From: Phorcus lineatus
Taxonomy: Eukaryota > Mollusca > Gastropoda > Trochida > Trochidae
DNA: 64,000 nucleotides
Reading direction: 5' to 3'
NCBI GenBank assembly: GCA_921293015.1
Contig: OV121098.1
Coordinates: 15,938,161 to 16,002,160, forward strand
The notes beneath the pieces are model-generated. The model was not told the DNA's origin. It saw only the letters and a list, made by a program, of their open reading frames with translations, and ran no database searches. Position 1 is the first letter of the stretch; each line of letters starts with the position of its first letter. The position numbers and the translations under genes are program-made. This document shows, one piece after another, positions 1-64,000 of the stretch.

Positions 1-154
1 AATTGCAAACAATTGAAGGAAAACATCAATATTGAAGAAGGGCCAAGACGTGTGACATGTCCAAATGCAGGTACATGCGCTCTTGCATGTGTAAAAGGGC
101 AAAAGTTGACAGAAATACTCTACATTGCTCTTGTATCAAGATTCTCTAAATGCG
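1..154. repeat. Left flank sharing direct similarity with right flank
   Basis: TTGAAGGAAAACA, CAAGACRTGYGACATG and GAAATACTCT motifs recur in the same order and orientation at 2430-2510, on the other side of the inverted-arm element. The 61-codon open frame here is not supported as a gene. Confidence 0.45.
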
Positions 155-2413
155 CTAGCATATGGAAGGGGATGTGTGCCAAAAATGAAATCCTGTAAAC
201 TCGTAATTCGCAAGTTGTAACATGTCGTTCTCAACCATGCAATTCTCGAAAAGACAAGTCCAAGTATGCAAACCTACCATTTCAATCCTGTAAAACTCAA
301 CTTTCTGTTCTCAACTTTACAAAGTTCAAATGTAATTCTAGAAATGTCAAAGTCGAAACTCATTTTTGTATTTCAAATAAGAGGGGTATACACATTTAGC
401 AATGCTACAAATTACGTTTTACAATTGGTGAATTAAAAATGAAGTGTTGTAAAATCAGCCTTTGGAAACAGACTTTTGCATCTGGAGTTTTACATGATTT
501 GCATGGTTATGATTGCAATGTTCCGAAATACATCTGTACACGATTTCGCATTGACCATATTTGGAAGTTTAACGAAGACTGCCGATGATTTCCGAAGATG
601 ATTGGTATTTGACAACAACGAGACCTCCCTGATCCAAGCTCCATGCAACGCTTTGCAAGCTTTCCGTATAGCGTTGAATTGAGTCCACCGCAATGCGCGG
701 AGCTTGGGCATGCGACCTTCAACTTTTGTCAAAGTTCTTAGTAACTCGCGTACGGTGTTTTCGGACCCCTAAGGCAAATAGCAAGAAATTGTAATAGAAT
801 GAATATCATTTGCAATTAATTGCTGAAATTAGGGGGTTTGCTAGCTCAAGGGGGGGGGGGGGGGGGGTAATTAACTATCAATTACAATACAATAGTCGTG
901 TTTTTGTTGCTGTGCCACTTGTCTTGATTTTTCTGATGCGAGAAATCTATAGTTATAGTGTGGAATTTAAGTTATAGTATGGAAATGTATAATCTAATAT
1001 TTCAAATAATTGTTAGAATTTTTACATTTTGATGATAACAAAGGTATTTTGATTTAAATTGTTGATGATATCTGAATTTGCAAGAGCTTTTCGACTTTAA
1101 AATGGGCAAAATAGACTATGTATCGAACAATGACCCGATGTTCTCTGGCGGCCTGCCAGACCGGGCAAAAATTTATAGACCGTTCGCTTATAAGACGACC
1201 CTATAATAACTGTTGATCGGGCGGAGAGTTAAAAATAACATGTCATATGATATGCCAGTCATGTGATTTTGACATGTTCTTCAATATAATTTGTTCTAAC
1301 TGTTTAAAAAACGTCTGGTTTAGAACGTTCATAGCTTTAAAACACGACTTTAAACGGTATTAAATAAATGTTTCTTTTAACGGAATAATATTTATTGGTT
1401 AAACGACCGAATGAAAGACTAACAAAAGAAAAAAATATTCTTTTCAATGATTTTGGAACTTTCCCCTTACTTTACGTTGCGTAGTTATTTTTCTAACTAT
1501 TAATTTGAAAGAATTACATGCCCGTGTTTTAAGCGTAACGTGGGTGTACAATATATTTTTTTTTTCTACCGCTATTTGTCTTTGCGAGACAAGTATGCCG
1601 TTGTTTCATTATTCTAAATCCAGTCTCGTAATTTGGTGAGTTTTTGAAATCCTACGTACTTAATATTTAATTTTTTTTTAAATGAATCATCTCGATGCAG
1701 TAAGTTGTGCAGAGATTTAGTGTCCAGTAAAGTCTAACCCAGAATTAAAGTTCATAATATTCTTTCGTGAGATAAACCTCGTGTAACCCTTACGAAAACA
1801 GTAGAAAAAAATTAGATCAATAATTGACTAAGAACTTTGACAAAAGGTGAAGGTCGCATGCCCAAGCTCCGCGCATTGTGGCGGACTCAGCTCAACACTA
1901 TCCGGAAAGCTTGCATAGCGTTGCATGGAGCTTGGATCAGGGAGGTCTCGTTGTTGTCAAATACCTATCATCTTCGGAAATCATCGGCAGTCTTCGCTAA
2001 ACTTCCAAATATGGTCAATGCGAAATCGTGTACAGATGTATTTCGGAACATTGCAATCATAACCATGCAACTCATGTAAAACTCCAGATGCAAAAGTCTG
2101 TTTCCAAAGGCTGATTTTACAACTCTTCATTTTTCATTTACCAATTGTAAAACGTAATTTGTAGCATTGCTAAATGTGTATATCCCTCGTATTTGAAATA
2201 CAAAAATGAGTTTCGACTTTGACATTTCTAGAATTACATTTGAACTTTGTAAAGTTGAGAACAGAAAGTTGAGTTTTACAGGATTGAAATGTTAGGTTTG
2301 CATACTTGGACTTGTCTTTTCGAGAATTGCATGGCTGAGAACAACATGTTACAACTTGCGAATTACGAGTTTACATGATTTCATTTTTGGCACACATCCC
2401 CTTCCATACTAGC
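155..2413. mobile_element. Element with ~590-bp inverted arms (2.26 kb)
   Basis: The arms at about 155-745 and 1822-2413 are inverted copies differing at only a few per cent of positions. They enclose a 1.08-kb spacer with a G tract of about 19 at 849-867. Each arm contains the same 80-codon open frame. The arm differences in it are mostly amino-acid-changing, so it is not maintained as a gene. No transposase and no clear target duplication were seen. Confidence 0.75.
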
Positions 2414-3343
2414 AAGGGTTAATTTGAAAAGTTGAAGGAAAACACCCTTCCTGTCAAGACATGCGACATGGGGCAGAAGTTTGAAGAAATACTCTTCGAT
2501 GTCTTATGAATTATCACGTAATTGACAGTCTAGAGAAGGCCGAAATGGCTTTATGCAGCAGAAGTCCGTACGACTGGACGTATGGACAGCGTGCGCGAGA
2601 TGACCAAATGCACACAAGTGCGTCAAGCACTGTCAAATTCTGATCAGACAGGCAGAGAAGCGAGCAAAAAAGCCTGCCTGACTGATCTGAGCTGACTGAC
2701 TGACATAGTCTTGATTATTTATATATATAAAGATCCTCAACCTATGTACCAGCATTCGGGAACTATATTCCAGTGTCGGCAAAGCACTTGATCTCGCCAA
2801 AGGAAAACACTAGCCCTTGTTCAACTTTCACACCTCTACTGCCTCCCCTCCAGATACCCCTTACATTTTGATCTTGTTGCTTTCTTGCCTCAACTGCCAG
2901 CAGGCCGTGTACATCGAGCAAACCTCACTTCCGCCCCTATGTCTCGCTACGTACTGAAAACGTATACAAAACGTCACTTTGCTTCAGAATACGGCTAAAT
3001 CAACTGCAGTGCACTAAAATTGTCTTCAAAACGCATGAAACTTTCAGGGAAGACTGCTAACATCCCTATATGTGCGTAATGAATGTTCTTTTAATGCGCT
3101 GAATCCGTTTGTTGTCGCTTTGCGACTATATTTATTATTTATTATTATTATTAAATGTGGTAACCGCTAAGCTTATGTTTAATAGTCACTGCAAACACTC
3201 CATCTCAATTAAACTACTTTAAAAGTTCGGCACTTATTGCTGAGCACATAACTTTAGTTTTAAATCATTTTTGTTGTACGAAATCACACACTGTTAACCT
3301 TTCCAAAACTTAGGGTAACCTTCTGTGACTTAAAAAAAATAAA
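2414..3343. other. No gene seen
   Basis: Contains the partial direct repeat of the left flank (2430-2510) and otherwise unique-looking AT-rich DNA without coding signal. Confidence 0.4.
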
Positions 3344-3736
3344 CACCCTCTCCCAATAAAAGTATCTCCTTCCTAAATTCCTATACCATCTCTGTCATAA
3401 TAAGAGTTTCCAGGTCTAGAAATATAGAAGCCTGATTGGATGCAATCAAAGTTCATGTATAATCAGTGTTGCAGTTTCAAACCTTTTCAAATAACCAAGT
3501 TTTTTTCGTATTTTTGGAAAGCTAAACCTTATTTGAACTGCATCATTGCATAGGCTGGTGTGACAACAAATTCAATATCCCTGCATGCTGTGTTTTCATT
3601 GGATCAAATAATACAAGGCAGTTTAAGTTGCAATGTTTTGCCATAAGGAGAACCTGCCAGAAGCCAGAGAAGAGCTCTTATTTGAACAGAGGTTGTATAG
3701 GAATTAATGACAAAGCAACCTCTGTGGGGAGAAGTT
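3344..3736. mobile_element. MITE family A, diverged copy
   Basis: Left end CACCCTCTCCCAATAAAAG; right end AACCTCTGTGGGGAGAAG. The interior shares AAATATAGAAGCCTGATTGG and TTGTATAGGAATTAATGA with the copy ending at 56557. No clear target duplication. Confidence 0.7.
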
Positions 3737-4611
3737 TAGGGTCTCAGGGATGACAAAAAGCCGCCCATCTTCACCCTAATTGAAGAGGTAGCACTTTCTC
3801 ATCCTATCACAACTGTAACTGATCAAAAATTAAAGTCATAGTCTCATTTTTGCAAGGCAAATTGTAATGCACGCCGGACCAATAGTTCATCACTCACAGA
3901 AATCTTTCCCCTGACGTTTGCAACAATTTTCAGAAATCTGCGTGCATTCTAGCCCTCAATAATGAAGCTCGAAACACCCTACCTTATGTCTTTGGCAAGC
4001 GTTAGTCCTTACCACGTCATTTTGCTAAGGCCGTGACGTAAAACACATGAAATTTCCCAGCTGAATATCCAATGAAAATAGCCAATAGCTCACCTTTTTT
4101 CAAATACAGAAATAACAAAAAGGGTGGTAAACTCAATGAAGAATGCGTCTGTCATAAGTATCAGTGCTGCAATTTACTAGATTTCCGGTATTTCGTACTC
4201 GTGATGGGATTGCACTTGATTCGGTACCTCATCAGTCTGGACCGGCAAATGAAATAGTGAAAAGGTTACAGTTGGACGGGATGCCATGCAATGAGCCTAC
4301 AGGCCAGATGAGCTAAAAACCTTATATTCTCAGGAAACCAGTATAAAGGTTGTTAAGGGGTCCTAATAACAATATATTATCAGATCATAATTGTCCGTCA
4401 CTAATTGATAAAGCTGGTTAAGTGTTCAAAAGCTTGTTCATTAGGTTTTCCTGGCTTGTGAGTGCTTTAAAATACATTAACCTTGTTTTTTAAGAAAATA
4501 TATCACTGAAAGGTGTTGTCTCAAGCATGAGCCATTCTTTTTAGAGTAACAACTATAATTTTCAAAGAACCTCATGAATCGACTGTACCTATCTTCGCTA
4601 AAGACTTGCTA
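3737..4611. other. No gene seen
   Basis: AT-rich sequence. The only open frame (4072-4257) is short and without recognisable features. Confidence 0.4.
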
Positions 4612-4834
4612 AGATAGGCCTTGCCGCATTTCCCATACTTTTCCATGCCTTTCAATCGGCTGGAACTAGCGAGCCATGGGCAGTAATGCGCTGAAATTCA
4701 ATGTAGCATTGCACCCAAACCATAAATGTGTGTAGAACAGTTCTCTACTGCAGACAAAGTTGCCGAGCCCCTGGTGGGATTTAAAACACAGACCTCTTGA
4801 TCTGAAGTGCAAACAAATGTGCTATCCTGCCCCC
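4612..4834 (-). mobile_element. tRNA-derived SINE, 3' variant
   Basis: Read on the minus strand it begins with a decayed tRNA-like head and then the body that includes CAGTAGAGAACTGTTCTAC, as in the copy at 9505-9821. Beyond the CCGATTG body motif the 3' part differs: it matches GATAGGCCTTGCCGCATTTCC, also found near 52215. Confidence 0.75.
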
Positions 4835-6833
4835 ATAAACCATTAAAGAAAACTGCATAATTATGCAAATTAGACACGACTTTACTGAAATATATGAGAG
4901 ATGGAGTAGAAAGTGAGTTAGCATAGTTGGAGGTAATGATCTACATCTTCTTCAATCTTCTTTGAAGAGTCTTTCACTTGGACTCCCGGCAAGACACAAC
5001 TCAGACAGTCCACATCACTGGCTAACTTAAACCTTCCAGCAAAGCATTATTGGGAAGATAAAATAATTTGCATACTTTAAAGACTATGCTTGAAATACAG
5101 CTCCCTGGCTGATGGAATAATGAAAGAGATTCCTGTTGTCAAAGAAACTGCCCAGCTTTATCACACAAGGAAAGTTATTAAATATTAGTTACAAATGTGG
5201 TTCAGGGGACACTTGTGTGAGTGGGCGATTATTGTGTGCAATACGTTAGCTGAAATTATCTTGGAAGAGGTGTTAACCAAAATATCCTCGCCTAACCCTC
5301 CTACAACTGAGACTACCTAAGTCTATTCTCAGAGGAGCAAATGAAAACGGCTCCACTTGAGCGGGATAGGCTTGGCACATAAACACTCCCCATCAATGAT
5401 CGTTAAGTAACGGGTAATTAACAGTTAGACAAAACATCCTCAGTTCCCACTCCCACACACATCATACACAGAAACAGTTTCCTTCATAACTGGGATGGCA
5501 AAGCATTGATTTACATCACAGATGAGGTAATTTTCACCATCGGTATCACTTTACCAAACGGTCCTGGGAACTAGAGTCAGCTAGCAACAATCCCTGATCG
5601 TCTTGGATAATCTGTTGAGATTTTTTAATATTTGCCTCTGTAATTACAATTTTAGAATTCGACAGCTAGAATACTATTTTTGCTAGATTGAGGATAGGGC
5701 AGAATCGTTAAAATGAAATTTCTTTTACTTGAATTTACTTTTAAAAAAATTTTTCTTTGTAATTGTTAAAATAAAATGTTATCATGTTTTCAAATCAAGA
5801 TAAACAAGCAGGAAATAGATTTCAAACCATAGCTGCTTAATTTACAGGATTCAATTGGAAAAAAACCATAGATTTTGCAACTTAATATTGACAGACCGTC
5901 GAAGACTTTAACACCTAAAGGGTTCAATGCTTCTTCTATCGGGCCGAGTTAGAATGAGGATGAAAAAAATACTTCATTTTCTCCAGACTACCTTCAGCCA
6001 TGGCATATATTCGAAACCCAGTGTCAATACAAGATCGGCTTTGATTTATATTTTGCATGATAAATCATACATGAATACAAAAGTATAGGTTTGAAACAAC
6101 GACACACCTTTCTGTTCGGTCGAGTATTTATTAGTAATTGAAAACGAACATGTTATAATACTTTGTGGGGTACTAATTCTTGTATGAGAAACATCAATTT
6201 CTCATCTTAGATTATATTTAAGTATAAAATTAATCATCTGATCACCTGACATCTATTCCACACCCGGCGGCTATTTCCTGACAATGGTCATGAACCCAGC
6301 ATCTATTCTAGAGTAGGCCTCAAATGGAGGAAATACAGTAAAGGTTTCTGGCTCCAATCAAGGTTTTGATCATTTAAACAACCGCTAACATCGACTTTAT
6401 CACTTCTCGATTTTCGTTCAAAGATTTTTCAACAAAATAAGAACTGGGCCTGATTTTTTTTATTTTGTCCAATAAACACCTATAATAAGCTTTTCATTAA
6501 GACAGCGTAATTATCGGCTGTGAAAAACCCACCTGGGCTAGGGGCCATAAAATTTGCGCGGGTGTGACATAATAAACAGACTGTACAGAGTGACGCAAGA
6601 TTATTTCAACTGAAATACCGCCTTAAATAATTGTTTAATTACAATTGATGTGGATATCTTTTTTACACCAAACGCTTAATAGTGTTACATCGTCAAATGA
6701 TTTATCATACTGAGTGGAAAACATTCTCTGAAAATCTTTAACTATTGGGGTTATTCTGTGATATTGTTACGATAGGTATATAGATCAAGAGGCAATGATT
6801 CTTGTTTCAGTGGCATTCTAGAAGTTTGTAGTA
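4835..6833. other. No gene seen
   Basis: Two kilobases of AT-rich DNA without coding signal, tandem repeats or recognisable element ends. Confidence 0.4.
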
Positions 6834-6952
6834 TAAGGACGACAATGATATATGAGCATATCATATGCTTGATAACGGTATAAGGATCTATACCGAAACG
6901 TTGCAACTGTGTAATAAAGAAGTTGTATATTCATATATCACTGTCGTCCTTA
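6834..6952. repeat. 119-bp foldback element
   Basis: 22-bp arms at 6834-6855 (TAAGGACGACAATGATATAT...) and 6931-6952 differ at one base. The loop carries the palindromes AGCATATCATATGCT and GGTATAAGGATCTATACC. GCAATGATT occurs just outside on both sides. Confidence 0.75.
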
Positions 6953-7964
6953 AGCAATGATTTTGTTTATAACGTCACAAAAAGGCCGTGTGACCAGTCA
7001 TGCATTCACTGGTTTGTGGCCAGATAGATCTAAGCGGCCCATCAAAAGTTGCATTAAAAAACGGCTTTCATTACCAAACTGAACATATTTTGAGAACAGG
7101 CCTTTGAGACACTATACAATAATGTAATCAGACATTCATATATTCTAAAGAATATAGGGAAATATGTTTGTGGTTAGTTTTAACATTATAAACATTACCA
7201 CTGCAGCTTGTTGTTCTAATGCTGTTTATTACATAATTACAACATTACCATTGACTACCAGTGATCTAGAAACAGAATAGCTTTCCCAGGACTTACACCC
7301 AAAACTGATATTACAAACTGATATAACAAACTGATATTACAAACGGATAGTTAATGCATATGCTTCACGTCACTGTTATCAATCTTCTGACATCAAGTTT
7401 ATTATTTTTTATTTTTAGTTGCCAAATATCATTAGATATGAAACTGTTCTTTACAGTTGACAAAATTATTCTATCCCTCCCTCTCTTCATGAAAACTTGA
7501 AAATTTATTACCAAATTTCGGAAACTGATGTATTTAACAAAAACAAAAACTGTTTATCATAGTGACAAAAGCATTGTAATGAAAATCATGATACTTAAAC
7601 TGAACATATACAGAGGATTTTTATAAGTGTCCAAGACTTTCTGTGTCTACGAAATGAGTGCCTAAATATTTTTATTTCCCAAATGACAGCAAGGGATATA
7701 AAGATATTTAGGCACGAATGCTGTAACCATAGGTCATTGACACGAGTATGATATATGTTTATTACCAAAGTTGCAAAAGCAAATAAAATAATCAAAATCA
7801 ACATCGGCGAATTACCAAAAATCGGCGTATTTTGAATGCAACAACATGACCGTGACATTAAAACATTGTTTATAACGAGCCTTGGGGCATCATATGAAAA
7901 ATATGAACAAACATATGATTGCCCTCGTCGGTAATAAATATGTAATTTGATACATTCTCAATAT
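6953..7964. other. No gene seen
   Basis: AT-rich. It holds a short ACTGATATTACAA repeat near 7310-7345 and an 87-codon open frame on the minus strand (7595-7858) with no recognisable features. Confidence 0.4.
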
Positions 7965-7972
7965 CTAGCTAC

Positions 7973-8402
7973 TAAGGGTGCGCGGTATTATCGGTATATC
8001 GGTATATTGCAATACAGGAAAAACACGATACCTGCCGGTACACTCTTCTGAAAACATCCTATATATCGGAAGTCATAAAATTTACAATTTCCATGTAAAA
8101 TTGCAGAGAAACGTGACAAGAAAAAAAGTGATTTTACCGAAAGTTGTAAACAATGTGTGAACTCGCCAGGTGAAAATAGCACAGACATGTTAAAAGTCCG
8201 AAACCAATCACTGAGTTATCTTACTTTACAAAACGATGGCCAGTGGAGCATTGATCACTGATATAATTACTGCTATTAAGTCAAGAGAGCATGCAAAAAC
8301 TGAAATATGAAAAGAACCAATACATTGCAATACGTATTGCAATACGCTTTTCTGTATCGCAATATATTGCAATACGAAAATAAGGAGCGATACCCATCCT
8401 TA
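7973..8402. mobile_element. hAT-like MITE, free copy (430 bp)
   Basis: Ends TAAGGGTGCGCGG and CCATCCTTA are inverted. The exact 8-bp duplication CTAGCTAC lies at 7965-7972 and 8403-8410. Subterminal ATTGCAATACGTATTGC palindromes are present. Short open frames inside are not genes. Confidence 0.92.
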
Positions 8403-8410
8403 CTAGCTAC

Positions 8411-9164
8411 GTAACAAAGACATTAAAATGTTGGGTTTTTTTGCTTAAAAAAAAATGTCTTTTTCAAAAGACAATAATTCATTTCTCAAAAAATCGTATT
8501 TATTGTAAAATCTGGCATAGGTATCTTCATCAGTGATTTTCACTAGAAGAGTTATTGTGATGGTATAAATGCAGTCATTTGTAAAAAAAAAAGTGAGCAG
8601 CATTTTAAAAAAGACAAATCCTTGTTATCTATGTGGAGATACAGCTTTGTTTACTTTCACATTTGTCCCCTGTTGACAAGAAATCCTTTAAGCACTAAGG
8701 ATCACATTTTGCCCCTTTAACTAAAAGTTTATGCAATTATTAATTATTAAAACATTTCCTGTAAAGGGTGAAAATATATCAACTTTCAACTTGATATGTA
8801 GTCACAGAAAGAGGTGTCACATATCAAGCGAGAATTTTTAGTATGAACACCTTACAATAAAGTCAAGTTAAGGAAATAGATTTGCATTGCTTAACCAAAA
8901 TTTTCATGGTCATGTTTAAACCACATTAATTAATTCAAAATTTTGCAATTAGCTTCCTTTGGTTTTGAATTTCCTGAGATGCGTTTACTTTCATGTGAAT
9001 ATGTGTTATGGTGCCTTTAAGTGTCCATCAAACACTGCCAGTTATAATGTCAGTGAGGTGATACGTGTCAGTGTGTCGGTGTGATAACAGCTCTACTTCC
9101 TGTTGATTAGCATACACAGACACACTGCAACTAGGCCAGTTCTTTGGAGCCAGGTTTAATTGCC
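8411..9164. other. No gene seen
   Basis: AT-rich sequence leading into the 46-48-bp tandem array; no coding signal. Confidence 0.4.
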
Positions 9165-9189
9165 TGTATGGCTGCAGAGGGTCCCATTA

Positions 9190-10056
9190 TTGATATGAAC
9201 CTAGACTTATACAACTAGCTGCAGTGGGCTATGTTATGTATTTGATCCTAGACTTATATAAATGCTTCAATGGGCTACTTTATGGATTTGAACCTAGACT
9301 AATATAAATGGCTGCAGTGGGCTATGTTATGGATATGAACCTAGACTTATATATAAATGCTTCAATGGGCTATTTTATGGATTTGAACCTAGACTAATAT
9401 AAATGCTTAAATGGGCTATGAAATGGATTTGAACCTAGACTTATTTAAATGCTTCAATGGGCTATGAAATGGATTTGAACCTAGACTAATATAAATGGCT
9501 GCAGGTGAGGTGAGGTGAGTTGGTGTTTAACGCCGCTTTCAAGATTATTTCACTTATATCGCGGCTGCTAGTATTAGTGCAGGGAGAAAGCCCGCAACAC
9601 CATTGTGGCTATGCATTGCGGTGAAACCTGCGAGCATCGGCTGGAACTAGCGAACCATGGGTGGTACTGCGCTGAATTTCAGTGTAGCATTGCACCCAAA
9701 CCTGACCGTGTGTAGAACAGTTCTCTACTGCAGACAAAGTTGCCGAGCCCCTGGCGGGATTCGAACCACGGACCTCCTGATCCGAAGCTGAACGTGCTAA
9801 CCACTGCGCTATCCCGCCCCCTAAATGGCTGCAGTGGGCTATGAAATGGATTTGATCCTAGACTTATATAAATGCTTCAATGGGCTACTTTACGGATTTG
9901 AACCTAGTCTTATTTAAATGGCTGCAGTGGGCTATGTTATGGATATGAACCTAGACTTATGTAAATGCTTCAATGGGCTACTTTACGGATTTGAACCTAG
10001 TCTTATTTAAATGGCTGCAGTGGGCTATGTTATGGATATGATCCTAGACTTATATC
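9190..10056. repeat. 46-48-bp tandem array with two alternating unit types
   Basis: CCTAGACTTATATAAATGCT recurs at 9200, 9247, 9293, 9340, 9388, 9434 and 9480 and again beyond the SINE. Units alternate between a GCTTCAATGGGCTACTTTAT type and a GGCTGCAGTGGGCTATGTTA type, so part of the array has a dimer period of about 93 bp. It is split by a SINE at 9505-9821. Confidence 0.9.
9505..9821 (-). mobile_element. tRNA-derived SINE with 13-bp target duplication
   Basis: On the minus strand it starts GGGGCGGGATAGCGCAGTGG with an A box (TAGCGCAGTGG, 9801-9811) and a perfect B box (GGTTCGAATCC, 9757-9767). It ends with a GTTAAACACCAACTCACC-type tail. TAAATGGCTGCAG is duplicated at 9492-9504 and 9822-9834. 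The A and B boxes are intact enough to suggest recent activity. Confidence 0.93.
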
Positions 10057-11862
10057 AAACCTCTTTCTCATAGTGAATGAGTTAGTGTTTAGCATCATTC
10101 GGGCAAAATTTCAGCGACTAGCAGCGTCTATTATCCTATAGATGATTCTTTGTAATTTTTAGATCACTGATCAATCTCATTAAAACATAATCTCAAAAAA
10201 TTCACTCATTTCATTCCCCCCCCCCCCACTGCTCTTTAAAGAACGCTGGCATTCAGCTTTGAACCGTGGCCTGGAAATGACTAAAAAGTACTCTGTGCAC
10301 TGTAATATCTATCCACCATTGATAAAAAAATTGCAATGTAGCATGTAGCTAAAGAAAAAAATTAAATGTGAGCGAATGGCTATATCTTATTTCAATAAGA
10401 CTGATCATTGTTGAAAGTAATATCTGACATTACCAGTGCTGACTGTACAAAGAAAAGGAATAGGAAAAATGGGTTCCATGAAAAATGTTATCTATAGATA
10501 ATTTCAAGGGTTCTGTAAATAAATGTAGCAAGTTTGGTGAAGCTAGCAAACCAATTTCCATAACTTGAAGAATGACAAGTGTTCAACTTCATTTTGCAAC
10601 TAATGATAACCAGGTTTAGAAATGATTACAATAATAACACATATAAATATATAGGCTACATACCACAGTGCCTTTAAAAGGAATTTTTTGTGGAAACAAG
10701 TTCAAGGGGTCATATCCATTTATACAAGTATGTTATTACCTTGTTGAAGCAAGTTACCTATGGTAACATTTTGGTTGATTAAGTTTAATAACTAGATAAA
10801 TGAGAGCGCAAACTCGGTAAACTACAACAAGAATGAGTCGTCATGAGAAGTGAACATCCAGATGAGCATGAAAGGCCTTGCTACATTATTACAAGGCATC
10901 ATTGATAAGTCTTTTCATTATTCATTTGTAAAAATGTGGATATTCTTTCCATACATTTAGTTTATTTTTAGTCCCTAAAGCCCCTAAAGTTTACAGTTTT
11001 ATACTTTTAAAACATGATAATTCACGATTCTCCCTGAACTTAGATTTCTATTCAGTTATACATTTTTCATGCCACTTGAAACTTGATACACTGATGACAG
11101 TATATGTCTATTGGTAGGTAACTGTGAACAAAGTGAAGTAAATAGATGTATTGAGTAATGAGTGTCCCTTATACAGTCATTGGTTCTAATTTACATCCTG
11201 ATCCTTCAGTGAGTATTCAAAATGGTACACAATAAAGAACATGTTTCACTAAGCCCAGGCTGACAAATGTTGAGGGATTTCTATCCAACTTAACCCTTCA
11301 CCAGCTGAGGTAGTATTTCTTTCACTAACCATATCGCCTGGTGCTGTAAATTTAAAAAAAAAGTAAAATCAATTGGTCAGGCCAATCACTGATCAAATTA
11401 ATTAACATGAATTGACCACACATATCTCTACTATGCTACTCCTTAGTACTTTTCTTTAATAAAATAACTTTTTTAAGTTGTCAGTATGAAAAGAGACTAC
11501 GAAATATTTTTTTCCTATTTTCCTATTTGTTTTACTGCAATTCTTGATTAAGACTGTAATCAATGATTTATTGACAATTCTCAAATAATAAATGACCATC
11601 GAATGAAATAAATGCCTTCACCACAACCAAATTATCTCACTTGACAATAGCTTAAGAGATTAACCCCCTGACTGACTAACCCGACACTGTTTGTGCCATC
11701 TTCTACGCAAAACGAGTGAATCAAAACAAATCACATTTAGTCAATATATCAGGATTTTCAAATCGTGAGGGTCCATGATACATTAATGAATTGCATCAAG
11801 AGACTATTAATCCCTTTCTTTTAACATAATTTGTTTTGATTAATTATTAATTTTAATAATTA
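10057..11862. other. No gene seen
   Basis: AT-rich with a C tract of about 12 near 10216-10227; no coding signal or element ends until the TTAA at 11863. Confidence 0.4.
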
Positions 11863-11866
11863 TTAA

Positions 11867-14085
11867 CCCTTAAGATGCGGGTCCCGGGCCTGTCCAGGTT
11901 GAAATTTGCTTTGACCGCATATAAGCGAAAATAAGCGTTAAAATCACTCAATTTTCCCCCCACTCCCCGCCGCACGTGCTAATAGCCTGTGGGCACTTTC
12001 TCCCCGCTCGCACGAGCTTACCGTCCCGCGCGTGCTATCGTTTGCTTACAAGCCTGCACTCACACCAAACGCACAACCTTATATCGCACGCCCTATGCTC
12101 TGAACCCTTGGGCTGATTTCAATACCGGTTGGATCATTTGAAAGAGCAGAAAATTGTCTTCAATTCAATATAAAATACGTAACTACGCTACCTGAATTGA
12201 AGATACAGCATGTGCCGCAAAAAAGGTGATTTTTACATATTTTTAGTTTTACCATTTTGTCACACCAATTTTTACATGATGTGCTCAACGTATTTTGACA
12301 ATTTTTATATCATAAGACAGAGAGAAAGATTGTCTTTCTTTCCATGTAAAATGTGTACATGCGCGATAATAAATAAAGACACAGCAAGCGCCGCACAAAA
12401 AGCTAATTTCTCGATTCAAATCATGTAAACTGAACGGCGATTTTGACATGTGCCTTTCTTTCGCTCATATCTTCTCAACAGCTAGGCGTATTTTGAAATT
12501 GATAACATCGTGATAAAGAAGGAATAATTGTCTTCGATTTGATATAAAAAAAAATTATATACACCATATAGAATAAAGATACAGCAAGTTCCGCAAAATT
12601 GTGACTTTTGTTTATTCTTTACGTTTTTACCATTTTCTCGCACTTTATATCACATAAACTTCTCGGTAGATTTTGCAATTTCATATATCAAAATATAGAG
12701 AAAAGGATAATCTTTATTGCCATGTAAAATTGGTATGTACAAGAAAATCAGAAAGGACCCGGCGCGCATCGCACAAACAGGCAATTTCTCTATTCATATT
12801 TTGTTTACCGAGAAGCGATTTATTTTCAACTGCTTTTTACACTTCCTATCCATTTAACGGCAGAGCGCATTATCGACATTTTTATATCACAATAAAGAGG
12901 AAAGGATCGTCTTCAATTCTATATAAAATTTGCAAATTACAATTAGACAATAAAGGAGCAGTTAGTGATGTCGCAATTATCAAAATCTGTTCTAAAATAC
13001 CCGAGGGTACCATCTTTGCAAACTTTATATATTCCAAACCAAGTGGTACATATTTATTATTTTCATATCATCGTAAAGCAGAAAGAAATACCTTCATTTT
13101 CATGTGTAATTTGCCCATATTTGCATCAAAATAAAACGTGTGGAAACGATGCGACATATGTTGCGGTAAGGCGATTATCAAAGACTTAATTACTAGCTAT
13201 ACCCACGTTTCGTTGGTAATAACTTCTAATTACAGTGCAAAAGATTGTTATGATTTATTTCTTCGTAAAGAAGAATAAATTGCCTTCAATTCCATATATA
13301 ATTTGCATGTATACAAAGCGAATAACATGATTTATAAAGTTGGAAATAAAGACAATTTATATTGTGTGTGAGTGTATGTTTCAACGGGGATACCCCGCCT
13401 GCACGCACTGAGCGCGTGCGTTTGGCCGGGGCTATTAGCTTAGTAATATTACTGTGGGGGTCAGAACGTTATCGGGATTTATCACTACCCTGTTTTCGTA
13501 ATTTGTATCTTTCGTTTAGGATGGCGTATCGTAATAAAATTTATCGTGAAATATAGAGCAAAACATTAGCTTCAATTCCATATATAATTTGCATGTGTGC
13601 ACTCGGTGATTAAATGATTTTATAATGTTTGAAATGAAGACAATTTTTAAAATTTTGTAAAATTCGTTCTAAACATATTATAAAAATGATTTTTATATCG
13701 ATGTGAAGAGGAACTATTCATCTTTAGTTTCGTTTTGATTTCGCGCATGCGCTCTTGGAATTTATTGAGTTACGGCGCCCGAATTGAAAACAAGTTTACT
13801 TCAGTTGTAGAAACCGTTCCAGGGGTGATAGAAATTTCATTCAAAGTGTCAAGTAAGTATCATCCATTTGTAACACGGGATTCGCCGACTAGCTTTGTAT
13901 AAAACGACGATAATGTCCGTAATTCGCCATGTAAACACGCCATATGTTGTTAAAACGGTCGCATCTGGCGGCGCTGGAAAATTCGGCCACTGGGGCTAAT
14001 TGCGCTATAACGGTAGCGAGGCGAGTGCTGGAAAATTCAGCCACGGGGGCAAAACTGGTCAAAATAATATTCAGCAACGTAAGAG
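11867..14085. mobile_element. Non-autonomous piggyBac relative (2219 bp)
   Basis: Flanked by TTAA at 11863-11866 and 14086-14089. The left end begins CCCTTAAGATGCGGG like the complete element, and about 100 bp at the right end match it nearly base for base (CAGCCACGGGGGCAAAACTG). No transposase is present. The middle is a run of about eight diverged direct modules of 180-200 bp of the same kind as in the complete element. A 153-codon open frame at 12673-13134 falls across these modules and is not a gene. Confidence 0.9.
12120..13600 (+). repeat. ~190-bp module array in the non-autonomous piggyBac
   Basis: A landmark like ATTGTCTTCAATTCCATATA recurs near 12150, 12328, 12526, 12706, 12906, 13086, 13277 and 13567. 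It is usually followed by an ATGCGC-like motif and AATAAAGA. The spacing is mostly 180-200 bp, and divergence is high. Confidence 0.75.
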
Positions 14086-14099
14086 TTAAGTAACTTTAA

Positions 14100-14275
14100 G
14101 AACTGACAAAGGTTTAGTCTATTCAGTGATCACAGTGATTAGAGAAACAGACAATTTTTTTATGTTCTATCTATTCTTTTTTCATAAACTGTAGAGAATC
14201 GGGATACGTATAGTATCGTAACCATGGTATGTTGATGATAATCGTCTTGCAGGTTCATTGGCCATACTTCAATGA
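14100..14275. repeat. Fragment of the 39.8-40.35 kb MITE family, inverted
   Basis: AGAATCGGGATACGTAT and GATGATAATCGTCTTGCAGG match, in reverse complement, the left half of the element at 39805-40350. Both ends are missing. Confidence 0.65.
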
Positions 14276-16939
14276 CATATAACCTTGCCAAAAAAATTGA
14301 ATCAGGACACATCGTGTCGACACTAAGGCCACGATACACAGCTCCACTAATTAGGGTAAACGTTCATCAGGATTCGAATGAGCAATCTGCAATGCTGGAT
14401 TCAAGTATAGCAATGTTAAGTATATGAAATGTGACTCCCTTACAAGGCTTGCATCGTTACTCTTAAGCCACTTCCTGCACGTGGACCCAGCATACAAATT
14501 TCCCATAATTACCTTGGTAATGTTCCACTTCCTGTCCCCAACACTTACGATCTAGCCCTCAGCTTCAAATCATTATAACTGTACTTTACCCTTTTCCTTG
14601 ACTCTGTGAACTGACAACTTAACCTATAACCTGCTGAACTGATGTCATGATGAAGCCGTGTCATTATAATCATGTTTCTTTCTACAATACAGGGGTTAAA
14701 AATATCTTTTCAGAGTTCCAAGTCACTTTCTTTTTGATGAAGTTTTAGGACTGTCAAATTAAGAATTTGGTACGACTATGTGGATGAACTCTGATGAATA
14801 TAAACTATGTCATTGTGAAAGAAAAGATATCATGGATAGAAACCTCTTCACCCGAAGAAGTAGTCTGTAGGCCAGACCCTGAAATAAGTAAGAAGCCTAA
14901 GCAAGTCTATGAAAGACTCAAGAGCTTAATTCCAGTCTCCTTTTCATTTCATTTAATATTTTTTTTAAATTTTCATTAACTGATACATTTTCATTTCAGA
15001 GTCTAATTGTTAGACTACCGAAGAAGAGGCAAGCAGAGTTGTTCCCATGTGATCAACCTAGAGGGTCATTTTGGTGTATTCTGAGCAATGGTGAAATCCT
15101 ATGATTTAAAATTCCAAATGACGCCATGCCATAAGGGTAGGCAAATTTCACTCGGACCCTCTCTAGGTACAACACTAGGCAAGGAATAGCCCAGGAAAGG
15201 TGTGACCTACAATAAAGAGAGTTTGCTATCAATAATATTTTGTCTTTCTTTCTGCCTCTAAAGAACCTTTTGTCAATGCTGTTCCTGGATGGGGGCCCAA
15301 AGGCAACTTGCAAAATTGGGGTTGCTTGCCGATCTTTGATTCATTTTAATTCATTACAACTGGTTGTCTTTTCATCATAAAAGCCAGTTACTCAAATAAG
15401 AAAAGAGCACTAATTACAGGTACTGATGATGAAAGAAGATGGTCACTTCACTTGCAAAAGGTAAAACAAAACAGAATTGAAAAACAATGCACAGTATTGT
15501 GTAAGTGATGACAGCTGAAGAAGAATCGCAGATATCAGGAAATAGCTGATCAAGTTTCTTGAAGAGTACAGGAAAATAAAGAGCCATTGGCTCTGTAGCT
15601 CATCATGCTATCTTTCATTTATATTAGCTGCCATAGCATCACCAAATCCATTTATTATAATCCTCACTAGTTGAGGAGTTGGTACACAAGATTTTAGGTT
15701 TCTAGGCCTTTTACTTTTGGAAGTACACAAAAAAGGATTTTAGGGTGTGGCCTCTGTGGGTAGGTGAGCCATGGTCTCTGTAGCTCATCAGCCTTTGTAG
15801 TGTTGATTTTCAAGACTAAGATATACAACTGTTAGTTCTCTAGGTTAAAAATCACCAAAATGTTCATCTGTCAGTGAATAAGAAAAGAAAGCTCAACACA
15901 AAATTGGAAGAAAATCGAAAAAAACATCATTTTATCATGTTACAAAATAGATTCTTTTAGAAAAATAGGCAGAATCTATATTTTAATTCATTTATTCGTC
16001 CTATATGTGCTCTCTTACATTTTGTAGAAAAACTCTCTTTAAACACTAAAGGCATTTTAAAAAGGCTAAAATCAGGCTTTAAGTGAACATATCATTTCTT
16101 AACATCATCCTACCTCCATCTTTTGAATCCACTTTCTTTCTATCCATCACAAAGTTACATCAAGCAAACCCCTGCCAATATGTAGGGAAATTACGAGGTT
16201 ACAATCTGCTTGTCCCTGGTGACTGTGATCCCATCAGCTGTTAGTAAAAAATTCAACTTTCGGATTGCAGTAGTTTTGGAAAAGAAGTTGAAAATGTGAA
16301 AAGCTGACAGACGACGCCCAACTGACAATGGACAACAAGCCATGCCATAAGCCCATCTGACCTTAAGGTCTGAAGAGCTCGAATTTATTTGTAGAATTTT
16401 ATGTAGGCATCGGTCTAAAGTAATATCTAATTCCAAATGATGAAACTACCATCCTACAACTTGATTTCAATTGAAACAAACTTAATTTCAAATTCAACAT
16501 GTATTGAAAACCTAAATTTTCATAGTTAACCGAAATGGGATATCATTAATTGACTTGTGTTGTCAGTTTGATATGCATGTCAAAAATGGGAGAAGTAACC
16601 GAGAAAAATGGCAAATATATATTCAGCGCACCTCAGGGCTGCAGTGTCATCTACTATTATGTCATCAGGCATTTTGAATAATGTTAAATCCTTCATTGTT
16701 CACTAGTTGCTGCTGAAACTTTATCAAACCATATGCCCATCACAACAACCTAAAGTGTACCAACTGATAGTGACACAACACCAAAGTCATGCATGTGCTC
16801 CAGCATGATCTTACTTGTGTGACATGTGACATGGGAAATCCAAAATGTGATGCATTAAAGACTGCCTTGAAATGCAAAATCACTGGATATTGGTAACTTT
16901 TAAAGCACATAACATAATGAAGGAGTTCATCTTCTAACC
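14276..16939. other. No supported gene; dispersed repeat near 15.6 kb
   Basis: 15575-15800 holds a copy of the repeat with GTAGCTCATCA and CACCAAATCCATTTATTATA phrases also seen at 47-48, 57 and 60-61 kb. A frame at 14794-14979 has fairly coding-like composition but no splice or family support. Confidence 0.4.
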
Positions 16940-17313
16940 TCTACCCTAAAAGATTCACTAAGACACTAACCGATTCACTTACCGATTCACTATCCAATTT
17001 ACTAACCGATTCACTAACCGAGTCACTAACCAATTCACTCACCGATTCACTCATCGATTCACTTATCGGTTAACTATGACGATAACCAATTCACTGATCC
17101 ACTGAATGATTCACTAACCGATTCCCTTACAGAAACACCAGGGATTGGGAAACTGGGGGCCCCGGCCATAGGCCATTTTGCACATTGGATGAAGAAATGG
17201 CCCATTCAAATTAGAAATTGTACCATTTCTACCAAGGGGAATTGCCCATTCAAAATTCTGAACACTAACTAACTCACTACCTAATTCACTAACCAATTCT
17301 CTTACATATTCAC
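16940..17313. repeat. 12-bp minisatellite, left part
   Basis: Degenerate tandem CACTAACCGATT units, interrupted at about 17133-17255 by a dispersed repeat containing GGGATTGGGAAA. The array resumes at 24184, beyond the nested transposons. Confidence 0.85.
17133..17255. repeat. Dispersed repeat with GGGATTGGGAAA end
   Basis: Shares GGGATTGGGAAA, an AATGGCCCATTCAAATT-like centre and CCAAGGGGAATTG with 25440-25625, where the centre lies inverted. It is inserted within the 12-bp minisatellite. Non-coding. Confidence 0.6.
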
Positions 17314-17999
17314 TAAGGATGGGTATCGGTCCTCATTTCCATATCGCAATATATTGCGATACAGAAAAGCGTATTGCAATACGTATTGCAATATATTGGT
17401 ACTTTTCATATTTTAGTTTTTCAATGTTCTCTTGACTAAATAACAGCAATTATTACAGTGATCAATGCTCAACTGGACGTCATTTTGCAAAGAGAGATAA
17501 TTAACCCTTAAGATGCGGGTCCCGGAATATTCCGGGATGAAATTAGCTTTGCCCGCAAGTCCTCTTAGCGGGATGCGAGTAGCACACTCTATTTTTCTCA
17601 CGCTAACTAATTATGACCGCGGGTCTCGGTAGCGGGTCCCGGAAATTTATTGCCTAGCAGTAGTCTCAGTTCAACGCTTGTATTTTCGTTCCGGCTGCCG
17701 CTAAGCTACCGTGTTTTGTTTCGTTGGTGGTCTAAATAATGCGCGAACATGCTCCGAAAGTTATGAGAATATTGATAATGTTTATCGTACCGAAAATAAG
17801 CGTTAAAATCACTCAATTTTCCCCCACTCCCCGCCGCACGTGCTAATAGCCTGTGGGCACTTTCTAGCCTCTCGCACGAGCTTACCGACCCGCGCGTGCT
17901 ATCGTTTACTGAGACGCGTGCATTTTGACCCTATGCACGCCTTCCTATCGCACGCCCTATGTTCTGAACCCTTGGGCGGATTTCAATATAGGTGGGATC

Positions 18000-19010
18000 A
18001 TTTGAAAGAGAAAAAAATGTCTTTAATTCGATGTAAAAAACATATGTGCGCCTCGTGAAATAAAGATACCACATGTGCCGCAAAAAAGGTGATTTTTATA
18101 TATTTTTAGTTTTACACTGTTTTGTCACACCAATTTTCTCATGATGTGCTCAACATATTTTGACATTTTTTATATCAAAAGATAGAGAAAAAGATTGTCT
18201 TTAATCCCATGTAAAATGTGTACATGCGCAACAATTCATAAAGATACAGCAAGCGCCGCACAAAAAGGTAATTTTGCCGACTTCCTTATCATGTGATCTG
18301 AAGCGCGATTTTCATGTGCCTTTCTTTCACAATGAATTTCTTTTACACCGTGAAAAAGATTTTGTTGAATTTTACATCACTATAAAGACAAATGAATTGT
18401 CTCTAATTCCCTATATCAATTATTATGCGCGCAAATAAATAAAGACTCAACAAGTGCCGTAAAAAGAACAACTTTCGCACTTCGCAATTCCGTTAGTGAC
18501 GCAAATAGGGAAACTTTGGCACTTCATATCCCCGTGTACAAATGACACATTTCAAAACCATTTATATCATTATCAAGAGGAATAAATTGTCTACAAAGTG
18601 ATATATAAAATGTACATGCGCTAAAACAAACGACGATGCAGCAAGCGCCGCACAAAGGGTTCTTTTCATGTGATCTGAAGTTCGATTTTCATGTACCTTT
18701 CTTTGCATATTTGGCACTCGATATTTTCTATACCACTTGGCGGATTTTGATAAATATTACGTCTAAATAAAGACGGAACGTTGTTCTTCATTTCAATATA
18801 TTGATCATACATGCGCACACAAAAATAAAGGCACAAGAAGTGCCGCAAATTTGGCAAGTTTCGCATTTCGTATTTCTGTAACAAAGTGGCGCGCTCAACA
18901 ACGTTTGGTATCAGCGTAAAGAGCAGAAAATTCTCTTCAATTTGATATACAATTTGTTTATGCGCTCATAGAAATAAAGACTCAACAAGCGCCGCTAAAA
19001 TGTTATAAAT
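18000..19010 (+). repeat. ~190-bp module array, left flank of transposase
   Basis: Same modules as in the 2.2-kb relative, with landmarks near 18016, 18194, 18398, 18588, 18780 and 18930. Several carry ACAGCAAGCGCCGCAC after AATAAAGA. Confidence 0.75.
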
Positions 19011-19161
19011 AAATGTAATAAGTAAAAAAAATTATGAAGGAAACCCTGTTTCTTTAGTGTTCAATTATAGAGTTTTATAAACCATGAAAGTTGAAGGAAA
19101 AAAACCTTTTGGATTTACATTCATAGCGTTATTGATGTCTTTTTTGAGTTAGGGGATTTTT

Positions 19162-19430
19162 GCGTCGGGCACCGCCATCAGTTCATGGGAAAATTGTCCA
19201 ACAAAAATGTTGTGGTTGAGACACAGTATGTCGGGGATGCCGTCGGGGACCGCCATCAGGTCAAGGCAAAGTTGTCCAACGAAAATGTTTGTGGTTGAGA
19301 CACAATATGTCGGGGATCTTTCGCCGGGCACCGCCATCAGGTCATGAGAAAATGTGTCCAACGAAAATGTTCGTGTTCGAGAAAAAAAATTTCAGCAGAC
19401 TTTCGTCGGGCACCGCCAGCAGGTATGTGT
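19162..19430. repeat. 78-82-bp tandem repeat inside the piggyBac
   Basis: Four units starting with CGTCGGGCACCGCCATCAGG; ACCGCCA recurs at 19171, 19249, 19330 and 19412. Units continue with TTGTCCAACGAAAATGTT. Open frames here on both strands are by-products of the repeat. The next 500 bp carry scattered TTGTCCGAAAG and GTCCGGC motifs. Confidence 0.85.
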
Positions 19431-20180
19431 TTTTTTCTGCCAAATTTTTGTTGGTCGAGGAAACTCTTTTTTGAAAAAAAAGTTTGGTAGCATTCCGATG
19501 TTTTAAATAATTTGCTATATATGTCGGGATGGCATGAGTTCCTTCCAGTGAACTAAAGACAAGGGGCCGGGTGCTCGTTGACTACGGCCGTCCCGACGGA
19601 TAGGCCCGTGGAACCTATCATTCTCGGAAGAGAAGTCAAAAGTTGAAAAACTTTTGTAATCCACAACTGACAATCAGAACTTTCCTGACGTAGAAGGCAG
19701 TTGTTCGCGACTCGCCGGCTCGTTGCATAGGAGTCAGAAGGCGGCATCAGGGTTGATAATGTTGATACAACGTCGGCGGCCGTCGGTGCCATCGGCACCT
19801 TCGGCGGGATTGTGAAAAGTCGTCCAAAAGTTAGAAAGTGTCCGGCGACATTAGAACTTGTTCGGCTGGATTGTGAAAAGTTGTCCGAAAGTTTGAAATT
19901 GTCCAGCAATGTTAGAATTTGTCCTGATTTGTTATTTTTGCAAATCGTGAAACAAAATGTCCGGCTTTCGCCAGGACAATTAGAAAATGTCCGGATTATT
20001 GATGACCGCTGGCGCCAAAGGCGCGCAACGGCAAATTTGTTTCAAACACTTACAAAATGTGGCAATTGAATGTCCATGAAGCTCACATTGAATTTCTCTG
20101 TACAAAAGGTCATGTGTTGATGTTATTATATCTTGCGTGTGCCTAAATTATTTTCAATCATTTACAGATTGATGTGAAAG

Positions 20181-22175
20181 ATGCCTAAGGCCAGGAGGCC
20201 GCGAACCAGGAGTTGGGAAGGTCCGTCAACGTCTAGCGACGACGACTTCATCAACGAGGTCCATGCCGATGAAGCTTCTGATATGGAATCAACTGATGAG
20301 AGTGATAGTGACAGTGACAGTGACAGTGATAGTGAAAGTGACATTGATAGTGATCAAGAAATAAGAAACATTGCAAGAGACATATTAGCTGGTACGGGTG
20401 AAACTGCTACGGCTGGTACTTCCACAGAGGAAGAGTTCAGTGGCTTTGACGAGCAATATAATGAAATGGACACACATTTTGATGACCAAGATAATTTTAT
20501 GGATCGCTGGGAAGAGGGGCAGAGGCAACGTGGACGTGTCGACTTGCATTTTACTGGCGCAACGGGATTAGGACGGTTTATAGAATTGCCTGATAACCCG
20601 CAACCTGTAGACTTTTTCGGACTGTTTTTTCATGAAGATGATTATGGATCATTGGCAGCAGAAACCAACAGATACTTCCACCAACAGGTCGATGATAAGG
20701 TTCTGAAACCCTGTTCACGGTTGAGGCACTGGTATGATACGAATGCCGAAGAAATGAAAGTATTCATTGCAATGACAATAGCAATGTCTCTGGTTGTACA
20801 GAGAAACTTTTCTGAGTATTGGTCAACAAGTGATGTTACGTCGACGCCCTTCTTTTCCAAGTGCATGCCCCGCGACAGGTTCTGGCTACTGCTAACGTAT
20901 CTACATTTGAATGATAACAACCTAATGCCGGGACGAAACACTCCGCATTTTTCACCAATGAATAAACTTGGCTATCTGTACCAACGCATCGTGCATCGTT
21001 TTTCCAGAGTTTATAAGCCGCATCAAAACATTTGTGTTGACGAAGGGTTGGTGCCTTGGAAAGGCAATCTGAGTTTCAAAGTATATAATCCCGACAAGCC
21101 GAAGAAGTATGGGATAAAGGCCTACATGTTGTGCGACTCAACAAATGGTTATGTTTGCAAGTTCAAACTCTACACTGGAAAAACAAATGAAGCTGTTTCT
21201 GTTGGTGGGAAAACGTATGATCTCGTCATGGACTTGGTGAAGGAATATGCTGGGAAAGGGTATCATGTGTTCATGGACAATTTCTATTCCTCGGTGGCAT
21301 TGTATATAAACTTGTGGGAAATGGGAACTGGTGCGACGGGAACTTTGAGAGGAAATCGCAAAGGCATTCCTGAAAAGCTAAAGAAGGCACAGAAGAATCA
21401 GAAGAAAGGGGATATGACAATCTATCACAATCAAGACCTACTCGTTTTGCGGTATGAGGACAGGAAGTCAGTGTTGCTCATGTCAACCGTAGAAGACGCC
21501 GAAATTGTAGAGACAGGAAAGAAGAACCGAGTGACTGGGGAAGCAAATACGAGACCACGTATTGTGCACGAATACAACAAATATATGGGAGGTGTGGATC
21601 GGGCCGACCAGATGCTGTCGTACACCCCGTTCAAAATGAAAACTCTTAAATGGTGGAAGCGTGTGTGGTTTCATGTGTTGAACGTTGCCATGTTGAATTC
21701 TTACATTATCTATAAAGAATTCTCAGAAGACAAACCTTTGAAAACAAGCCGTCAATTTAGAAAAGATTTGGTGCAGCATATGATCACCTTCGCCGAAACA
21801 GAAAAAGTGCCCTCCCTGCGCAGACGTCCTCGCGGCCGGCCGAGCACGAGCGACGATAGTGTCTTGCGACTCCATGATCGTCACTTTCCATCAAAGATTC
21901 AGCCTGTTGGAAAGAAGAAAAACCTAACACGCATGTGTGTTGTTTGCTCCAAAGCGAATAGAGAACTTCGTCGAAGGGAATTCGAAGAAACAAATCAGCC
22001 AGTTCGAAAGAAGAAAAGGGTAGGCAAAGAATCTTCTTTCGAATGTATCGAGTGTAATGTGGCTCTATGTGCAGCACCATGTTTCAGAATTTATCACACG
22101 TCACAAGATTGCACTAAAGCTTATATCAGTTTGATGTCAGAGAAGGAAAATGAGGGGGATAATCAAGAAGATTGA
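20181..22175 (+). CDS. piggyBac transposase (664 aa), intact
   Basis: Cut-and-paste transposase that excises and inserts at TTAA. Residues 1-120 are acidic and low-complexity, with a run of DS dipeptides. The DDE_Tnp_1_7-type core follows. The catalytic aspartates are visible as Asp287 (ICVDEGLVPWKG), Asp366 (VFMDNFYSS) and Asp473/Asp476 (GGVDRADQM), matching the D268/D346/D447 triad of the moth enzyme. The C-terminus is a cysteine-rich domain with Cys586, 589, 622, 625, 630, 634 and His639, which in the family binds the transposon end. The frame is unbroken and the length is slightly above the usual 550-600, because of the acidic N-terminus. A TTTACAG just upstream of the ATG could be the acceptor of a leader intron. 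With TTAA ends present, the element may be or recently have been autonomous. Confidence 0.97.
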   Translation: MPKARRPRTRSWEGPSTSSDDDFINEVHADEASDMESTDESDSDSDSDSDSESDIDSDQEIRNIARDILAGTGETATAGTSTEEEFSGFDEQYNEMDTHFDDQDNFMDRWEEGQRQRGRVDLHFTGATGLGRFIELPDNPQPVDFFGLFFHEDDYGSLAAETNRYFHQQVDDKVLKPCSRLRHWYDTNAEEMKVFIAMTIAMSLVVQRNFSEYWSTSDVTSTPFFSKCMPRDRFWLLLTYLHLNDNNLMPGRNTPHFSPMNKLGYLYQRIVHRFSRVYKPHQNICVDEGLVPWKGNLSFKVYNPDKPKKYGIKAYMLCDSTNGYVCKFKLYTGKTNEAVSVGGKTYDLVMDLVKEYAGKGYHVFMDNFYSSVALYINLWEMGTGATGTLRGNRKGIPEKLKKAQKNQKKGDMTIYHNQDLLVLRYEDRKSVLLMSTVEDAEIVETGKKNRVTGEANTRPRIVHEYNKYMGGVDRADQMLSYTPFKMKTLKWWKRVWFHVLNVAMLNSYIIYKEFSEDKPLKTSRQFRKDLVQHMITFAETEKVPSLRRRPRGRPSTSDDSVLRLHDRHFPSKIQPVGKKKNLTRMCVVCSKANRELRRREFEETNQPVRKKKRVGKESSFECIECNVALCAAPCFRIYHTSQDCTKAYISLMSEKENEGDNQED

Positions 22176-22369
22176 AGAAAGAAGAAAGAAGCAGAAGTGT
22201 GGATGAGCGTTACTCTCCTTATAAAGTTTATTCTTCACATCAATAAGGTGAATAAGTGTAATATAAAATACTGATTGTCAATAACATAATCTTTTTTTTA
22301 AGTCGTAAAAGAGACAGAGAAAGTCAATGTGAGCTGTCACTGGACGTTCGATACGAGCCGCATCACGAA

Positions 22370-23640
22370 CCTACCCCCGATCTTTCGCAATTTGTTTTCT
22401 TAGAATCGGGTGGCGAAACTTCATACTTTTTACATCATCGTAAAGGGAAAAGAACTGGCTTTGATTCATTATGAAATGTGTATGTGCGCAACACATAATA
22501 AAGAAGCGGCAAATAATGCGAGAAATGTCGCAATTATCAATTTTTTTCCCCAAATGTCTGAGGGTACCCCTCTTTAACGGTTCATATCTCCCGAACTATT
22601 TGGCACTTTTTAAATTTTTTTCCACCTTTCTCAAGCGGAAAGAATGATCTTTAATTCCATGTATAATATGCATGTGCGCAATTAATAAAAATGGTGCGGC
22701 GAGTGCTGCGACAAATGTCGCAAATAAAACGATTGTCAAAATCTATTTTCAAGTAGTTGAGGGTGTCGCTCTTTCGCGGTTCATATCTCCCGAACTATTT
22801 TATACTTTTTTATATTTTTTTCACCTATTTCAAGGGAATATAATTGTTTTTAATTCCATGTATAATATGCATATGCGCAGTCAATAATAACGATGCGGTG
22901 GATGATGCGACTGGTGTCGCAAATAGAACGCTTATCAAAATTTGTTTTCAAGTAGTTGAGGGTATCACTCTTTCGTTTTTCATATCTTTTGAACCAGTTG
23001 GCACCTTTTCATTATTTTTTCACAGTCGTAAGGACGAAAGATTTATCTTTATTTCCATGTATAATTTGTACATGCGCAGCAAGAAATAACGATGCGGCGT
23101 GCGTATAGAATGATTGATTTTATTATCTCGGAATATTTGCCCGCGTGTGACTGCACGCGCCGAGAGGATCGGTACAGCAGGAAGCAACGCTGGTGCTTAG
23201 AACACTGGCACTCGCATGCTGGTGCCTCGGGGGTGCCCCGGGGGTATAACGGTACTAATTAGCGTACCGATGCCAGACTGCCCAAGGGAGAATTAGTTCT
23301 GGCTAAAAATCCCGTTATGTCGGAGCATCCTCGGGGTACCCCCAACCATCTTTCGCGGCGTATATCTTTTGAACAGGGTGACATTTTCTAACAATCTTTT
23401 ATCATCATAAAGAAGAATAAATTGTCTACAATTCCATATATAATACATGTATGCGCGCTAAGTATTAGGGATTTTATTCAGCCGGAAATAAAGACAATCT
23501 TTAGATAATTGTAGAAATCTAACTAGAGGTCGCATTGTAAAAAGATATATATCATCGTAAAGAGGAATAATGTATCTTCAATTCCATATAAAAAAATTAA
23601 TTGTGCGATTATATTTAAGGATTTTCCGTAACTCTAAATA
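22370..23640 (+). repeat. ~190-bp module array, right flank of transposase
   Basis: Modules with landmarks near 22455, 22645, 22843, 23043, 23418 and 23570, in the same orientation as on the left. They share TTCATATCTCCCGAACTATT and CATGTATAATATGCATG. Confidence 0.75.
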
Positions 23641-24183
23641 AAGACAATCTTCATATTGCAATAGAAACCGTTCTAGGTAGGATAAAAATTTCATTCAAAG
23701 TGTCGGATAAAGATCGTTCATTTGTGTACGGGATTGGCGGGCTACTTTTGTATCGAACGGTCAGTTTCATCCGTAATCCGCCATGTGAATACACCATTTA
23801 TCGAAAAAACAGCCGCGACTCGCGGTGCGAAATAATTCAGCCACAGGGGCTAATTGCGTTATTACCGTAGCGAGGCGAGTGCTGGAAAATTCAGCCACGG
23901 GGGCAAAACTGGTCAAAATAATATTCAGCAACGGAAGGGTTAAGTGACTGGTTTCGTATTTCAACATGTCTGTGCTAATTCTACTTTGCACGTTCACCTT
24001 TGTTTACAACTTTCAGTAAAATCATATGGTATTTTTGTAACGTTTTTTCTGCAATTTTACACGAAAAAAAGTTTATTTTAAAACTTCCGATATATCAGAT
24101 ATTTTCAGAAGACTGTACCGGTACGTATCGTGATGTTTCTGTATTGCAATATACCGATATACCGATAATACTGCGCATCCTTA

Positions 24184-24330
24184 ATATTCACTGACAGATT
24201 TGCTAACAGATTCATTTACCAATTCACTAACAGATTCACCAACAGATCCACTAACAGATCCACTGACAGATCCACTAACAGATCCACTAACAGATCCACT
24301 AACTAATCCACTGACCAATTCAAGCATATC
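24184..24330. repeat. 12-bp minisatellite, right part
   Basis: Continuation of the array with a shifted consensus, CACTAACAGATC. The first eight bases are the target duplication of the inserted MITE. Confidence 0.85.
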
Positions 24331-24479
24331 AATAAAACATAAGAAGAATAAATAACACAGACATCAACTTTAGTCAATCTATTTGGTTTGATAGAACTTG
24401 CAATAAGATGTATTGACTTCAATATTTCAAAAACCTATTTAATCCAGATATGGAGAGTGACTCCACATTTAACAAATGT

Positions 24480-24803
24480 GCAAAACTGTATTCAGGAAAA
24501 AACTCTTCAGATTGTGATGTCTGTGCAATGATCGCAGGTAAAATTAGAGAGCATGATGTTAAAAAAACAGTTAAAGAATTAAATTATTGGACATCACCAT
24601 GACATGATGATCTGCCACGAAAAACATTTAAACATCACTTTGATGTTATTCTACCATATATATGTGTTTCCTGTTTACACTATATATTCAAGACTGGATA
24701 TCCTCCCCAAGCCTGAAATCAAGGACTGATAACAACTATCTTTAAAAAAGGATGCAGATCAGATTCTTGTAACTGTTACTGTATGACAATAACTCCATTG
24801 TAA
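24480..24803 (+). pseudogene. Dead LINE reverse-transcriptase fragment
   Basis: One frame reads through non-LTR reverse-transcriptase landmarks: KKTVKELNYWTSP, HDDLPRKTFKHH, HYIFKTGYPPQA and NQGLITTIFKKG, then the start of the NYR-type region. It is broken by TGA at 24600-24602 and 24714-24716 and TAA at 24801. The family pattern (LKNxKSPGxDGIP...WxxGxIxPIxKKG) makes the assignment clear. The clade (CR1/L2/RTE-like) is not determined. No promoter or 3' tail seen. Confidence 0.8.
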
Positions 24804-24811
24804 TTTGCAAA

Positions 24812-25439
24812 TTTTTCAAATCACTCAGTGTTTCCGTTATCCAAAATCGGGTCATAGTACCTTAAAAAGAAGTCTGTCTGGTACTTGAAAAGGCTGTCGG
24901 ACATCATGTCGGATAACAAAAAGTTTTCAACTAAAATATGTCACCAAGCAATCTAACAATCTTCGGAAAACTAACATTTGCTTTAAATAGATCGCAATCA
25001 TGAATTTTGCAAGATATAATCATTCGAATGTTATGTTAACTATCTAACTCACGATATTTTCTGAACAATTCTGAATTCAAACACGTACACATTCGGATAA
25101 CTTAAGCTGGATATGCTGTTTTTGGTGACAATGGTTTTGTTCACTGTCTACAGAAATTAGCGCTATTTCTCAATCTATTCTGATTTTAAACACATCATAA
25201 AATGAAGAAGCAGAAAAAACTTGTCAAACTAATACGGGGGGAAATGTAGTACCCTTACTGGGAAATGAAAGTCTGACAATAAGGTTGTTTAGATTAGATG
25301 AATGTGAAGTGCTTTGAGCATCATTTGGATGGACTATGGCGCATAATAAGTACCCATTTATTATTATTATTATCTTTCGATAAAAGTAAATTTATTGTTT
25401 TCAATCATGGAGGTAAAAATGGTTAATAGAAGTAAACCT
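24812..25439. other. No gene seen
   Basis: AT-rich with a short (ATT)n tract near 25360; no coding signal beyond the LINE relic. Confidence 0.4.
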
Positions 25440-25625
25440 ATTACAGGGATTGGGAAAGACACCTTTAATAATTGGCCATTTAAAGGGATTTTAGTCATTT
25501 TCAGGATTTTCAATGAGCCATTCCCCTTAGCAGCAATGGTAAAATTTCAAATTTGAATGGGCCATTTTTTCCATCTAATGTGCAAAATTGCCCATGGCCC
25601 CTGCCTTTCCCAATCAATTCCTATA
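25440..25625. repeat. Dispersed repeat, second copy, inverted ends
   Basis: Starts CAGGGATTGGGAAAG and ends CTTTCCCAATCAATTCCT, so it has inverted ends. Its centre matches 17133-17255. Non-autonomous, class uncertain. Confidence 0.6.
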
Positions 25626-25904
25626 GAGGTTCAGTCATACATACATATACATACAAATACCTAAGTATAGTTTTTTCATACAAGTAGCATGTTTTCTTTC
25701 AAGTATGTATCTATTCAGTATCACTCAGATCTGAAAGAAGTGCAAGAAAAGTACTTAAAAGGTATTTTACCAATTTTTAGCAAAAGCTTTTCAATGTTTT
25801 AAGTTGCAGAATCTTATGCAGAATTAGGTCAAATGGGGTGTCTAAAATCTACCCTGTAATTCTTAATTTTCCAAAGCCAGAATCCAGGAGTGAGGGACAG
25901 GTAA

Positions 25905-26111
25905 ACCGAAATCAAAGAGCATTTCGCCTTCTGTCACTCTTTGGGCCAAATCGCAGAAGATTTCAAGCTTTACAGTGACAACTATGCACATAGATTTGAA
26001 GCTAAGTACAGTTGGAGGTTGAAGCGATATATCAAGATGTCATGTAAAAATGATGTTAAAGTTTCCACTCTTGATGAGATGAAACATAGTTATCAAATGC
26101 CTGTTCGTTGA
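25905..26111 (+). other. Possible orphan coding stretch (68 codons)
   Basis: Open from a TAA at 25902 to TGA at 26109-26111, without ATG at its start. The middle reads HSLGQIAEDFKLYSD then RFEAKYSWRLKRYIKM, with coding-like codon choice. It could be a terminal exon or a transposon remnant. I do not recognise it, and no good acceptor opens this frame. Confidence 0.25.
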
Positions 26112-26729
26112 CCCTGAGCGCCATTTTGTTAGACTGAAATTGAGGCTATGAGGTGGCTAGTTGATAATTTTGGATGATATGTGTTCCATTCCACATGCTT
26201 TTGTCACCGATTTGAGCGCTTTGTTTCAATTGCAAGTGATTTATCGTGAATCGTCTGTTTGTGCCACCTTTGCTTCCTGTTGGTAGGGTATGAATTCAGT
26301 TTTGGAGGGTTTGTATTCCTAGTTTGGTGATTTGTGTTCTGTTTTAGTGGTGATCTATAAGTATTGAATTTTGAAGATTTTTTGTAGTTTTCAGATAGTT
26401 TAATAATAGTTATAAAGGACCATTAATGACAATGGTAGAAATTTAATGGATCAAAAGGTACAAGAGATCACCTCATTAATGATCCTTTTCATTTAATAAT
26501 TGAAATTATTTAGATGACAGCTCTTTGTTTACAAATCTTTTATAATCTTTATTACAGAATCTTAAGCAAAATTAATAAAAAGGCTCAAAAAAATAATAAA
26601 TGCGACAAATGCAAACAATCTGTTAAAATTGAAATATTTCTCTTATAAAAATAACACTTTTGACAATGATGCCAACAGGTGCTATTGTCTGTAAGAATGT
26701 AAACAACAGGTTCATGAAAAGACACTCAC

Positions 26730-27271
26730 TTGTCCCCGAAAGATCGCTTCCACCAATCAGCTGCGTCGCTTTTGGTAATCCTAAATGTTTCCCCCGAGAA
26801 AGTCGCAGATGGAGGAGGGTAGATCGCTTTTAATTCGGCAAGCATGTGGGAGAACACAAGAGAAAGCTTGGTAAGGTTTCGTCTAAAATGAGAGTTTTCG
26901 TCGAATATTTTGTCGCGTCCCTCGCGAAAGAGTTTTATAGTGTTCTTGCACTTACTCATTAAATTTTCGATGAATATTCTGAAATATTCACACTCGCTCA
27001 GAGTCTGCTGTTTGTCGTCGTGCTTTGAGCAGATGACTCGTAGATGTTGATAAGTGTCAGGCAAAATGTCCAAAATGAAAGGGGGGCTGTTCCGTAAATT
27101 CATCCGTGACTGTTGGCACAGTTTCACTACCTTGTCCATCATTTTCCATGATTTTTCGATTGTTCGTTTATCCACGACTACGATTTTGGGAGGGGCTAAA
27201 GCTTCCTGAATGCGGCTAAACACGTTTCCAAAATTCTTGCCTTGATTTCGACCCTTATTGCTCACCGCCAT
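26730..27271 (-). CDS. CBL-family E3 ubiquitin ligase, first coding exon
   Basis: CBL proteins bind phosphotyrosine on activated receptor tyrosine kinases through an N-terminal TKB domain and ubiquitinate them. This exon codes the N-terminus and most of the four-helix part of the TKB domain. Recognisable family stretches are [39 protein letters not shown] and [12 protein letters not shown]. The exon ends at 26730 with donor GTGAGT, splitting a Lys codon AA|G, where CBL continues into the EF-hand part. I chose the ATG at 27269-27271 because its context is strong (AAAATGG) and the length fits CBL. An in-frame ATG at 27371-27373 would add 34 basic residues. The exons for the EF-hand, SH2, RING and tail were not found. 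They should lie at lower coordinates, beyond a large intron that would contain the nested transposons, or outside the window. Confidence 0.9.
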
Positions 27272-27373
27272 TTTGTCCTTCCTGGTCTGAACCAGAGTCG
27301 ACGGGCTACGGTGGATTTCCGCCGTACTGCATCGACTGAGGTAGACTTTTCTACGGAGATCCGTCAGTGCCAA
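27272..27373 (-). other. Possible CBL 5' UTR or N-terminal extension
   Basis: The reading frame stays open for 34 codons upstream of the preferred start, with its own ATG at 27371-27373. The encoded stretch is unlike known CBL N-termini and is probably leader sequence. Confidence 0.4.
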
Positions 27374-27885
27374 ATTATGTAGGTTTTTATCCGCACTGTC
27401 TGAGAGTTTGACTGGTTCCTGGTGGCTTTTTCTTGTTTGTTTTCTTTCGTGAATAGGTACATTAATTTGAACAGTGATAAGATATTGTATTAAAAGTGTT
27501 AATTAGCCATCTCGGGACTTTGTTGGCATTATTTGGCTTTAATATTTGTGTCAAAATGCCAATGTTGAAGAATTTCAGTCTAAACATATCATATATTCAT
27601 CTATTTGAACAAATACATGACAAATATTAGGTTTAAATAAAGATTGAACATCACCCATATTTATGTCCAAATGCTTAATTCACTTGTACCAGTTTTATAT
27701 GAGGTCGTCGTTAAAGATTTTACTTGATTTTGAAAACCCTGCAGGTAAAAATATTCCTACTTTTAAAACTTATTTCAAAGGCCTGACCAAAATTGGATTA
27801 TGTTAAGCGTACTATGACCAATAAGGATTGAAGATTGTAATTTTTTTAATTTTTCCCAAAACATTATAGCGACCGTATGGCCAGT
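27374..27885. other. Upstream of CBL exon; no gene seen
   Basis: Would hold the CBL leader and promoter if the first coding exon is also the first exon. No TATA-like motif can be supported. Confidence 0.35.
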
Positions 27886-28340
27886 ATGATCTTTTATCAT
27901 CCAAAACTGTGTTCCACAGGAGATATCGCTTGTGGAAGATCAAGCGATATCTCCTAGGAGATATCGTTTTGACAGTAGATTTTGAACAATGCCCTATTAC
28001 AGTCAAGTTCATGACATCACAATTGTTTTACATCATCAAGTAATGACATCACAATGCTATGACGTCATAAACATGATGACGTCACAATGCTATGACATCA
28101 CTCCACTGAGAGTCTTAAGAGTAGTGCAGTGTTCAGAAAAACAAATTTTTCACTGAATTGAAATGAAAAATGATTTTGGATGATAAATAGAATCTCACCC
28201 TCGTGTCTTCTGATATCAAATATATCAACACTCGTTGATAAAAGTAAAATATCCTCGTCAAGCCTCGGCTATTTGTAACTTTTATCAACTCGTGTTGATA
28301 TATTTGATATCAGAAGACACTTGGGTGAGATTCTCTATAT
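27886..28340 (+). mobile_element. Foldback element with CRE-like motifs, copy 1
   Basis: Starts with a small hairpin around GATATCGCTTGTGGAAGATC and GCGATATCTCCTAGGAGATA. Then come five palindromic octamers: TGACATCA at 28012, 28044 and 28093, and TGACGTCA at 28060 and 28077. It ends in a long hairpin with 56-bp arms at 28190-28245 and 28278-28333, near-identical when inverted. About 330 bp align with the reverse complement of 50100-50375. Non-coding. Confidence 0.8.
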
Positions 28341-29286
28341 ATAGTCATTAGATTGCTTTCAACCTTAAAGATGATAAATGATGCATTAATTACCCGAAAA
28401 GCTAAAAAAAACCCAATAGCTTTCGTTTTCACAAATATAATCATGAATCACATAAAGTTGTAAGTTAAGCTAGAAATAACTATTAAGTTTGTAGTTGCAG
28501 GAAGAGAGTTTTGGTGTGAAAGAACTTGTGAAAATCTCTGATATCGTTTAAAATGCAGCTTTTTTTCATATCTCGTATGAGTCTTTATTAACGTCTTACA
28601 GTATACCCCACGTGATAGGGGATTCTTTATTATTTATGATCAGTTATTGATTACTTGTTATACATATGTTAAGCATGAAAGAATAAGGTCGATTATTATA
28701 AGTTATTCAAAACGACACTGGGTTTTTCGTGACATTCAATCTCGCTTTAAAATTATTTTTTTTAACTTATTCATCATCAAAAGACATTAATATGACAGTT
28801 AACAGTTTTGAATGAAAAACACACAGCATATACATTGTGTATATGTGCAGAAGATAAAAGCACACATTTAATCAGAATCATCTACTTGAATTCTTACAAT
28901 CTTTCAATCGTCGTTTTTGTGTCAGGTATCCAAGTCACGACTTTAAACCTGTTAATTTCATTACACCCAAACGATTAACATTAAGCTACAATGTATGTGT
29001 TGAGTGGACGGGAGCATTGTCCTGAAGGAGCAGCACTCCTGCACTGAGCTTCCCTCGCCGTTTAGCCCTGAAGGTTGCCTTTAATTGCCTCAATTCATTG
29101 ATGATTTGGCCCTTCAATAAGTAATCCATCATGGTGATACCCTGGCTATCCAAAAAAAACCCCAGGCCATCACCTTTCCGGCTTATGGAACTTGCTTGAA
29201 TTGTTTTTGGCGTGTGTAATTGGTATGCTTCCACTTTTTTCTGTTTGCTTTGGTATTTTGGTCAAAGTTATGTACCAACGTATCAT

Positions 29287-30096
29287 CATCCTGTCTCAGG
29301 GTAAGACATATAGCTGACGCTCCACTCTTCTTACCCTGGGTGTAAACCCCAGCAAAAACTTCGCGCCGTGTACTTTTCCCCACAAACTTTCTAAAAATAA
29401 TCAACCAATGACTGCGCTTAAAAGGCGAGTCGGCAATTTAATATGGCAGCGCCCATCCTTCAAATTCAAACCGAGTGAGTGAGTGAGTTTGGATTTAACG
29501 TGTTTTAAACAATATTTCAGTTATTAAACACGTGGATGACAAGCATCCAAAAGAGGATCGAAAGGATGAGGGGAAAGAAGGAATTAAAGGCATTGTGAGA
29601 GATAGACAAGAGGTTTTAGAACGACTAAAATTTGATCTGACTTCTACTAGACCAGCTTGGGTGCCCCTGCAAGGAGCATATAAGCTCCGACTGGCATAGC
29701 TCTAGGGGTCTCTGGATCATTCAAACCACCACCATAAGGCATTGAGTTAAGTTGCGGAAAATCAAACCGATCTCTTAAAACTGGAATTATGATTTGTTGT
29801 AATAAATTAACCAGAATAGCAAAATTGGACTCGGGATATTATCACCATGGTCGATCGGTTAAAAAACTTTCGATTCCTGCTTGTTTATCTATGGAGGTCG
29901 CCATTTAGCGTTAGAGCGGAAGCCAACTCCTGTGCGAGAGGCTCTCTTTGGTTGGCTGTACTTTTATCGCACACCATCGCGATAAAAGTATTTGATTGGC
30001 TGAATCATGGGTTGCGGAGCGAAGTTTTTGCTGGGGTTTACACCCAGGGTAAGAAGAGTGGAGCGTCAGCTATACGTCTTACCCTGAGACAGGATG
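29287..30096. mobile_element. 810-bp element with long TIRs and 9-bp duplication
   Basis: Inverted ends of about 85 bp start CATCCTGTCTCAGGGTAAGA and include GACGCTCCACTCTTCTTACC. The exact 9-bp duplication ACGTATCAT lies at 29278-29286 and 30097-30105, inside the mariner relic. Long inverted ends with a 9-bp duplication fit a Mutator-like or Merlin-type non-autonomous element; the superfamily is inference. It contains a SINE-like repeat at 29474-29750. Open frames at 29183-29404 (-) and 29847-30107 (+) are the same terminal-repeat sequence translated. Confidence 0.88.
29474..29750. mobile_element. Second SINE-like repeat, copy 1
   Basis: Starts GTGAGTGAGTGAGTTTGG and shares TTAAACACGTGGATGRCAAG, AGCATCCAAAAGAG and CATAGCTCT with 36466-36780. 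The GTGAGT tail suggests the 3' end of a molluscan SINE read on the minus strand. No clear tRNA head. Confidence 0.65.
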
Positions 30097-30112
30097 ACGT
30101 ATCATAGGCTTG

Positions 30113-30829
30113 CAGTGATTTCGTAGACAAAACCATTTCGTAGACACGGGTATTTCGTAGACAAAACAATTTCGTAGACGGTGATTTCGTAGACAGTATT
30201 AAATTTGTATTTCTTAGTCACTATTGACGATTATTTTGAATTATTATTATCTTTTATAGTAGTCTAACATACCACGCAGAGAGCCATGTTTGCCATGAGT
30301 GAATTATAATTTCAAACTTGTGGTTTATATACATTGTGGTTCATGCAAGTGGATTAAAATTAATTTTGTGACTCAATATATTTGTAAACAATTTGTAAAC
30401 ATTTTATTTGCTATAATAGCCGCGCTATTTGTTTTGATTGTCAGTGACTTACCGTCTGTCATCTTCCCGGCTGTCTTCTCGTCTCTATGCTGGTGTTGAT
30501 TTTGTAGTTGTTGATAAATATAATCATACTTACCTTAATTTATTTTATTAAAAGATCAAAAAAGAACTAAAAGAATTGAAATCAACACATAAATATTGGA
30601 TTACTTTAATCGTATCAAAACACAATTTTTTTTACTCTTTATAGTTTTTATTCACTTTATTTCTTTAATCGAACCTATAAGTGTTCGAATCCTTGAGTTA
30701 GATAAATAAAAGTTTGTTATTATTACTTCTAATCCTATTTTAAAACCTGTCGACGAAATCACTGCTCGATTTGTCTACGAATTCACCGGATTTTGTGTCT
30801 ACGAAATGGTTTTGTCTACGAAATCACTG
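30113..30829. mobile_element. 717-bp element with 35-bp perfect TIRs made of tandem units
   Basis: Both ends begin CAGTGATTTCGTAGACAAAA and are identical for 35 bp when inverted. The end region is itself a tandem of ATTTCGTAGAC-type units. Non-coding, AT-rich interior. No convincing target duplication, so the superfamily is open. It lies 7 bp from the duplication of the 810-bp element. Confidence 0.85.
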
Positions 30830-31308
30830 GGGCTCTAACCGTTTAGGAATCTATCCCTTTCTCCCATGAATCAAGCCAAAAGTTCCTTTTGCATATCCAG
30901 GCGTTTTTGTTTCTGATCACCTGTTAACGATCTTGGCACCCATCTTGCAGAGAGCTTGCTCATGTGAAGAACATCTGTCATTATTGTGTATCAATTATTG
31001 ACCCAAAACTAATGCCCAGTGTCTCAGCTATGTGTTGAATGGTCGCACTTCTGTCTGCAAGCACCATGTCATGAACAGCATCAACTTTAATAACAATGGT
31101 GGAGGTTCGTTGCCGACCAGACCTGGCATCATCTTCAAAACGTTTAAATTCAGAAACCCACTTGGGAGTGAGTCATCACCCAATGTATCAACCATGTCTT
31201 CATGGATTTGTTACATCATGTTAATTCTACGAACTGTTTTTTTTTATATTTACCCTCGAGCTCGTATTTAATTATAATAAATCGACCCGAATATGCCAAA
31301 GGTGATCT

Positions 31309-31496
31309 CGACGGCTGATAGTATTATTGCAGGGATAAAGCCCGCGATGTTTTGTAGTAAAACCTGCGAGAATCGGCTGGAACTACCGAACCACAGGGGG
31401 TAATGCGCTAAAATTCACTGCAGCATTGCACCCAAATCTGCTCTTGTAGACCGTTTCTTAACTGCAGACAAATTGCTGAGCCCCTGGCGGTATTCC
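31309..31496 (-). mobile_element. tRNA-derived SINE, truncated copy
   Basis: Matches the body and inner 3' part of the SINE at 9505-9821 (GCAGGGATAAAGCCCGC, ATCGGCTGGAACTA, CTGCAGACAAATTGC). The tRNA head is lost after CCCCTGGCGG. Confidence 0.8.
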
Positions 31497-31924
31497 TGAC
31501 GCTGAAAGAAATTATTTTAAGGCTTTACGCTTCAGCATAGTGAGGATTTAAAATTGAATTCAATCGCGATTGTGAAAACCAATGTTGATCGACATTGTAA
31601 AAAGGGGCTAACTGGTCAAATTTAATTTCGGAAATTGACGTATAGGCAACCAGAGAAAGAAACAAAACGTCGCCTGGTATGTTTATATTAGGCATTTTCA
31701 TGCCAAATTCAAGGCGAATTCTAATAAGACGTATGCTTATGATAGAAGTAGCTGAAGAGAAGCGACAATGTCGAAAGTTTCAGACATTCCGACTATGTTC
31801 TTGATTTCATGTTTCGTGTTTAGTACATTCGCATGTTGCATAAATAGGAAATTGGAAATTGACGAGAGGTATCAATAAAGTTTATAAACGAAGACAATTT
31901 GAAAAAAATTACATCGTATCTCGT
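31497..31924. other. No gene seen
   Basis: AT-rich, no coding signal. Confidence 0.35.
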
Positions 31925-32220
31925 TTAATAATAATAATGATGATACCCCATTTATATAGCGCCTTTCCACGTCACTAGGATATGCCAAAAGCGCTTTCTG
32001 AGCAAGTAGAAGTTGCTGCGATGAACGTAGAGTTCTATCTGGAGTATAGTGAGTCAGTAAATCTTGGAGGTAGGAAGGTCCTGACTCACAGGGGCGTGTA
32101 TCGCTTAGAAATAGCTTTAGAAAGACATATATACCCATAGACCCTACCCTACTACTATATATAGTAGTAGGGTAGGGTAGCTTTAGAAAGACATATATAC
32201 CCATAGACTGGTATAGGTAA
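31925..32220. repeat. Dispersed repeat with direct repeats and 38-bp palindrome
   Basis: Begins with (ATA)n and CATTTATATAGCGCCTTTCC, a phrase common in marine invertebrate repeats. A perfect 38-bp palindrome lies at 32141-32178 (ACCCTACCCTACTACTATA and its inverse). It is flanked by direct copies of AGCTTTAGAAAGACATATAT at 32113 and 32179. The 117-codon frame on the minus strand crosses these repeats and is not a gene. Confidence 0.7.
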
Positions 32221-32871
32221 GGCAAAAAATTTCAGTATGGGAGAGATGTGACACGAGGACTGATGAGAGCTATGATTCGTGCAGATCTCATTTACTTATA
32301 ATTCATACAAAATGGATACCGCTATACATAGGAACCATCTTTTCATTTGTTTAAATTTAAACGATTGCCTATTCTGAAGGATTGTATATCAATGAAGATA
32401 AAATCAAGTAGAAAGCGTTTCTCGATATAAGGGAGATAACCCGTGCAAGGCCCATACTTTTGGACGCACTCATAAAAGAGCTTCTAAACCACAAGACCTG
32501 CGACGCTGTTAACATGTTCAAATTAACAGAAAAGTTTAGTTTAAAATCTGCAATACAGGAAGAAAAATATAGCGTGCCTGTAACGAAAATGGCTTCATTG
32601 TCAATGATGAGGGGGATTTTAAGCCCAAATCATGGTTTAAAGCGCTTAACTTCTTGATTTAAGATATTATGCTTTAAACGGCGTCAGAAGGTACTTTGAT
32701 TTATACATATTTATTCGAAAGATAGGATTAGGTACAAAATATCTAACTTAGGAAAACCCTCTCTTTTGTACTTATCTGAGAATGTATTGATTATATCGAA
32801 ATAAAATTTCTAATTACCAGAAAAAAACCAACAAAAAAAACCCAACTTATTGAACGCTGAGTGCTCTTCCA

Positions 32872-32966
32872 ATCTCATTGAAATCGGTGCGAAACTTGTC
32901 CCTCGTACCTCGCAAGAAGCCCAGCGATGTACGAGGCACAAGTTTCGATCTGATTTCAATGAGATT
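32872..32966. repeat. 95-bp foldback
   Basis: Arms CAATCTCATTGAAATCGGTG... and ...CTGATTTCAATGAGATTG are inverted, about 40 bp each, with an AAACTTGT/ACAAGTTT core and a CCTCGTAC/GTACGAGG inner part. Confidence 0.75.
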
Positions 32967-33162
32967 GTGCTCTTCAATCGTCCAGAGTTCGCTCCACAAA
33001 AGGTAGCAGAGGGTTAGATATTGCACTGAATCCGAGAACACCCAGCGGTCGGATTAAACTCTTACAATATCACAGACAATGCAGGCATCAATTAATTACT
33101 GCCTGGGATTGTATTGCATGATGATGGGATATGATCCAAGATGGTGGACAAACGTGAATAGC

Positions 33163-33222
33163 GAACACCGGATATAGCGAACTTAATTCGTTGGTCCCTT
33201 GGAGTTCGTTATATCCGTGTTC
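33163..33222. repeat. Small foldback with GAACACCGGATATAGCGAAC
   Basis: Inverted arms GAACACCGGATATAGCGAAC and GTTCGTTATATCCGTGTTC around a 19-bp loop; probably the end of a dispersed repeat. Confidence 0.6.
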
Positions 33223-33224
33223 TA

Positions 33225-34860
33225 CTGTATATCGTTACAGCCTAAATGGACAGTAGCACGTTTTTTGGGTAAATAAAGCGATCTCACAGGAAAAAATCTT
33301 ACCAATTGTGAGACAATGTTTTATGATTGGAAGATGTTCTTAATGACATTACCGTGTTCAGTTGAGCTATGCGAATCCAATTTCCTAATGTGAATGGATA
33401 AAAGGTGTTCACACAAAAATGGCTACCAGTGTTATTAGCATGATACTTGAAAATTTCTTCTACATCTACGTATGATCTGGTTGTGTATTGAAGTGTTTGA
33501 CCCTAAGAAGCTTAAGAAAATGTGATAAGAAATTTTTTTCCAAAAAAGTGCCAAGCTGAAATAAACGTTATAAGAACGTGCATTTCATGCAATCCGAGAA
33601 CAGCCGGATACTTCGTGACAAATTTTCGGATTTGTCCATATCGTTTTGGCTTTTTAAAGATTGAGACGGCTTATTTTGTGTTTCACAGCAACGGTACGAT
33701 TTAAAAAATGGATTTTATAGTTTGAAATAGGTTTGTATACGACTGGCTAAGTAATTAGCTGACCTTAAGATTCTCATTTTCTATAATTCGGAAGATAATT
33801 AAGAATGTCATTAAAGTAAAATAAAATGTTGTAATCAAGTATTTGTATTTCGACACCAGCATTTCGAATGTAGTTGTTAAATGTTTATAGTAGCCTAAGG
33901 TATTTTTGTTTTTTCTTTAGTGCTTGCTTCTTGTGCAATTTCCGCTTAGTACAGTTAGTTAATCAATTATTTTGGTTCAATGGCGGTTCCAGAGGGGGGT
34001 GCAGGAGTGCGCACCCCACCCAAGAGAGTTCCAAACATAGTAAAGGTTGAGTGTCATATTTTTCATACATGATGAAAGTTAAACGGAAAGTATGGGACTG
34101 GGAACCAATTCAGTATACATTCACACAAAATACGGTGTATACGCTTTAATTGTTAAAGCTGCACGTACATGTGAGCTCTGGACAAAGTCGAACACTTAAA
34201 GTGACATAGAGTCTCAATACTAATATAGTATGTTTAATAAATTTAGAAGAAGAGCTAAAATACAATATGACCTGAGTTCAAAGTTCAGATCGTATTCCGT
34301 AATCTTAACCTCGATGATGCAAAAAATATGATATTTTCATTGTCTTACCTCCTAAACACAGCCTCATAAATGTTTAAAAGTCGAAATTCTGCGTCCAATG
34401 AACATAAATATTAGTTTTATGACCTACTTAACACTACCAATCCATGTTTTTCTCTTTGTCTGTTGTAAATAATTTTAAAAAAATTATGTTTGAGTCAATG
34501 GCGCTCGCCATTGTTCGGATTTCGATCATAAATCAAGATACAAACCTGTTTAATGTTTTCATACCGAACTGATAAGCATTAAGATGTTTCTTTTCAGCAA
34601 CAATCCCTTCTTATCGATGAAATTACACCATTTATAAATTTTGAAATATCCTTCTCCAACAACATATATTGTGCCCCTTTAAATGCAGTCTTGTGTAATT
34701 GTAACGGTCACACATGGAAAACAAAGTGTGTGTTTGTGTTTGGTCGGGTATATAGCTGACTGCCTCGATCCTTCTCACACCACAGTCTTGGGTCTGAAGT
34801 AAAACAAGCAAGCTTTCCATTAAGAACTGTTTTCATTGGCTTAATTTTGAAGATAGTTTG
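33225..34860. other. No gene seen
   Basis: AT-rich. Short frames at 33522-33704 (+) and 34632-34820 (-) lack any supporting feature. Confidence 0.35.
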
Positions 34861-34874
34861 TGTGGCAAATACTG

Positions 34875-34968
34875 GCCGCTAGGTAAAAACTAACGGAAGC
34901 CTAATAAGTGCTCATAATGGAACAGAGGTATGCATAGAATTATTTTAGCTACCTCTGTGGGGAGAAAA
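34875..34968. mobile_element. MITE family A, terminal fragment
   Basis: AACAGAGGTATGCATAGAATT followed by GCTACCTCTGTGGGGAGAAA is the right end of the family at 47298-47737. The left end is not visible. Confidence 0.6.
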
Positions 34969-36465
34969 TCTAGGTAACTAATTCAGTGAGGGCTTGAGCC
35001 GAACTATTATTCAAGACACATCATCATAAAAAAAAACTCAGGCCATTAAGGTCACATAAACATTTCCCTAACACTAAAGTGTCATTCGTGTTTTCAGATT
35101 TAATCCCCTGCGTAGTTTAAGCTCTGAAAGAGAATTATATTGATCTAATGAGATTAGGCAGCTAGATACACAATTATTTAAAAACGCTTTTGAACATTTA
35201 AAGTAGTCTTGACATTATATAAAACTGAAATCAATAAAACTTAACACACGAATTTCAGGGGCTGGTACGAACTGACAAATTTTGACATCAAAAGCATAAA
35301 TTTATAAATTGCATTAGTTACTTTATTTCAAGTTTATTTCAATATCATGTTTAAATAAGTGGAATGCGTCCTCTACTAATATATTGTATTGAGAATTATA
35401 TGGCGCTGATTCAACAGGTAAAAGATTTAATATCATGTAATAGCAAGAACCTTGCATATCCGCAAAATATACTCATCGGCAAAAGAAAGTTATCACTTTC
35501 AGAACTGAAACTATCAAAACTAAATTTCAACATCCTAATCAAAGTGCCAAAAGCAAAATATTGTACTTTCAACTGTGACAAATAAACTTTCACGCACTTT
35601 GAATATAAATGCAAAAAGGTGAGAATCCTGTGGCCTTGGTAGTTGTGCAAAGTCACGTGACTCAGGAGAGAAACAACAACAACTTGTAACCGATAATGGC
35701 CATCCCAATGTGGGGAAAAAACACCAACATACAATCAAAAGTCACAACAAAAAAACTCGACTAAATCGCTGAAAACTGACAAAAACTGACCACTAATGGA
35801 AGAATCGCTCCAGTTCCTAAATTCCATGTGGCATTGAGATTTTCTCTGCATGAAGACTGATTTGTAAAATCGCTTGCAATAGACCACCGTCAATGCTATC
35901 TCTAAGTAAAATCGACATAAATTACCATAGGTCGGTATTGCGGTATAAGTACCATGAAACAACGCATTGGTAGTTGTAATCAGAGCTGTTCAATTTCTCA
36001 ACTGACCACTACAGTTTGACAAATGACTAAACCTTCAACGTTTAAGATTAAGGTGATTGTAAGGTTCAAATGGCTTGTCCCTGATTGACCAACTATTAAT
36101 CGTTCAAAAGACACATGTTGAATTTGGCATATTCGGTTCTTATGTATAAATGAACTACAATATACACGATTTCAGAGTTTTAAATGATTTTAAAAAGTAT
36201 CAAAACTTTTTTTCTTTTGGATCCCTGTTGACTTAGGAATTTCTATAGCGTAAAGCTGGTTAGATCTTTTTTAAATGTTCAATAGTTCAGTTTTAAGAAG
36301 ATTTATTAGACTTACTTTAAACTTCTAAGGATTTCAAAATTTCATAAGAGTCGTTTAATTTTTTATATCTTTCTTATGCCGTAAAGTAAAGGTTGAAATA
36401 TGTACAAAAATAATGTACATATTATTAAACAAAAAGCCTGAATGCTGCTAGAAAGTGATTGAGTG
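34969..36465. other. No gene seen
   Basis: Open frames at 35364-35962 on both strands overlap one another and lack domain or splice support. I treat them as chance. Confidence 0.35.
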
Positions 36466-36780
36466 ATTTTTGGCTTAATGTTTTTTTAACAATATTTCAA
36501 TTATTAAACACGTGGATGGCAAGCATCCAAAAGAGAGTGGACAGACCAGAGAGAAAAGTATCTAAAGGATGAGTGAAAAGAGGGAAAGAAAGGCACATTG
36601 AGAGATAGAAAGCAGGTTTTAAAACAACTCAAACTTGGTCTGGCTTCTACCCGTCGACCTATCAAACTTGGGTGTCCCTACTAGGAACATGTAAGCTCCG
36701 GCTAACATAGCTCTCGCGGTCTCTGAAGCGCTCAAACCACCACGATAAGGTATTGAGTCCAGTGGTGGAAATGCTTCTAG
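36466..36780. mobile_element. Second SINE-like repeat, copy 2
   Basis: Aligns with 29474-29750 over most of its length (ATTAAACACGTGGATGGCAA, GCATCCAAAAGAG, GTAAGCTCCGGCTAACATAG), with a few extra segments. The GTGAGT tail is degraded to GATTGAGTGATT. Confidence 0.65.
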
Positions 36781-39700
36781 TGCATTGATTTCTCTGTGAA
36801 AAACAGTTTCTGTACTTTTATATTACACGTTATGTTAATATAATGCTAATAGAAGGGAGAAGTTCATCTCAGTTTTGTAAAGTTTTCCCAAACTCAGCAA
36901 TGTGATGTAAGGGAGGCTGTATTGTTTTGGCTGGCTTTTAGGACAATCACAATGCTTAACAGGAAGGTATAAACTTTTTTTTAGCTCATGATACAAATGT
37001 ATTTTATAAACTTTTTGATATTGATACATGTAATTTTAGTAATAGCCCCTTAACCATAGGGAACGTGCAGTTAAGGACTATTGGTCCATCCCAAAATTCA
37101 ATCTTTATTAATTCATCGAGTATTATATGAACTATTCATACATTTAGATTTGAAAGTTGGGACCTTCTATTTAAATTAAAACTTATTGTGATGCCAAGAG
37201 GAACTAAAACCCTAACGTACACCTTAGGTTAAAGGCGCTAAGGTTACTTTTCTCCTTGATTTTCCTAAAACAAGACAATTAGCTGAAGATGCTTTATTTT
37301 TCAACGTCAACACGAAAAATATAGGTTGTTAACAAAACTCAAAACTTATCAAAATATGTTACCGCAATGGCCATTAAGCACTGATTTACTTAACGAAAAG
37401 GACGATTGAACACAAACGTCCTCTTTTGTAACATTTTGATGCTATATATATGAGGACATTAACTCACTAAGGTCACTTAAGTAAAGTCTTTATCGGCTTC
37501 ACCTTAGTTGGAAGATTTTTACGCAAAAGTATACAAGCGTCATTGCGCAATTTGAAACAAGACGAATTCTTGAAACAAATATAAGGCGATAAAACGTCCT
37601 ATACTGTTGCGGCAAACCGAATCTTGTTTTAGCTACAAAGCCCGAGATACAAACTAAGGGATTAGATTAGGTGTTACAACTACAGAAAGAACCCGGATGT
37701 AGTTTGGTGACGGGGGTGATGAATTGCTTGATAGGCCGTGGAATAAGTTCTTTGTTTGTCGTGACAGTTCTGAAACTAACTTTAGGCCAATCCATGATGA
37801 ATTGTGGGGGAAATAGGGATTTAATAAGTGAAACGCTTAAGAGTATTTCATCTTCCTACATTACTAGCTAATAGAACAACGAAAAGGTCTTACAGACCAC
37901 CCTATTTAAAATGGTTGATATGTAGTATTGTAAATTTTGTTATTACCTTTACATTTTTTAAATTTATAACCTACTATCCAAAAATATTTAAGATTTTAAC
38001 ATTATTTTATCCTTTATCTAACGTTTTGTTATCACATAGATTTTACTTTTGTATGTCTAATACCCTATTGTTCCACTTTATACCAATGTCTTATCTTGTG
38101 GTGAAAAAAAGAAAACTAATCAATAACACAAACAAAATTGTCAAAAGCTCTTTGTTAACGTCTAGTATACTTGAAACACACCAATCAAGGAGCGCCTCTT
38201 AAAAGCAGTTTGTTTGGTACAAACACGAATATCGAAAAGAATTTATTTCCAACAGAACCAGAATCATACATTTGCATAAAAATAAAATTACACAAACTTG
38301 TTATTCGTCTTTGTAAAAGTTATGGAAACTAATAATAATTTGTGAAGCCTCGTCCCCCTATCTTGTGTCATTGGGTGTGATGAATGCCTTAAAGTGCTGA
38401 TAACAACTGAAGGGGAACAAACGTACCTTGTATTCCACTATTTAGAAGGCAACCAGGTAAGATGTGTTTTTGATACTTTTAAACAGATTTGTTTTAATTC
38501 ATAATTTGAATTAAAAGTAAAGTTTATCATTTATATTGATATGTTATGATTTTATTTGTGTTATGTTTTACCTTTTATAAAAATATTATTTTCATCGATT
38601 TTTTAAGAGAATTGTTTTGGTACATTAATTTTATACATTTTGAAATATTTGATTTTTTTAATATCCTAATGCAACTTTATCAAATAGAAATATGAAAATA
38701 CCTTTTACGTAAAATTGATAAATATATTTTTGTTATGAATTTTATAACAGTTACATTTTATTCGATACCTTGTTATCTGAAAGATATGATTAAACGCACT
38801 AGTGCACACCAATATTTCGTCAACACAACGAATGCACAGATACTGCATATCTCTGGATATTATTCAAGATCCTCACTAAAGTAACCTACCTCGTAAGTTA
38901 TTTAACACATCTTTACGTATTCAGGCAGTAAAGTTGATTTTTAAAGACCGGAAGTATTTAATGTTACGCTACAATAAATCCGCATGAACTACGATAATGG
39001 AAATATTAAGATTTTACTTATAACCAAAAAAGCGGAAACGGCAGCCGCTTTGGTCAATCTTATAGCAATGCTAAATGCTGTGTTATTAAATCAGTTTATT
39101 TACAACATTGCTTTCATAAAACACAATTCATTCTTTGGTCTCAGTTCAGAGTTTAGGTAAACTCAACAGTAGCACATAATAATAGTTCAGCCGCGTTCAA
39201 CTGTCTATAATTTATCTGTTTTGCGCACAGCTAACCTTAGATTTTTTATGTGTCCAAGTCAACAGCGGCTGTCTAATTTTTAAAAATGTTGATTGCAGGT
39301 CAATTGTAAAGAATTTTAAGTATTTCTTTGCATCGATAGGAAGCTTTAGTGAATGCATTAGTCCTCCTAAACCTTAAAAAAGCCTATTTAAACCGTAAAA
39401 GCGTGCACTAGTGCCTTTAAATAATTCAAATATTTATTTATTGATACTTCTTTGTATATTTTTCTTAATTGTTTACTTTAGTTTTATTGTATTTATGTAA
39501 ATGTTTTGATTCCTTGTATTTATTCTCATTTAAATGTAATTATCTATATTGTATTACATTTTCTGTAATTCACCTAAGATGTTTCAATAGTTTGATTTCA
39601 TTGTATATTCTATATCATTTGATTATACTTGTATATGTCATTTGATACATTATTAAGTATTTGTATTAATGCTACACCTTTTGGTACTGAACGGAATCGA

Positions 39701-39804
39701 CACTTTTGTACATAGGGAGTGTAGTACTGTAATATATTTGTAATATTAAAACATTTCGACCCATTTTATGTTATCATAAATTGTAGACCTGTGTATCCTG
39801 GCCT
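36781..39804. other. No gene seen
   Basis: Three kilobases of AT-rich DNA. The 124-codon frame at 37828-38202 is rich in F, Y, I and L and sits in very AT-rich sequence, as expected by chance. No element ends recognised. Confidence 0.4.
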
Positions 39805-40350
39805 TAGTGGCGGGACGATATATCCCGATTCTAGTTTTATTAGGCGAGATGATATATCATGGAGTTATTGCCAAGGAACCTGCGAGACGATTATCATCAC
39901 GATACAGTGGTTGCGATACAATACGTATCCCGATTCTATACAGTTTATGAAAGAACTGTAGATGGGACATAGAACAGTAATGTTAATCGTTAGATACCAA
40001 ATTGTCATAGATATTACATAAAAGAAATCACAAAATAAGAAGGACTGTGAATTTATATACATATAAAATATCAGAAATATCATATGATTTCTCTTTCTGT
40101 TTCTGTTCTAATCACTGTTATCTCTGAAAAAGAAGAAAAACCTTTTAAGCTTTTATAGTTATTTGTTTGAAACAAATTATGTTAACAGTATCGGGATATA
40201 TTGTCACTTATGGCGATACATCGATGTATTGTGGACCCTCACGATATAAATATCCTGATATATTGTGTAAACATGTTTTATATCGATGCACTCATATCGC
40301 GTAGTACACGATGCAAACATCGATACTATCGATGAATCGTTACACCACTA
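39805..40350. mobile_element. MITE with TAGTGGYGKRACGAT ends (546 bp)
   Basis: The left end TAGTGGCGGGACGATATATC and the inverted right end TAGTGGTGTAACGATTCATC are related. The interior is rich in CGATACATCGATG-like palindromes. An inverted fragment lies at 14100-14275. hAT-like by appearance, but no intact target duplication is seen. Confidence 0.7.
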
Positions 40351-40421
40351 ATAAATTGTGATATGAACTTAAAACATAATGCCATGTTCGAATTTCAACA
40401 AGAAACATATTATTTGATTAA

Positions 40422-41160
40422 AACCAACGTTTAACCTCATATTTGCATTGTTAACAGTAATTTTTAGTTAACGAAATCATTAACACGTTACAATGTAACC
40501 AACGTTTAATCTCATATTTGCATTGTTAACAGTTATCTAAAGTTAAGGGAATAATTTTATATGTAACAATGTAACCACCGTTTAACCTCATATTTGATTT
40601 GTTAACAGTAATCTTTAGTTAACGAAATCATTAACACGTTGTAATATAACCAACGTTTAATCTCATATTTGCATTGTTAACAGTTATCTATAGTTAACGG
40701 AATCATTAACACGTTACAATATAACCAACGTTTAATCTCATATTGGCTTTGTTAACAGTTAACACTTAATCATTGCTTTTTTTTAGAAATAACAAGCGTC
40801 AATCTTAATCATTGCTTAACGTTAACAGTTGCATGTTCTTTGATCAAATCATAACTATATGTTTAAAATTAATGAATATTATACTTAATCATAGATGTTA
40901 ACAAATATCTATCATTAACCGAATCACACCATAGGTTAAAATGAATCAACTATAAACCTGACGATTTTCTTTATGTTAACGGTGTTTTTACTTAAATAAA
41001 TCATGAACATTTGTGCAAAGTTAACAAACGTTCGACTTAATCTTTGCTCCATGTTAACAGTTGTTTTGAATTAACCAACTTGGGACTTAATCATTGACAA
41101 CTGTAAGAATTAACAAATCGTCAACTTATTATTTGTTAACATTGTTTTAAGTTTGCAGTG
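40422..41160. repeat. 75-76-bp tandem array rich in GTTAAC, upstream of tetraspanin
   Basis: AACCAACGTTTAATCTCATA starts units at 40422, 40497, 40573, 40648 and 40723. Each unit has one or two GTTAAC hexamers and usually ATTAACACGTT. From about 40780 to 41160 the units degenerate, but GTTAAC and CTTAATCATTG keep recurring. It ends about 80 bp before the tetraspanin ATG, so it may overlap its promoter. Confidence 0.88.
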
Positions 41161-41237
41161 AGCCATCGTTGAACCGAACCAACTTTTTATCAACGTTGAA
41201 CTGAATTTGTATCTCCTGAGCGCCAAGACAGACAAAG

Positions 41238-41297
41238 ATGGGTGCGTGTTCGGGGATAGGACGAGTTATACTCATCATTCTGAATCTGGTCTTTTTG
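41238..41297 (+). CDS. Tetraspanin exon 1
   Basis: Codes residues 1-20, the start of TM1. The donor is GTAAGT at 41298. The untranslated leader must lie upstream, between the 75-bp repeat array and the ATG. Intron 1 (41298-44980) is the longest of the gene and holds a retroposon tail near 42.85 kb. Confidence 0.92.
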
Positions 41298-44200
41298 GTA
41301 AGTAAACCAAATATGTATTTTCAACCCCCTATAATAGTTTTTGAGTTCTGGTCCGAAAACGAATTTCTTAAAAGAACAGTCCTATCGGGGATTTCTTTTG
41401 ACGATTTTGTTGGTTTTGTTTTGCAATTAGATTGACCTTTTTTTATTCTTGAGAAAATTTCCCCTTTTCACAAGAATATTCAGACGAGGTCGTCATTTTT
41501 CAAAGACCATCTCATCTTATGTTGATCAACATTACATCTTTATTCAATAACCTATCAAAAGGGCCCGCTGCGGGGTTGTTGTGCTCTCACTTTAGATGAT
41601 AAGAGTAGTTTAAAACATAGACTTTTTTACTTTTACACTTTAAACAAAAAGTATACGTAACTTTACTTTTAGGGACAGGGTCATTATCTGGGTAAACAAA
41701 TATATTTTGCGAAAACGAAAATAAGTATTACCAATTGCAAGACACTGTGTTTAAATCAAAGGCGACAATTCTAAAACTAATGTAGCACTATCTGTTAAGC
41801 TGCACAAAGGATTAGATCGTGTTCACACTAAAATGGCCTTTGCCTGATACTTGATAATCATCTCAACGACTACGGATAATCCCATTTAGTAATGACATGT
41901 AGCACTCTCCGAAAAATAACATAAAGGGCATAAACATAAAATTTTATGGGAAAATCTGAAGAAAAAAATGTAGAAATATCCGTCCTTCTGCCCCTTTTAA
42001 TTGAAAGTCCGAGAAAAAGGATATTCTAGTGGTGCGCATGTTTTTGAACGGCAATTGTAACTTTGAAGTTAAAATCATGGTGTAAAATAACTATTTAACG
42101 ATAACGATTTAAACCATCATTTTGAATATTTCGCTTTTCTTAGGTAGATAAATCAAACTTAAGCAATCACAAAGCGATCAGTCACCTCTACGGCGTCACT
42201 ATAACTGTTACTACTGTCGACATAGCAACGAGATAACGCTGCAATACAAATGTGTGACAGCGTTGTCGTTTATCAGCTTGTAACATAGGGCACTTATCTT
42301 TCTCCAAACAACAACCAAGGGGTGCCTGTTATGTTGCAATTCTGTTTACACAATACCGTATAAAGAAAACGAATATCCCAAATATTATTTTGGAAACATT
42401 TCGATGAGATATTCCAGTGTGAAATTACGACATTAAAGGCACAAACAATGACAAAGACAACTGTCAAAATGGAGTATGGCACGAATTTTTTAAAGAAACT
42501 GGATTAAATCTTGAGTCGGGCCGAATCTGGTGAACGTGTTGTATCAATTCGCTCTGAATCGCCTTAGCTAATTTACGGGTATTCATTGTTATGCAACATA
42601 GGGTCATTCAGAATCGAGAATACAACGAGGTCATGTTACGATCTCTATTACAATAAATAGAATTTAAAAACGAGCTTGGAAAGTTATCTTAACCGTTATT
42701 CCTCCTCATTCGTCTACTGTTATCCAGATACAATAATGAGATGATTTACCTTCTAAGGAAAATATATTGTGCTTGAGTTTTTATCAACAGGTAAGTTAAA
42801 AAAGCATAATAGGGGGACTTATGTCTACGTTTTAAACATGTCCTATTGGCCTCAAGGCCTCTTGTATACAAATAAAATCTGTCTGTCTGTCTGCCTGACT
42901 GTCTGACTTATGTCTATGTTTGAACCAGTTCTTTGGGTGTCCCTTATTCAGGTACATCCCTTACCCCCCTCCCCCATCCCCCCTCCCCGCACCGCCCCAT
43001 ACATACATCAACCCACACAAGACATCTTGGTTCGTGTTGAAGCTTACACACATGTTCGGGTAGGACGATAACCTTTCGATTTTAAATTAGTGTCAAGGGA
43101 CACAGATTACATTTTTAATCCGCTCGAAGTTTCTTACTGATAAGCTTGGTATGGTACGGAAGGAATCTTTAGTAAAAAATATCAATGAATACGTTAGATA
43201 AAACAATTATATGTGAAAACAATGATAAGCATTTAAGGTTTACGTTTAGTTAAATCAAACGAACATGTTGTACAGCTTTTGTTCAGGATGTGTGGTATCG
43301 CATTTTCAAACAGGGGAATACGTTTGACTTTCATCTGTGTGACAATTTATGAAGGTAGTTGTAAAAGGATACCGAAATCGCCTTGCTTTCACTTATAGTG
43401 ATAATGCCATAATATTTCCCTTTACCAACAGCCCTAGTTTGAGAGAAATACTGACTGAAGCTTCGTAAAATCATCGATCACGCCCCTCATTAGAAAGCGA
43501 GTAGCCTCGACATTCGCGTGTTTGGATAGTTCAGATTTCCCCTGAACTGTTTTGATACATATGAGCCGGATTGTTTGACATCTATTTTAGTTATGGGTAA
43601 AACTTACTTACATCATTCAAAACACATAACTGATGATGGTACTTTTATACTTCATTTTTTTTTATCTCATTTTAATCATTTTTTGTTGTAATAAGGTGTA
43701 GTCATTCGTTCTTATTTTGAATTATAATCAATCAAATCTTAAACCATCAAATCAAGACCATGCCTATATATATTTCCAGTTTGATTTTATTAAGGTTTAA
43801 TCTAATGTGATTTATTGCGAACTAAATCATATCGGTCCAAAACAGTTATAAGAATTATCTAAGAAGAGACTAAAGTCTCAACTGCTTTGTTCATAGAAAT
43901 TTGTTTGGCATCAATGGTTACTGATGGTTTATCATGTATAATATATCATATATGATGGTTATAAACTTATGTTAACATCACATTAGATATAAAAATGAAC
44001 CTTACGAAAACGATATTTTTTTAATATGGACCTCGAAGTCATGTTGCTGTGGTTTAAACATTATTCACTTAGAATAGGATTGGGAAAAACGTTATCCAAC
44101 TAACCGTCTAATGTACAAATTTGATTTACATATATAACAAAGCAAAATGACAGATATTGAACAAAAGCAAAGTAAGAAAATACCAAGAAAATGACAAAGA

Positions 44201-47200
44201 GCATTACTGATGCAACTTATAATGCTAAAGACATATCGTCGGTTTCAAATCGATGAGTGTCAAATTAAAAAAATGTGGCTATCTAATTGAATTTCATCCT
44301 TACAATAGATATCATTCGCTCTGATGATATTTAAACTTTTGTTCCTATAGGAAAAGGACATTGTCAAATCAAAAATAATACAATTTTGTAAGTAATGATT
44401 ATTCTACCAAATCGGATAAGAAAGCATATACCTGACCAACCAAACTAATTCGATAGGATGTAGAGAGAGGTTTGCACCAATAGTAATAGTTTATTCGTTT
44501 TTTAGGCCATCGGCCCATGTACAAAACATTTGAAACACAAACATTTATACAAAGTGACAAATACTACTTCTTGCGAAAATATAGGCAATTTTTAACACAT
44601 TTTGCTATATTTAAAATAATTTCATACTCCTTACTGTTTACAAGTACATAGAGAGGTTTGATAATTAATGAGTGCGATGGAATTAACAATTTCTTTACGC
44701 CTATTGCAAGAGTGTGTTCAATAGTTTCTCGTCTACCCTTCCTCTTAATGTTTCTTAAAGCAGTTAAACATCAACTACACAGAACTTTGAAAATCCAGCA
44801 CTCACGCAAAAATTCGATTCGGATGTCAAGTCGATGGTATCTGTATTTGACAATGATAATATCTTGTAGATTTTATGGCGCTTCATTTACTAATATACGA
44901 TGTCCAACATATTCTTTAACGGGATAGCTTTCGTATAACATATTTTATATATCATTTACAAAGAGGTTTTCTTGTTTCAGGTGATCGCCATTGCTTTGAT
45001 GGCGGTAGGGGGAATCTTGAGGTTCGCTCCAGGAAAGCTAATGGTGTTTTTGGCAGCAGGTGCTGACTCGGCGATACCGCCATTGCCAGCCTTCCCAGGG
45101 GTCACCATCACCTTTCCCAAGTTGGTCAGCTTCGCACCTATGTTCGGAGATATCGGCATTGCGTTGTTGATTTCTGGAGCCATTCTCTTCGTGTTGTCTT
45201 TCCTCGCTTGCTGTGGAGCCTGCTGTAAATGGAGACCATTCCTCATTTTGGTGAGTTGCAATCTCATTGAAATCAGTTAAACATAGAAATATTCATTATC
45301 AGAGAACTAGAGACCCGTCACTGATTGGTTGGAGTGAAAAGGTCACCTGACACGACCCATTTGGAACAGAATTCAGATCTGATACGAAGCGGGTGATAAA
45401 TTCGGTCTGTTTGAAATGAAATTAGCGAGCTTCTGACTGACTGAGTGGATTGCGACAATGTAGAATGGTTATCCGGACAGTTTGATGTTAGGTTCTAAAG
45501 TAGTCCTACGAAGAAGAAGAAAGTTGTCTGGCATCCGTCGTCCGCAATGTCTCTTGTTGTAAGGAGTTAAAGCGAGACTGCATAAAAAAATCAGTCTCAA
45601 CGTTATCGACCTTGGCAAAGCAGAAAAGCGCTCTTGCCTTGCAATTGCTTAGCCCGGGTTGATAATGATGAGTCTCATTAATATTGTGGATGCGGTCTCG
45701 CTTTAATGAAAAGGAGGTTGTGAGCTCTTAATACGATAAGAAATTCTTATCTTATTAAAAAACATCTTATTCTTCTACAAAATGATAGGAGGTTGTAGTT
45801 CTATGGATAGACTCTTTTAAAAGTCGGATTTGGGTATTGGGATGACAAGTTTGATCCAATAGGTAACGTAGCGAGAAAGTCTGGTAATTTTGGATGGATA
45901 TGTTGATAATTTGGAAAATAGGTAGTAAGGTAATAAAGCAGTGCGATTGAGGTTGTAGCGTAGTAGATTATTAGTGGGATGAGTTGGTAATGGGTGGTTA
46001 TAAAAGCTTGATATTATAGTAGTAGGGTAATTAGCCAGTGGTAAGTGTTACTTTAATAAGTTTTGAACCATGGACATTATGTCTGATTAAAACGATCATG
46101 TTTCGAAAAATGTTTCAAAATATTGACTCTCCTCTTGGTCTGACCGGAGCCCCATTACTATCATGTTCTGTTACCAGTTCAGTGCAGACAAAACCTAGTC
46201 ATAATCCGATCAATCATATCATTACTTTCAAAAAGAAAGCTAGCGGCGGCTGTGTTGAATGAATGGTTCACAAGTGTCCCTAGATACTCGTACCAAATGC
46301 TTTTTCCGGAGTTTTTGCGATTGGCTTGCTGAGCTTACGTCAGAACATGCGAGTAATGGGGTTGTGGCCAGACCGATTGGAGAGACAACCCCTTGATGGA
46401 ACAATTTCGTATCTAAGTAGAGTCAATATTTTGAAGCTTTCGTTGCTCAAACCACAATCGATTCAAATCAAAATGGATTTATTTTTTAAGTTCAATTTTA
46501 ATGTTAGACTTTTATACATATTAACATTTCTCTCCCCAGTTCATCATCATTATGATTGTGATCATCGTGATTTTCGCTGCCTTGGGCGGTCTCTTCCTGG
46601 TTAAAGGCTCCATTGTAAGTTGCGTTTATTCAATATCGTGAAATGAGCACCAGTTTCCTAAAATATATTCATACTTCCACACGCCACTGAATCACAGATG
46701 GTCTAAATGCTTTGAGATCCTAAATTTTGTGACTTTTGGTTTGTAGGTTATTTAACGGTTGATTTCGGAGAGCTTCCTTCATATTCTCCTGTCCCCTTTT
46801 CAGTGAAAATCTTCTCATATGATAATTTTTTACCGGTTTATAAGATAGATAAAACACGTCCCGTTGGGGAACCATAAGAAAGTAAGGATTTTCCGTTTTG
46901 AGTCACGGCTTGCAAACATCTTTGCTTCATAAACATACCCGAAGGTCATATTTTGCACAAATAATTGTTTAGCTCATCTGGCCTGAAAGGCCCGAAGGGC
47001 TTTTGGCATGTGGTGTCGTACGGCTCACGTCCGTCCGTCCGTCCGTCCGTCCGTCCGTAAACTATTTCGTCTTCTTCTCCAGAACCAGTTTTGGTGACCC
47101 TGTGACTCTTAATAATGGCCACGGCGGCCTTGCCCTTTATACCATTCATGGCGATCCTATAAAGCAAGGGGCCAACAGATTGAAACCTTGTGTACATATT

Positions 47201-50200
47201 CCTCAGATATAGGGTTTGATTTTGTGACACTGTGACACTTATATGGGCGAAAGCCTAAAAAACTGTCTCTTTTTATCTCATCTTTTTCTTCAGAAGCCAT
47301 TCTCTCCCAACAGAGGTAGCTCCGTCATAAATTCTTATACAACCTCGTCTTAATACGAAGGTTTCTCGGTCTTCCGGCAGTTTACCCTAGCGGGTCAATA
47401 ATGCAACTTAAACTACCTGTAAATATTTCAGTAAATGAAAAACATGTTTGTTTTCACACAAGCCTATACAATGATACAGTCGCTAAATGAGGCGTATTTG
47501 TTCTGTAAAGAAGACTAACAGGGCAAGGTGCATATTCGAACAAAGTTTAGTTTGGAAATCTTGCGGAAGTAACGTGGGCGTTTTGAATTATATCTTTTGA
47601 AACGGCGTCACTGATTGAACAACTATCTTTGATTGCATCCAATCAGGTTTCTTCATTTCGTGCCCAAGAAACCTTGGTATCAAGCCAAAGGTTGAATAGA
47701 AATTTATGACGTGGCTACCTATGCTGGGAGAGAATGTCAGAAGCAAGAGGCTCAGAAAGTTCAAACCTTGTGACCAGACTGACTTAGATGAACGGGATTC
47801 CGATTTATAGATTTGGTAACCCAGTGACTCCAAATAAGGATCACAGAAGCCTCGCCCTATAAAAGCTATTTTCATCTTCTTCTTCAGGTGCAAATATGTA
47901 GAGAGTTGAAAGTTTATGTACAGATTCCCTAGCTGATGGAGATAATGATTTAAAAATGGTAACCCTACGACCAATTGTAAACTATATTAAAGATAGCCTG
48001 AATAGCTACAGAGCAAATTGCTCTTTTTTGTGACGAAAAGACCTATAAAGCTAAAATCGTGTGTACAGAATCCCAAGCTGATGAGAATCTAATAACAGTA
48101 TTTTGTAAATCTGTGCCAGCTGAGATGGTGACTCTATGACTATTTTAAATGCATTACAAATAGCCTGATGAGCTACATAGCCAATGACTCTATTCTGAAA
48201 CCTTCAAATGTTCAACTGCAAATATGGTGTTCAAGTTTCAAGGTTATGCAGTCCCATTTGAAATGTAAAATGATCACAATTGTACCCAATCTCATGTTAC
48301 CTAACACATTTAAGCGATGGTATATACAGAGATGAATGGTTTTAGTACATTGCAGTCACGATCAGCATGAACAATGCCATCAAATAAATTCACGATCTAC
48401 TGAATACAAAAGATGAGAACATCATTTTGTATGCTTGCATTAGTAAATGAAAGATGTCTACATTCAAACTCATGATAACTATGCGAGATTGCGAGCGTAT
48501 TCAAGTGAACTTTTGAATTGCAAAAGCAATAAATCAAAGAATCCTGATAATCGCAAGTGTCACAAACGACATCGTTGAAATTCGCGCAAATATATTCAAT
48601 TCTCGCTTTCGCTCTTGTATAAAATTGTACCCTCGCCCCTGAATAGTTTTACCTATGCCATGAGTTCATTACGTAATTAGTTTGTGTCATGATTTCCAGC
48701 TCCATGAGAACATCAAGAAACCATTGGTGGAAGAGATTGCAAAAGGATCACAAGCAATAGTCTCTGTCATGGATCTGGTGCAGTATAAGGTGCGTTTATC
48801 ATACATATTGACGAAATATAATATCCTTGCGTGGAGACTGAAATCAGCGAATCAATACCAATATACATCTAATAGGGGTTGTATCAATTGACAATTTACC
48901 AAATCTCTTTATTATCCTTTGCCATAATGATATCGGTGATCTCCGGCCGTGAATACTTGTGTGCGGGCCCCTCTTTTCCAGTCAAGAAATAAAATAATAA
49001 AACCCGTAAGACTTAGCATATTGAAACTTGATATATAGAGGATACTAAACGACCTTCCATTTAATACTATTTTTATTAAACGAGTTAATGATTAAGTATA
49101 AAACGAGCGAAAGCGAGTTTGATACCAAATCATTAACGAGTTTAATAAAAATAGTATTAAATGGAAGGAAGTTTAGTATTCTGTTTATTACTTGACCTCA
49201 GTAATCAAGCATTATTACCGAAAGTGTACTGAACGAAGCATTTCCGCGACTAAGCCGCCATTGAGACGTCAGTGCCAAGATTGTGACGTCACAACCACAC
49301 AATATTATGACGTCATACGGGGAGCGGTATTACACTAGTTTAATATCGCGGTATAAATATTACATAGAGGATATTTGACATTTCTCGTCGAATACCATGG
49401 ATATCTCATCGAGTGAAGTAGAAATTTATATTTTCACGAGTGGCGTAGCCACGAGTGTAAATATATGATTTTCTACTTCACGAGATGAGATATTCATGGT
49501 ATTCGACGAGAAATGTCAAATGTTCTATTTATTATGTTTCCCAAAACCCCGTAAATGACCCTAACTACATGTATATGAATTGAGAAGCAAAAACGCTTCG
49601 CTAGGGCGGCGGTTGCATGACGTCATTCAATTATTCCATGACGTCACAGACGACGTCATATGATTGTTGCATCATTTCACGGAGTAGAATACCATTTTTA
49701 TTTCACTCAGTGAAAATACGGGTTTTATTTTCACCGATAAATAGCATATTTCACCATTCGAAATATAATAAACTGTGGTATCTTACACGGGCGAGTAATA
49801 ATTTCAACAACTACTACCTGTAATTCTATTTCATGTGCAGAACTTTGAAACCGAAATGCTGAGTACAATGAGATCACATACCTCCGCCTGTATTTTGACT
49901 GCCTTTATGCTAAATCTATTCTAGATTATTGATGAGATTTCCAAGTCATTTTACTTTTTTTGAGTAATTTTAAAGATAAAAAAGGTAGTCATGAAATTTG
50001 GCTTATTTGGTCCAAATCTTAAAATAATTGTTAATGTTGAGTTTAACCACGTTAAAAGTCACATCAACACCCATAGGTAATATCTATACCAACTATTTGT
50101 ACTTTTACAAGCCCATTATATATTTGACATCAGATAACACGAGGGAGATATTCTATTAATGATCCGAAATCAATTTTCATTTTCAATTTCCTTGAAAAAT

Positions 50201-52512
50201 GTTCATATCTGAACACTGCACTAGTCTAAGACTCCCGGTGCAGTTGACGTTCTCGTTTTTATGACGTCATAATAATGTCATTGCTTAAAATAATTGTGAT
50301 GTCAAGAACGGTATAGCGGGGCATTTTTCAAAATCTATTGTCAAAGCGATATCTCCTAGGAGATATTACTAAGTATACTACAAGCGATAAAATAAATACC
50401 AATGTCACCCTTGACGGATTTCTATAACTTACAGTATACACAATATATAAGTTTTCTTCCAGCAACTCGTGCATTTATTTTGCATTTCTCTTTACTAGAA
50501 AACATCATGTGTAATCACAGATTTTCAAATGTACGGATAAACATCCTCCAGAACACGAGCGAAAACGTAAAACGTTTAGCCCTTTTCGCAGATGTAAACA
50601 CTAACCTTATCCCATGGTATATTTTAAATTACTATTTTATCATAAGAGAACTCAAATTGGTATACATATTACCACAATAATTCGCTCTGGTTGATAATAA
50701 GACAGTATTACCGGTATGTTTTAGTTGGAGTGCTGTGGAGTATCCGGCAAGGGAGACTATATCAAAGTACCACCGACGTGCTGTGAAAACCTCGAAAGCA
50801 CGAGTATGTGTAACAAACCAGTTGGTACTGGATTCTGGGAAGAGGTAGGTTGACTTTGAAATAAACATTTTTACACAGAGGCTGTGAATTAAAGATGACA
50901 TCTTTTGAAATATCAGCTCTGCGTTCAAAATACTGTTTTGACATTAGTATTCGATAAGGCTTGCAAATACCCCATGAAATTTAGTGTAAATGAGTACAAG
51001 GTAGTTTTAACATTTAGTATTCGCTAGCGCTCGTAAATATCTCGGGAAATGTTGTGTTAATGAACAATGGGTAGTTCTATCATTTCACATTCATGAGTGC
51101 TATCGGAATTCGCACCTGTTAGTTCATCTAAGGAAAAGAATCTACAATTCGACGAGACAAGATAAAAATCGACAAAATCTACACCAACTAATCCCGCTAA
51201 AAATAAACACCAGCTTATATAAGTCATCATTTCCTGGTATGTGATGGCTCTTCAGCATACTGTAGCTTAACTTGTTAGTTAGAAACTAGGAAAAGCATTA
51301 CATCTAGAAATCTCCTGGAGGATACTCCTTATTGCCAACAAAGGCGCTACACTCGGACCACATACATTGTCGCATTGCAGTAGGCAAGTTAAGCTTCAAT
51401 AGAAATGTTTTAAAAAGCTTTTTTGTATCTATTGCAGGGCTGCTATGACAAGATGTTCGACTTAGTCGAAACCAACAAAACTTGGGCTATTGTCGCTCTC
51501 GTGGTGCTTCTTGTGTTGCTGGTGAGTTGGGTCCGTTTAAACATATCCTTAAAAACAGCTGAACAATTTTGGCGCACAATTTGACATTTAAATCCAAAAG
51601 ACACCATCCTTAGTTACAATAACTGATAAATGGTCATTCAGCATTAGTGAAATTCCACAAATGACTTTACATTGTGAATAGCCCCGGCAGTTGTTTGTAA
51701 GCAACCTCCACGTCATGGCGCATTCCCTTCAAATACTTTTACGATGGTTCACGTTAATCATTTAAGTCAAGTTTCTTGACAACGTCATCGATAACCTCGA
51801 ACACATTTTTTAGTTTACATTCAAATAAATCGGTTTGAGAGTTATTTGAAACGTTAGGAGTATGAATATGAAAAAAAGTTGGTGTAATTTGCATTTGATA
51901 TAGATTTTCATGATATGTTTCAATACGTTTCAGTAATGCAAAAAAACTTTTACGTTTACTCGTTTCTTGATTTGTTTTTAGGATTTCATTGTCAATCCTG
52001 TGAGTTAGGAGTTTCACTTTTAGGGCGTGGCAACAATCGCTGTTTGCAGATGCCGTGTTAGGGTTTTTTCACTCTGAAGCCTTTTGATATTAGTGACGTC
52101 ACGAAGCGGGTCCTAGCCGTCTGGGCCAAGATTTGTAGGTAATGGCGGTCTAAGGGAAAGATTATCTGCCCATGCATGGCCTATTCTTACGCCAGCCCCC
52201 TTGACTTTCTATGATAGGCCTTGCCGCATTTCCCGTATTTTTCTGTGCTCGTTGTCAAGGCTGCTGTGGCGGATCTCGATAGTCTAATGAGAAATCATAT
52301 GAGAATTGCAACTTTCGAAGAGGGCGTTGCACTCACGACACGAATTTTGGCTGGTTTGCAGCAGGGCTTAAATTAGCCAGTTATAGAGACTTGTACCAAA
52401 AGGGAAATATGTTCAGATATGGTCTATGTTTTTCTTTCAGCTGCTCGAGGTTATATTTGCCGTGGTCATCGTTAAAGTCATCGGCGACAGCAACAAAGTC
52501 GGGCCAATTTAG
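41238..52512 (+). CDS. Tetraspanin, complete seven-exon gene (256 aa)
   Basis: Four-pass membrane protein that, as known for tetraspanins, organises partner receptors and integrins in membrane microdomains. Joining 41238-41297, 44981-45250, 46540-46614, 48700-48789, 50725-50844, 51438-51521 and 52441-52512 gives 256 codons and a stop. All introns are GT-AG and phase 0. The protein shows the short N-terminus MGACSGIGR, TM1 at about 10-33 with the typical Asn16, a rather long proline-rich small loop (about 34-76), TM2 at 77-97 followed by CCGACC, TM3 at 108-131, a large loop at 132-220, and TM4 at 221-245 with the typical Glu236. The large loop holds CCG at 168-170, a second CC pair at 184-185, Cys194 and Cys207, so six cysteines. 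NKT at 218-220 is a possible N-glycosylation site. The start has a good context (A at -3, G at +4). I do not assign an orthologue. Confidence 0.93.
42835..42912 (+). mobile_element. Retroposon 3' tail with (TCTG)n
   Basis: GGCCTCAAGGCCTCTTGTAT followed by ACAAATAAAATCTGTCTGTC is the kind of 3' end seen on LINE or LINE-tailed SINE copies, with a short tandem tail. Lies in tetraspanin intron 1. Confidence 0.5.
44981..45250 (+). CDS. Tetraspanin exon 2
   Basis: Codes residues 21-110: the rest of TM1, the small extracellular loop with several prolines, and TM2 ending in the cytosolic CCGACC motif. The acceptor is TTGTTTCAG and the donor GTGAGT, both phase 0. Confidence 0.95.
46540..46614 (+). 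CDS. Tetraspanin exon 3
   Basis: Codes residues 111-135, almost entirely hydrophobic, forming TM3 and ending in LVKGSI. The acceptor is TCTCCCCAG and the donor GTAAGT, phase 0 on both sides. Confidence 0.93.
46960..48240. repeat. Dispersed repeat with (CCGT)n, split by MITE
   Basis: Begins AGCTCATCTGGCCTGAAAGG, then (CCGT)n at 47027-47058. It continues with phrases such as TTTTTCTTCAGAAGC, TGTACAGATTCCCTAGCTGA and AGCTACAGAGC. Related copies lie near 15.6, 57 and 60-61 kb. A MITE sits within it at 47298. In tetraspanin intron 3; open frames here are repeat-derived. Confidence 0.6.
47298..47737. mobile_element. MITE family A, best copy (440 bp) with 8-bp duplication
   Basis: Ends CATTCTCTCCCAACAGAGGT and, inverted, CATTCTCTCCCAGCATAGGT; similarity extends about 40 bp inward. 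The exact duplication TCAGAAGC lies at 47290-47297 and 47738-47745. The 8-bp duplication fits hAT or a similar superfamily. Non-coding; the minus-strand frame at 47588-47974 runs out across its end. Confidence 0.92.
48700..48789 (+). CDS. Tetraspanin exon 4
   Basis: Codes residues 136-165, the first helices of the large extracellular loop, ending in DLVQYK. This matches the family pattern that precedes LxCCG. The acceptor is GATTTCCAG and the donor GTGCGT, phase 0. Confidence 0.9.
49040..49181. repeat. Foldback hairpin in tetraspanin intron 4
   Basis: Arms of about 54 bp, GGATACTAAACGACCTTCCA... and its inverse ending GGAAGTTTAGTATTC, enclose a 33-bp loop with GAGCGAAAGCGAG. First hairpin of the CRE-rich group. 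Confidence 0.85.
49260..49320. promoter_or_regulatory. CRE-like octamers between hairpins
   Basis: TGACGTCA at 49284-49291 and 49308-49315, plus AGACGTCA at 49264. This is the consensus of CREB/ATF factors. Whether they act here is unknown. Confidence 0.5.
49364..49526. repeat. Second foldback hairpin in intron 4
   Basis: Arms of about 60 bp, ATTTGACATTTCTCGTCGAA... and ...TTCGACGAGAAATGTCAAAT, with a loop around CACGAGTGGCGTAGCCACG, itself an inverted repeat. Confidence 0.85.
49610..49665. promoter_or_regulatory. CRE-like octamers after second hairpin
   Basis: TGACGTCA at 49618-49625 and 49639-49646, then CGACGTCA at 49651, within 41 bp. Confidence 0.5.
50100..50380 (-). mobile_element. 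Foldback element with CRE-like motifs, copy 2 (inverted)
   Basis: Reverse complement aligns with 27950-28230: AGGAGATATCGCTTTGACAA, TAGATTTTGAAAAATGCCC, TGACGTCAT (octamer at 50262-50269), GTCTTAGACTAGTGCAGTG and CTCGTGTTATCTGATGTCAA. The terminal hairpin of copy 1 is missing. Lies in tetraspanin intron 4. Confidence 0.8.
50725..50844 (+). CDS. Tetraspanin exon 5, CCG-motif exon
   Basis: Codes residues 166-205. It opens with LECCGVSG and contains PPTCCENL and a further cysteine, so it is the diagnostic variable part of the large loop. It lacks an ATG and is masked by longer open frames on the other strand, so a plain ORF search misses it. The acceptor is TGTTTTAG at 50717-50724 and the donor GTAGGT at 50845, phase 0. 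Confidence 0.93.
51438..51521 (+). CDS. Tetraspanin exon 6
   Basis: Codes residues 206-233. The GCYDK start supplies the last conserved cysteine of the large loop, followed by the NKT sequon and the first half of TM4. The acceptor is TATTGCAG and the donor GTGAGT, phase 0. Confidence 0.94.
52090..52275. repeat. Fragment shared with SINE variant, near a CRE-like site
   Basis: GATAGGCCTTGCCGCATTTCC at 52214 matches the SINE variant at 4612. TGACGTCA occurs at 52094-52101. In tetraspanin intron 6. Confidence 0.45.
52441..52512 (+). CDS. Tetraspanin exon 7 with stop
   Basis: Codes residues 234-256 and TAG. It completes TM4, which carries the family's glutamate (LLEVIF), and a short cytosolic tail ending in SNKVGPI. 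The acceptor is TTTCTTTCAG. Confidence 0.93.
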   Translation: MLEVIFAVVIVKVIGDSNKVGPI

Positions 52513-53405
52513 CGGATGTTCCCCTAAAGTTTATCGCCTTACGAGACTGCAAATTTGTTATCTCGCTCATTACATCTAACGAAATGTCCTGAATGACAGG
52601 TGCGTTAACACTCATGAGAAAAATGAAAGTATCTATTTGAAAAGGTAATTTTTTTTATTTTTTGGGGTAAGAATTCGAATGTTTTTTTCAGTCAAAATCA
52701 CAATTTCCGAATTAGAATAAGATATAAAAGTGTCAAAATTGCTGAAAGACTTTCATTAGATGTAACTGGAGCCTTACGATATAACAATTTGAGTTTTATT
52801 TGTTAATGGAAGTACTGCTCGTGTATCTGTTCATTTTATTGATTGTGCTAACTTGAAACACCCGGATGAACAATGAATGTGTTTGACCTGAGCCATTAAG
52901 ATGAACTTTTGTGTGAATTTGAACATTTTATTTTTCAGGTTTGCCTGACCCCTTTAAAAATAAATACAATTGCAACTTGTGCTTCTTTATAAATTCAGAT
53001 TAATTGCAATTTCAAATGTCTTTTAAAAGAAAAAACATTAATAATCAACTTTCACCGTAGGGCACAATTCGCGCCAGTCCAATTCGTTTCCTATTTTAAG
53101 CCTTGTTGTATTGCATTGTTTGTGCCTGCTCTCTACCCTACTGTGATTGAACTTGACAGTCCCTTTCAGAAATCGTATGGATACACCGGTACATCATTCC
53201 AAGCACGAAGTTTGGCACTTAGTAGACAGGCTTGAAACAGTCAGTGGAAACTAGCGCGGTTTATGCCATGAGGAGTTGTTGTCTATATACGCAGTTATTT
53301 TTCGTTCGAGTTCCCTATTGATGACTTCCATGTGACCTGTACGGATATTCAGTTTACTTTGGGTGTTAGATTTTGATGATCTAGTGTTTTTTTTCTTTCA
53401 ATAAA
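52513..53405 (+). other. Probable tetraspanin 3' UTR with poly(A) signals
   Basis: No coding signal follows the stop. AATAAA hexamers lie at 52959-52964 and 53400-53405 and are the likely 3'-end signals. Which one is used cannot be told from the sequence. Confidence 0.45.
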
Positions 53406-55174
53406 GTTTCTAGAGATAATGAAAAATGATTACTTAAAATATATATATTTTTAAATATAAATATCCTTTTTTATTTGTCAAATCTAAAGTCCTTAATCTC
53501 AGTGTACAACATTTGTAGATCCCCTTTTTTATTTTTTAGAAAGATTTTTTGCATCTTGAGTCAATGTTTAACGTTCAGATCCTCTTTTAGGTGTCAATTA
53601 GGTACGCTAATTTAGATACTCGGCAACTGTTGTGAATATACAAAAAGGTTTTTATATTTACATTTTCCGAAATCAAATTTATAGATTTAGTTTCCCATCA
53701 AATAGTTATTTGTTTGTTATTGATAAAAAAGTCCGTCCATATGTCTTTCATATATATCTATGCTGTGATAATAAATCATTTTTTGCAAATAATATATTTG
53801 TTTGATTATCTTTTTAAAATAATATCAACAACTATTATAAATTCGGATAGAATATATTCCATAATGTCTTCAGCTAAAACTAGCTGTAATATCAAAGTCC
53901 CGGTGTCCCTGATGACGGATATTACTAGAATTTGTCTTGTCTATTGTATCGTAGCTGGGTTGTTTTGCAAAGGACCATAAGTCCATTCAAACCCATTGAG
54001 AAGTTATTTCCTTGTTTTAACTGAAGTTTATTTAGTAAGCCCGAGCCGAGTTTAATGCCATAACGCGAGGCTTCGGGTTCGAATTCCCTCTGTCCCGGGT
54101 TCGAATCCCTCTTTCGCTCTTTATAAATTTTCTTGCTTGTTGAAATTTCAAAAAATTTACAAGTCCATTTGTTTGTTCACATTGAACATCTCATAACCGA
54201 ATCAGGTGTTTAGTAACTGAAATGTTGTTAAAAAAACAAGTTAAACTCCAACTCATCCACTCACTCATAACCAACCTGCGCACGTGGCAGTTATGGCATA
54301 TAACCTTCAAATAAAACAAAGTTAATAAATTCCCAAGGGGTGTATATGCCAGTACCATCATCTGCGCAGGTCACTGAAATTACATTTAATTCTCATATGG
54401 GATATTATATTGGTGACACTTCAAGACAGAACCGAATTAAGATAGAGTCGATGAATAAATTATCCCTGTTTAAACGGTATCTTCCCATAAGAGAGAAAAA
54501 GGAAGAAAATTTAAGCCTACACATATGATGAGTGAAAACTTTAGGGGGAAAAAGAAATAAAATCTACGAAGTCAAGAGCTCCTTGAACAATTATTTCGAT
54601 ATAGGCAAAAAGAGGAGATATATATATATAGAGAAAATACTTTCATAAAGTACGTTATTGGTGAAAGTTATGGCATGAATGAGAACATAATCTCAACACG
54701 ATACACCAGGAAAAGTTATTTAATGTGCTCGCTTCGTTATATATAGTGTTTCGAAATGCGTTGCAAATATGCAAATTTAAAGCAGTTTTACAAAATACAT
54801 TATCAATTATATTATATGATTCATCCACATGGCGTTACTGAGCAAATCGTATTCAAAATATCCACCGTACCAAAACATGAAGCTAAATTATATTTGATAT
54901 CAATTTCGTGAGTACTTTTTTAAAGTGAGTTTGATCCCAGGGGGGCATTGGACGGTTCGTGAAAACCGGAGGTTGCACCTTACAAAACACATTTCCCACT
55001 GTACAGTTTACAAGACACACTTGATCCACGTTGAAGGTAATTATATACATTTTTTGTTTTCAAAGGGCTAAAAACTTTTGAATTAAGATAGGTATACCCC
55101 TTGTACTGTTTACTACATGACGTTTGTTACTTTTTAACAGAAGCTTCATCAATATGATTGACTGACATCGTTAG
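53406..55174. other. No gene seen; tandem B-box-like motifs at 54.08 kb
   Basis: AT-rich. GGGTTCGAATTCC and GGGTTCGAATCCC lie 23 bp apart at about 54075-54110, like tRNA B boxes. No A box or tRNA fold could be placed, so at most a SINE or tRNA relic. Confidence 0.4.
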
Positions 55175-56557
55175 TCATTCTCTGCCAACAGAGGTAGCTC
55201 CGTCATAAATATAAGAAATAGAAGACGAGTTGGTGTGCATCTATCGTTGATTAAAACATAGGAGGGAGCATAAAACACGAAGGGCGCAGTTTTCTATTTC
55301 TTATATGAGATACCCTTAACAATTACTTGCTTTATATATAAAAACAGTTGAAAAATTATGGTATTTTTAACAGAAACATTTTGAAAACAATGATGCCTCC
55401 CGCCGTAGAACATATTCGGAGGAGTCCATTATCATGTTTAGGGGTAGGCGCTCCAATATAAATATAATCAAATTTATTGAACAATCAATATGAATTTGAA
55501 AATGTCCCCAGGGGATACGTTACGTCTCTAATCCGTGATTTTCTTTCTCTGTAAACCCACACCTCTCCTTTTGGTTTCGAATCGACAGACGCCGAGTCAG
55601 CCATGATGGACAATAACCCCCTTAAGTTTGAGCAATGGACTTGGCCAATATGACGTCATTTGTAACGTTACTTGAAATGACGTCATTAACCTCGCGCATG
55701 GTTGTATCGTCAAATAAAGCACATCGTCGGTTCCATTGTTCGCCATTGTTTAAATGCCGTGGGTATCTTATATAGAGATTATTACCCGAGGAAGTGTGTC
55801 ATATGACTTTTACGAAATGAGTGCGAATTTTTGTATTACCCGAGCGAGAGCGAGGGTTATACACAAGCTCGCACGAGTTTCGTAAAAGTCATGCGACACA
55901 ATTCCGAGGGTTATAATTTCTTTATTACCGATTCTATTTCATTTAAAACACACGGAAAGCGGCCTGCTTTCTTTGCGGCGGCCCGCTTCAGTGACGTCAC
56001 GAACAATGGTTTGATGACGTCAAAGACGACATAATACGGTAACTCGCGCTGAAACAATCGTTGCTAGGCAAAAGTGATATGTGCACATGTGCTCATATTG
56101 AAAATATGTCATCACTTATGATTAACCGTATGGGTAATAAATATTTCTATACAACCTCTGTCCTAATACGTACGTTTCTCGCTCTAGAAATATAGAAGCC
56201 TGATTGGATGCAATTAAAATTAGTTGTACAATCAACGACGCCCTTTCAAAAGTTATCATTCAAAACGCGTCCGTTATTTCCGTATGCTAAATCCTATTCG
56301 AATATGCACTTTGCACTTTGAATCTTATATAGAGAACAATTTTGCCTTATTCAGCGACTGCCTCATTGCATTTTCCTGTGTGACAAAAAATATGTTATCC
56401 ATGCATGCGAATGTTTTCATTGGCTAACATATTGCAAGGTAGTTTATGTTGCAATTTTTGCCGCCAAGGGAATCTGCCGGAAATCCGATTGGAGACCATT
56501 TCAGAACAGATATTGTATAGGAATTAATGATTGAGTTACCTCTGTGGGGAGAGAATG
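55175..56557. mobile_element. MITE family A copy split by foldback segment
   Basis: Left end CATTCTCTGCCAACAGAGGT at 55175, right end ACCTCTGTGGGGAGAGAATG at 56557. The left 36 bp are separated from the rest by about 926 bp (55211-56136) flanked by ATAAAT on both sides. Without the insert and one ATAAAT the MITE is about 451 bp, close to the 440-bp copy. Confidence 0.82.
55211..56136. mobile_element. Inserted foldback segment with CRE-like motifs
   Basis: Opens with a hairpin (ATAAGAAATAGAA at 55211-55223 and its inverse at 55292-55304). A long hairpin at about 55768-55920 has arms around CATATGACTTTTACGAAA and TTTCGTAAAAGTCATGC. TGACGTCA occurs at 55651, 55678, 55992 and 56015, two on each side of the hairpin. 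Non-coding; the frame at 55831-56034 is hairpin sequence. Confidence 0.75.
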
Positions 56558-56759
56558 CTCATTAGCCTCGATTATATGTTTAAATCTGTCAAAAAGTTTG
56601 TAAGAATTCAATGATATCATTATCACGCAGCGATCTTTATTCAAGAGTATTTCTGATATTTTCATTCTTTACTTTTTAACTTGTCTCGGTCATGACTTCA
56701 AAGAAATGGAGTATTAGAGTTCACATAAAGGCACTAAATATATTGAGGGTCAAATATAA

Positions 56760-57615
56760 GAACAGGTTGTTACTACCTAATTGAGCAAAGGACCCTTGGC
56801 TCTGAAGCTCATCAGGTTTTATCATAAATTTTAACATTGAGCATCAACATATAGTTCCCCTATGCCAAAAGTCTTTTACCAAAGATTAAAGCTTTCAGGT
56901 TCAAAATAAGATACCCAACCAGCTTACACAGCGAACCGTTAATTATGTAGAGGGAGATGAAAATAGGCCCTTACGAACCCCATGCGACTCTAATAAGGGG
57001 TCATAGATCCTTTTTAAAGATCCTGTCCGCAAAAATTAAGTTCTCCAGGCGTTTTCATTCTGAAGAAGAAAGGAAAAGATTTTAAGGGCGTTGACAGGCC
57101 CGATTACATTCATGTTAAATGGTACACATAAGAAAGCTTTGTACAGATTTGCATTAACTTTAGTAGACGGGCTTGGTTGTCGTGGAGGGAACCTTACTCA
57201 CAATTTATAATCCCAATTATCTAACGGACCTGTAGTTTTTGAGAAGACAACAGAAATATGGACCCAAGTGGATAAAAATATATGATAAGCATTTGATATA
57301 GTTTACGTACCAGATATTAGCTTTGGCTTCTTCTTCTGAAGAAAATATTGAGAAACGGGTTTTGAAGGGCATGGCCCCAGGACCTCATTGTGGGTCAGAA
57401 AGTCACCAAATCTCTAATTAATAATCCTCATTGGTCATGGTACATGCACAAAACATGTCAGCCTTCAAGAGCCTTTTGGTCTGGAGAAGATGGAAAAAAG
57501 GCTTTTAGGGCATGGCCTCCCAAATACCTTCATTTGGGGCCATAGTCAACAACTCACCAAATCTGTAGTCCTCATTCGCCAAGATACTGGTACAAGATTT
57601 CAGCCTTCCAGGGCT
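56760..57615. repeat. Dispersed repeat, several degenerate units
   Basis: Recurring phrases such as AGCTCATCAGG, CACCAAATCT, AATCCTCATT and TTCTTCTGAAGAA at roughly 200-250 bp intervals, as in 46.96-48.24 and 59.93-61.1 kb. No open frames of note. Confidence 0.55.
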
Positions 57616-57619
57616 TTTT

Positions 57620-57920
57620 GTACTAGAGATATGATGAAAATATTTTTTAGGGCAATGTACTAGAGATATGATGAAAATATGTTAGGGCAATGCACTAGAG
57701 ATATGATGAAAATATGTTTTAGGGCAATGCACTAGAGATATGATGAAAATATGTTTTAGGGCAATGCACTAGAGATATGATGAAAATATGTTTTAGGGCA
57801 ATGCACTAGAGATATGATGAAAATATGTTTTAGGGCAATGTACCAGAGATATGATGAAAATATGTTTTAGGGCAATGTACCAGAGATATGATGAAACTAT
57901 GTTTTAGGGCAATGTACTGA
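57620..57920. repeat. 37-bp minisatellite, eight units
   Basis: CTAGAGATATGATGAAAATA recurs with 37-bp spacing (57623, 57660, 57695, 57732, 57769, 57806, 57843, 57880), each followed by TGTTTTAGGGCAATG. The units grow out of the dispersed repeat to the left. Confidence 0.93.
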
Positions 57921-59929
57921 GGATCTATAATTTAAAATCACCATGGGCTAAAGCCATGGATCAAGAGAAGTGTTAAAAGTGTGGAAACTGTACCGATGGA
58001 AGAACGGGCCCCGGTCCATCAATTTCGCAGGTCTGAGTGGCAAAAAATAGGTGATTGAAGAATTTTAAAAATACCAAGCAAAAATATTTAAAATTTGGTG
58101 GTTATTGTATTAAAATTGCGTCAGTGGGTTAAGTTTGACTCCATCAACGGCACGAGGGTTAGGACATGTCATAAAATACTTTGATGTATCATGAATATAT
58201 ATTAAATCAGGTTGGATGTATCCTGTTTATGTAAAATTATGGTAAAAAATAAACGATACACTGGTGACTGTCATTTAATAACCCGACTATTTATTACAGT
58301 TACGCCCTATCTTATGACATACTTTATTAAAACTTTTTGCATTCAACATCAGAGGTTGTATAGTACGAATAACAAGTTGATAGATATTTTATTTACGTAC
58401 TTCCTTGAAACATGGTTATTTTACATATTATTCTTTCGAAAGACTTGTTGCTGTTCTTAATGGCGAGTTACATATAGCCACATGAGGTGAATGCATTTTG
58501 CAGTCACACTTGTGGGCTGAAAACAGTTCTCAGCAATAATTTGTAATCACTTCATCCTTCAGAAGTTCAAGATACCCAGTTTACTTGTGCCTTGTTTTGA
58601 GGAAACGTTGTAGTAACATTTGATTCAAGGACACAACAAAATTAAAGTTTGAGGTCGAAAATACAAAAGGAACCAATACACATGATTGTTCCATGCAACA
58701 ATGATTTTTTATTTCTCATAAAATTATAACCGTTTCCATGGAAACGTCCAAAATGAATGGAGGAAGAGGATGCAAACCCTACAAAAATCCACTATATATG
58801 TTGATTGTTTAAATAAGATAGGCCTATGTTTAAAAAAAATTCTGATCAGGATGAGAACAGTTCGCTTGAACGGATGGAGGTCATTTCAAATCTCGCGGAA
58901 AACTTCGTTTGGCAAGGGATAATATCATCTTCAGTGACAATAAATATATTCATATTATATTTATTCATTTATATATTTGATCGAAAATGTAATTAATAAA
59001 CGAATAAACAGACACCAAAGCGCGTAATTAGCCATATGAAATTGTTGAACTTATCAAGTAGACTGAATATTAGAACAGATTTTACTGTTTTAAAACCATT
59101 ATTCTGGCACATGTGGTTATGGTTTCTGTTCGAATAATAAATAAGGGCGTTGTTTGAGTATTTGTAAAATAATCGGCATTTAGGGATGAATAAAGAGATG
59201 CATGTTTTAAATTCACAACTAATATGACATTTATGCACGTAAAAAACCAAATTGAAAGTCATGAAGAACACCAAGTTTCTCGTTTATAGCGCTTCGCTTG
59301 AATAAACATACACATGACGCCCAGCTTGGTACCATTGAAGTCGAGCCCATTAACTTCGAAAAATTCTGAATCACGTCACGGGTTACGTACATTAAAGCTA
59401 TAACCTGGTGCTGGTGGATTCGTTGTCCTGTCCGGTTCGCCAAAAGCAAATTCCTGTGGTTTCGTAGACACATTTAACGGTCCTTAGACGTTCATAGGAA
59501 GGAACCCAACGCAAAATAGGCATCACTTGAACCAGTCTCAAAAACTGCCTTGTTGGCTTACCTCAATCTTACCTGGGCCAGATCTTCAGTTGACTGCAAC
59601 TGAACTTGACAGCACAATCAGGGCGATGCACAACTTATTTCTAAAACAAGTCACTTTCCAGAGGGAAAATTCGGCTAGAAAATTTCGGTATCTGCCCTCT
59701 CAAATGCAATTAATAAATTGTTCAGATGATGTAATCTTTCCGAATATATCTTTTCGAGTATACCTTGAACGACTGAACAAGTTCAGTTGGTCCGGCAGGA
59801 CGAATGGTATGGTTTTGAAAATAATTGGATAGGTAGCAAAGAAAATCGCTTTTAACTGCATGAATATTATTAAATATTGGGCCAACCTCTTCTTTAGTTC
59901 ATCAGGATTCATTATTTATATTATGTACA
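57921..59929. other. No supported gene
   Basis: AT-rich. Frames at 58212-58460 (+), 58993-59473 (-) and 59527-59832 (+) have no recognisable domains, no splice support and overlap one another. Confidence 0.35.
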
Positions 59930-61110
59930 GGGACATCAATTATTCTCAACTTCACAATCCGAATTAATCAGGGAGTCTGTACACAAATTTTCAGCTTTCT
60001 AGGCCTTTTAATTTTTACTTGTGAAATAAGACTTTTCAATATGAGGTCTTATAAGGCGTAACCCCTGTACCTCTTATTAGGGATAGAACGTTCATTGAAA
60101 ATATAAATAATAATCCCCATTCATCAAGATGTCTGTACACTAGCTCTCTAGGCATCATGCCTTTAGCCTCTAGTTCATCAAGATGTCTGTACACTAGCTA
60201 TCTAGGCATCATGCCTTTAGCTTGTAGTCCATCAAGCTATCTGAACATTAATTCATTTCATAAATGGTCACAGGGTCACTCTATGAGCTGTCACAGGATC
60301 ACCAAATCCATTTATCATTATCGCTATCAGCTAAGAAGACCGGGCACAAATTAAGTCTTTTAGTCGTTTTCTTTTGGAAAATGAGACACAAATAGGTTAT
60401 CAGTGTGCGGCCTCCGTGGAACTTACTAGGTGTCTCCGGGTCGCCAAACCCATGAATTAGAATCCCCATAAGCTAAGAGGTCTTTGCACAAGGTTTCCGT
60501 TTTCCAGTCGCATTTTTTGGAGACGATGAAAATAGGTTTAAAGGGCATGGCAGGTGCGGCCCTAACTAGGGGTCACAGGGTCACCAAATCTGGAAATTAT
60601 ATTCCCAATCAGCTAAAAAAAATTTACACAAGGTTTCAGCTTTATAAGCCCTTCTTCTGCCCTATTTGGGGTCACATGGTCATCAAATTTATGAATTGAA
60701 ACTCTTAATAGTCAAGGAGTCTGTACATAACGGTTCAAATTTCCTGAGTCAATGGTTTTGAGGAAAACGAGCAAGTGGTGCAAGATGCCATAAACAGTTG
60801 ACCAATTGGCACCGTAGCTCATCAGGCTATCTATAATTCATTTCATAAATGGTCCCAGGCTCACCATGTGAGCTGCCACAGGTTTATCAAATTCATTCAA
60901 TATAATCCTCATGTTCTCAGGAGTCGCTTTTTCAATTTTCGATTTTCTTCTACAGCAATAAGAGATGGAAAACATTTTAAGTTGTGACCTCTGTGGCCAT
61001 ATGGGTCACCAAATCATTAAATCATAGAGCCAAGGAGTCTGTACACAAGGTTCAGTTTTCTTGAGTCAATGAATATTGAGTCCTAAATAAGTGCAGAGCA
61101 ACCAAAAAGT
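59930..61110. repeat. Dispersed repeat, long copy
   Basis: Repeated GGAGTCTGTACACAA, TTCAGCTTTCTAGGCCTTTT, GGGTCACCAAATC and TCATTTCATAAATGGTC phrases. An internal direct repeat near 60125-60240 (TCATCAAGATGTCTGTACAC, TCTAGGCATCATGCCTTTAG) gives a local period of about 52 bp. Confidence 0.6.
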
Positions 61111-61379
61111 GAGGGTGCCCGTTTCTTCACAGTCACTTCATTGGGGTGATTTCACACAGTTTAAATCATAATTGTTTTTAAAGTAATTTCAGAAATGTGA
61201 CTTTGAAAATTGAAGTTGATTGTTAACATCTAAAAAGAAAGGGCTATTCTCAATAATGATTTATCCTGAAATGATGAAAACCTCAAAAAGCTACTTCTAG
61301 TTTAAAAATATGACAATCTATTATCACCTTTCATTGGATTTAACAATAAAGTAATGATTAAAGTGGTATCAGTTATTTT

Positions 61380-61720
61380 AGTCGTGACCTCTTAGTGACC
61401 TTGACCTTTGACTGATTCAAGCAAAAACCTTTACAAATCTGGGTACTTCTCCAAACTTGATATTTACTAAATTAGAGTCCCATAACATAAATTTTGGAAT
61501 TTACCATGGTTACAAGGATTTATAAGATTTCAATGCTTATGACCTTTACCTTTGACCCTGAATATGAAAATGTCAAGAGAATTTCCAAGGTGTAGAAATA
61601 ATAATAAAAGCTCCTGATGCCTATTTCTTGTTAGAAAATTTGATTAAATGTTAAAACTGGCCTGAACCAATATCTCTTGACCTTGACCTTTGACACTTAA
61701 GGTCACACAACCGATGATCA
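61380..61720. repeat. Dispersed repeat with TGACCTTGACCTTTGAC motifs
   Basis: TGACCTTGACCTTTGAC at 61396-61412 and 61678-61694, and TGACCTTTACCTTTGACCC-like sequence at 61540. These match half-site arrays bound by nuclear receptors, but the phrase is widespread in molluscan repeats, so function is not implied. Confidence 0.55.
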
Positions 61721-62071
61721 CTTTCCATTGAGAATGAAAATCATGAAATAATTAAAAAACGTTCACATCTATGATCTATGAGTATAAATAGTCAACCAGT
61801 AGCAGCGCCACTTGGAAGGGAGTTAACAAATGGTTAATTTTTGCCTTTGTTTCATTGACCATTGCAATAAAAACACATTTGCAAAAAACATAAATGTTTT
61901 CCCTTATTACTTTCAAATCAATTTTGATAACAGCACATAAATACATATTCATTTATTTCACTCTGTACAAAACAAAGAAATCCAGTTCTATGTAGATGTA
62001 AATGTGTTGGCCAGCTGTAAAAAATACTTGCAGTAACAATGACTCTCATTCTGTCAATCCCGGAATCAGAT
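61721..62071. other. No gene seen
   Basis: AT-rich sequence between repeats. Confidence 0.35.
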
Positions 62072-62097
62072 TTTATTTTACAATTGATGGTTTATAA

Positions 62098-62516
62098 AAT
62101 TCTCTCCACACAGAGGTTTCTCCTTCATTATCTCCCATACAACCTCTGTTCTACTACTAGCTCTTCCTGGGCTTCTGACAGGGTCCCCTAGCAGCAATGC
62201 ATCATTTCAGCCAATGAAAACACTGCATTGATGGATAACCTATTTGTTGTCACCGATGCCTATGTAATGACAGGGGCTAAATAAGGCGAATGTGCTCTGC
62301 AAAGAAGACTCAAAGTCATATGTACATAATCATAGTAAGTTTAGCTTTCCAAAAGCATATGGTAGCTTAGGTGTTTTGAATGATTACTTTTGCAACGGCT
62401 TCAAATACTTTCATTGCATCAAATCAGGTTTCTGTATTTCTAGAGTGATAAAGGCTCGTATTAAGACAAGAGGTTGTAAAATAATTTTTGGCAGAGCTAC
62501 CTCTGGTGGGAGAGTG
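62098..62516. mobile_element. MITE family A copy (419 bp)
   Basis: Left end ATTCTCTCCACACAGAGGTT and inverted right end CACTCTCCCACCAGAGGTAG. The interior matches the 47298 copy (GCTAAATRAGGCGWATKTG, AAAGAAGACT). The target duplication has decayed. The 85-codon frame at 62292-62549 is MITE sequence. Confidence 0.8.
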
Positions 62517-62642
62517 TGTTTTGAAAGTTACATTTTTCAACAAGGATGACCTATGTTCATCATCAGAAAGGAGGGAATTTTCTATAGATGGCATGTATGA
62601 CCATAGAGAGATAACATTCAGTCTATAAATACACATTGTGCA

Positions 62643-62813
62643 TCATGATTTATCCTTATCCACTTGATCCAGGTCCGTCAAGTTCTCAAGAGTTATCTTT
62701 CCTTGGTTCAACTTTTCGGAAACCTCCTTAGCATAACAGGCATTGAATAAGTCTCTAGCTGTCAGTTTACTTTGGGTCACTTCTGGCACTTTGTAGGAAA
62801 CATAGGGCTTCAG
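62643..62813 (-). CDS. Last coding exon of an unrecognised gene
   Basis: On the minus strand a good acceptor (TTTGATTTCAG) at 62814 opens a frame of 56 codons followed by TGA at 62643-62645. The peptide starts LKPYVSYKVPEV, has KLTARDLFNACYAKEV in the middle, and ends DQVDKDKS. It is soluble, charged and probably helical, with coding-like base composition, unlike the surrounding AT-rich DNA. I do not recognise the family. Upstream exons should lie at higher coordinates and were not identified. A TTTATT at 62072-62077 (AATAAA on the minus strand) could be the 3'-end signal. The 3' UTR would then overlap the MITE at 62098-62516. Confidence 0.6.
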   Translation of the reverse strand: MKPYVSYKVPEVTQSKLTARDLFNACYAKEVSEKLNQGKITLENLTDLDQVDKDKS

Positions 62814-63960
62814 CTGAAATCAAACAAATATCAGCTGAAAATGACAAATTGAATTTTCAGAAATATCATTAAAAACAGTTTAAAAACTGCATATTGAAAA
62901 AAAATATGATCTGAATATATATCTGATCATAGATACAAGATTCTCATTACTTAAAATACAAATCAACACTTCAAAAAGATTAATACTGAAGGTTTATTTT
63001 TCCTATTAGGGAAACCATTGTTTAAATTCACTAATATCGTTGTTTACTATATAATTTGAATGTTGATGAACGATTGTTTGCTCCGAAAATGGCAAAAACC
63101 ACTCATGCTGATTGTATACCTGATCCACATGTCTAGATTTTATCATTTGAGGTTGGTTGCGAGTGATTGCATTATGAAAAAGTAAAAGAATTGCAGTAAC
63201 TGTAAGAATCAATTCAGTTACCTTTTTGAAAAACAGAAACAGCAAACTTCTTACAGAAGTTTGTAAGGAAAATTTCATGACTTTTCCAATTGGCATAAAC
63301 TTTTTCAGTTTTCCATGACCATGTTAATACAAAAAACTATCTGGCTAGCATAAGCAGGGCATGCTGTGGCTGGCAACATTGCTGTGCGTAGCCTAACGAA
63401 GCCTGCATGTGTTGCATCAATTGAATGACCATAGAATTTAATAGTCTGCTAAAATGAAAGTCAACATGTATCTATTTGTTAAGAATTAACAAACCAATAG
63501 ATTATTAGAAAATAGTTAAATACTTAAAAAAAATTTGATTCTAACCATTTATCAAATTGTCAATGATTTTATCAGAAAACCCAAAAATTTCATTAGTTTT
63601 CCAGGCCTGTACAAATCCGGAACAGTTACATTGAATACTATGCACATTTAAACATTGTTAAAGGTTTAAATAGTTAAAGGTTTAAAAAGTTATTTCTAAG
63701 TCTACCTCCCTTAGCCTTGTCTAGTGGGACAAGGGGAGTAACTCTTGGCACTTTGCCATTACAAAACATGCTTTGGAACCATATTAATAAGAGAATTATA
63801 CCTACAGTTTTGATCAAATGGTAGAAGACATTGCTAAATTTAAAATGTATCATCAATTCTTAGGGCTAATTGTATGTCCATGGATCGTTTTCCAGACGTC
63901 AAAATCACTTGGGGGCGGAGGGGAGGGGAGCTGATAGGAGCCAAGTGTTACTCTCTTCAT
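62814..63960 (-). other. Probable intron of the minus-strand gene
   Basis: AT-rich, with no second exon that I could support. A 30-codon stretch on the minus strand ending at 63222 is followed by GTAACT, a possible donor, but no convincing acceptor precedes it. Confidence 0.3.
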
Positions 63961-64000
63961 CATTCTCTCCCAACAGAGGTAGCTCCGTCATAAATTCCTA
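63961..64000. mobile_element. MITE family A, left end cut by window edge
   Basis: CATTCTCTCCCAACAGAGGT then AGCTCCGTCATAAATTCCTA is identical to the family's left end. The element continues beyond the window. Confidence 0.85.

Follow-up and report, generated by a model that had tools for sequence, protein, structure and literature searches.

The innermost element of the locus described here has its closest described relatives in the piggyBac superfamily, represented by piggyBat (9c0f) and by PDB entry 6x67, which we take to be the piggyBac of Trichoplusia ni. It shares with them the TTAA target, the DDE_Tnp_1_7 domain and an aligned triad of aspartates; its ends likewise start with CCC and it has one uninterrupted open reading frame. 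It is unlike them in its size of 6.4 kb, in the related arrays of ~190-200-bp repeats which flank the gene and in its short terminal inverted repeat, in which CCCTT is identical and the remainder imperfect. The element next outwards compares with the MITEs of the hAT type. The terminal inverted repeats of hAT elements carry A2 and G5. As hAT target the sequence nTnnnnAn is given (PMC3878927). Like hAT MITEs, our element of about 430 bp has ends TAAGG and 8-bp duplications of the nTnnnnAn type. A survey of small animal genomes found fewer than six intact copies for 188 of 212 types (PMC10813416). Tandem repeats are described to arise inside transposable elements, LINE ORF2 included (PMC9659126). 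The minisatellite of our locus resembles such repeats in that its unit matches LINE coding sequence. It differs from the LINE cases considered, which are satellite DNAs, in that our locus allows a comparison of array and seed at the matching, collinear position in two LINE copies.

The locus lies in a stretch of 64 kb from Phorcus lineatus, called the window, and all coordinates refer to its forward strand unless stated otherwise. The first-pass annotation had claimed a nest, in which a hAT-like MITE interrupts a 12-bp minisatellite and is itself interrupted by a piggyBac element. This nest is real and is borne out by exact duplications at both levels, by the restored sequence and by paralogous empty sites. 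The length arithmetic also holds, as 17314-24183 spans 6,870 bp, subtraction of 6,439 leaves 431 bp, and the free MITE of the same family (7973-8402, reverse strand) has 430 bp. The proposed order of array, MITE and piggyBac stands as the simplest reading and is incomplete, for a LINE predates the array and a second short element, a 122-bp repeat, also lies within it. We infer a serial insertion of the layers and a history at this single locus which runs from the LINE to the 12-bp array, then to the 122-bp repeat plus the MITE and finally to piggyBac; we would give this reading a probability of roughly 0.9. The 122-bp repeat and the MITE are both likely to have arrived after the array and before piggyBac, and their mutual order is left free.

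The nested MITE of 431 bp consists of a 5′ part (17314-17504), which ends in TTAA, and a 3′ part (23944-24183), which is preceded by a second TTAA starting at 23940. As annotated, the two outer ends are flanked by exact copies of ATATTCAC at 17306-17313 and 24184-24191. By simple arithmetic, an 8-base word is expected about once in the 64-kb window; ATATTCAC occurs three times on the forward strand, with two occurrences abutting the MITE ends and the third at 26984. The free MITE likewise lies between exact duplicates, with CTAGCTAC at 7965-7972 and at 8403-8410. The alignment of the rejoined MITE with this free copy, which had been proposed as a check, is not poor: 365 of 433 columns are identical (85.3% ungapped, 5 gap columns) and the score is 579, whereas none of 100 shuffles scored above -9. 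Closer partners are found elsewhere. The best of them, L002, has 97.9% identity (190 of 191 columns in the 5′ part; 232 of 241, with 1 gap column, in the 3′ part), followed by L003 (97.2%), by L005, L006 and L008 (96.5% each), by L007 (96.4%) and by L004 (95.9%). Exact 8-bp duplications flank all nine copies, that is, the nested one, the free one of the window and L002-L008; counted by eye, T stands at position 2 and A at position 7 in eight of nine each. Both ends of the MITE read TAAGGATG, with A2 and G5 present. Because of the T2/A7 bias of the duplications we would label the MITE hAT-type, an assignment which draws on the structure of its ends.

That the MITE is split at TTAA by a complete piggyBac, as had been read from the sequence, also proved correct: 6,435 bp (17505-23939) lie between TTAA at 17501-17504 and at 23940-23943. 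The element encodes an intact transposase of 664 aa (20181-22175) with a DDE_Tnp_1_7 domain (PF13843, E = 2.2e-92, 310.5 bits at a cut-off of 22.4) and similarity to piggyBat 9c0f (E = 7.4e-72). Its motifs CVDEG, FMDNF and GGVDR align to 9c0f and 6x67, and their aspartates D287, D366 and D473 presumably form the catalytic triad. Towards the C-terminus PF13842, the cysteine-rich zinc-binding domain of the superfamily, matches with 20.9 bits, under its cut-off of 24, and C-x2-C motifs are located at 586 and 622. Degenerate repeats of ~190-200 bp precede the gene (17997-19011, families D1, D2, D5, D6 and D14) and related ones follow it (22428-23606, families D1-D4, period 199). When both ends were sought among the 40 best left and the 40 best right piggyBac ends, 17 pairs resulted, all of them with TTAA at both ends. 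A search for viral carriers of the transposase gave one pattern-matching stretch and none that was confirmed. In the literature searched, no described element could be tied to the piggyBac of the window, for which we claim no unpublished status.

The site which piggyBac occupies is uninterrupted in other MITE copies. Seven of the eight free copies examined have an intact TTAA there; these seven, L002-L008, came up as the top hits of a query that itself ended in TTAA and read TTAAGTGAC at this position, and the free MITE of the window has CTCA. Genome-wide we counted 116 exact words of the uninterrupted MITE site and 0 for the reversed pattern as control. Since the MITE has kept its two ends intact, a hAT transposase could in principle move the loaded element, and piggyBac might have entered the MITE elsewhere, with both then jumping into the array as a unit of 6.87 kb. 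The order of MITE and piggyBac would be kept by such a joint jump, but the in-place order of array, MITE and piggyBac would be lost. We consider this course improbable. Of 11 exact sites with the MITE end plus the piggyBac end only that of the window adjoins MITE sequence, so that no loaded donor or sister is seen, bearing in mind that an exact pattern would miss mutated sites and that a cut-and-paste donor may be gone. Further, the MITE is 2.1% from its nearest examined relative compared with 0.3% private change in piggyBac, which fits an older MITE and leaves its residence at this place unproven. With a single one of the 11 exact junctions of GATAATTAA and a piggyBac end lying within the MITE, we claim no target preference of piggyBac for it.

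The minisatellite surrounding the MITE has a left (16964-17138), a middle (17261-17313) and a right part (24184-24312), the middle part ending in the first ATATTCAC and the right part starting with the second. Tandem repeats with a 12-bp unit were found at 16964-17063, 17263-17316 and 24186-24312; between about 17064 and 17137 the left part is degenerate, with an internal phase shift. The two sides of the array are in phase across the MITE only if the duplication is counted once, which predicts 5 where 5 is observed; counting both copies would predict 1. Beyond what the first-pass annotation had described, the array has a second interruption, a dispersed repeat of 122 bp (17139-17260, no strand assigned). 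AACAC stands on both of its sides, on the left at 17134-17138, and removal of the repeat restores the 12-bp register. Among the matches listed, the repeat has at least 39 other places with 85-89% identity over most of its length.

The outermost level is a decayed LINE, whose pieces extend from 15456 to 25710 and flank the array on both sides. An ORF1-side piece (15456-15576) is 79.5% identical to positions 593-714 of the nearest relative, L102 (E = 2e-24), and an endonuclease-side piece (16384-16961), which runs into the array, matches 1395-1993 of L102 with 71.8% over 618 columns (E = 4e-91). The LINE resumes at 24375-24774, with a weak 27-bp match (24375-24401, E = 0.001) and a strong one (24406-24774, 74.5%, E = 6e-63), and has further pieces within 25380-25710 (25380-25415, 91.7%, E = 1e-8; 25652-25710, 78.3%, E = 5e-7). 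The copy of the window has stops in the three frames translated; L102 combines, as a non-LTR retrotransposon does, an apurinic-type endonuclease (Exo_endo_phos_2, PF14529, 29.3 bits, cut-off 27.4) with a reverse transcriptase (RVT_1, 55.8 and 72.2 bits). Searching with the left flank revealed no second copy of the locus and hence no orthologous or haplotype empty site, the yield being one full match and three LINE relatives at 73-79%. No RNA family reached its gathering score in 14000-28000.

At the point collinear with the array, L102 carries an in-frame seed of two 12-bp units, CTAACAGATTCA CTAACTGATGCA. The seed agrees with the array unit in 20 of 21 bases for a unit word picked after the seed was seen, and in 18-19 of 21 for three units from the repeat finder, which served as re-test. 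Elsewhere the best unit match is 14 of 21 in L102 and 15 of 21 when 32.4 kb of window sequence beyond the nest are scanned. All eight more distant LINE relatives, of which L106 and L107 are near-identical, lack the seed. As the array stands exactly where the nearest LINE copy has this seed, an expansion of LINE coding sequence is its most likely origin. An unrelated array, inserted or formed by chance, would accord with the somewhat different units of the left and right parts and with the finding that the seed is known from one relative, with L103 deleted across the seed point and L104 stopping short of it. However, LINE sequence leads into the left side of the array and continues after its right side, and 18-20 of 21 bases match at the exact point, whereas no other place in L102 exceeds 14, so that we hold an origin outside the LINE to be quite unlikely. 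Finally, that the assembly fused unrelated repeats would suit components which are repeated in the genome and a nest known here from the assembly alone, but is scarcely credible given exact duplications at both levels, the restored 12-bp register and a LINE that is collinear across the nest.

We suggest that the preferred history of serial insertion comprised four steps. The LINE would have inserted and then decayed. Slippage during replication or unequal exchange would presumably then have enlarged the in-frame seed of two units in its coding sequence to about 29 units. Next, the 122-bp repeat and the hAT-type MITE would have entered the array, with the MITE duplicating ATATTCAC. Last, the complete piggyBac would have entered the MITE at TTAA by cut-and-paste. 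The ranks of divergence agree with this nesting, from the LINE (72-75% identity for its two main pieces) and the 122-bp repeat (85-89% among the matches listed) to the MITE (up to 97.9%) and the piggyBac of the window (9 singletons in 2,997 non-coding bp).

The piggyBac family itself is large and young, with hundreds of copies that bear the transposase and are near-identical where compared. A transposase 30-mer at the first catalytic aspartate has 362 exact copies (control 0), a number that contrasts with the survey counts (PMC10813416), although the measure of that survey and its genome sizes differ. Exact element ends number 1,876 (control 0). All 67 scored copies cover amino acids 1-664 and 64 are without stop, and 30 cores of about 5 kb have a median pairwise difference of 0.34%; the best-scoring copies were sampled, a choice that inflates both intactness and identity. 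Two of the 30 cores stand well apart from the rest, L023 with 126 and L024 with 184 substitutions. Elements of ~2.45 kb predominate in the part sampled. The single one read keeps both ends and is without the transposase, so that this class would have to rely on full-length copies for its mobilisation. Purifying selection on the transposase was also considered. Singletons in the open reading frame, counted with L023 and L024 excluded, as were the non-coding ones given above, are 14 synonymous and 10 non-synonymous, and shared changes 5 and 2. This looks constrained, but the 30 cores were chosen as best by protein score and the ratio is thereby biased, so we draw nothing on selection. Taken at sequence level, recent or ongoing mobility of the family is suggested, and activity at present is plausible. 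We lean slightly towards a host whose native piggyBac system still moves at present, in which several full-length source lineages, a working transposase and a more numerous 2.45-kb parasite would be in the middle of an invasion.

In summary, the nest is a clean yet ordinary record of successive insertions of a familiar kind. Its added value is threefold. Nesting, register and divergence each help to place the layers in order, the birthplace of a minisatellite is most likely visible inside a LINE gene, and the innermost element comes from a very young piggyBac family of high copy number, which is open to testing for natural activity.

The nested hAT-type MITE lies in two parts (17314-17504 and 23944-24183) with ATATTCAC abutting both outer edges in the window sequence, read over 16600-24700, at 17306-17313 and 24184-24191. 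Its span of 6,870 bp less 6,439 bp leaves 431 bp, and the first-pass annotation had correctly set this figure beside the 430 bp of the free MITE at 7973-8402, which has an exact duplication of its own, CTAGCTAC. We carried out the alignment proposed there: 365 of 433 columns are identical between the rejoined MITE and this free copy (85.3% of the ungapped columns), and the score is 579 as against at most -9 across 100 shuffles. The rejoined MITE is closer to copies outside the window, namely 97.9% to the free locus L002, 97.2% to L003 and 95.9-96.5% to L004-L008. Exact 8-bp duplications flank every one of the nine MITE copies examined; counted by eye, position 2 of the duplication is T in eight of them and position 7 is A in eight. 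This pattern matches the hAT target bias, given as nTnnnnAn (PMC3878927). On contig C15 (G000:C15:17690189-17690522) two matches to the 5' half of the MITE (query 1-191 and 1-143) lie head to tail, perhaps a tandem or nested MITE.

The MITE was said to be interrupted at TTAA by a complete piggyBac, with exact duplications at both levels of the nest. Both duplications are present, since in addition to ATATTCAC at the MITE edges we find TTAA at 17501-17504 and 23940-23943, immediately flanking the 6,435-bp piggyBac (17505-23939). Moreover, the free MITE is uninterrupted across this TTAA at all seven loci L002-L008, a favourable sample because the query that picked them as its best matches itself ended in that TTAA. 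The window's own free MITE has CTCA at this position. Counted by the word alone, the uninterrupted MITE word around TTAA has 116 exact matches in the genome and its reversed-pattern control none.

The 12-bp minisatellite is likewise interrupted by the MITE as described: the phase of the units on the left carries over to the right-hand side if one ATATTCAC is removed, and not otherwise. The array contains a second break, a 122-bp stretch at 17139-17260 with AACAC at either side, and the register is regained on deleting this stretch and one AACAC. The 122-bp repeat occurs at 39 other genomic places at 85-89% among the matches listed, and a further match lies within the window at 25502-25615 (81.5%). 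Three copies (L048-L050) share its left edge and continue past its right edge, and therefore the copy in the array is probably truncated. It may be a retroelement truncated at its 5' end and lying in reverse orientation.

The outermost level of the nest is a LINE. When the left flank was searched against the genome, it matched itself and three relatives on contig C5 (73-79%). The nearest of them, L102, matches both sides of the array, 16384-16961 at 71.8% and 24406-24774 at 74.5%, with smaller and partly weak pieces between 15456 and 25710. The assignment follows from the endonuclease-reverse transcriptase encoded by L102 (PF14529 with 29.3 bits at a cut-off of 27.4; RVT_1 with 55.8 and 72.2 bits), and the window copy has numerous stops. 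An ORF1-like LINE frame of L102 (3-851) holds GSVEPNPGP, which in our view resembles the 2A-type motif of other LINEs.

At the point collinear with the array of about 29 units, L102 reads CTAACAGATTCACTAACTGATGCA. This site is the top 21-mer of L102 (20/21, median 9, with a unit word picked by us); against three repeat-finder units it scores 18-19/21, whereas no other place in L102 exceeds 14 and window 27601-60000, tested with two of the units, does not exceed 15/21. The LTDSLTD doubling is absent from the corresponding protein stretch in all eight more distant LINE relatives fetched, which were hand-picked from 150 matches and include the near-identical L106 and L107. Of the other close relatives, L103 is deleted at the seed point and L104 ends short of it. 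The simplest reading of these sequences, drawn from the one close relative L102, is that the minisatellite grew from an in-frame seed inside the LINE. Birth of tandem repeats from transposable elements, including LINE ORF2, is already known (PMC9659126).

The piggyBac is a long one, with related degenerate repeats of about 190-200 bp flanking its gene on both sides. Its transposase ORF (20181-22175, 664 aa; PF13843, E = 2.2e-92) aligns three Asp at 287, 366 and 473, which we take to be the catalytic triad. The protein is related to piggyBat 9c0f (7.4e-72) and to 6x67 (1.6e-41); the C-terminal zinc finger model scored below its cut-off. The genome has 362 exact copies of a 30-mer at the first Asp and 1,876 of the piggyBac ends adjoining TTAA (controls 0). 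TTAA is found on both sides in 17 of 17 paired ends, and the displayed 20-bp flanks differ. Among 67 scored copies, taken from 1,753 first-look candidates, all span residues 1-664; 64 are stop-free and three have one TGA each. Thirty cores of about 5 kb, all with an intact ORF, differ pairwise by a median of 0.34% and at most 4.5%. These samples flatter the family as they consist of the best-scoring copies. Once the divergent cores L023 and L024 are set aside, the other 28 average 0.0018 (left) and 0.0012 (right) private changes per non-coding site; the window copy has six and three, about twice the mean. Substitution sets common to subgroups of cores suggest several source copies. A survey of small animal genomes found fewer than six intact copies for 188 of its 212 piggyBac types (PMC10813416). 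By that yardstick the present family is large, although the survey's measure differs from our counts and its genomes are small compared with 958 Mb here. Among the matches listed, ends and transposase copies look clustered at 33-38 Mb of C1 and 20-25 Mb of C7, perhaps around centromeres.

A short derivative accompanies the family. The first 100 ends listed, all from C1, form 33 facing adjacent pairs: 25 measure 2,432-2,469 bp, three are full length (6,421-6,437 bp) and five have other sizes. The one such element that was read (2,434 bp, on C37, L041/L046) keeps 675 bp of the left and 1,707 bp of the right side at about 99.5% around some 50 unmatched bp, and lacks the transposase. Other elements of about 2.45 kb would be built likewise and would depend on full-length copies. 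The window also holds a 2.2-kb relative of this piggyBac (11863-14089) with no match to the transposase gene; it has TTAA at both ends (11863-11866 and 14086-14089), and its first 57 bp and last 282 bp match the full element at 84% and 80%.

The nest lies on the downstream side of an ORF with an N-terminal Cbl domain (26726-27502, minus strand; PF02262, 180 bits, 1.9e-53), possibly within a CBL intron. Elsewhere in the assembly, the mitochondrial contig C74 (19.1 kb; L052/L053) contains a simple-repeat region of about 3 kb, several frames of which read (MY)n or (YM)n. Translation of C74 works well under the invertebrate code, and its gene order, judged by eye, is similar to that of ancestral molluscs; the host may accordingly be a mollusc, perhaps a gastropod.

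The nesting gives the order LINE, array, MITE, piggyBac. Divergence agrees with it (LINE 72-75%, 122-bp repeat 85-89%, MITE up to 97.9%, piggyBac about 0.3% private change). The order array, MITE, piggyBac proposed at first sight thus stands but was incomplete, as the LINE lies below the array and the 122-bp repeat inside it; the latter is younger than the array and came before or after the MITE. If the neutral rate is taken to be of the order of 2e-9 per site per year, the age of the window piggyBac would come to about 1.5 million years and that of the sampled copies would average less than 1 million years.

In summary, the nest is confirmed, and its first interpretation stands once the additions are made. 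The nest adds one more example to a kind already known; what makes it interesting is the youth of its piggyBac family and the fact that the minisatellite's place of birth can be seen.
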